Origin: Clostridiales bacterium
GTDB taxonomy: Bacteria; Bacillota; Clostridia; Christensenellales; UBA1750
Assembly (NCBI GenBank): GCA_015056005.1
Contig: SVHB01000027.1
Location: 1 to 33,283 of the forward strand
Direction of reading: 5' to 3'
Length of the DNA stretch: 33,283 bases
This document shows positions 1 to 33,283 of the stretch, piece after piece (position 1 is the first letter of the stretch; each line of letters starts with the position of its first letter). The position numbers and the translations under genes were made by a program. A model generated the notes under the pieces. It made no database searches. It was not told where the DNA came from and worked only from the letters and a program-made list of their open reading frames with translations.

Positions 1-2461
1 TGCCTGCGCCGCTTCTCATGTTTACGGTCGCATTTGTTGTGGCTTTACCTGTTGAAGAAACATTGGTGGTGGAGGAAGTTCCGGCGCCGCCTGCGTTATT
101 ATAGGCGGAAACGTCAACGCCGTCGGCATACTGAGCAAGTATCCAGCCCTTCATTGCGCCGATCTTGATCCTGCACATATTGCCGCTGATCTCGATGACG
201 GTGAACTGTTCGCCCTTGCTGATGGTCTCGATGACCTCGGACGAGGTGGAGGCGCTTGCGTACAGATTGCACTTAGCCGTTGCCTTGGAGATAAGGGATA
301 TGGTGGTAACGGAAGATGTGCTTCCGCTTGATGTGCTGCCGCTTGAGTTATTTCCTGCGGACGTATTGCCGGAGGAAGCGCTGCCGGAGTTTACGCTGGT
401 ATAATTCTCAACGTATTTGCTTGATATATAGCCTTCCTTGGAATCGACCTTTACCTTGTACCAGTCGCCGCTTACGCCGTATACTGCAACATAGGTACCA
501 TCGGATACCTTGCCGACGACGGAAGATGACGAGGACGCGCTCTGCCTTATGTTAAGGCTGGAAGTTGCGCTGGCAAGGCTTACATAGCCAAAGCCCATAA
601 CGCCGCCGCCTGAAGAAGAGCCGGTGTTTTCGGCTTCATTGAGCATTGTGAGGTTCTTGATATAATCGGTGTTTACATAGCCGCCCGTCTGACCGTACAC
701 GATCTTTGCCCATGAACCCGAAAGCTCAGTGATATATATGGTCTCGTTGGGGCTTACAGTGCCAAGGACCGATGCAGAGGTGCTCATCGCGCTCCTGATG
801 GAAAGAGACGAAGCAACGTTTGCCTGCGCTGTAGCTATAATTGTACCGCTTGTATTTCCAGCAGAAGAGCTGCCCGCATTCGTATTTGCGTTTTCGTTAT
901 AGGTTATGTTGCCAAGGGCGAGCTTTGAGATATAGCCCATCTGACCCTGGTATTTTACATATGCCCAGCTGTCATAAATTGCATAGATGGATACCTTATC
1001 GCCGTTTCTGAGCGCAGCGACCAAGCTTGCGCCCGAGGTTTCAAGGCCGGATATCATGGCAACGGTATTTATGGAAGAAATCTCGGCAGTGCCGATCTCC
1101 TTGCTGCCGTCGCCCATAGTGGCTAGGCCGCTGCCGGCAGAAGTGCCGCCCATGGTCGTACCCTGAGAGGGCGCGGAAACGGTGGACTGCACAAAGTCTT
1201 CCACCTTTATCGCAGCGTTTTCATAATAGAAATTAAGAATATTTGTATAGGAAAGACCTTCCGTCGCCATCTGCTGCGCGCCGCGCTGAGAAAGGCCCAC
1301 GCCATGGCCGTATCTGCAGAAGTCAAGATAGTGTATGCCGCCGCCGGAGGTGACCCTTGCCATTCTCAGATCGTGCTCAAGATCGGCATAGGGCTTGATC
1401 TCGTCCATAATGCTGAAGGAAAGATTATAAGAGCCCACATTGGAAGTAAGGGCAATGTTCACTGTCCTGTAATTGATGGAATTATAGTATTTGGGGTTGG
1501 TCAGCGCCAAACCGTCGTAGCTTAATATATCAACATTGCCTGAGCTTGTACCGGCGACCGAAGCTACCTTTTTTCTAATAAAATTATCCAGCTCGCTGCT
1601 GTTGGTCTTGCCCTTATTGGTAAAATAAACGCTGCCGATAAGGCTTGCGGGGTTCCTTACATCGTACGGGTCTTCCTTGACCACATAGCATGCGGGAGAA
1701 TCCCTGTCGGACCACACGTTTGCGGGAGTATCGGTCTCGCCGCCGTTAGATGCGCTGTAATAAGCATCTATCAGCTTACCGCCGTAGGTCAAAACCATGC
1801 CCTTTGTCTCGTTGACAGCGCGGATGACAACATTATCGGAAGAGCGATAGCCTTTGTATACCTGATCGTTTGAGGTATCGACTATATCATATGTCCCACT
1901 GCCGTCCATGCGCTTATATGCATAGGTCCTGGCTGCCACTGTCTGCGCCTTGAGAGCTTCGATGGGCCAGTCGTTGCCCATTTCGTTTGCGACAACGCCG
2001 CAGAGATAATCCTCAATAAAGAGAGTATTTACTAAGGTAAGGTTGCTTGAGGAGGCATAGAAAGTAAAGCTGCCCTTATATGAACGGGAGCCGTATTTGG
2101 TGTTGCTCAAAGTTATATAGCTTGAAAGGCCTGTGGTGTCGGCGTAATTGAGCAGAAGCACGGGGCTTGAAAGGCTGTGCGTCTGTCCGCTCGTATCGGT
2201 TATCCGAACAGTTGAACCCGAAGCGGATACTGTTATTGACCTACCCTTATCAAGCGCAACTTCTCCATGACCGCTTATACCGTACGATCCGTTGATCTTC
2301 ATGGTGACTGAGGATATGGAGCCCATGGATTCCATCTTGACCCTTATCATACCGTCGGTCGCGGCATATGCGGTATCAGGCCTAAACACAGGGATGAGCG
2401 TTATGCACATCACAAGTGCAAGGAACACCGATAAATATTTTCTCAATCTGTTTACTTTCAT
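1..2461 (-). CDS. SpoIID/LytB-domain secreted protein with SH3 repeats (3' end beyond window)
   Basis: Only the first 820 codons are in the window; no stop occurs before the left edge. The start ATG follows a GAGGGG SD. Residues 1-33 are a signal peptide (basic start, hydrophobic core, AYA-AT cleavage site). The SpoIID/LytB domain follows: YLCGVVANEMG around residue 155, with E160 at the position of the catalytic Glu of SpoIID lytic transglycosylases, then WPIEALKAQTVAARTYA, AYYSASNGGET and GHGVGLSQRGAQQMA. Behind it come bacterial SH3 repeats at about 460-519, 540-602, 620-682 and 720-779, and a fifth beginning near 807, joined by Ser/Gly/Thr linkers. SpoIID of Bacillus cuts glycan strands during engulfment and lacks such SH3 domains, so this is better read as a wall-binding peptidoglycan hydrolase that may act in sporulation or growth. 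Family assignment is firm; the exact role is inferred. Confidence 0.9.
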   Translation of the reverse strand, partial: MKVNRLRKYLSVFLALVMCITLIPVFRPDTAYAATDGMIRVKMESMGSISSVTMKINGSYGISGHGEVALDKGRSITVSASGSTVRITDTSGQTHSLSSPVLLLNYADTTGLSSYITLSNTKYGSRSYKGSFTFYASSSNLTLVNTLFIEDYLCGVVANEMGNDWPIEALKAQTVAARTYAYKRMDGSGTYDIVDTSNDQVYKGYRSSDNVVIRAVNETKGMVLTYGGKLIDAYYSASNGGETDTPANVWSDRDSPACYVVKEDPYDVRNPASLIGSVYFTNKGKTNSSELDNFIRKKVASVAGTSSGNVDILSYDGLALTNPKYYNSINYRTVNIALTSNVGSYNLSFSIMDEIKPYADLEHDLRMARVTSGGGIHYLDFCRYGHGVGLSQRGAQQMATEGLSYTNILNFYYENAAIKVEDFVQSTVSAPSQGTTMGGTSAGSGLATMGDGSKEIGTAEISSINTVAMISGLETSGASLVAALRNGDKVSIYAIYDSWAYVKYQGQMGYISKLALGNITYNENANTNAGSSSAGNTSGTIIATAQANVASSLSIRSAMSTSASVLGTVSPNETIYITELSGSWAKIVYGQTGGYVNTDYIKNLTMLNEAENTGSSSGGGVMGFGYVSLASATSSLNIRQSASSSSSVVGKVSDGTYVAVYGVSGDWYKVKVDSKEGYISSKYVENYTSVNSGSASSGNTSAGNNSSGSTSSGSTSSVTTISLISKATAKCNLYASASTSSEVIETISKGEQFTVIEISGNMCRIKIGAMKGWILAQYADGVDVSAYNNAGGAGTSSTTNVSSTGKATTNATVNMRSGAG

Positions 2462-2507
2462 GTATTTGCCCCTCATTGTTTACGGATATTTGGGATATCG
2501 CTTAATA

Positions 2508-2536
2508 ATTTTACTATATAAAGAACGAAACTTCAA
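2508..2536 (-). promoter_or_regulatory. Promoter of the SpoIID-domain gene
   Basis: On the minus strand, TTGAAG (2531-2536) and TAAAAT (2508-2513) are separated by 17 bp, about 45 bp upstream of the start codon. An inverted repeat CGAAAC/GTTTCG (2526-2531 and 2545-2550) overlaps the -35 box. Confidence 0.6.
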
Positions 2537-2585
2537 TAAAATTCGTTTCGCAAATATCAAAGTTTTCGTTATTGGTATATTTATA

Positions 2586-2620
2586 CGGAAAAACCCGCGA
2601 ATCAACGGATCCGCGGGTCT
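2586..2620 (-). terminator. Rho-independent terminator of the ferredoxin gene
   Basis: Minus-strand hairpin ACCCGCG / CGCGGGT (7 bp, arms 2612-2618 and 2593-2599) followed by TTTTTCC, starting 14 bases after the ferredoxin stop. Confidence 0.8.
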
Positions 2621-2631
2621 TCGACGAGTAA

Positions 2632-2820
<189 letters not shown>

Positions 2821-2827
2821 TTATTTA

Positions 2828-2875
2828 CACACAAGTGTGCACAAACATAATAACATAAACTCCAAAAAAGTGCAA
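2828..2875 (-). promoter_or_regulatory. Ferredoxin promoter with small dyad at the transcription start
   Basis: Minus strand: -35 TTGCAC (2870-2875), 17-bp spacer, -10 TATTAT (2847-2852). The inverted repeat CACAC-AA-GTGTG (2828-2839) lies just downstream of the predicted start site, a place where a repressor could bind. Confidence 0.65.
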
Positions 2876-2933
2876 GGCTATTTCTGAATTACATACGGGG
2901 TGTGTGGGCATGATATTTTATTGAGGTGATAAA

Positions 2934-3656
2934 ATGCTTACGGCATTTATTAGAGCTGCGATAATCTACCTTGTCGTTATAGTCGTTTTTCGGGCAATGG
3001 GCAAAAGGCAGGTGGGTCAAATACAGCCTTATGAGCTCATATTGGTCATAATGGTCGCAGATTTTGCATCCTCTCCCCTTGAAGGCTCGGGAACCCCGCT
3101 TATAAACGGCATTTTGCCGATATTTGCACTTGTGCTCATAAACAGCATTATAACAATAATAACCTACAAATCGCAGAAGCTCAAATCGATAGTAAACGGC
3201 AAGCCTACGGTTCTTGTTCACAACGGAAAGATAGACGTAAACGAAATGAAAAAACAGGCTTTTTCCGTTTCCGATCTGCTTGAAGAACTGCGTCTTGGCG
3301 GTTTTTCCGATATAACCGGCGTGGGCTGTGCAATCCTGGAATCATCGGGAAAGCTCTCCATATTTCCGATATCTCAGAAGCGACCGCTTTCCCCCAAGGA
3401 TGTGAACATAAAACCTGATTACGAAACAGTCGATCTTACTTTGATCGTGGACGGCAAGGTTCAAAGGAATAACCTTTCATTCGGCAAAGTGAGCGAAAGC
3501 TGGCTCATGGGACTGCTTAAGGATTTTGGCGCAAAGCCCGATGAAATACTGCTTTTAACCCTAACATCCTCGGGAGTTGCTCATATGCAGAAAAAGGATG
3601 CAAGTGAACCCATAACGCAGAAAAAAGTACTTTCACCAAGCGAGGTGGTCTGGTGA
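2934..3656 (+). CDS. DUF421 (YetF-family) membrane protein
   Basis: A 240-residue protein of the YetF/DUF421 family, whose biochemical role is not settled. N-terminal hydrophobic segments (about 4-22, 34-50 and 58-78) are followed by a soluble domain. The family signature RAMGKRQVGQ with the following QPYEL lies at about 20-35. ATG is preceded by TGAGGTGAT, a strong SD. The stop overlaps the start of the DUF4363 gene, so the two are translationally coupled. No convincing vegetative promoter was found in the 130 bases upstream. Confidence 0.9.
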   Translation: MLTAFIRAAIIYLVVIVVFRAMGKRQVGQIQPYELILVIMVADFASSPLEGSGTPLINGILPIFALVLINSIITIITYKSQKLKSIVNGKPTVLVHNGKIDVNEMKKQAFSVSDLLEELRLGGFSDITGVGCAILESSGKLSIFPISQKRPLSPKDVNIKPDYETVDLTLIVDGKVQRNNLSFGKVSESWLMGLLKDFGAKPDEILLLTLTSSGVAHMQKKDASEPITQKKVLSPSEVVW

Positions 3657-4033
3657 AAAGCGCAATAACCATGATTATTATCTGCCTTGTCATCCTTTCA
3701 CTTTCCGCAGGATGTGCATACCTGATGCACATGCAGTCGCACGAGCTTATGGATATTTGTGAAACGATGCTTTCATCCATTGAAGAAGGCGAAGACGAAA
3801 AAGCCCTGCAGACGCTTGAAAGCCTGCAGGGCAAATACGACAAATATTCTCATTTCTGGCAGATGACCATTGAACATGAGACCATAGAGCATGTCAGCGA
3901 GCACATAAAAGAGCTCGAGACAGATCTTTTATACGGCGTAACTTATATGGCAAGGCGCGACTGCGCGCTTCTCATAGAAGCGATAGAAAGCATCAACGAG
4001 AACCTCTGGCCGCATTTTGGCAATATACTTTGA
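3653..4033 (+). CDS. DUF4363-type membrane-anchored protein
   Basis: A 126-residue protein with an N-terminal signal anchor (about 4-25, containing LSLSAGC that could also be read as a lipobox-like cysteine) and a helical remainder rich in Glu, Leu and His. It starts with GTG in a GTGA overlap with the DUF421 stop. Pairing of DUF421 with a DUF4363 protein is common in clostridial genomes, which supports the label. No enzyme motif is visible. Its stop codon abuts the stop codon of the convergent aminopeptidase gene. Confidence 0.75.
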   Translation: MKSAITMIIICLVILSLSAGCAYLMHMQSHELMDICETMLSSIEEGEDEKALQTLESLQGKYDKYSHFWQMTIEHETIEHVSEHIKELETDLLYGVTYMARRDCALLIEAIESINENLWPHFGNIL

Positions 4034-5149
4034 TCACTTGAGGTTTTCGGGGTTCAAACAAAGAAGATCTTCAACTACGAAAAGACCGTCTTTTCTTACC
4101 AGCTCTCCATCGAAATATATCTCGCCGCCGCCGAATTCTTCGGTCTGGATGAGCACCAGATCCCAATGGATAGCGCTGAGATTGCCGTTGGGGGCTTCGT
4201 CATAGCAGCAGCCGGGGGTGAAATGGATGGAACCCGCTATCTTTTCGTCAAACAGGGTGTCCTTCATGGGCTCTGTGATATAGGGGTTCACGCCGATGGC
4301 AAACTCGCCGACAAACCTTGCGCCCTCATCGGTATCAAGGATCTTGTTCACGAGCTCATCATTGTTGGCGCTCGCCTTCACTATCTTACCGTTTTCAAAG
4401 GTAAAGGAAATGTTTTCGAAGGTAAAGCCATTATAAAGCGAAGGAGTGTTGAAGGTAATAACTCCGTTAACGCTGTCGCGCACAGGCGCGGTGAAAACCT
4501 CGCCGTCGGGGATATTATTGCTGCCCGCGCATTTGATAGCGGGAATACCCTTGATTGAGAAGGAAATATCGGTATCCTTTGCCACCAGCCTTACCTTATC
4601 GGTGCTGTTGAGCCTGTTTACCAGAGCATCCATAGCCTGAGACATCTTGTTATAATCCAGGCAGCATACATTGAAATAATAATCCTCAAAAGCATCGGTG
4701 GACATATTGGCCTGCTGAGCCATGGAGGGGCTGGGATATCTGAGCACTACCCACTTGGTATTGCGTACGCGCTCCTGAGTGTGCACGGGATCGTTATAGA
4801 GCCTCATGAACATATCCATCTTATCGCCGGGAACATCGGAGAGCTCGGAAGAATTGATGCCGGAGCGAAGGCCGATATAAGCGTCCATCTTTTCCATTCT
4901 GGCTCTGTCGATCTGAGCCTCGAGCTTTATCGTCTCCTCGTCAAGACCCAGCAGCATCTGACGCCGAACTGCGTTATCCTGCAAAAGCACATGGGGATGA
5001 CCGCCGGCAGCATAGGCTTCCTTTACGAGAGCCTTGACCAAAGGCAGCTCAAGACCGAAATTTTCGATAAGAATGTGCTCGCCCTTTTGAAGCCTGCAGG
5101 AATAGTTGACAAGATTATAAGCCAGTTTTTCAATTCTGGGATCGGTCAT
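4034..5149 (-). CDS. M29-family metallo-aminopeptidase
   Basis: A 371-residue cytosolic aminopeptidase of the M29 (aminopeptidase T/AmpS/PepS) family, which removes N-terminal residues from peptides with a two-metal centre. The expected ligands are visible: E217 in NNIPDGEVFTAP, E282 in GEFAIGVNP, H309 in SIHFTPG, and H328/D330 in SAIHWDLV. At 371 residues it is somewhat shorter than the roughly 400 of AmpS. ATG follows AGAGAGG, five bases after the glycosyltransferase stop, so it is the last gene of the yabP-yabQ-divIC-glycosyltransferase block. No terminator separates it from DUF4363. Confidence 0.9.
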   Translation of the reverse strand: MTDPRIEKLAYNLVNYSCRLQKGEHILIENFGLELPLVKALVKEAYAAGGHPHVLLQDNAVRRQMLLGLDEETIKLEAQIDRARMEKMDAYIGLRSGINSSELSDVPGDKMDMFMRLYNDPVHTQERVRNTKWVVLRYPSPSMAQQANMSTDAFEDYYFNVCCLDYNKMSQAMDALVNRLNSTDKVRLVAKDTDISFSIKGIPAIKCAGSNNIPDGEVFTAPVRDSVNGVITFNTPSLYNGFTFENISFTFENGKIVKASANNDELVNKILDTDEGARFVGEFAIGVNPYITEPMKDTLFDEKIAGSIHFTPGCCYDEAPNGNLSAIHWDLVLIQTEEFGGGEIYFDGELVRKDGLFVVEDLLCLNPENLK

Positions 5150-5154
5150 CTTTA

Positions 5155-6087
5155 TTACCTCTCTTTTTGTTCTTTATCTTCAAAACCGTAGGTTCTTGAT
5201 ATAAGATACAAAGGCCTGTCCATGGTTTCCTCATATATCCTTCCGATATATTCGCCAAGGATGTACATGCCCAGCATCAAAGCACCTCCGACCAAAAGCA
5301 CGCTCATTATGATCCAGCCAGCGCTGCCGAATTTCAGCAAAAGGGTCAGGACAAGCATAACAAACGCAGCTATAATTTCGACGATACCTATCAAAGATAA
5401 AAATTTGATGGGTGTTACCGAAAACGAGAATATCCCGTCAAATGCGAGCTTGAGCATCTTTTTGAGGGGATATTTTGTTGTGCCCGCAAATCTTTCATGG
5501 CGCTCGAATTCAAAGGGATACTGCCTGTACCCCACCCAGCTGACCATACCGCGAAGGAAGGTGCCGTGCTCCCGCATGGAAAGTATGGCGTCTTTGACCT
5601 TTTTGTCTATGATCCTGAAATCGCCGGTATCTTTAGGAATATCGATGCCCGCAAGGGCGTTGAGAGTCCTGTAAAAAGCAAAAGCGGTAAACTTCTTGAA
5701 AGCGCTCTCGCCCTGCCTGGACTTGCGCTTTCCGTATACCACATCATAGCCTTCGCGCCATTTTTCAAGCATCTTTGGCAGAAGCTCGGGCGGATCCTGA
5801 AGATCTGCGTCAATTATCGCTATGGCCTGTCCACAAGCCATTTTAAGGCCTGCTCTCACAGCCATCTGGTGCCCGAAATTTCTGGCAAAATCAATTATTT
5901 TTACTTTATCGTCATCGCCTGCGCCAGACAAAAGCACATCGTAAGTCCCGTCGCGCGAGCCGTCGTTTACAAAAATCAGTTCATAATCGCCCTCAAGCGG
6001 CAAAAGTGCGCTTTTCAGGCGCTTATAGGTCTCTGTTATGACCTCTTTTTCGTTATACATGGGTATAACAACAGAAAGCAGCGGCAT
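5155..6087 (-). CDS. Family 2 glycosyltransferase with C-terminal membrane anchor (GtrB/DPM-like)
   Basis: A 310-residue membrane-bound glycosyltransferase of the type that moves a sugar from a nucleotide donor to undecaprenyl phosphate. GT-A motifs: VVIPMYNE (6-13), FVNDGSRDGT (39-48), IIDADLQDPPEL (91-102) with the metal-binding DAD, and GDFRIID. Two transmembrane helices follow at about 230-295. The start at 6087 was chosen over a longer open frame because MPLLSVVIPMYNE is the normal family start, it follows GAGGTC, and it lies 7 bases after the divIC stop. Substrate unknown; a cell-wall or lipid-linked sugar is likely. Confidence 0.88.
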   Translation of the reverse strand: MPLLSVVIPMYNEKEVITETYKRLKSALLPLEGDYELIFVNDGSRDGTYDVLLSGAGDDDKVKIIDFARNFGHQMAVRAGLKMACGQAIAIIDADLQDPPELLPKMLEKWREGYDVVYGKRKSRQGESAFKKFTAFAFYRTLNALAGIDIPKDTGDFRIIDKKVKDAILSMREHGTFLRGMVSWVGYRQYPFEFERHERFAGTTKYPLKKMLKLAFDGIFSFSVTPIKFLSLIGIVEIIAAFVMLVLTLLLKFGSAGWIIMSVLLVGGALMLGMYILGEYIGRIYEETMDRPLYLISRTYGFEDKEQKER

Positions 6088-6094
6088 GTTGACC

Positions 6095-6451
6095 TCAATT
6101 TCCGGTGGAATCTTCCACAAATCTGATCTCGTTTTCCTTGAGCAGACCAAGCTGCTCCCTTGCAACGGAAAGGATGTAATCCTCCGTCATCATATACTGA
6201 AGCTCCAAAGTGAGCTCTTCGTTTTCGAGTTTGGTTTCTTCAAGCTGTGCCTGAAGGCGCTCATATTCCTTCTGCTGCGTTCTGATCTCGCCGTACTGGC
6301 TGATCATTTTGCTGCCGCCCAGAAGAATTATTGCGCCGCAAATAATAAGCAGTGTATTGCGCTTCTTTTTACGCTGCGCAACCTGCTTTAAGTAAACCAC
6401 ATTATCATAGGTTTTATTCTTTTTTCTTCTCGGTTTTTGCTTTAAGCTCAT
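6095..6451 (-). CDS. divIC: Septum formation initiator DivIC (FtsB-like)
   Basis: A 118-residue bitopic division protein. It has a basic cytoplasmic start (KQKPRRKKNK), one transmembrane helix at about 34-54, and then a coiled coil (about 57-85, rich in Glu/Leu/Gln) as in the DivIC/FtsB family, which joins FtsL and DivIB at the septum. Its place directly after yabP-yabQ matches Bacillus subtilis. The ATG at 6451 lies inside yabQ (38-base overlap) with no clear SD, so translation is probably coupled to yabQ; no better in-frame start was seen. Confidence 0.88.
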   Translation of the reverse strand: MSLKQKPRRKKNKTYDNVVYLKQVAQRKKKRNTLLIICGAIILLGGSKMISQYGEIRTQQKEYERLQAQLEETKLENEELTLELQYMMTEDYILSVAREQLGLLKENEIRFVEDSTGN

Positions 6452-6752
6452 GAAGCTTTGGTTTTGCGTAAAACGCTATCCTTTCAAAAATGGTCATAAG
6501 CAGAAGGAACCCAAGGACAGCTCCCAACAGCATGTATCCCCTTAATTCTCCCCTGCCCTTATATATAACGACAAACAGCACCGATACGGTTGCAGCCACG
6601 GAAAAAAGCGCATCAAAAAACGCGTTTATCAAAAAGCCCCCGCCAAAGGCATTTCTTATTGACCCAAGAACCCTGTATACGATATACAGTCCTGCGCCAA
6701 GATACAGAAAGCTTAAGAATATAAGCCACTGGCCAGATGTTTCAAATGCCAT
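6414..6752 (-). CDS. yabQ: Spore cortex biosynthesis protein YabQ
   Basis: A 112-residue integral membrane protein with hydrophobic helices at about 8-29, 42-65 and 73-93 and a very basic tail (KLHELKAKTEKKK). In B. subtilis YabQ is made in the mother cell, sits in the forespore membranes and is needed for cortex formation. The order yabP-yabQ-divIC and the size support the name. It starts two bases after the yabP stop without a visible SD, so it is presumably coupled to yabP. Confidence 0.85.
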   Translation of the reverse strand: MAFETSGQWLIFLSFLYLGAGLYIVYRVLGSIRNAFGGGFLINAFFDALFSVAATVSVLFVVIYKGRGELRGYMLLGAVLGFLLLMTIFERIAFYAKPKLHELKAKTEKKKE

Positions 6753-6754
6753 GG

Positions 6755-7051
6755 CTATGAAAACAAACGGCTTATAAGGCCCTTTTTCTTGCCCATGGCA
6801 TCGCTGTCGTCATATTCAAGAGCGTAGACATAGCCTTCGACCGCAAGTATGCCCTGATCAAGGTCAAGGCGAACTATGTGCAGCCCCTTGCCCGAGAGTA
6901 TCACTGCGCCTGTTTCGGTCAGAAGAACCACCTGCTCCTCGTTAAAGCTTTCAACATCGGTCACACCCGTAAAAGCCGCGCTTTCGCGGTTATCCAGGCT
7001 TACCTGATGTCCCTTCTGGCGGATCGTTTTGATCTCATAGCCGCTGTTCAT
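6755..7051 (-). CDS. yabP: Sporulation protein YabP
   Basis: A 98-residue soluble protein of the YabP/YqfC family: beta-rich, with NRESAAFTGVTDVESFNEEQVVLLTETGAVILSGKGLHI matching the family core in its usual spacing. YabP is a mother-cell sporulation protein in Bacillus. The ATG at 7051 follows GAGGTGAT, but that SD is entirely inside the 3' arm of a long hairpin (7053-7091), which suggests translational control. It is the first gene of the block running to the aminopeptidase. Confidence 0.87.
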   Translation of the reverse strand: MNSGYEIKTIRQKGHQVSLDNRESAAFTGVTDVESFNEEQVVLLTETGAVILSGKGLHIVRLDLDQGILAVEGYVYALEYDDSDAMGKKKGLISRLFS

Positions 7052-7052
7052 A

Positions 7053-7091
7053 TTATCACCTCGTCATAAAGATATTATGACAAGGTGATAA
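7053..7091 (-). promoter_or_regulatory. 17-bp hairpin that buries the yabP ribosome binding site
   Basis: Arms 7075-7091 and 7053-7069 with a 5-nt loop. In the minus-strand RNA all 17 positions pair (one as G-U); in plus-strand RNA that position is a C-A mismatch, so the structure favours the yabP sense. The 3' arm contains GAGGTGAT, the yabP SD, and the start codon lies one base beyond the stem. There is no T tract, so it is not a standard terminator of the upstream kdgK gene. Confidence 0.75.
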
Positions 7092-7112
7092 ACAGAACAG
7101 TTATTTTATTTA

Positions 7113-8141
7113 TTATCTCTGTACACGGCCGGAGACGCTGCCGCCCATGAGCGCCTTGACTTCGTCAACGGTCACGCGGTTGTAGTCGCCTTCGATGGTG
7201 TGCTTGAGAGCGGATGCCGCAACGGCGTATTCGATAGCGCTCTGATTGTCGTAGCCTTCGATCATGGAGTAGATCAGACCTGCGCCGAAGGAGTCGCCGC
7301 CGCCTACACGGTCAACGATACGGATGGAATACTTCTTGCTCTTGAAGAAGGAATCGTCCTTTGCGTCATACAGAAGACCGGACCAGTTGTTGTCGTTTGC
7401 GGAAATGCTCTCTCTTAAAGTAATGCCGACATACTTGCATCCGAAACGCTCAACGAGCTGACGTGCAACGGACTTGTAGCCTTCGTCGGAGAGCTTACCG
7501 GACTCGATATCGGTGGAATCGGCATGGATGCCGAACACGTCTGCGGAATCCTCTTCGTTTGCGATGAGAACGTCAACGTACTTTACGATCTCGCCCATGA
7601 CCTGACCGGCCTTTTCCTTGCTCCACAGGTTCTTTCTGTAGTTAAGGTCGCAGGAAACGGTGATGCCCTTAGCCTTTGCAGCCTTGACGGCTTCAAGAGT
7701 GATCGCAGCAGCGTTGTCGGAAACGGCGGGAGTTATGCCGGTGAAATGGAACCAGATTGCATCTTCAAAAATCTCGTCCCAGTTAAAATCGGTGGTCTCA
7801 GCAAGAGAGATGGAAGAGCCTGCGCGGTCATAAACAACCTTGGAGGGACGCATGGAAGCGCCCTTTTCGCAGTAATAAATACCTACGCGGGGGCCGCCTC
7901 TGGAGCAAAGAGAGGTGTTAACGCCGAAGTATCTCATGGAATTGAGGCAAGCCTCGCCGATGGGATTCTTGGGCAGCTTGGATACAAAATAAGGATCCAG
8001 GCCGTAATTTGCAAGAGAAACGCTTACGTTGGCTTCAGCGCCGCCGAAAGTAGCCTCGAACTTATCGGTCTGCAAAAAGCGCAGATATCCTTCGGGTGCA
8101 AGGCGCAGCATGACTTCGCCAAAGCATACGACTTTTTTCAT
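7113..8141 (-). CDS. kdgK: 2-keto-3-deoxygluconate kinase (PfkB/ribokinase family)
   Basis: A 342-residue cytosolic kinase that phosphorylates 2-keto-3-deoxygluconate from uronate or pectin breakdown, feeding KDPG aldolase. Seen: start GEVMLRLAPEGYLRF typical of KdgK, substrate-side GGAEANVS (33-40), NEEDSADVFG (195-204), and the PfkB signature DRVGGGDSFGAG (277-288) with catalytic D283. Other PfkB sugar kinases share the fold, so the substrate is inferred from the N-terminal similarity. The gene is monocistronic with a near-consensus promoter. Neither KDPG aldolase nor uronate isomerase is in the window. Confidence 0.8.
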   Translation of the reverse strand: MKKVVCFGEVMLRLAPEGYLRFLQTDKFEATFGGAEANVSVSLANYGLDPYFVSKLPKNPIGEACLNSMRYFGVNTSLCSRGGPRVGIYYCEKGASMRPSKVVYDRAGSSISLAETTDFNWDEIFEDAIWFHFTGITPAVSDNAAAITLEAVKAAKAKGITVSCDLNYRKNLWSKEKAGQVMGEIVKYVDVLIANEEDSADVFGIHADSTDIESGKLSDEGYKSVARQLVERFGCKYVGITLRESISANDNNWSGLLYDAKDDSFFKSKKYSIRIVDRVGGGDSFGAGLIYSMIEGYDNQSAIEYAVAASALKHTIEGDYNRVTVDEVKALMGGSVSGRVQR

Positions 8142-8175
8142 GGCAATGACCTCATTTCAATTTATAGTCGATTAT

Positions 8176-8204
8176 ATTATAACACTATAAAATTGCCTTT
8201 GCAA
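8176..8204 (-). promoter_or_regulatory. kdgK promoter
   Basis: Minus strand: -35 TTGCAA (8199-8204), 17-bp spacer, perfect -10 TATAAT (8176-8181). A short inverted repeat ATTGC-CTTT-GCAAT overlaps the -35 box and could be an operator. Confidence 0.75.
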
Positions 8205-8219
8205 TAATCAGGAAATATT

Positions 8220-8240
8220 AGCCGCTTTTGCAAAGCGGCT
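8220..8240. repeat. Perfect 9-bp hairpin between divergent promoters
   Basis: AGCCGCTTT-TGC-AAAGCGGCT lies upstream of both the kdgK promoter and the UROD operon promoter. It resembles a terminator stem but follows no gene, so it may be an operator or a relic. Confidence 0.6.
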
Positions 8241-8288
8241 TTCATAAAACCGCAATATAAGTTACGCGTCTTTCAAAAAACAATATTT

Positions 8289-8321
8289 TTGATACACAAT
8301 CAAACACATTTATGTTATTAT
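8289..8321 (+). promoter_or_regulatory. Promoter of the UROD-UROD-M20 operon
   Basis: -35 TTGATA (8289-8294) and -10 TATGTT (8311-8316), spacer 16; an overlapping TATTAT (8316-8321) is an alternative -10. The first gene starts about 50 bases downstream after a strong AAAGGAGG SD. Confidence 0.5.
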
Positions 8322-8371
8322 AGTTTTGTCCTAATAAATCAATCATCTCCAATATAAAGGAGGAAAATATC

Positions 8372-9520
8372 ATGAACAGCCTAGAAAGAGTTTTGACCGC
8401 TGTAACTTATCGTGAGCCCGACCGTGTTCCCCTTGGCGAATGGGGTATAGATCACGATCATGTAAGGGAAATAATAGGCAGAGAGACCTTCTGGCGCAAC
8501 CGCAAAGCCGAGACCATCGCCCTTTGGGATAACAGGCGCGACGAGGTCGTTGAAGGCCAGATAGCAGACTGCGAAGAGCTGGTCAAGAAGATGGAATACG
8601 ACATTATCACGGTAAGTTCCGTGCCTTCAAAGAACCATCATTGCTCCGACCGCCCCAAAGAGATAGCGGACGGAGTTTGGGAAGACTCCAAGGGACGCAT
8701 CTATAAATACGCCGCCAGCAACGATTCCATCATGGCAATGCGTCAGGGCAGCGGCGAAGGGCTCTATGAGGTCAGCGACGCAAAGGTCGAGGAAATCGCA
8801 AAGCGCGTCGAAACAGTCGATATGTCAACTCTTGAGCAGGCAATTTATTTCGGCGACAAATACGGCAAGACCCATTGCGTGCTTTACCGCGATATAGACA
8901 TTTACGGCATCATGATGTCCCCCTTCGGCGGAGATTACAATCATCAGCTCATAGTTCCCCTGCTCGACCCCGATCAGGTAAAAAAGCTGCACGATGCCTG
9001 CGTGACCAAGAACAGGAAGATAATCGAGATCCTCTCTCAGCATAACATTTCCGTTGCCATGTACGGTCACGATTACGCCATGAACACCGGCACCATCATG
9101 CGCCCCGATACTTTAAGGGACGTATATTTCCCGGCAATGAAGGAAGTAAACGATATAGCCTATGCAAACGGTATGCTCCCCTTCTTCCACTGCTGCGGAA
9201 ACACATGGGAGATCCTTGATGATTACGCGGATGCCGGTTACAGGGCGTATCAGTCCATCCAGCTCACCGCAGGAATGGACAACAAGCGCATCAAAAAGGA
9301 ATACGAGGGCAGGATCGCTCTTTGGACCGGCATACAGTGCGAGACGCTGGTTGCAGGCACAAAGCAGCAGGCTATAGATGAGGTAAAGCAAAACCTGCAT
9401 GACCTCATGCCCGGCGGCGGCTTTATCTTCGGTTCCACCAACTCCGTTCAGTTCGGCGCAAAGACTGAAAACTACCTTGCCGCCATCGATACTCTCAGAA
9501 AATACGGAAATTACAGATAG
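8372..9520 (+). CDS. Uroporphyrinogen decarboxylase-fold protein, MtaA/CmuA-like (paralogue 1)
   Basis: A 382-residue TIM-barrel protein of the UROD superfamily, which holds true uroporphyrinogen decarboxylases and corrinoid-linked methyltransferases. It starts NSLERVLTAVTYREPDRVPLGEWG, the normal UROD-family opening. PFFHCCGNTWEIL (270-282) has the H-x-C zinc motif of MtaA-type methyltransferases (H273, C275). The third ligand, a Cys in a Gly-rich loop near the C-terminus of MtaA, appears replaced (GGGFIFGSTNSV, 348-359). No corrinoid protein or haem gene is nearby, so a haem role is unlikely. First gene of a three-gene operon, 12 bases before its paralogue. Substrate unknown. Confidence 0.85.
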   Translation: MNSLERVLTAVTYREPDRVPLGEWGIDHDHVREIIGRETFWRNRKAETIALWDNRRDEVVEGQIADCEELVKKMEYDIITVSSVPSKNHHCSDRPKEIADGVWEDSKGRIYKYAASNDSIMAMRQGSGEGLYEVSDAKVEEIAKRVETVDMSTLEQAIYFGDKYGKTHCVLYRDIDIYGIMMSPFGGDYNHQLIVPLLDPDQVKKLHDACVTKNRKIIEILSQHNISVAMYGHDYAMNTGTIMRPDTLRDVYFPAMKEVNDIAYANGMLPFFHCCGNTWEILDDYADAGYRAYQSIQLTAGMDNKRIKKEYEGRIALWTGIQCETLVAGTKQQAIDEVKQNLHDLMPGGGFIFGSTNSVQFGAKTENYLAAIDTLRKYGNYR

Positions 9521-9532
9521 GGGGAAAACAAG

Positions 9533-10660
9533 ATGAATATCACTCCCATCCGCGAAAAATGGAAAGGCACGATGACCGACCGTGAGCGCTTCAACCGCCA
9601 GATGCATTACAAGAGCGTTGACCGCTGCTTCAACATGGAATTCGGTTATTGGGATGAAAACTTTTCTCTGTGGGACATCTTTGTTGATAACGGTATAAAG
9701 AACAACCGTGAAGCAGATATTTTCTTTAATTTTGACAAGATCGAGGTCGCGGGCGGCAATGTGTTCATATCTCCGCCTTTTGAGCAAAGGATCGTTGAGC
9801 GCCGCGGCGACAAAAACCTTATCCAAAACTCGGACGGTCTTCTTGCCGAAGTCCCCGCAGACGGTCATGATACCATCCCCCATTATGTCGGCTCGTCCAT
9901 AGTCACTCCCGACGATTGGAAGCGCGTCAAGGAAGAAAGGTTCCAAAGGGGCACTCCCGAAAGAAAGATCGATATTGAAAGGCTTAAAGCCATCCACGGC
10001 GACGATGATAAAAGGGATTATCCCCTCGGCATCAACTGCGGCTCCATGATAGGCAGGATACGCGATATACTGACCTTTGAAGGGCTCGCCTATGCGACCT
10101 ACGATTATCCCGAAATGGTTGAAGACATGGTAGAGACCTGCTGCCTTCTGGTCGAAGATGCTATGGATCAGCTTCTGCCTCATTTCAAGTTTGATTATGC
10201 ATCGGGCTGGGAGGACATATGCTTCAAAAACGGTCCCATCGTTTCCGTCCCCTTCTTCCGCGATATCGTCATGCCAAGGTATAAGAGGATACGCAAAAAG
10301 CTCGATCAGTACGGCATCGACCTTTGGTATACCGACTGCGACGGCGATGTGCGCCCCATCCTTCCCTATCTTCTTGAGGGCGGCATAAACTGCCTTTTCC
10401 CCTTTGAGGTAAACGGCTGCGCGCATCCCGGCGAGCTGCTCGACAAATACGACGGTCAGCTCAGGATAATGGGCGGTATAGATAAAATACAGCTGGGCTA
10501 CGGCAGGGACGCTATCAAAGAATACTTAGAATCGGTTGAAAAATACGTTGTGCGCGGCGGCTACATCCCCTTCTGCGATCACAGATGCCCGCCAAATGTA
10601 AAGACCGAGGATTACCTTTATTATCTTGATCTCAAAGAAAAAATGTTTGGAATAAAATAG
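9533..10660 (+). CDS. Uroporphyrinogen decarboxylase-fold protein (paralogue 2)
   Basis: A 375-residue member of the same superfamily, divergent from the preceding gene. MTDRERFNRQMHYKSVDRCF (14-33) is the family opening, so residues 1-13 are an extension; the ATG at 9533 has a better SD (AGGGGGAAAA) than the internal Met14. Where paralogue 1 has HCCG this one has TDCDGDV (D268, C269, D270). Near the C-terminus it has FCDHRCPPN with C348, H350 and C352. The metal site, if any, must therefore be built differently. It may work as a partner or acceptor-side enzyme for paralogue 1. It ends 15 bases before the M20 gene. Confidence 0.83.
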   Translation: MNITPIREKWKGTMTDRERFNRQMHYKSVDRCFNMEFGYWDENFSLWDIFVDNGIKNNREADIFFNFDKIEVAGGNVFISPPFEQRIVERRGDKNLIQNSDGLLAEVPADGHDTIPHYVGSSIVTPDDWKRVKEERFQRGTPERKIDIERLKAIHGDDDKRDYPLGINCGSMIGRIRDILTFEGLAYATYDYPEMVEDMVETCCLLVEDAMDQLLPHFKFDYASGWEDICFKNGPIVSVPFFRDIVMPRYKRIRKKLDQYGIDLWYTDCDGDVRPILPYLLEGGINCLFPFEVNGCAHPGELLDKYDGQLRIMGGIDKIQLGYGRDAIKEYLESVEKYVVRGGYIPFCDHRCPPNVKTEDYLYYLDLKEKMFGIK

Positions 10661-10675
10661 AAAGAGGTGTCATAT

Positions 10676-12046
10676 ATGAACGCAAGGCAGGAACTTATCG
10701 TAAAAAACGTAGACAAGCACAGACAAATGATACTTGACGCAGAGCGCTGGCTCTGGGCGCATCCTCAGACCGGCTTCACCGAATGGGAAGCCCACGAATA
10801 CTGCAAAAAGGTATTTGAGGACCTTGGCTATGAGCTGACCATTCCCGACAACATTCCCGGTTTTTATGCAGACCTTGATACCGGCAAGCCCGGTCCCAAG
10901 CTTTGCATCATGGGCGAACTTGACGCGCTGGATATTGCAAATCATCCCGAATCCGTAAACGGCATGACCCACTCCTGCGGTCATCACGGTCAGATGGCTG
11001 CGCTTCTGGGAATCGCGGCTGCGCTCAAGGAACCCGGAGCGCTTGACGGGCTTTCCGGTTCCATCCGCCTAATGGCCGTTCCGGCAGAGGAAATGATACA
11101 GCTCGCTTTCCGCGAAGAGCTGCGCAAAAAAGGCGTTATCAGCTATATGGGCGGCAAGGTCGAATTCATGCACAGGGGCTATTTCGATGATGTTGATATT
11201 TCCCTTATGGTGCACGGCGCAGCCTTCGGCCCCGACAGCGAGTTTGCTTTTGCCTGCGGCAGGGGCAATAACGGCTGCCTTGCAAAGACTATTCGCTATA
11301 AGGGCAAATCCTCCCACGCGGGCGGCGCTCCTTCCCGCGGCATAAACGCTCAGTACGCGGCGATGCTCGGTCTTCAGGCCTGCAACGACCTTAGAGAGAC
11401 CTTCCCCGATAAGGATATGATCCGCTTCCATCCCATCATGAAGGGCGTTAACTGCGCGGTCAACATCATCCCCGATGAGATGGTCATCGAAACCTATGTG
11501 CGCGGCAACAATATCGACGCCATCAAGCGCGAAAACGTGAAGATCAACCGCGCGCTCACCGGCGCAGCCTTGGCAATGGGCGCAGGCGTTGAGCTCCACG
11601 ACCGCCCCGGCTATTCTCCCGAATACCACGATACCGATTTCATGAAGCTGGTCGAAGCCTGCTGTAAGGATCTTGTGGGCGAGGATAAGGTCAGGTTCAA
11701 TTACGAGAGCATCGGCGCCGGCTCCTCCGATTTCGGCGATCTCACCTGCGTTATGCCCGGCGTTCAGTTCAACGCAGCCGGCGCTTCCGGCACCGGTCAC
11801 GGCATCGATTATTTCATCACCGACCCCGACAAGCTGTGCGTGAACTCCGCAAAGGCTCAGATCTTTGTAGCTGAAGCACTGCTTGAAAACGGCGCGGAAA
11901 AAGCAAAGAGCATAATTGAGAACTATAAGCCTCAGTTTGCTTCCATCAAGGAGTACTTCGAGTTTGCCGATAAACTCTTCCTCGATAAAGACGCTGTCGT
12001 CTACGGCGAAAACGGTCAGGTCACCATCGATTACATGAATGTCTGA
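10676..12046 (+). CDS. M20-family amidohydrolase (AbgB/aminoacylase-like)
   Basis: A 456-residue zinc-dependent amidohydrolase; relatives split N-acyl amino acids, p-aminobenzoyl-glutamate or peptides. Visible motifs: GELDAL (80-85), metal-binding HSCGHHGQM (99-107), PAEE (136-139) with the catalytic Glu, lid-domain HAGGAPSRGINA, and SSDFGD plus GTGHGID near the C-terminus. ATG at 10676 was chosen over an in-frame GTG at 10667 because AGAGGTG is 6 bases upstream of it. It is the last gene of the UROD operon, closed by the terminator at 12055. The link suggests that the pathway substrate carries an amide-bound group. Confidence 0.9.
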   Translation: MNARQELIVKNVDKHRQMILDAERWLWAHPQTGFTEWEAHEYCKKVFEDLGYELTIPDNIPGFYADLDTGKPGPKLCIMGELDALDIANHPESVNGMTHSCGHHGQMAALLGIAAALKEPGALDGLSGSIRLMAVPAEEMIQLAFREELRKKGVISYMGGKVEFMHRGYFDDVDISLMVHGAAFGPDSEFAFACGRGNNGCLAKTIRYKGKSSHAGGAPSRGINAQYAAMLGLQACNDLRETFPDKDMIRFHPIMKGVNCAVNIIPDEMVIETYVRGNNIDAIKRENVKINRALTGAALAMGAGVELHDRPGYSPEYHDTDFMKLVEACCKDLVGEDKVRFNYESIGAGSSDFGDLTCVMPGVQFNAAGASGTGHGIDYFITDPDKLCVNSAKAQIFVAEALLENGAEKAKSIIENYKPQFASIKEYFEFADKLFLDKDAVVYGENGQVTIDYMNV

Positions 12047-12054
12047 TAACATAA

Positions 12055-12087
12055 ATACCCTCTGCGTAAATGCAGAGGGTATTTTTT
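12055..12087. terminator. Bidirectional terminator between M20 and the 12086 gene
   Basis: 11-bp stem ATACCCTCTGC / GCAGAGGGTAT (12055-12065, 12072-12082), loop 6, then six Ts on the plus strand. It overlaps the stop codon of the convergent gene. Confidence 0.88.
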
Positions 12088-12928
12088 AGTTTTCCAGCGC
12101 TTTAAGTAATGCGCTTATTCGATGCGTGCAGTCTTTTATCCTTTTTTCTTTTTGGCGCCATGAATCGGAGAGAGGTAAGTATATTTTATCGTTTGCCTTA
12201 CTTCCCATATCCCAATTACCGTCGGTATTTCTGTTTTCATAAAGCCAATCGGAAACAAAGCGCAGTTTGCGTCCTGCAAGCTTATATCGGCTCAAAAGCT
12301 CTATTGCTGCCAAATACCTGCTTGCTTCCCTGCCCTTTAAGCTAAGCGGCAGGTTCGAAAGCTTTCTGTCATAGATATAATATATCCCGTCTTCTTTGTC
12401 TATTACATAGTCTAAAAGCGCATCCTGAGTTCTTTCCTCCAGAATATCGCTCAAAAGAGATATCTGATAAAAGCTGACAAAATCAATAAATCTTCCGCCC
12501 TTTGGCTTTACTTTGAAGGTATCGGAAAACGCGCAGACATAGCTTTCATGATCATATATGCCTTTTTCAAAAGCCGCATCGATGATCGCTTTCCAAAGCA
12601 TTGCAGTATTATTGGCATTTTCGTTATCAAGAGTGAACCGCCTGATCCATGTGCTGAGCATAAGCTGAGTAAAAACATCCCAGTCGTGCAGCTTTTCCCG
12701 CGGATCGGGTATACTGTTCTTCCCCGTCAGGCAATCGTCCATATAAACAACAGCCCTTTGGATGCATTCATCCTCTATCGAAAAACCCAGCCGTTCAAGC
12801 CTGCGCAGCGCCTGTTCGGTGGTGATAGGCGAAGAATATGTTTTTGACAGCGAATGAAAACAGCCCCATTTACCGTCACTTTCCTGCATGGCAATTATGC
12901 TTTTTGCCCATTTACCATCCTTATACAT
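12086..12928 (-). CDS. Unknown protein, possible alpha/alpha-toroid (prenyltransferase/squalene-cyclase-like repeats)
   Basis: A 280-residue soluble protein that I do not recognise with certainty. It is helix-rich, and two segments resemble the QW-type turns of terpenoid-cyclase toroids: MQESDGKWGCF near residue 14 and NTDGNWDMGSK near 235. No DxDD or DDxD catalytic motif is seen, so it is probably a binding or scaffold relative. ATG at 12928 was chosen because AAAGG lies 6 bases upstream; a GTG at 12937 overlaps the acetyltransferase stop. It shares an operon with the upstream acetyltransferase and ends in the 12055 terminator. Confidence 0.55.
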   Translation of the reverse strand: MYKDGKWAKSIIAMQESDGKWGCFHSLSKTYSSPITTEQALRRLERLGFSIEDECIQRAVVYMDDCLTGKNSIPDPREKLHDWDVFTQLMLSTWIRRFTLDNENANNTAMLWKAIIDAAFEKGIYDHESYVCAFSDTFKVKPKGGRFIDFVSFYQISLLSDILEERTQDALLDYVIDKEDGIYYIYDRKLSNLPLSLKGREASRYLAAIELLSRYKLAGRKLRFVSDWLYENRNTDGNWDMGSKANDKIYLPLSDSWRQKEKRIKDCTHRISALLKALEN

Positions 12929-12933
12929 GTTTT

Positions 12934-13440
12934 TCACCTTTTCGCATACACGGCCTTGAATATTTCTTGATCTTTTCCTCCGTATCGACCAATGCCCTCA
13001 AACGTCTTTTCAAAGCCGCAGCCAAGGAGCACTTTGATGGAAGCAATATTATCTGCAAGGCATATCCCCTGCACTTCATTTACCGAAAGCATGTCCATGA
13101 TCACGGGAAGAAACGCTTTTACAGCTTCTTTGGCATAGCCGTTTCCGGTATAGGCTTTTCCGATATGATATCCTATCTCCCATCCGTCTTTGAGCTTTGA
13201 AGCCTGCACATGCCCTATCTGGACGCCTTCATTCAATGTGACCGCATAGACCAGCGGACTTTTCATTTCTTCATATCTTGATATCAAAAACTCAAGCGTC
13301 TCCCTTGCGTCTTCTTCCGTTTCAAAAACCTCATCGGGCACGAACCTTCTGTTATCATCATCTAAGGAATTCATATGCACGCTTTTTGCCATATTCATAT
13401 CAAAGTCTCTTATGACCAGTCTTTTGGTTTTTATCAGCAT
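12934..13440 (-). CDS. GNAT acetyltransferase (RimJ/RimL type)
   Basis: A 168-residue N-acetyltransferase using acetyl-CoA. It opens with LIKTKRLVIRDF, the usual RimJ/RimL strand, and has the acetyl-CoA loop in IGYHIGKAYTGNGYAKEAVKAF (Q/RxxGxG/A-like TGNGYA) and DNIASIKVLLGCGFEKTF at the C-terminal motif. The start at 13440 was chosen over a longer frame to 13467 because the family start MLIKTKRL follows GGGTGATTGAG. It is divergent from PadR and shares a palindromic promoter region with it. Substrate (amine, protein N-terminus or antibiotic) unknown. Confidence 0.85.
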   Translation of the reverse strand: MLIKTKRLVIRDFDMNMAKSVHMNSLDDDNRRFVPDEVFETEEDARETLEFLISRYEEMKSPLVYAVTLNEGVQIGHVQASKLKDGWEIGYHIGKAYTGNGYAKEAVKAFLPVIMDMLSVNEVQGICLADNIASIKVLLGCGFEKTFEGIGRYGGKDQEIFKAVYAKR

Positions 13441-13458
13441 CTCAATCACCCAACACCA

Positions 13459-13501
13459 TTTATACAACTACCCGGTGTGCCTGTCAATAAAATATTGACA
13501 G
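13459..13501. promoter_or_regulatory. Back-to-back promoters sharing a 21-bp palindrome
   Basis: CTGTCAATA-AAA-TATTGACAG (13481-13501) is a perfect 9-bp inverted repeat. Its right arm is the TTGACA -35 (13495-13500) of the padR promoter. Its left arm, read on the minus strand, is the TTGACA -35 (13482-13487) of the acetyltransferase promoter, whose -10 is TATAAA (13459-13464, spacer 17). Confidence 0.8.
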
Positions 13502-13556
13502 GCAATACCGCATATGCTACTATTATGTCAGGCGATATATCGCGACGCATAATAGT
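13495..13556 (+). promoter_or_regulatory. padR promoter and 38-bp dyad operator
   Basis: -35 TTGACA (13495-13500), 17-bp spacer, -10 TACTAT (13518-13523). The dyad 13519-13556 pairs ACTATTATG with CATAATAGT (outer 9 bp) and GCGATA with TATCGC (inner 6 bp); the four positions between do not match. It covers the -10 and the start site, the expected place for PadR autorepression. Confidence 0.75.
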
Positions 13557-13571
13557 AAAGGTGGTGAGCGC

Positions 13572-13880
13572 ATGGCGGATATCGGTCAGCCAATGAGCGA
13601 GGCTGCGTTTTATATACTTCTGGCGCTTTTAAAACCTTCGCACGGATATTCTATGATGGCAAGAATTCTGGAGCTTTCAAAAGGCAGAGTCCATATGGGC
13701 CCCGGGACGCTTTACGGCGCGCTCACGAGGATGAAAAAGGAAGGGCTCATAGAGCTTGAATCACAGGATGACAGGCGAAAGACCTATGTTATAACCGACC
13801 TTGGCAAACAGACGCTTTATGCCGAATATGAGAGGCTGAAAACCATGGTTTTCGATGCAGCGGTATTGGAGGAAGGCTGA
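13572..13880 (+). CDS. PadR-family transcriptional regulator
   Basis: A 102-residue winged-helix repressor of the short PadR class. It has AAFYILLALLKPSHGYSMMARI (helices 1-2), the family core GTLYGALTRMKKEGLIE as recognition helix plus wing, and DDRRKTYVITDLGKQTL as the wing beta-hairpin. ATG follows AAAGGTGG. Its stop overlaps the ATG of the DUF2812 gene by one base. PadR-DUF2812 pairs are common in Firmicutes, with the regulator controlling the membrane protein and itself. The 38-bp dyad over its own -10 box is the likely binding site. Confidence 0.93.
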   Translation: MADIGQPMSEAAFYILLALLKPSHGYSMMARILELSKGRVHMGPGTLYGALTRMKKEGLIELESQDDRRKTYVITDLGKQTLYAEYERLKTMVFDAAVLEEG

Positions 13881-15040
13881 TGAAAAAGATTTACCGATTT
13901 AATTACGGCGATTATGCCATCGGCGAAAACGAGCAGTTTTATGAGGAAATGGCAAAAAACGGCTGGAAGCTCAAAAACAGAGGACAGCATCTTTCAAGCT
14001 TTGTCAGAAGCGAGCCCGAAGACAGGCTTTACAGGATCGAGCTTTCAAGCCCGGGATTTTTGGAGGGCGCTGATCTTCCCGAGGAACAGGTGGAGCTTTA
14101 CAGGGAATGCGGCTGGGAGCTTGTAACTTCATCGGGCAGAGTACATGTTTTTACAGCGCTTTTGGGCAGCACATATCCGGAGCTATACGAAGACCCAAAG
14201 CAGCAGGCGGCGACCCTGAAGGGGCTCAGGCGCGAATATCAGCTCAGCTGGATCCCCGTGCTCATACTTTTGCTTTTTCAATTCTTTTTGTATTCCTCTG
14301 TTACTTACCATTCTTCAAGCGGTTGGTGGGCGGATTTTACCTCAGAGCTTGCCTTCAGATTCTATGAGGACACCGCCTTTATTATATTGGCGGCCGTATG
14401 GCTTTTGTGCGCTACATTCGACCTCATATACGGAGCCATACGTACCACCCTGCTCTACCGAAAGCTCAAAAGCGGCAAGCCCCTTGATCACGCTCCCAAG
14501 CGCACCAAATTCGATCACAGGAACCTGCGCATGGGGCTTTCGATGCTGATAGTGGTTGCTTTCATGCATTGGGGTGCTCAGGGGTTATCCTACCGCGAAG
14601 TTCCCCTGCCCCTTGAATCAGATGGGCCCTATATCCTTATAAGCGATGTCGGAGTTGAAGGAGAGCGTATCCCCTCTTTTGTAAACGGTCAGGAAAGCTA
14701 TCTAAGGACAAACCGCTCGCTGATGGCAACCAGATGGCGCACCTATGAATCCGTAAAACTAGGCAGCGATGATATCTGGATGTATCAGACCGTATATCAG
14801 CTGCCCGACAGCGAACACGCAAAAAAGCTCGCTCTTTTGCAGCTGGATAATGCAGTCTTTGCGCGTGATGCATCCGCATTCACTAAAAAGACTCATCCGG
14901 AACTTGATCTTGTGTATTATACGAATATTGAAATGGTATGCGTAAAGGATAATTATATGTTCTTTATAGAGATAATAGGCGCTGACGGCAAATACAACGA
15001 ACCGGTATTGGATGCCATTGCATCGCTTGAACTGAACTAA
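13880..15040 (+). CDS. DUF2812-domain membrane protein
   Basis: A 386-residue protein whose N-terminal 90 residues (KKIYRFNYGDYAIGENEQFYEEMAKNG and the ECGWELV segment) are the cytoplasmic DUF2812 domain. Hydrophobic helices follow at about 117-138, 161-184 and 207-225, and then a soluble C-terminal domain of about 150 residues, probably outside the membrane. DUF2812 has no established biochemical role; its steady pairing with PadR regulators suggests a stress- or ligand-responsive membrane unit. It ends in the bidirectional terminator at 15041. Confidence 0.87.
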   Translation: MKKIYRFNYGDYAIGENEQFYEEMAKNGWKLKNRGQHLSSFVRSEPEDRLYRIELSSPGFLEGADLPEEQVELYRECGWELVTSSGRVHVFTALLGSTYPELYEDPKQQAATLKGLRREYQLSWIPVLILLLFQFFLYSSVTYHSSSGWWADFTSELAFRFYEDTAFIILAAVWLLCATFDLIYGAIRTTLLYRKLKSGKPLDHAPKRTKFDHRNLRMGLSMLIVVAFMHWGAQGLSYREVPLPLESDGPYILISDVGVEGERIPSFVNGQESYLRTNRSLMATRWRTYESVKLGSDDIWMYQTVYQLPDSEHAKKLALLQLDNAVFARDASAFTKKTHPELDLVYYTNIEMVCVKDNYMFFIEIIGADGKYNEPVLDAIASLELN

Positions 15041-15071
15041 AAAATTCCCATGCACAGCGCATGGGAATTTT
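15041..15071. terminator. Bidirectional terminator between DUF2812 and nucleoside-hydrolase-like genes
   Basis: 13-bp perfect stem AAAATTCCCATGC / GCATGGGAATTTT (15041-15053, 15059-15071) with a 5-nt loop; A and T runs at the stem base give U tracts in both directions. It exactly fills the gap between the convergent stops. Confidence 0.9.
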
Positions 15072-15956
15072 CTATTTTATCAGCTCGTTTATCCTGTCCC
15101 TGTAATACTCATCGGGTCTTGCTTTGATAACGTACCTGTGCAGACCGTTTGGATCTTCGGTAAACGTGTTTTCACCTGTTTCGCTGTTGAGCGATGCTGT
15201 ACCTGTTTTCACATTGTAACCTGCTTTTGCTTCGTCACCGTCAAAGGCCATCAGCACCACCATGGGGTCCCACGACATTCGGCCGTTCGGGGAATTGTAG
15301 AAGCTTATCACCTTTGAGAGCACATCGTCTTTTTCAAGATCAGCGGCGGTGAGCACAGTGGAGCCGACCTCCCAGCCAAGCAGCGTTATAGGCACAGGGC
15401 AAAGGCGCAGGAATTTCTCTCCGGCGATCCTTGAACGGCTGTTTCGGCAAAAATTATTCTCCTTGCCGTTTTCTTCATCCCATTTTCCCGCCATGACCCA
15501 TAGCTTTTTGACCTTTTCCTTCACAAGTTCCATTCCGGTTTTGTCAGAAATATCGTCCGCGCCGCTTTCAAGCAGAGCGGCTACGGTATTGAGATATCCG
15601 ATCTCTATTATTTCCAATGGTTCACTGCTTTGAACAAGAAGCATTCTGTACAGCCTTACTCCATCTTCAGCATCATCATTGGATCGATATTTTTCCGCAT
15701 AAGCGGAAAGCATCCTCTGATAAGGGGGATTGCCTCCAAAATCGGTGGCTTCCCTGTCTATGCCAAGAGGGATATTCCCAACGCCCTCGGTGTTCAAAAA
15801 CCCTTCAACCGATTGCACGGAGCAATCAAGGCAGGCGTTTATCACGATGCCTTTCAGGTCGATCTCCCCTGCTTTATGCGCCCTTGCCAGCATCCTGAGC
15901 GCAATTGCGTCGTCGCAGTCGGTCCACCAGTCCGTGCCTAAAATAAAGTTTCTCAT
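15072..15956 (-). CDS. Nucleoside-hydrolase-like protein with altered metal site
   Basis: A 294-residue protein with the inosine-uridine nucleoside hydrolase fold. The canonical N-terminal calcium motif DxDPGxDD is changed to TDWWTDCDDA: D9, D15 and D16 are kept, the second Asp is W11, and Asp replaces the Gly at D13. KLWVMAGKW, NNFCRNS and SWDPMVVLMA match the middle and C-terminal motifs, the last having Trp where many enzymes have His. It may hydrolyse an N- or O-glycosidic bond of a modified pentoside. It lies 17 bases after the GH51-like gene, in one operon, with an AAGGAG SD. No signal peptide. Fold likely; activity uncertain. Confidence 0.75.
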   Translation of the reverse strand: MRNFILGTDWWTDCDDAIALRMLARAHKAGEIDLKGIVINACLDCSVQSVEGFLNTEGVGNIPLGIDREATDFGGNPPYQRMLSAYAEKYRSNDDAEDGVRLYRMLLVQSSEPLEIIEIGYLNTVAALLESGADDISDKTGMELVKEKVKKLWVMAGKWDEENGKENNFCRNSRSRIAGEKFLRLCPVPITLLGWEVGSTVLTAADLEKDDVLSKVISFYNSPNGRMSWDPMVVLMAFDGDEAKAGYNVKTGTASLNSETGENTFTEDPNGLHRYVIKARPDEYYRDRINELIK

Positions 15957-15973
15957 AGTCCGCTCCTTGCCGC

Positions 15974-17437
15974 TTATTTCAAAGTGATCTCTATTGCCGC
16001 TACCGCCGCGCCGGGAAGGTCGATCGAATTTTTGGATATCTCAATCGCTTGGGGTTTAAAAACATCCATATTGTCAACGGTGATCTCGGTTAATGGCGCT
16101 TTGGCTATCATGTGCATCTTTATGCTTTCAATCCGGCTTTCGCCAAGGTCGATATCGATATGCTGCCTTAAATACATATCGGTATTTACTATATGTACAA
16201 ACACCTTATTATCAGTCGCTGAGCAAACAACATCGGCGCTTGCATTGCAGCTGCAGTCAAGGCTGTATTTTCCCTGATATTTATTAAACATGCTCATGAC
16301 CGAGCCTACCGGCTGCAGATAGCATCTGCCGCCTGCAAGATGCAAAGGCGCGTCTATCATTATAGCATTTACCTGCCAGCAGTTGCCGAAGAAATCAGCC
16401 ATTGTGGCGATATCAAGCACATCGCTGTGGCGCATTATAGTGTTTAAGCACCTTGCATAGGAAACGCCCGCAGCCCATGTGGAAAGTATGGCATTTTTGT
16501 TTCTGCCTCCGTGACCTCCTGAAAGAGCAAAATGCCCTTCAGTCATAGCAAGTCGTTTATTCCCTGCGTTTTCGCGCATTTCCTTGATGTGCTCATCAAG
16601 CGATTTATGGGCATTCATAAACACATACCAGGTTTTATCCACATCATCCCTATACTGAGTGCCGAAAAACGGATCATCGGGGGTTCTTTCGTGGGACATA
16701 TGATGATGAAACGCAAGCATATCGATGTTTTCGATATTTTTCATCTTGCTGCTCCATTTTTCTTTGGTAAAATGATCGTCGTCTGCCCAGGCGATAAGCT
16801 TGATGGAAGGATCTCTTTTCTTCATTTTATTGGCAAAACGACAGGTGACCTCGTATGCCGAATCTGCATCAAAGCCCCTCAATCCGCGCATGCCGTAGGA
16901 TGTCTCGTTGCCGATCTGCCAGTATTTTACATTAAATGGCTCTTTTGCGCCGTTTGCTATACGCTCCATATTATCGGGATCGTTGCAGTAGCTGACCCAA
17001 TCGGCAGCTTCCGTGTCGGTACCCATTCTGCATGTATCTCCCTTGGGATACTGTATTTCCTTTATGCCTTCCGATTCCATATTGGCAACGAGCAAGGGCT
17101 CAGCGTTTACCTGTCTGCAAAAATCAATAAACTCATGTGTACCCACGTAATTGGAGAACATTCCGCCCCACATGTGGTTAATTACGGGAATACGTTTTTC
17201 CTTCGGCCCCACGGCTTCGCGCCAATGATAATATGAGGCAAAGCAGCCTCCATATCTGACCATGGTAGGCGCCAGCTCCCTGACCCTATTTATTACAGGA
17301 GCCTGCCATTCGTTTTTAAGGTAGTCCCAGGCCGCGTCGACAGAGGAATCCGCAACGCTCAGCGGTTCCATGAACTGCATATAGAGATAGGGCGATATTT
17401 CATGTTTCTTTTTGGTGTCTATTTTAAGTGTTGACAT
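15974..17437 (-). CDS. GH51-like alpha-L-arabinofuranosidase
   Basis: A 487-residue cytosolic glycosidase. PTMVRYGGCFASYYHWREAVGP (58-78) matches the GH51 RYPGGNFxSxYxWxDGIGP segment, and YVGTHEFIDFCRQVNAEPLL (98-115) also fits. The acid/base Glu is E178 in YWQIGNETSYG. The nucleophile is probably E300 in LAMTEGHFAL, where typical GH51 enzymes have EWN. GH51 enzymes release terminal L-arabinofuranose from arabinan or arabinoxylan. No signal peptide, so it would act on imported oligosaccharides. It is first in an operon with the nucleoside-hydrolase-like gene and divergent from an AraC regulator. GH51-like fold is well supported; the exact substrate is not. Confidence 0.78.
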   Translation of the reverse strand: MSTLKIDTKKKHEISPYLYMQFMEPLSVADSSVDAAWDYLKNEWQAPVINRVRELAPTMVRYGGCFASYYHWREAVGPKEKRIPVINHMWGGMFSNYVGTHEFIDFCRQVNAEPLLVANMESEGIKEIQYPKGDTCRMGTDTEAADWVSYCNDPDNMERIANGAKEPFNVKYWQIGNETSYGMRGLRGFDADSAYEVTCRFANKMKKRDPSIKLIAWADDDHFTKEKWSSKMKNIENIDMLAFHHHMSHERTPDDPFFGTQYRDDVDKTWYVFMNAHKSLDEHIKEMRENAGNKRLAMTEGHFALSGGHGGRNKNAILSTWAAGVSYARCLNTIMRHSDVLDIATMADFFGNCWQVNAIMIDAPLHLAGGRCYLQPVGSVMSMFNKYQGKYSLDCSCNASADVVCSATDNKVFVHIVNTDMYLRQHIDIDLGESRIESIKMHMIAKAPLTEITVDNMDVFKPQAIEISKNSIDLPGAAVAAIEITLK

Positions 17438-17459
17438 AAAAGCTCACTCCTTTTTTCTC

Positions 17460-17488
17460 AATATAAGCAATATCAAACTCAAAAACAA
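17460..17488 (-). promoter_or_regulatory. Promoter of the GH51-like operon
   Basis: Minus strand: -35 TTGTTT (17483-17488), spacer 17, -10 TATATT (17460-17465). The weak -35 fits a promoter needing an activator such as the divergent AraC protein. Confidence 0.55.
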
Positions 17489-17545
17489 TAGATATATGTG
17501 ACCGATTTTAAGAAACATGTCCGTATATTAAAGTTTTTCTAAAAT

Positions 17546-17574
17546 TTGTATTTTCTTAGCGAACGTGATATCAT
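17546..17574 (+). promoter_or_regulatory. araC-type regulator promoter
   Basis: -35 TTGTAT (17546-17551), spacer 17, -10 TATCAT (17569-17574), about 30 bases upstream of the ATG, after which AAAAGGAAGG serves as SD. Confidence 0.6.
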
Positions 17575-17603
17575 ATGATCATTCATAAAAAGGAAGGCGC
17601 AGC

Positions 17604-18452
17604 ATGTACGGAAAAAGTTCTCAGATAAACACCTCGTTTGACGGTGCGGAAATAAAGGTTTACATAAACAGTGATACCATGAACCTAAAGCTCCCATCCC
17701 CTTCAGACGAGCAGCCCTTTAACCTCAGATATATACACACCCATTTTACCTATGAGATATTCTTCGTTACCCAAGGCAGTCTGACCGTGACCGGTGAAGA
17801 CTTCAACAAAACCTTTGAACGCTCGGTCATCATCATACCGCCCCGTTTCAAGCATTACACCGTGCCCGACTCCAAGGGCGGCTATTGTCTGCTGTTTTCC
17901 GTCACTAAAAGCTCTTTTCAAAACATACGCAGCGATTCCATAACAGATTTTCCCATGACGGATGATATAGCCTTTTATATAAACAAACTTGCTCAAAAAG
18001 TGACTTCCCGCACAAAAACCGCCGATCAGGACTGTAAATTTCTTACCCTGCTTCTGTTCAGCGAGCTATCCGAATCGGTGTATAAGGACAGCAGGATATT
18101 TAAGCCGCGTCAATTTGTTAGCGAAAACATAAGCAGGATAGACGGTTACATTAATTCCCACATCGGGCAAAGGTTTACGCTGGAGGATCTCTCAAGGGCT
18201 GTATTTTTAAGCACCAGACAGGTTTCAAGAATCATCGAAAAGGAATACAGCAAAAGCTTTGTGGAACTTGTGACAGAAAAAAGGCTCGCCGCTGCGGAAA
18301 TGTTCCTAAAAAACACAACGCTGAAAATATCTGATATCGCCGCGCGCACTTTTCCTGAAAACGCGAATTATTTTTACACCTTGTTCAAGAAAAAGCACGG
18401 CACCACGCCGCTCAATTACAGAAAACAGATGAAAAATACCCCGATCGATTGA
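17604..18452 (+). CDS. AraC-family transcriptional regulator
   Basis: A 282-residue regulator with an N-terminal cupin-like sensor domain (about 20-110: HTHFTYEIFFVTQGSLTVTGED and IIPPRFKHYTVPD are the metal-cupin-type strands) and a C-terminal double helix-turn-helix (about 180-278: RFTLEDLSRAVFLSTRQVSRI, then LKISDIAART and FYTLFKKKHGTTPLNYRK). Divergent transcription from the GH51-like operon, with a gap of 166 bases holding both promoters, makes that operon the likely target and a pentose or arabino-oligosaccharide the likely ligand. The last codons are part of the terminator stem. Confidence 0.92.
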   Translation: MYGKSSQINTSFDGAEIKVYINSDTMNLKLPSPSDEQPFNLRYIHTHFTYEIFFVTQGSLTVTGEDFNKTFERSVIIIPPRFKHYTVPDSKGGYCLLFSVTKSSFQNIRSDSITDFPMTDDIAFYINKLAQKVTSRTKTADQDCKFLTLLLFSELSESVYKDSRIFKPRQFVSENISRIDGYINSHIGQRFTLEDLSRAVFLSTRQVSRIIEKEYSKSFVELVTEKRLAAAEMFLKNTTLKISDIAARTFPENANYFYTLFKKKHGTTPLNYRKQMKNTPID

Positions 18453-18462
18453 TCGGGGTATT
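18435..18462. terminator. Bidirectional terminator between AraC regulator and EF-G-like gene
   Basis: 12-bp stem AATACCCCGATC / GATCGGGGTATT (18435-18446, 18451-18462), loop GATT. It contains the stop codon of the regulator gene; T-rich sequence follows on both strands. Confidence 0.88.
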
Positions 18463-18489
18463 TGTTTATCACGCCTGAGCGTCTTTTTA

Positions 18490-20574
18490 TTAATCGTCGT
18501 CCTCGTCGACCTTGTTCTTGGCGGCGTTTTCGATGATCTTCTGAGCGATGTTCTGGGGAACTTCTTCGTAACGGACGAATTCCATGGTGAAGGAGCCTCT
18601 TGCCTGGGTCATGGAGCGCAGGTCGGTAGCGTACTTGAACATTTCAGACAGCGGTACCTCAGCCTCAACTTCCTGACCGTCTTCAACGGGGTTCATACCC
18701 ATGACGCGGCCGCGACGACGGTTCATGTCGCCCATGATGTCGCCCATGTACTCATCGGGAACGGTGATCTTTGCGCTGTAAACGGGCTCGAGCAGAACGG
18801 GAGAAGCGTCAACGCACTTCTTCAGAGCAAGCCTTGCAGCGATCTTGAACGCCATTTCAGAGGAGTCAACAGGATGGTAAGAGCCATCATACAGAGTTGC
18901 GCGCAGGTTGACGATGGGGTAACCTGCGATGATGCCCTTGGGCAGGTTCTCGCGCAGACCCTTTTCAACTGCGGGGATGAAGGAGCGGGGAACTACGCCG
19001 CCGACGACCTTATCAACAAACTCGAACTCTTCGCCGCCATCAAAGATGGGCTCGAACTCGACCCAGCAGTGACCGAACTGGCCATGACCGCCGGACTGCT
19101 TCTTATGACGACCTTCAGCCTTGATGGACTTACGGATGGTCTCACGATAGGGGATCTTGGGATCTGCGAAGGATGCCTCTGCACCGAACTTGGCCTGCAG
19201 CTTCTTGATGAGAACCTCAAGCTGAAGTTCGCCCTGAGCGGACATGACCATTTCCTTGGTGTCAGTGGTCTTCTCGATAGAGAAGGTGGGATCTTCTTCC
19301 ATCAGCTTGTTGAGGCCGGTGGCGATCTTGTCTTCTTCGCCCTGCTTCTTTGCTACAACAGCAAGAGAGATGACGGGCTTGGGGAACTTGAACTCTTCGT
19401 ACTTGATGGGCTTTGCAGCGTCGCAAAGAGTGTTGCCGGTAGCGGTATTCTGCAGCTTTGCAAGAGCGCCGATGTCGCCTGCGATCAGCTTATCGACAGC
19501 GGTCTGCTTCTTACCGCGCATCATGTAAACGGTGCCGGCCTTCTCGTTCTTTTCGGAGTTGGGGTTGTAAAGGGTCATATCGCCGGTGAGAACGCCGGAG
19601 AAGACCTTGATCAGGGACAGCTTGCCAACGAAGGGGTCAGCAACAGTCTTGAATACCTGAGCGGAGAAGGGCTCGGAAACATCGGCCTTGCGGGTCTCGG
19701 TGTCGCCGGTCTTGGGGTTGACGCCGGTATATTCTTTGCCAACGGAGTTGGGCATAACGTCACAGATCATATCCATGATAGCGGAAACGCCCATGCCGGT
19801 CACTGCAGAGCAGCAAACAACGGGAACGATGGAAGCATCACCGATACCGAGCCTGAGGCCCTTCTGGATCTCTTCGTCGGAAAGCTCGCCTTCTTCGAAG
19901 AACTTCTCCATGAGCTCTTCGTCAACGCCTGCAGCGGTCTCGGACAGCTCTTCCTTATAGGAAGCGAGCTGATCTGCAACGCCTGCGGGAACAGCCATCT
20001 CGGAAACGGTCTTGCCCTTTACGGTGAAGCCCTTGCCGGTGAGAACGTTTGCATAACCTGCAAAAGCGCCCTTGTCCATGATAGGAACGATGATGGGAGC
20101 GACGGCAGAGCCATACTTTTCTTTCAGCTCCTCAAGGCACTTGTCGAAGTTTGCGTTTTCACGATCCATCTGGTTGATAACGATCATGTGAGGAACGCCG
20201 CCCTTAGAGGACATCTTCATAGCCTTTTCGGTACCGACTTCCATACCTGCAACAGCGCTCATAACGATGAGGGCGCAGTCAGCGATCTTCATGGGGCCGG
20301 TGAGCTCGCCCATGAAATCGAAGTAACCGGGCAGGTCGATAACAGTGACCTTCTTGTCCTTCCATTCAAAGGGAGCAAGAGCGGCACTGATGGATATGGT
20401 TCTTTTGATCTCTTCGGGATCATAGTCGGTGGTGGTGGTACCATCGGCGGTCTTGCCCATTCTCTCGATAGAGCCGGACAGATAAAGCATAGCTTCTGCA
20501 AGCGAGGTCTTACCATCGCCGCCGTGGCCGATCAAGGCAACATTATGCAGGTTCGCGGTCGTGTAGTCCTTCAT
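18490..20574 (-). CDS. Elongation factor G-like GTPase (EF-G2 type)
   Basis: A 694-residue translational GTPase with the EF-G domain order. It departs from canonical EF-G in the switch motifs: G1 is GHGGDGKT (16-23), the G2 region reads IKRTISISAA instead of the RGITI form, G3 is DLPGY (80-84) instead of DTPGH, so the catalytic His is Tyr84, and G4 is NQMD (134-137). These features mark the EF-G-like/EF-G2 branch, whose members can lack normal translocase activity. Domain IV is present (HKKQSGGHGQFGHCWVEFEP and GGVVPRSFIPAVEKG). It is monocistronic with GGGAGG SD, a long leader and two candidate promoters. It should not be named fusA on this evidence. Confidence 0.9.
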   Translation of the reverse strand: MKDYTTANLHNVALIGHGGDGKTSLAEAMLYLSGSIERMGKTADGTTTTDYDPEEIKRTISISAALAPFEWKDKKVTVIDLPGYFDFMGELTGPMKIADCALIVMSAVAGMEVGTEKAMKMSSKGGVPHMIVINQMDRENANFDKCLEELKEKYGSAVAPIIVPIMDKGAFAGYANVLTGKGFTVKGKTVSEMAVPAGVADQLASYKEELSETAAGVDEELMEKFFEEGELSDEEIQKGLRLGIGDASIVPVVCCSAVTGMGVSAIMDMICDVMPNSVGKEYTGVNPKTGDTETRKADVSEPFSAQVFKTVADPFVGKLSLIKVFSGVLTGDMTLYNPNSEKNEKAGTVYMMRGKKQTAVDKLIAGDIGALAKLQNTATGNTLCDAAKPIKYEEFKFPKPVISLAVVAKKQGEEDKIATGLNKLMEEDPTFSIEKTTDTKEMVMSAQGELQLEVLIKKLQAKFGAEASFADPKIPYRETIRKSIKAEGRHKKQSGGHGQFGHCWVEFEPIFDGGEEFEFVDKVVGGVVPRSFIPAVEKGLRENLPKGIIAGYPIVNLRATLYDGSYHPVDSSEMAFKIAARLALKKCVDASPVLLEPVYSAKITVPDEYMGDIMGDMNRRRGRVMGMNPVEDGQEVEAEVPLSEMFKYATDLRSMTQARGSFTMEFVRYEEVPQNIAQKIIENAAKNKVDEDDD

Positions 20575-20642
20575 TTATATCCTCCCTGTAAATGATGTAT
20601 ACAAACAGACGGTATATCACCAAATATAGTATTCTGCCTATA

Positions 20643-20671
20643 AGTATACCAAAAATAGCCGCGCATGAAAA
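20643..20671 (-). promoter_or_regulatory. Proximal promoter candidate (P2) of the EF-G-like gene
   Basis: Minus strand: -35 TTTTCA (20666-20671), spacer 17, -10 TATACT (20643-20648). The overlapping imperfect stem ATAGCC/GGCTAT followed by TTTTTGG lies at the -35 and could attenuate transcripts from the upstream promoter. Confidence 0.45.
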
Positions 20672-20738
20672 GGGGGCTATCGGGAATATTCGAAAAAAAA
20701 TTCGCCTATGGCCCATATACTTATTCAGGATAATATCC

Positions 20739-20766
20739 ATTATACACAATACAGCCGATTTTTCAA
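20739..20766 (-). promoter_or_regulatory. Distal promoter (P1) of the EF-G-like gene
   Basis: Minus strand: -35 TTGAAA (20761-20766), spacer 16, perfect -10 TATAAT (20739-20744). This implies a leader of about 155 bases before the start codon. The rest of the 277-base gap holds no gene that I can support. Confidence 0.65.
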
Positions 20767-20796
20767 GTGGTACAGGCAAAAATTAACCGAATTGAC

Positions 20797-20837
20797 AACA
20801 AAAACCGACCGGCAGAATATACATTGCCGGTCGGTTT
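20797..20837 (-). terminator. Terminator of the ireB-ruvX-DUF1292 operon
   Basis: 13-bp perfect stem (20825-20837 with 20802-20814, core CCGACCGGCA) with a 10-nt loop and a minus-strand TTTTTG tail, 14 bases after the DUF1292 stop. Confidence 0.9.
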
Positions 20838-20851
20838 GACTATTTTTTCAT

Positions 20852-21172
20852 TTACGCGTCGAGGTCGCCGTCTTCAAGGGCTTCCATTTCGGCTACAAAG
20901 ATGTCGAAAAGCTCGTCCAGAAGCTCGTCGTCTTCGTCAAGTGCCTCAAGGACCTCGTTGCCGTCCTCGTCGATCACCTGACGAAGGATAACAACGCCGG
21001 TCTCCTCGGAATCGGGATCCTCGTCCTCAACCGGGGCGAGCACGACATAATCGGTCTCGTTGAAGGTCATCGCATGAATGAACTCAAAATTCACGGGGTT
21101 ATTGTTTTCGTCGAGCAGCTCAATAAAGCCGTTATCATCGATCATGTTTTCTTTCTTTTCTTTTTCGCTCAT
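20852..21172 (-). CDS. DUF1292 acidic protein (YrzB-like)
   Basis: A 106-residue, strongly acidic cytosolic protein. GFIELLDENNNPVNFEFIHAMTFNETDYVVLAP is the DUF1292 core, and Asp/Glu-rich segments follow, ending in EALEDGDLDA. Function unknown. Its position after ireB and ruvX is the standard Firmicute arrangement (yrzL-yrrK-yrzB in B. subtilis). It starts 21 bases after the ruvX stop with an AGAGGAT SD and is followed by a strong terminator. Confidence 0.92.
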   Translation of the reverse strand: MSEKEKKENMIDDNGFIELLDENNNPVNFEFIHAMTFNETDYVVLAPVEDEDPDSEETGVVILRQVIDEDGNEVLEALDEDDELLDELFDIFVAEMEALEDGDLDA

Positions 21173-21193
21173 AGCTATCCTCTTTCCGCAAAG

Positions 21194-21604
21194 CTACCTT
21201 TGCCTTGCAAGATATGTTTCAAGTATATACACCGCCGCTATCTTATCGATAACGCCCTTGCGCTTATCGCGCCTTACGCCTCCTTCAATAAGAGTGCGCC
21301 TTGCAGACGCGGTGGTAAGCCGCTCGTCAACAAACACGACCTCCATACCCGAGGCCTCTTTGAGCGCCTGAGCAAAAAGCCTTGTTTCCTCGGCCTGAAA
21401 GCCCTCTGATCCGTCCATATTCTTAGGGAGCCCGCAAACGACGGTATCTACCCCGTTTGTCTTTATGATATCAACTATTTGTGCGATATCGTCCCTTCTG
21501 ATCTTCCTGTGTATGGTAGTCACAGGCTGGGCGGTTATGCCAAGGGGGTCGCTCATGGCAACGCCTATTCTCTTTTCGCCTACATCAAGCGCCAGTGCTC
21601 TCAT
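21194..21604 (-). CDS. ruvX: Putative pre-16S rRNA nuclease RuvX/YqgF
   Basis: A 136-residue RNase H-fold protein. [15 protein letters not shown] (5-19, D7 catalytic), [11 protein letters not shown] (58-68), FVDERLTT (91-98) and [13 protein letters not shown] (116-128, D120) are the family motifs in order. YqgF takes part in 16S rRNA 5'-end maturation in E. coli. The start overlaps the ireB stop (ATGA), so the two are translationally coupled. Confidence 0.94.
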
Positions 21605-21858
21605 TGGTTGGTCACATAGAAGCGAACGAGCTCTTCAAGAAGCTCATCGCGCTCCATACGCCTTATGAGGTAGCGGGCGTTGTTATGGCTGGTGATATAG
21701 GTGGGATCACCGGAAATGATATAACCGACGATCTGGTTGATGGGATCATAGCCCTTTTCCAGCAGCGCATTATATACGGTGATAAGGATATCGTGCGCAG
21801 TCTGGGTGGGTTGACTCTCCAGTTTGAATCGCATGGTTTCGTCGAAGCTGCCAGCCAA
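21601..21858 (-). CDS. ireB: IreB-family regulatory phosphoprotein (DUF965)
   Basis: An 85-residue helical protein. [11 protein letters not shown] (4-14), [32 protein letters not shown] (24-55) and [15 protein letters not shown] are family hallmarks. In Enterococcus faecalis IreB is phosphorylated by the PASTA kinase IreK on N-terminal threonines and restrains cephalosporin resistance; T8 is a candidate site here. The start is taken as TTG at 21858, because GAGAGGAG is 8 bases upstream and the resulting N-terminus fits the family. The open frame to 21888 adds ten unlikely residues. First gene of the operon. Confidence 0.9.
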
Positions 21859-21893
21859 GTGTATCGCTCCTCTCGGAAAAGTATTCACTTTAG

Positions 21894-21922
21894 ATTATAC
21901 TATATAAATTTCACTTTATCAA
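21894..21922 (-). promoter_or_regulatory. ireB operon promoter
   Basis: Minus strand: -35 TTGATA (21917-21922), spacer 17, perfect -10 TATAAT (21894-21899), about 35 bases before the TTG start. It makes ireB-ruvX-DUF1292 independent of the upstream permease gene. Confidence 0.75.
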
Positions 21923-21934
21923 ATGTTTTTACCC

Positions 21935-22936
21935 TTATTGATACAATTTATTATCCAAAATCGCCAAATATGCGCCCTTGATGAGAGTGAATGCCGGCAC
22001 GATGAGTATCATTCCCCACACTGAGAAAAGTTTTGCCCCTATAAGCAGCAGGATTATGACAACGCAGGGGTGAAAGCCTGCAGTATCGGAAAGAATTTTA
22101 GGCGCAATTATCAGCGTTTCGGCCTGCTGGACAAGCAGTGCTGCTATAAGCGCCGATATCATTTTGTATATCCCAAGCGGCGCTGAGACGATGGCAATCG
22201 GGATCATTCCTATCACCGAACCGAAATAGGGAATAAGGTTCAGTATTCCCATCATTATCCCAAGCAGGATATATGCGTCTATACCCACTATCGCCATTGC
22301 AAGCGCGGTCAGGCTTCCCGTAAAAAGCGCTATCAGCAGCTGACCTTTCACATAGCCGGAAAAGAACTCAGCCGATTTTTTGGCAAAGCGCATCACATCA
22401 AACCTGATCTTTGAAGGTATGAACCTTAAAAGCACATCAAAAAGCTTTTTCCGGTCTCTAAGAAGATAAAACGCGATAACAGGCGATACCACATACTGTC
22501 CCGCGTTTGCAGCACCGCTTATGAGCTTTCCCAAGGTATCCTCCCCTCCCCTTGGCAAAAGCTGCAAAAAGAATCCTTTTATATCAACATCCATTCCAAG
22601 AGGAGAAAGGAATTGATCCGCTTTTTGCGATATTCTTTCCAACGCGCTTTCTATATCGCGAAAAATATCAGCAAGCGATCCCAGCTGATTAGATATCGTG
22701 GGAACAATAAAAGCTATAATAAGCGCCGGCAATACTATCGACAGCAAAATACAGATAATCCCCGCAAGCGTCGGATGCATCCTTTTTTCAAGAAAGTTCA
22801 TTGGACCTATCAGCAAAAACGCGATAAGGCTTGCAGCAAAGATCACCGCGATCACGCTCATTATAGTCCTTACAAGCAGTACCGCAAGTACGATCAATAA
22901 AATTACGGCAGCCCATTTGAATATCTTTTTTACCAT
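21935..22936 (-). CDS. AI-2E-family transporter (membrane permease)
   Basis: A 333-residue polytopic protein of the AI-2E/UPF0118 family. Three N-terminal helices (about 7-88) are followed by a soluble amphipathic stretch and four or more C-terminal helices with GILNLIPYFGSVIGMIPIAIVSAP, the family signature, near 230-253. Members export varied solutes, so the name does not imply autoinducer-2 transport. The start ATG has no good SD; a hairpin (22951-22974) lies just upstream. In many Firmicutes the gene precedes alaS, which is missing here. Confidence 0.9.
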   Translation of the reverse strand: MVKKIFKWAAVILLIVLAVLLVRTIMSVIAVIFAASLIAFLLIGPMNFLEKRMHPTLAGIICILLSIVLPALIIAFIVPTISNQLGSLADIFRDIESALERISQKADQFLSPLGMDVDIKGFFLQLLPRGGEDTLGKLISGAANAGQYVVSPVIAFYLLRDRKKLFDVLLRFIPSKIRFDVMRFAKKSAEFFSGYVKGQLLIALFTGSLTALAMAIVGIDAYILLGIMMGILNLIPYFGSVIGMIPIAIVSAPLGIYKMISALIAALLVQQAETLIIAPKILSDTAGFHPCVVIILLLIGAKLFSVWGMILIVPAFTLIKGAYLAILDNKLYQ

Positions 22937-22941
22937 AATAA

Positions 22942-22974
22942 ACCAAAACAGGCGGAAACGCTCAAGTTCCCGCC
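22942..22974 (-). terminator. Hairpin upstream of the AI-2E-family gene
   Basis: In minus-strand RNA GGCGGGAAC pairs with GTTTCCGCC (9 bp, one G-U; 22966-22974 with 22951-22959), followed by TGTTTTGG. It may partly terminate transcripts from the PRC-57aa genes. Confidence 0.55.
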
Positions 22975-22981
22975 CTGCCCT

Positions 22982-23155
22982 TTAGTAGAACATTCTTTCA
23001 CCCATGTGCTTCACAGCGCGCATTGCGTGCATGCCCTTTTTCATCATGGAACGCTTTACGCTTGGATAGCACATGCAAACGCCTGCCTCAGTCAGCATAG
23101 CGCCGGCGATGGCTCCGACCACGAATGCAGCCGCCGTCTTTTCAAAACTGCCCAT
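22982..23155 (-). CDS. 57-residue protein with a small-residue-rich membrane segment
   Basis: A short gene between the PRC-barrel and AI-2E-family genes. The protein opens MGSFEKTAAAFVVGAIAGAMLTEAGVC, with a Gly/Ala-rich hydrophobic stretch at about 8-22 like a glycine zipper. It continues with a basic, Met- and His-rich tail (VKRSMMKKGMHAMRAVKHMGERMF). ATG follows GGAGGG at good spacing. It resembles YtxH-type small envelope proteins in layout only. Function unknown; the tight context suggests it works with its neighbours. Confidence 0.75.
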   Translation of the reverse strand: MGSFEKTAAAFVVGAIAGAMLTEAGVCMCYPSVKRSMMKKGMHAMRAVKHMGERMFY

Positions 23156-23200
23156 CTCGTTTCCCTCCGATCAAAAAACGATATAAATAAGGGCGCAGTA

Positions 23201-23656
23201 CTATCCGCGCCCCGTTTGCATGGCGATAATACCTTCGCCGCTGCACGAAAACTCGCTTATTAAAATGCGCCCCTCAAAGAAATCATCGATATAGCCAATG
23301 GATACTTCCAGGCAGGCCACCAAACCCGACTTTTCATCAAGATAGGCGTTTGTATACCAGCCGATGATACGTCCGTTTGAGCCGTAGACCCCGGCGCCGA
23401 TATAAAGCCGATCCTTTGGACACATACCGCGCTTTTTCAGAGCATCTTTCTTAAAAAGAACACATACGTCTCCGATAACCGAGACTGAAGAAAAATCAAG
23501 AAATCTTTCTCCCGACAAAAAGCGTTTCGGCCTTATCATAAGACCCAAAAGCTTTTTTCCGTCGCCTGATATCACAGCGCCGCCTACGCGGCCTATGACT
23601 CTGCCGCTGTTTTCGTCAACGCAGCTCAATGCCTCGATCTCGTCCAGTCGTTTCAT
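23201..23656 (-). CDS. PRC-barrel domain protein
   Basis: A 151-residue soluble protein made of two PRC-barrel-like beta domains (about 10-70 and 78-140), seen in the repeated pattern SGRVIGRVGGAVISGDGKK and NGRIIGWYTNAYLDEKSG. PRC barrels bind RNA or proteins in RimM and photosynthetic reaction centres; in sporulating Firmicutes (YlmC/YmxH type) they are sporulation-associated. ATG at 23656 follows GGGAG at 8 bases; an in-frame TTG one codon earlier is less likely. The SD lies inside a long terminator hairpin. Confidence 0.8.
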   Translation of the reverse strand: MKRLDEIEALSCVDENSGRVIGRVGGAVISGDGKKLLGLMIRPKRFLSGERFLDFSSVSVIGDVCVLFKKDALKKRGMCPKDRLYIGAGVYGSNGRIIGWYTNAYLDEKSGLVACLEVSIGYIDDFFEGRILISEFSCSGEGIIAMQTGRG

Positions 23657-23709
23657 CAAAAATGCTCCCGGGCAAAGCGTGTTTTCGCTATTATATTGCC
23701 CGGGAGCAT
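23657..23709 (-). terminator. Terminator hairpin whose 3' arm contains the PRC-gene SD
   Basis: A perfect 14-bp inverted repeat (arms 23696-23709 and 23662-23675; core CTCCCGGGCAA / TTGCCCGGGAG) with a 20-nt loop. In the minus-strand RNA the loop holds TATAAT followed by a small inner stem AGCG-AAAACA-CGCT. TTTTTG follows the 3' arm and then the PRC-barrel ATG. GGAG, the only SD candidate, is part of the 3' arm. Confidence 0.8.
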
Positions 23710-23764
23710 AAATAATTATTTTGGTAATTTTTGAAAGTTTCAGTTTTCGTTTATACTGAAAGTA

Positions 23765-24946
23765 CTAAAACAGCCTGTCTCTCAAAAGCGCGAACAAAGT
23801 CGGCGAAACGCCCAGAGCGTCTATGCGCTTTTTATACTGATCGACCATGTTTTTGACCTTATCTGCGCTCAGCGGCTTCTTTTGGCGCAGCGCTTTTATC
23901 ATAAGGTTTTTGTCGGTCTCGTCCGGGTCGATAAATTCCATTGCCGTGACAGAATAGCTGCAGCATTCCAAAAGCTCGCACCTGAGCGTATCCGTAGCCA
24001 GCTGCGCAAAGCGGTATCTCAAAATGTTCTGCCTGAACATCCCCTCAAGCACATCCGCTTTCATCTGCTTGCTCAATTCATGCTGGCAGCAGGGAGCGGA
24101 CAAAAGCGCCTGAGAATTCCACTTTACCGCATGGGCGATTGCGATATCGGTCGCGATATCGCAGGCATGGAGAGCAACGACCATATCCACCCTGTTCTTT
24201 GGGCGTATGTTTTCGATATTGTCGCAGATAAAGGTCAGCCCTTCAAAGCCGAGCTCCTCTGCCCAGGCGCCGCATTTTTCGATTACATCGCCTTTTAAGT
24301 CAACACCGTATACTCTGGCATCCAGCCCCAGGATATTTTTGAGGTAATGATAAAGCGCAAAAGTAAGGTAGCCTTTGCCGCAGCAAAGATCATATACGCA
24401 GATACTTCCGTCGTGATCTATTCTTGAAACGGTATCTCCGACGATCTCAAGGAACTTGTTTATCTGGCGGAATTTGGCGCGCTTTTTATCGAAAACTCTG
24501 CCGTTTTTGTCCATAACTCCCAGCTTTTCAAGGAATGGGGTGGGCTTTTCTTCGATAATGTAACCGCGCTTTTTGTCGTTGCCGCCGATATTGCTCTCGG
24601 CTTTTTCTAAAGCCTTTTCGATTTTACCGGCGGTGGAAAGCTTGCCCGACTTGGACAGCATAGCCTGAATATCTCCGCCCGATGTGATTATGTTCATCTG
24701 GCGGAAGCCTTCTTCAAAAAACTTATAAACCTGATCCGCGCAGCCCTTTGAAGGGATATTGCGGTGCAGTGCCTTGCCGTCGGCCATATAGGTCGCCACC
24801 TGCAGGTTGAGCCCGCTTTTGAGCATAATCAGCCTTGCATCTGCTCTTAAAACGCTTTTGTCGGTGGGACGGGAAAATACGATCTTTTTTATTGCAAGTC
24901 CGTCTATCTGTTCCTGCAAAACAGCCTTGAGCGCTTCGGGAGTCAT
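23765..24946 (-). CDS. SAM-dependent methyltransferase (Methyltransf_32/GSTCD-like)
   Basis: A 393-residue cytosolic protein. The N-terminal half (about 1-170) has no clear motif. The Rossmann methyltransferase domain begins at VYDLCCGKGYLTFALYHYL (about 184-202, SAM-binding motif I), followed by VYGVDLKGDVIEKC (motif II), MVVALHACDIATDIAI (motif IV) and LLSAPCCQHEL. HACD and PCCQHEL are marks of the GSTCD/Methyltransf_32 family, whose substrate is unknown, possibly RNA. It starts 20 bases after the icd stop in the same transcription unit and ends before the terminator hairpin at 23657. Confidence 0.85.
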   Translation of the reverse strand: MTPEALKAVLQEQIDGLAIKKIVFSRPTDKSVLRADARLIMLKSGLNLQVATYMADGKALHRNIPSKGCADQVYKFFEEGFRQMNIITSGGDIQAMLSKSGKLSTAGKIEKALEKAESNIGGNDKKRGYIIEEKPTPFLEKLGVMDKNGRVFDKKRAKFRQINKFLEIVGDTVSRIDHDGSICVYDLCCGKGYLTFALYHYLKNILGLDARVYGVDLKGDVIEKCGAWAEELGFEGLTFICDNIENIRPKNRVDMVVALHACDIATDIAIAHAVKWNSQALLSAPCCQHELSKQMKADVLEGMFRQNILRYRFAQLATDTLRCELLECCSYSVTAMEFIDPDETDKNLMIKALRQKKPLSADKVKNMVDQYKKRIDALGVSPTLFALLRDRLF

Positions 24947-24966
24947 TTACAGCATCCTTTCAGATC

Positions 24967-26163
24967 TTAAAGCTTTGCGGCAATGAGCTTCATGAACTCA
25001 GCGCAGGGAGTGGCTTTTACCTCGGCGCTGCCCTTATAAAGAAGAGCCAGATCGCCGGGCATGGTACCTTCATTAACGGTATCAAGAGTAGCCTTTTCAA
25101 GCCTTGCGGCAAAATCGCAAAGCTCAGGAATGTTATCGAGCTGACCGCGCTTATTAAGGGCTCCGGTCCATGCAAAGATGGTGGCTATGGGGTTGGTGGT
25201 GGTGACCTCGCCCTTTAAGTGCCTGTAATAATGGCGGGTAACGGTACCGTGCGCCGCTTCAAATTCACAGGTGCCGTCGGGAGCGACCAGAACGGAGGTC
25301 ATCATTGCAAGAGAGCCGAAAGCAGTGGCGAGCATATCGCTCATAACATCGCCGTCATAATTCTTGCATGCCCACACAAAGCCGCCTTCGCTCCTGATAA
25401 CTCTGGCTACGGCGTCGTCGATAAGGGTATAGAAATAGGTGATCCCGGCTTCTTCAAACTTTGCCTTATACTCGTTTTCGTAAATCTCTGCAAAAATATC
25501 CTTGAACCTGTGGTCATACTGCTTGGAAATGGTATCCTTTGCGGAGAACCAGAGATCCTGCTTTGAATCCAGAGCAAAATTGAAGCAGGAACGCGCAAAG
25601 CTTTCAATTGACTCATCGGTATTGTGCATACCCTGAAGGATGCCGGGAGCTTTGAACTCATGGATGGTCTCTCTGCGCTCGTTTCCGTCCTTATCGGTGA
25701 ACACGAGCTCGGCCTTGCCCGCGGGAACCTGCATCTCAACCGCTTTATAAATATCGCCGTATGCATGTCTTGCGATGGTGATGGGCTTTTTCCAGGTGGG
25801 GATATAGGGATTTATGCCGTCCACGATTATGGGAGCGCGGAAAACGGTACCGTCAAGGATGGCCCTGATAGTAGCGTTGGGGCTCTTCCACATTTTGGAA
25901 AGATTATATTCCTCTACGCGCTGAGCGTTTGGGGTGATGGTTGCACATTTTACCGCAACGCCGTATTTCTTGGTAGCGTTTGCGCTGTCTACAGTGACCT
26001 GATCGGAAGTTTTTTCTCTGTTGGGCAGACCGAGGTCATAATACTCGCTCTTGAGCTCAACAAAGGGCTCGATAAGATATTCTTTTATCATGGCCCAAAG
26101 GATTCGGGTCATTTCGTCGCCATCCATTTCGACCAAGGGTGTCTTCATCTGTATCTTCTGCAT
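24967..26163 (-). CDS. icd: NADP-dependent isocitrate dehydrogenase (dimeric, type II)
   Basis: A 398-residue enzyme converting isocitrate and NADP+ to 2-oxoglutarate, CO2 and NADPH. It is the homodimeric, eukaryote-like type: KTPLVEMDGDEMTRILW (7-23), the substrate loop KSPNATIRAILDGTVFRAPI, the metal-binding DDAVARVIRSEGGFVWACKNYDGDVMSD, and HGTVTRHYYRH for NADP binding. Full length. Citrate synthase and aconitase are not in the window. It provides 2-oxoglutarate for glutamate synthesis. It has a near-consensus promoter and GGAGG SD and leads a unit with the methyltransferase gene. Confidence 0.95.
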   Translation of the reverse strand: MQKIQMKTPLVEMDGDEMTRILWAMIKEYLIEPFVELKSEYYDLGLPNREKTSDQVTVDSANATKKYGVAVKCATITPNAQRVEEYNLSKMWKSPNATIRAILDGTVFRAPIIVDGINPYIPTWKKPITIARHAYGDIYKAVEMQVPAGKAELVFTDKDGNERRETIHEFKAPGILQGMHNTDESIESFARSCFNFALDSKQDLWFSAKDTISKQYDHRFKDIFAEIYENEYKAKFEEAGITYFYTLIDDAVARVIRSEGGFVWACKNYDGDVMSDMLATAFGSLAMMTSVLVAPDGTCEFEAAHGTVTRHYYRHLKGEVTTTNPIATIFAWTGALNKRGQLDNIPELCDFAARLEKATLDTVNEGTMPGDLALLYKGSAEVKATPCAEFMKLIAAKL

Positions 26164-26196
26164 GTCGTTTCCTCCGATGCCTGTTTTTCACCAACG

Positions 26197-26225
26197 ATTA
26201 TACAACACTATGAATAATTTTGCAA
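26197..26225 (-). promoter_or_regulatory. icd promoter
   Basis: Minus strand: -35 TTGCAA (26220-26225), spacer 17, perfect -10 TATAAT (26197-26202), about 34 bases upstream of the ATG. Confidence 0.8.
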
Positions 26226-26246
26226 TTTTATTTTATAAATCCTGCA

Positions 26247-27317
26247 TTATTTTGCCCAAATGGGTCTTGGAACATCGATAAACTGACCTTCTGCGCATGC
26301 GCGTTCCATCATAACGGAAAGATACTGATCCTGCAAAGACTGTTCAAGAGGATAGAAGCTCTCCCCGCCCCTTGCAAAATCGCGCATTTTTACCATCATG
26401 GTGGCAACTGCGATCTCGTCGTCAATGAAGGGCATGTTCCTGAACTCGTTCTCATACCAGTATTTGCCCTCTGCGGCGATGGCCCTTAGACCTATGCCTT
26501 CCATTGATTCCTCAAAGCCGATCTGGATCCTAGTAAGCTCGGTTTCGATGGGGGTCAGATAATCCTTCAGATACCTTATCGACTTATCCATTATCTCGCC
26601 CTTTGTGCCCATTACCTGAGTGCGCTGATGCCTTGCCCAGCTTCTGAGCTGATTTTTTGCGTTATCGAAAACGCCCAGCTTATCGCCGTAATCGAACCAG
26701 CCGATGGTCTGCAGATCATCAACGAGCTTATCCTCCTTGGGATCGCCCTGACGATCGGGGCTCATGTTGATCTTGCTCTTGAAAGTCTTTGCGCCGATCC
26801 TGACAGGTTCAAAGTTTACATCTATCAGCTTTCTCATAACGGAAATACCGTGATAGCACTGAGAGATGGAGACCTGAGCTTCAAAAATATCGCCTATGAG
26901 ACCGGAATGAGCAAAATTGCGCCTTGCCTGCTGCATGGGCTGAAGATGATATTGCTCTGCATACTGAATGAGCGAATTTTCGCCCGCAGCCTTATAGTAT
27001 TCCTCAAGGTCTTCGAGCTTATTGGAATAGGCGGTCTCGCAAAGAGCCGGTATACCGCGCCTGTTGAGCTCAACCGCGATCTGCGGCACAGCCTTGTTGC
27101 TGGCTGCAACGACCACGAATTCGGGCTTTTGTGCTTCGATCATATCGATATAATCGGCATAAACGGGAACTCCGTATTTTTCCTGCATCTCTTTTGCGGT
27201 CTCGGGGGTCCTTACAGCAACGCCCGCCAGCTCAAAATATTCCGGCAGCGCCTTTGCAAGCTTCATAAACCACTGCCCGCGCCAACCCGCGCCTACAACG
27301 CACATTCTTGATCTCAT
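26247..27317 (-). CDS. Gfo/Idh/MocA-family oxidoreductase lacking the EKP lysine
   Basis: A 356-residue NAD(P)-dependent sugar-type dehydrogenase by fold. The Rossmann motif VVGAGWRGQW (7-16) and family length are intact. At the site of the conserved CEKP motif the sequence is CETA (93-96), so the usual catalytic Lys is Thr95. This points to changed chemistry or a non-catalytic role. The start at 27317 was chosen over a longer frame to 27383 because GGAGGTATCGCG precedes it and the Rossmann strand begins at once. It is divergent from the xylanase gene, with a consensus promoter and a 15-bp palindrome. Confidence 0.85.
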   Translation of the reverse strand: MRSRMCVVGAGWRGQWFMKLAKALPEYFELAGVAVRTPETAKEMQEKYGVPVYADYIDMIEAQKPEFVVVAASNKAVPQIAVELNRRGIPALCETAYSNKLEDLEEYYKAAGENSLIQYAEQYHLQPMQQARRNFAHSGLIGDIFEAQVSISQCYHGISVMRKLIDVNFEPVRIGAKTFKSKINMSPDRQGDPKEDKLVDDLQTIGWFDYGDKLGVFDNAKNQLRSWARHQRTQVMGTKGEIMDKSIRYLKDYLTPIETELTRIQIGFEESMEGIGLRAIAAEGKYWYENEFRNMPFIDDEIAVATMMVKMRDFARGGESFYPLEQSLQDQYLSVMMERACAEGQFIDVPRPIWAK

Positions 27318-27329
27318 CGCGATACCTCC

Positions 27330-27344
27330 ATGAAATTGTTTCAT
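27330..27344. promoter_or_regulatory. 15-bp palindrome, probable operator
   Basis: ATGAAA-TTG-TTTCAT lies between the predicted transcription start and the SD of the oxidoreductase gene at 26247. Size and symmetry fit a LacI- or GntR-type site; it does not match the core of a catabolite-responsive (cre) element. Confidence 0.5.
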
Positions 27345-27354
27345 TATGGAACTA

Positions 27355-27383
27355 ATTTTAGCACAGCGGTATACCTTTGTCAA
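27355..27383 (-). promoter_or_regulatory. Promoter of the Gfo/Idh gene at 26247
   Basis: Minus strand: consensus -35 TTGACA (27378-27383), spacer 17, -10 TAAAAT (27355-27360). Confidence 0.8.
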
Positions 27384-27515
27384 AAACTCCGTTTTTTGTA
27401 CGCATAGTTAGTGTTCCCGATCACATAAACCTGCTTCTAAGAAACATCGAGAGTATAATAGTTCAATTCGTCTTTTTTGTATTACTCTCCCTTATTGCTC
27501 AAAACCTGCAATATG

Positions 27516-27544
27516 TTGAACGCAAGCCTTTTGTGCGTTATAAT
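27516..27544 (+). promoter_or_regulatory. Xylanase promoter
   Basis: -35 TTGAAC (27516-27521), spacer 17, perfect -10 TATAAT (27539-27544). The spacer holds an imperfect dyad ACGCA/TGCGT. A second TATAAT (27454-27459) upstream has only a poor -35. Confidence 0.75.
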
Positions 27545-27590
27545 TAATCCACCAAAACAAATGAAAATCCAACCGAAAGGAGCCTTTTAT

Positions 27591-28586
27591 ATGACTCTAA
27601 AGCAAAGCTACAGCGGAATTTTTCAGATAGGAGCCACCATTTCCGACAGGATGATGAAAAACGAGGCGCTCAAAGAGCTCATCAAAAGTGAGTTTGACGT
27701 CATCACCAACGAAAATAACTTAAAGCCGATAAACGTGCTTGATTTTGAAAAAAGCGTATCCGATCTTACAAAATATAACGAAAGCCCTGCGGTGAAGTTT
27801 GAACATCTGAGGCCGGAGCTGGATTTTATCCGCGACAGCAAGCTGGATATGCGCGGGCACACCCTTTGCTGGCATAACCAGACCCCCGACTGGCTGTTCT
27901 ACGAAAACTATGATATAAAGGGCAAGCTCGCCGACAGGGAGCTGATGCTCAAAAGGCTTGAAAACTATATCGCTTCCGTTATCGGTTGGATGAACGAGAA
28001 CTATCCCGGTCAGGTCACCTCGTGGGATGTTGTGAACGAATCGATAACAGACGAAGGCGGCGTGCGCGACAGGCTCTGGTACAAGACGGTCGGCGCGGAT
28101 TACATCCTAAAAGCCTTCACCTTTGCAAAGAAATACGCACCCGAGGGCGTAAAGCTTTTCTATAACGATTACAACTGCTGGCTGCCTGACAAAAAGAGGG
28201 GAATAATCAACCTTGTAAAACAGCTCAAGGAAGCGGGCGTTGTGGACGGGCTGGGTCTTCAGGGTCATATAAACACAAGCATGAATATCGAGCTTTATAA
28301 ACAGACTGTAAGGGATTATTTCAGCGCTCTCGGGCTTGAAATACGCATAACCGAGCTTGATATCGACATGCCCGGCAACTGCGATTTTGAGTATCAGGGA
28401 AAGTACTTCAGGGATTATATGAAAGCCCTTATCGATCTCAAAAACGAAGGCGTGAACATTGTCGGCGTGACCCTCTGGGGAGTTACGGACGATCTTTCCT
28501 GGAAGAGTGGTAAAAATCCCCTGCCCTTCAGCGCAGATCTTTCCAAAAAGCCCGCATACTTCGGCATGATCGAAGCGGCAAAATAG
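27591..28586 (+). CDS. Intracellular GH10 endo-1,4-beta-xylanase
   Basis: A 331-residue single-domain GH10 enzyme that cleaves xylan or xylo-oligosaccharides with retention. Motifs: DVITNENNLKP (36-46), MRGHTLCWHNQTPDW (87-101), acid/base E150 in SWDVVNES, and nucleophile E255 in ITELDID. It has no signal peptide and no carbohydrate-binding module, so it works in the cytosol on imported xylo-oligomers, like known intracellular GH10 enzymes. ATG at 27591 follows AAAGGAG; an upstream open frame to 27477 crosses the promoter and is rejected. It ends in a terminator. Confidence 0.93.
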   Translation: MTLKQSYSGIFQIGATISDRMMKNEALKELIKSEFDVITNENNLKPINVLDFEKSVSDLTKYNESPAVKFEHLRPELDFIRDSKLDMRGHTLCWHNQTPDWLFYENYDIKGKLADRELMLKRLENYIASVIGWMNENYPGQVTSWDVVNESITDEGGVRDRLWYKTVGADYILKAFTFAKKYAPEGVKLFYNDYNCWLPDKKRGIINLVKQLKEAGVVDGLGLQGHINTSMNIELYKQTVRDYFSALGLEIRITELDIDMPGNCDFEYQGKYFRDYMKALIDLKNEGVNIVGVTLWGVTDDLSWKSGKNPLPFSADLSKKPAYFGMIEAAK

Positions 28587-28597
28587 AGCAAACAAAT

Positions 28598-28621
28598 AGG
28601 ACAGGAAAAAACTCCTGTCCT
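28598..28621. terminator. Terminator between xylanase and M24 peptidase genes
   Basis: 9-bp stem AGGACAGGA / TCCTGTCCT (28598-28606, 28613-28621) followed by TTATTT on the plus strand; it also lies just past the stop of the convergent peptidase gene. Confidence 0.82.
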
Positions 28622-28625
28622 TTAT

Positions 28626-29876
28626 TTATCCTATGGCGATGATCTTTTCCCTGTCGTCATCCATGAAACAGGTCTTGCCGTCCTTGAAGGCTATGGTCTC
28701 TTCTATCATGAAGCAGACTTCCTGACCGTCCCATTCCGGGACTGCGGATGTGGTGTTGAGCTCAAGCGCGTAGCAGGTGCTGTCGTACAATATCCTGTCG
28801 CCGCGCACCGGGATGGCTTCCTGTCTGTCATAAAGACCGATGGTGGGACCCGCGCCGTGACCGTAGAAACCGATGGGATGAGTATAGAGCATGGCTTTGA
28901 TATTTTCCTTTTTCGCCTGTTCCATTGAGGCAATAAATATCTCGTTGCCGCTCCTGCCCTCGATATAGTTTTCCCTGACTATATCCTGAAAGCGGTTGCC
29001 GACCTTCATACCTTCGAGAATACCTTTTGGTATCTCTTTTTCTCCGTCCTTCAGAACATATGCAAGGCGCTGGGAATCGGTGTTGAGCCCCATATACGTA
29101 ATGCCCATATCGGTGTGGAGAAGATCACCCTTTTCGATCACCTCGCCCGTCATGCGCTTGTTACCGCTTCCCTGCCTTTGCAGGTCGACATCGGGCGAGA
29201 ACCATGCTTCAAGCCCCATATCGCTTATCCTCTGCATGATATAATACTCAACATCGGTGGTCGTGGTAACGCCGGGAGTGATCACGTCCAAAGAATACGC
29301 TTCTTTAAGCACATCCATTGCGACTTTATAAATCTGCGGATAAAGCTCAAGCTCCTTTTGTACCCTTGTTTCAAGCCATCTGACCGCGATCCTGTCATCG
29401 GGTACCATTTTGTCTCCGATCACTTCAAAAAGCTGATCATAGAGCATTTTGCTCAGCCCATCGGCCTGCGCACAGCTTTCGGAGATGTTCACGGCAACGC
29501 TCTCTGGTTGTTTTTCGCTCACTATCCTTTTTATCGCAGCGAACTGATCAACATCCTCTTTAAGATACGCGGGGGTATAGAAAGGGGCAAAAGCGGGGTT
29601 GGGTCTGGTTACGGACAGTGCCTCGTACTTGCCGTCCTTATCGATGGAAAAGATAAAGCAGCTCATCCTTGATGCGCTCTTTACAAGTGCGGGGGTAATC
29701 GTTTTGAAAACAGGATCCTCGTTGTATTCCCTTGAAGCTATCAGCCACATATCTATGCCGCATTCCTTCATCAGCTTTGGCATAAGGTTGTCTATCCTGT
29801 CCTTGAGGATCTCATCCATGATTCGGTATTGTTCCCTTATGGGATAAATATCCCTGTTCTTTTCAAGCAGTTTCAT
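28626..29876 (-). CDS. M24-family metallopeptidase (Xaa-Pro aminopeptidase-like)
   Basis: A 416-residue pita-bread-fold peptidase. The N-terminal creatinase-like domain (about 1-175) is followed by the catalytic domain with metal ligands D256 and D267 (LLHTDMGITYMGLNTDSQR), H340 in HPIGFYGHGAGPTIG, E372 in YALELNT, and E392/E393 in CFMIEETIAF. Such enzymes remove residues before proline. Cytosolic, monocistronic, with its own promoter. In many genomes relatives of this length are annotated only as M24 peptidases, so exact specificity is open. Confidence 0.9.
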   Translation of the reverse strand: MKLLEKNRDIYPIREQYRIMDEILKDRIDNLMPKLMKECGIDMWLIASREYNEDPVFKTITPALVKSASRMSCFIFSIDKDGKYEALSVTRPNPAFAPFYTPAYLKEDVDQFAAIKRIVSEKQPESVAVNISESCAQADGLSKMLYDQLFEVIGDKMVPDDRIAVRWLETRVQKELELYPQIYKVAMDVLKEAYSLDVITPGVTTTTDVEYYIMQRISDMGLEAWFSPDVDLQRQGSGNKRMTGEVIEKGDLLHTDMGITYMGLNTDSQRLAYVLKDGEKEIPKGILEGMKVGNRFQDIVRENYIEGRSGNEIFIASMEQAKKENIKAMLYTHPIGFYGHGAGPTIGLYDRQEAIPVRGDRILYDSTCYALELNTTSAVPEWDGQEVCFMIEETIAFKDGKTCFMDDDREKIIAIG

Positions 29877-29905
29877 ATTTATTCTCCGTTTTCTTTGATG
29901 AATAC

Positions 29906-29934
29906 ATATTATGCCATAGACATATGAAAGTCAA
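29906..29934 (-). promoter_or_regulatory. M24 peptidase promoter
   Basis: Minus strand: -35 TTGACT (29929-29934), spacer 17, -10 TAATAT (29906-29911). It is back-to-back with the acetyltransferase promoter, with only 5 bp between the two -35 boxes. Confidence 0.7.
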
Positions 29935-29939
29935 GGAAT

Positions 29940-29968
29940 TTGATATAAAGCAATATCTTTGCTATAAT
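29940..29968 (+). promoter_or_regulatory. Promoter of the acetyltransferase at 29994
   Basis: -35 TTGATA (29940-29945), spacer 17, perfect -10 TATAAT (29963-29968), close to the ATG with AGGGAGG as SD. Confidence 0.8.
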
Positions 29969-29993
29969 AAACAAAACATAGGGAGGTTTTGAT

Positions 29994-30536
29994 ATGCGGC
30001 ATTTGGGAACACAGAAGATCACCACAAAAAGAATGGTGCTCAGGCGCTTTGACATGAGCGATGCGCGCGATATGTTTAATAACTGGTGCTCGGATGCGCA
30101 GGCTCCCCGATTTTTCACATGGAGACCTCATTCATGCATAAGCGAAACCCAAGCGATACTGCGCGATTGGATAGAAAAATACGAAGACGAAAAATACTAT
30201 CACTGGGTCATAACCAACAAAGCCAACGACGAGGCCATCGGTTACATTTACCTTGATAATATCGACGAATTCGATAAAAGCGCCGATGTGCACTACCTTA
30301 TCTGCCCAAAATACCGGAACATGGGCGCGGCGACCGAGGCGCTCAAAGCGGTGATCGAATTTGCATTCTATGAAGCGGATTTTTCGCTTATAGGCTCTTA
30401 TCACCATGAATCTAACCCCGCCAGCGGCAGAGTGATGCAAAAAAGCGGGATGCTGTATGTCAAAAAGGAATACCGCTCATCGAGCGAAAGCGCGCTTTCC
30501 GGCAATTACATATATTACGAAATAAAAAAACGGTGA
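29994..30536 (+). CDS. GNAT acetyltransferase (RimJ/RimL type)
   Basis: A 180-residue acetyl-CoA-dependent N-acetyltransferase. ITTKRMVLRRFDMSDA (9-24) is the first RimJ/RimL strand. HYLICPKYRNMGAATEALKAVIEFAF (about 98-123) is the acetyl-CoA loop, with R-N-M-G-A in place of the commoner RxxGxG/A. SNPASGRVMQKSGM is the C-terminal motif. Monocistronic with strong promoter and SD. It is not a recent copy of the acetyltransferase at 12934; similarity is at family level. Substrate unknown. Confidence 0.88.
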   Translation: MRHLGTQKITTKRMVLRRFDMSDARDMFNNWCSDAQAPRFFTWRPHSCISETQAILRDWIEKYEDEKYYHWVITNKANDEAIGYIYLDNIDEFDKSADVHYLICPKYRNMGAATEALKAVIEFAFYEADFSLIGSYHHESNPASGRVMQKSGMLYVKKEYRSSSESALSGNYIYYEIKKR

Positions 30537-30555
30537 GGATATCCTCACCGTTTTT
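30526..30555. terminator. Perfect palindromic bidirectional terminator
   Basis: A 30-bp uninterrupted palindrome (15-bp half AAAAACGGTGAGGAT) with A and T runs at its ends. It contains the stop codon of the acetyltransferase gene and serves the convergent oxidoreductase gene too. Confidence 0.9.
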
Positions 30556-30568
30556 ATTTTGCATCGAT

Positions 30569-31657
30569 TTATTCGGGCTTGAAGTACTTCTGCTCGAGGG
30601 GATTCTGCTTCTCGATCTCGCGGAAGATAGCGATCTGAGCCTTGATGTGCTCGGGCTTGATGAACAGCTCGCCGCCGTTGACCATGTGGTTGTAAAGATC
30701 GTGATAGTACTTGCTGGAAATGCCGGAGAATTCGTTCATGACGTCGCCGCCGAACTCCAGAACTTCCTCATGCCATACGATGTTGTTGGAGGGGTATGCG
30801 GGATCGCCGTTGGGATGATGCAGGGACTTGTGATCCAGAACGGGCTTGGGGCATTCCTCGTCAAGATAATACTTGTAGGTGATCTTCTTGTTGTAAACGT
30901 GCATGGTGCCGTGGTCGCCGAAAACTTCGAACAGTCTGCCTGCTGCATAAGCATCGCCAGCGGAGAACTCAACCTCGAACCTCTTGCCGTTGGAGTATTC
31001 CATAACTGCGAACATATAGTCCTCAGCATCGCCGACAGCGTTCCAGATCTCCAGCTTGGAGTAGATCTTGGGCAGCTCGTCGGAGCCTGCAAGATCCATG
31101 ACCTGCTCGATGGTATGAGCTGCGTTGTTCCTCATGGAACCGCCTTCTCTGTAAAGCAGGGTCTGCCAGTCATAGCGGCGGGAGAAGGAATTCTGCTTTG
31201 CGCGGATGAGCCTGATTTTGCCCAGAATGCCGGAGTTGATAACTTCGACCATCTTGTTGTAGTATTCGTTATAGCGATACTGATGGAAGATGGTGAACAC
31301 AACGTTGTTCTTCTTTGCGGTATCGATCAGATCCTGAACCTGCTCGGGGGTCTTTGCAAGGGGCTTTTCGCAAAGAACGTTGAAGCCGTGCTCCATCAGA
31401 TCCTTGGAAACGGGATAATGCTCGTTGGAATAAGAAGCATTAACTACCAGATCGATGTCGTTCCTGTTAAACAGTTCCCTGTAATCGGAATAGGTGTCGC
31501 AGCCAAAGTCGGCCTTTGCAGCTTCCTGACGTGCGGGATCATATTCGACCACTGCTACAACATTGAAAATGTCGTTAGCCTTGGACTTCATAAACCTTGC
31601 ATGGATGGAATAACCGCTTCGTCCGTAGCCGATAATGGCAGCATTAAGCTTTTTCAT
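30569..31657 (-). CDS. Gfo/Idh/MocA-family oxidoreductase
   Basis: A 362-residue NAD(P)-dependent dehydrogenase. IIGYGRSGYSIHA (8-20) is the dinucleotide loop, CEKPLA (96-101) contains the conserved E97-K98-P99, and GGSMRNNAAHTIEQVMDL holds the usual active-site His region. Likely substrates are sugars, inositols or sugar derivatives. Unlike the paralogue at 26247 it keeps the catalytic Lys. Monocistronic, AAAGGAGTG SD, promoter with a symmetric operator-like site over the -10 box. Confidence 0.92.
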   Translation of the reverse strand: MKKLNAAIIGYGRSGYSIHARFMKSKANDIFNVVAVVEYDPARQEAAKADFGCDTYSDYRELFNRNDIDLVVNASYSNEHYPVSKDLMEHGFNVLCEKPLAKTPEQVQDLIDTAKKNNVVFTIFHQYRYNEYYNKMVEVINSGILGKIRLIRAKQNSFSRRYDWQTLLYREGGSMRNNAAHTIEQVMDLAGSDELPKIYSKLEIWNAVGDAEDYMFAVMEYSNGKRFEVEFSAGDAYAAGRLFEVFGDHGTMHVYNKKITYKYYLDEECPKPVLDHKSLHHPNGDPAYPSNNIVWHEEVLEFGGDVMNEFSGISSKYYHDLYNHMVNGGELFIKPEHIKAQIAIFREIEKQNPLEQKYFKPE

Positions 31658-31697
31658 AGTGGGTTCACTCCTTTAGTTTATATTGTTTTATTATTTA

Positions 31698-31733
31698 TGA
31701 TAACAAATTATCACATTATTGTTTCTCCGTCAA
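31698..31733 (-). promoter_or_regulatory. Promoter and overlapping dyad of the Gfo/Idh gene at 30569
   Basis: Minus strand: -35 TTGACG (31728-31733), spacer 17, -10 TAATTT (31705-31710). The dyad TGATAA-CAAA-TTATCA (31698-31713) covers the -10 box, so a repressor bound there would block initiation. Confidence 0.65.
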
Positions 31734-31785
31734 CATTTATCGTTACACTTTTAAATGACCGCAAGATTTGATATGTTTTCAGCAT

Positions 31786-31822
31786 AAAAACGCCCAACGA
31801 TGATCTTCGTTGAGCGTTTTTT
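31786..31822 (-). terminator. Terminator of the right-edge surface-protein gene
   Basis: A stem of about 15 bp (31807-31821 with 31786-31800) around a 6-nt loop; the single irregular pair is G-U in the minus-strand RNA, and a T run follows. It lies 5 bases after the stop codon. Confidence 0.88.
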
Positions 31823-31826
31823 GTGT

Positions 31827-33283
31827 TTATTCTTCCGCACCGCCGTCTTCGGTGGGCTGAGCAGGCTCAGCCGGTTCTTCCGTGGGCAAAGGCTCGTTTG
31901 GCTCCGCCGGTGTTTCGGGAGGAGCAGTGGTAGGAACTGCCTGCTCAATCTCCGGGGTTTGAGTTGGCTCGGGAGCCTGAGTCTGTTCGGGAGTCACAGA
32001 AAACTCGGGAGTCTGCGTCTGAACAGGCTCTTGGGTTAGCGTGGATTCTTCGGTAGTTGCAGGAGTAGGTTTAGTCATGCGATAAGATTCTATCTTATCA
32101 GGGTAGAGGCTCCAAAGAATATAAGGTACTGTAAAAATATTAGTTGTCGAACCAGTAACATATAAGACACCGACATCCTCTTTTATCTCAACAGTGAATC
32201 CGGGGGGATTAACCTTCCCATTTTCCTTGTCTTCCACAAGATAAATCGTATATTCTGTTTTTTCATCACCAGAACCTACTGTAAAACCCATCGTCTCCGG
32301 CCATGTATAACCGCTTGCTATTCCAAACTCTTTTCTGAATTTGAAAGTGCTATCGACTCTGCTCTCGTACATGCTATATGTATTATCATCTATGACACCA
32401 TTATTCGTGCCAGACCAAACTACAAAGTCATCCGAATAATGCTTCCATGCCATAATATCTATCTCTTCACGGTACTCTGTATCAGAAATTTTATTCGTTA
32501 CAAGAATCGTGCCATCTTCTTTATAGGTCACACCATTAAATGACTGACCGCGTTCAAGATATGTCGAATAATCAACACATATTCTATCGGGCAGTTCACA
32601 CCCTTCCGCAGCCGTGAGCTTAAACTCAGAATAAGTTTCTGACAACTGAACTGTCACTACATCAAACGATGAAAGAGTTGCGTCTTTAGAGATTCTGTAA
32701 CTTAAAGTTGTTGGAGGTTCCGGGAAAGGAAGAATAACCGCAGGATTCATACAATTACTTGTATCACAGTCATTCATTGTTATATAGTAATACTGCTCTT
32801 CCTTAGGTGGTCCGTCATCACCAAATGCAAGTGCTTCAAAAGCCGGACCACTATTTACAAATGTAACATTAGTAAATGTATGTTCCTGACCAGATGTTAC
32901 TTCGGGCGAAAATATATGATCCACTTCAATCAATGGCATATTATTTGCAGATTCTAATGTAATATCGCTAAGATTAATTGCATTTCCTGTTGCATTCCAT
33001 ACATTTATATCAGCAATATCGATCAATGGCGATGATCCCGTGCTTTGATTTATTTTCAATGATCCACCTTTTGAAGTATCAAAGTCGACAGTAAAATCTG
33101 ATTTAAATAGATAAAGAGTTATTCCCTCTGTATGGATGATTATTTCTCTATTAGCATTATCAGACCCAATTCTATTTATATAAGAATCCAACTGAGATTC
33201 CTCAATCACCATTGAGTCCGCAGCATATGGCGTTGTCCCATCAGCTTGATAAACACTAAAAGTATAAGGATAAAAATATTCGT
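31827..33283 (-). CDS. Large probable surface protein, C-terminal part (5' end beyond window)
   Basis: About 485 codons are visible. The frame stays open to the right edge (upstream codons read EYFYPYTFSVYQADGTTPYAADS before the first Met at 33212), so the start lies outside the window. The N-terminal part seen is rich in short beta strands with Asn/Asp turns (SPLIDIADINVWNATGNAIN, TFTNVTFVNSGPAF), like a right-handed beta-helix of an extracellular protein. The last 80 or so residues are a Pro/Thr/Glu-rich tail (TPATTEESTLTQEPVQTQTP and onward) ending DGGAEE, without an LPxTG motif. The body is visibly richer in A and T than its neighbours. I do not recognise the family; an extracellular location is inferred. 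Confidence 0.7.
   Translation of the reverse strand, partial: EYFYPYTFSVYQADGTTPYAADSMVIEESQLDSYINRIGSDNANREIIIHTEGITLYLFKSDFTVDFDTSKGGSLKINQSTGSSPLIDIADINVWNATGNAINLSDITLESANNMPLIEVDHIFSPEVTSGQEHTFTNVTFVNSGPAFEALAFGDDGPPKEEQYYYITMNDCDTSNCMNPAVILPFPEPPTTLSYRISKDATLSSFDVVTVQLSETYSEFKLTAAEGCELPDRICVDYSTYLERGQSFNGVTYKEDGTILVTNKISDTEYREEIDIMAWKHYSDDFVVWSGTNNGVIDDNTYSMYESRVDSTFKFRKEFGIASGYTWPETMGFTVGSGDEKTEYTIYLVEDKENGKVNPPGFTVEIKEDVGVLYVTGSTTNIFTVPYILWSLYPDKIESYRMTKPTPATTEESTLTQEPVQTQTPEFSVTPEQTQAPEPTQTPEIEQAVPTTAPPETPAEPNEPLPTEEPAEPAQPTEDGGAEE

Follow-up and report, generated by a model that had tools for sequence, protein, structure and literature searches.

The PRC-barrel gene and its leader

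The window (the whole 33,283-nucleotide stretch of DNA that was analyzed) carries on its minus strand a gene for a PRC-barrel protein, separated by 108 bp from a co-directional methyltransferase gene (Table 1). The ATG at 23656 is the correct start of the PRC gene: the homologues of relatives align from residue 1. No close homologues were found in GTDB genomes, the nearest relatives sharing about 34%; the nearest named relative is UBA1428, which is labelled Christensenella sp. In relatives, the gene lies mostly in the same AI-2E/IreB/RuvX neighborhood. The alaS gene is usually found between the AI-2E transporter and IreB genes; at 21888–22936 of the window, it is absent from an otherwise canonical PRC/AI-2E/IreB/RuvX/DUF1292 block. 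On the minus strand at 23190–23213, a terminator-like hairpin overlaps the stop codon of PRC; closely following it is a short ORF (22982–23155) that has its own, separate Shine-Dalgarno sequence (SD).

Table 1. Positions of the genes and leader elements discussed in the text (window coordinates)
Feature	Start	End	Strand	Remarks
PRC-barrel gene	23201	23656	−	151 aa; PF05239; YrrD-like position upstream of AI-2E/IreB/RuvX
Methyltransferase gene	23765	24946	−	after icd; co-directional, upstream of PRC; presumed source of read-through
5′ arm, ATGCTCCCGGGCAA	23696	23709	−	unique in the genome except for its partner arm
Loop, TATAATAGCGAAAACACGCT	23676	23695	−	4-bp inner stem AGCG/CGCT
TATAAT	23690	23695	−	−10-like box between the arms, 5′ of the inner stem
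3′ arm, TTGCCCGGGAGCAT	23662	23675	−	
SD, GGGAG	23665	23669	−	wholly paired in the predicted hairpin
T-run	23658	23662	−	abuts the PRC start codon; first T paired; tail of the intrinsic-terminator type
Second element, yabP	7053	7091	−	17-bp hairpin with CATAATATC (7079–7071) and the SD of yabP (start 7051; TIGR02892)

Read along the minus strand from 23709 to 23657, the PRC leader comprises the 5′ arm, the loop, the 3′ arm and TTTTG, in that order, before the start codon. The T-run numbers five if the paired last T of the arm is included; the unpaired TTTT and the G occupy 23661–23657. An earlier note on this DNA had claimed a perfect 14-bp inverted repeat and a T-run abutting the PRC ATG, and both the sequence and its folding confirm this: all 14 bp of the stem (9 of them G-C) are matched, and the hairpin folds at −38.8 kcal/mol, compared with −17.1 ± 3.0 kcal/mol for dinucleotide shuffles (z = −7.3, 0/200). 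The piece from −75 to +3 gives a z of −7.6. The claim that this terminator-like hairpin covers the only SD candidate is also supported by the fold prediction. GGGAG, 8 nt from the ATG, is the sole candidate, and the predicted energy needed to open it is 23.9 kcal/mol in a read-through RNA vs. 5.5 kcal/mol if transcription is assumed to start after the TATAAT.

A GC-rich hairpin directly before a U-tract, downstream of a co-directional gene, is what is expected of an intrinsic (Rho-independent) terminator. The PRC element differs from the usual form in its long loop, in the location of the SD within its 3′ arm and in the start codon placed right after the U-run. Neither arm has another copy in the 2.5-Mb assembly. 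The idea of a dispersed repeat was thus rejected, as the arms are unique in the genome.

Promoters in the genome and the TATAAT box in the loop

The sigma-A promoter of this genome is very sharply defined (TTGACA-17-TGTGnTATAAT): a model trained on the genome returned scores of at least 8 for 333 of 566 genes, compared with 15 of 566 after shuffling. In the genome sample, the −10 boxes of these promoters mostly lie 30–60 nt before the start codon. They are unusually strong and uniform, with an extended TGTGn −10 element, a 17-bp spacer in 294 of 352 cases and short 5′ leaders; this uniformity makes them well suited to the prediction of start sites in this lineage.

The TATAAT of the PRC loop is found at the usual −10 distance, where this hexamer peaks before starts in the genome sample. 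The earlier note had proposed that it is the −10 box of a local promoter. As an ordinary, sigma-A promoter, this proposal fails: the box scores −1.7 in the genome-trained model, as against at least 8 for 333 of 566 genes, and it has neither a usable −35 nor a TGTG element. We therefore rejected a normal sigma-A promoter in the loop. Read as AATATAATA, the box matches CATANNNTA, which we take to be the consensus, at eight of nine positions. PRC was absent among the best sigma-E scores listed, the lowest of which was 4.4.

Recurrence of SD-covering hairpins and their link to sporulation genes

The earlier note had also suggested that hairpins burying an SD are a recurrent design in this genome, and named a genome-wide scan as the test that could refute it. 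We scanned 1.29 Mb (51%) of the genome, in stretches from one draft assembly with home-made gene calls, and tested the pairing of the SD region with the preceding 46 nt for every gene preceded by a gap of 35 nt or more. The scan returned an excess: SD-covering pairing at p ≤ 0.002 was found in 10 of 662 genes, compared with 1.3 expected from the shuffle control, a count that shifts slightly with the shuffling (9 or 10). SD-covering inverted repeats scoring at least 16 numbered five, one of them a probable gene-call artefact, vs. 0.20 in a swap control over the same 1.29 Mb. SD-burying hairpins thus recur above chance in this genome. Elsewhere, we found no excess at p ≤ 0.002: one of 161 genes in G001, which was the only relative sampled genome-wide, and one of 414 in other Clostridia.

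Hairpins are strongest before PRC, a SleB-like gene, a rubrerythrin gene, bofA, yabP, the gene at L190:5058 and spoIID; two probable gene-call artefacts (L143:8617, a contig-end ORF, and L152:47) were discounted. The PRC hairpin is the strongest of its class in this genome. In most of these genes a T-run also precedes the ATG, and all of them, like every strong case in the sample, lie downstream of a co-directional gene from which read-through could come. Two members of this strongest class, PRC and yabP, are in the window, and the yabP hairpin (5-nt loop, z = −6.6) is most likely the “second SD-burying hairpin” to which the earlier note alluded.

Like PRC, the other six genes are without a sigma-A promoter. 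Duplexes of −20 kcal/mol or stronger occur in nine of 274 genes without such a promoter vs. one of 359 with it (0.6 expected in total). Likewise, among terminators between co-directional genes, eight of the 54 at genes without a sigma-A promoter, two of these eight being probable gene-call artefacts, and none of the 61 at genes with one end 11 nt or less before the next start (p = 0.0018). A general association with sigma-A promoters was rejected: SD pairing at p ≤ 0.005 occurs in four of 359 sigma-A genes, which is about chance. At ftsK, mutM and another gene, the SD does pair around a sigma-A −10 box, though less strongly.

A link to sporulation, which the earlier note did not contain, emerged in part after the hairpins had already been found. 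The genome encodes sigma-E, SpoIVA, a sigma-K-like factor and further sigma genes, and the hairpin-first scan had matched yabP, bofA and the SleB-like gene (by family models) as well as spoIID. We then looked up spoIVA, spoIID, sigK, yqfC, spoIIIAA, sigE and sigG by family, with structure disregarded. At spoIVA (TGCCTCTCATAG...GGGAGGCATTTTTT-ATG) and at spoIID, which the scan had also found, SD-covering pairing was reached in 0/300 shuffles; sigK has a weaker form (pairing p = 0.01), and its whole fold is not significant (z = −0.7). SD pairing was not found at yqfC (p = 0.20) or spoIIIAA (p = 0.06 or 0.74, depending on the start codon). Of the five genes presumed to act in the mother cell and examined in this unselected way, three thus carry the element. 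The sigE and sigG genes of this genome have no such hairpin, and PRC itself matched none of the NCBIfam sporulation models. SD pairing weaker than in the main class (p = 0.01, GCCTC...GAGGT) was observed at a further sporulation gene, lonB (L177:6248, TIGR02902).

Where might promoters lie in these leaders? In relatives, the −10 boxes of spoIVA, yabP, bofA and sigK are mostly of the CATATnnAT type and lie some 30–45 nt ahead of the start. At like distances in this genome, CATAGTATT (spoIVA), CATAATGTA and CATAGATTT (bofA and sigK) and CATAATATC (yabP) lie between or within the arms. The notion of a −10 box between the arms thus gains partial support from these four genes, even as its sigma-A version falls at PRC. 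The clearest candidate box is that of spoIVA, TTCTAAA-N14-CATAGTATT, which may be compared with TTCTA-N14-CATA in several relatives; the sigma-E-type scores of the bofA, sigK and yabP boxes are modest (2.4–6.8), and neither spoIID nor the SleB-like gene has a convincing −10 in its loop. Given this placement, the genes' own mRNAs should lack the 5′ arm. If starts just after the −10 boxes are assumed, the predicted cost of opening the SD in the genes of this genome is 0.5–6 kcal/mol in the presumed own RNAs, vs. 8–24 kcal/mol in read-through RNAs. The sigma-E score transferred from relatives was not distinct from shuffles in this genome, rendering it unusable for listing a regulon.

In relatives' copies of the same sporulation genes, SD pairing is mostly absent. 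Among 34 spoIVA leaders read, most are without the layout; outside this genome, it appears in G006 (p = 0.003), a member of another genus, and in G063, a member of another family (TGTATCCTC-GCATATAAT...GGGAGGATACATTTTTTT-ATG, 0/300). The spoIVA hairpin in another genus and another family of the order is either convergent or ancestral. By eye, ordinary terminator-like hairpins lie upstream of the promoter at yabP in three relatives (G003, G008 and G010) and at bofA in one (G002). Therefore, the need for insulation may be common to the relatives, with the layout alone differing.

A proposed silencing mechanism and its alternatives

We propose that a polymerase arriving from the icd-methyltransferase genes would transcribe both arms, and that the hairpin and U-tract would end most of these incoming transcripts by intrinsic termination. 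In those that escape, the hairpin would pair the only SD, leaving PRC untranslated. Expression of PRC would then depend wholly on a promoter between the arms, giving an mRNA that starts in the loop, lacks the 5′ arm and has a free SD. Elements of this class would serve mainly genes without a sigma-A promoter, preferentially mother-cell sporulation genes, and the nested promoter would be of the sigma-E type. We infer that transcription terminates here, that translation is blocked, where the RNAs start and, most of all, that PRC has an alternative-sigma promoter. That the PRC hairpin is a terminator and SD silencer of read-through is probable; that a functional promoter lies between its arms is plausible, if not quite favored. 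The combined reading, a read-through silencer with a nested promoter that belongs to a small genome class preferring sporulation genes, is the one toward which we lean, by a modest degree.

This logic has published precedents, which were likewise absent from the earlier note. In the leader of sigG in Bacillus subtilis, a hairpin of 20 bp or more has been proposed to keep transcripts that read through from spoIIG untranslated; it cannot form in RNA from sigG's own promoter (PMC5942855). The parallel would be close: an endospore-former, a hairpin only in read-through RNA and a hidden ribosome-binding site. Unlike that single gene, several genes are involved here, mostly mother-cell ones, and the hairpin runs into a U-tract ahead of the ATG. 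According to passages in two reports (PMC3014915, PMC2988022), the SD of T4 e, soc, 49, I-TevI and segB and of Aeh1 mobE is sequestered in upstream transcripts, while the late promoter is so placed that its transcripts do without the structure's 5′ portion and are translatable; for gene e, the effect is 100-fold. The SD of the genes studied here is similarly predicted to be paired in upstream RNA, whereas those promoters are phage late promoters, and the same passages describe no terminator function. The PRC element would best be read as a read-through silencer that works by the principle described for these genes of B. subtilis (sigG) and T4 (e, soc, 49 and I-TevI). It departs from the precedents in that the hairpin is joined to a U-tract and that the layout serves several sporulation genes. 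IS10/Tn10 has a fold-back protection from external promoters, in which read-through RNA hides the start region of the transposase; that is a mobile element, and the PRC locus is not.

Sigma factors are usually held responsible for keeping spore genes silent in growing cells. We tentatively suggest that, in this lineage, a set of mother-cell sporulation promoters is nested in bifunctional terminator/SD hairpins, which would silence a whole regulon instead of a single gene; PRC would be a new member of that regulon. If this is true, growth-phase read-through from housekeeping genes would be both terminated and untranslatable, and sigma-E transcripts would remain free. Confirmation would reveal a cheap, sequence-encoded second lock common to several genes, with terminator, promoter and ribosome-binding site merged in about 60 bp; it would also offer a sequence signature by which sporulation genes could be found in Clostridia that are uncultured, as well as a compact way to build insulated promoters.

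The most serious alternative, which we consider unlikely, is that a plain terminator of the icd-methyltransferase genes abuts the PRC start by chance, that the TATAAT is likewise fortuitous, and that PRC is transcribed by read-through or from a weak upstream promoter. The stem and U-tract fit such a terminator, terminators are common in gaps of this kind (121 in the sample), the TATAAT has no −35, and in the relatives of genus g4 a hairpin stands between PRC and the gene before it, at some distance upstream of the SD. Chance abutment does not account for the finding that start-abutting terminators occur only where a sigma-A promoter is lacking (8/54 vs. 0/61), for their mostly unusually long loops (11–38 nt, several with −10-like boxes) or for the occurrence of several at sporulation genes. 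Moreover, with the hairpin over its only SD and no promoter downstream, PRC would have little expression.

It is improbable that the hairpin is a conditional attenuator, in which PRC's own transcript, begun upstream of 23709, would contain the whole hairpin, to be opened by an RNA-binding protein, a ligand or a trans RNA. A weak promoter-like sequence (CTGAAA-17-AATAAT, 23743–23715) would start RNA near the 5′ arm, but the genome-trained model gives it only −8.1. No Rfam family reached its gathering score in the window, no alternative fold was noticed, and the arm sequences vary between genes, which argues against a common ligand or protein site. A palindrome acting at the DNA level (a transcription factor operator, or a mobile or repetitive element) would suit a perfect inverted repeat surrounding a −10-like box, but is very improbable, as the arms recur nowhere else and vary gene by gene, and G-U pairs in the stems of spoIVA and yabP preserve symmetry in RNA but not in DNA.

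The low TATAAT score, the missing sporulation match of PRC and the sporulation genes that have no such element weigh against the silencer reading, as do the PRC homologues in relatives, which are without an SD-burying hairpin and without a recognizable sigma-E box. In genus g4 (L053, L048, L050 and L054), PRC follows iscU, as seen in L053, with similar upstream ends in the others. The iscU-PRC gap contains a GCCCC...GGGGC hairpin, the tail of which (CAATTTAT..GTGAA) resembles CAATATAATAGCGAAA in the window; a common origin of this tail and the window's promoter-like box is possible.
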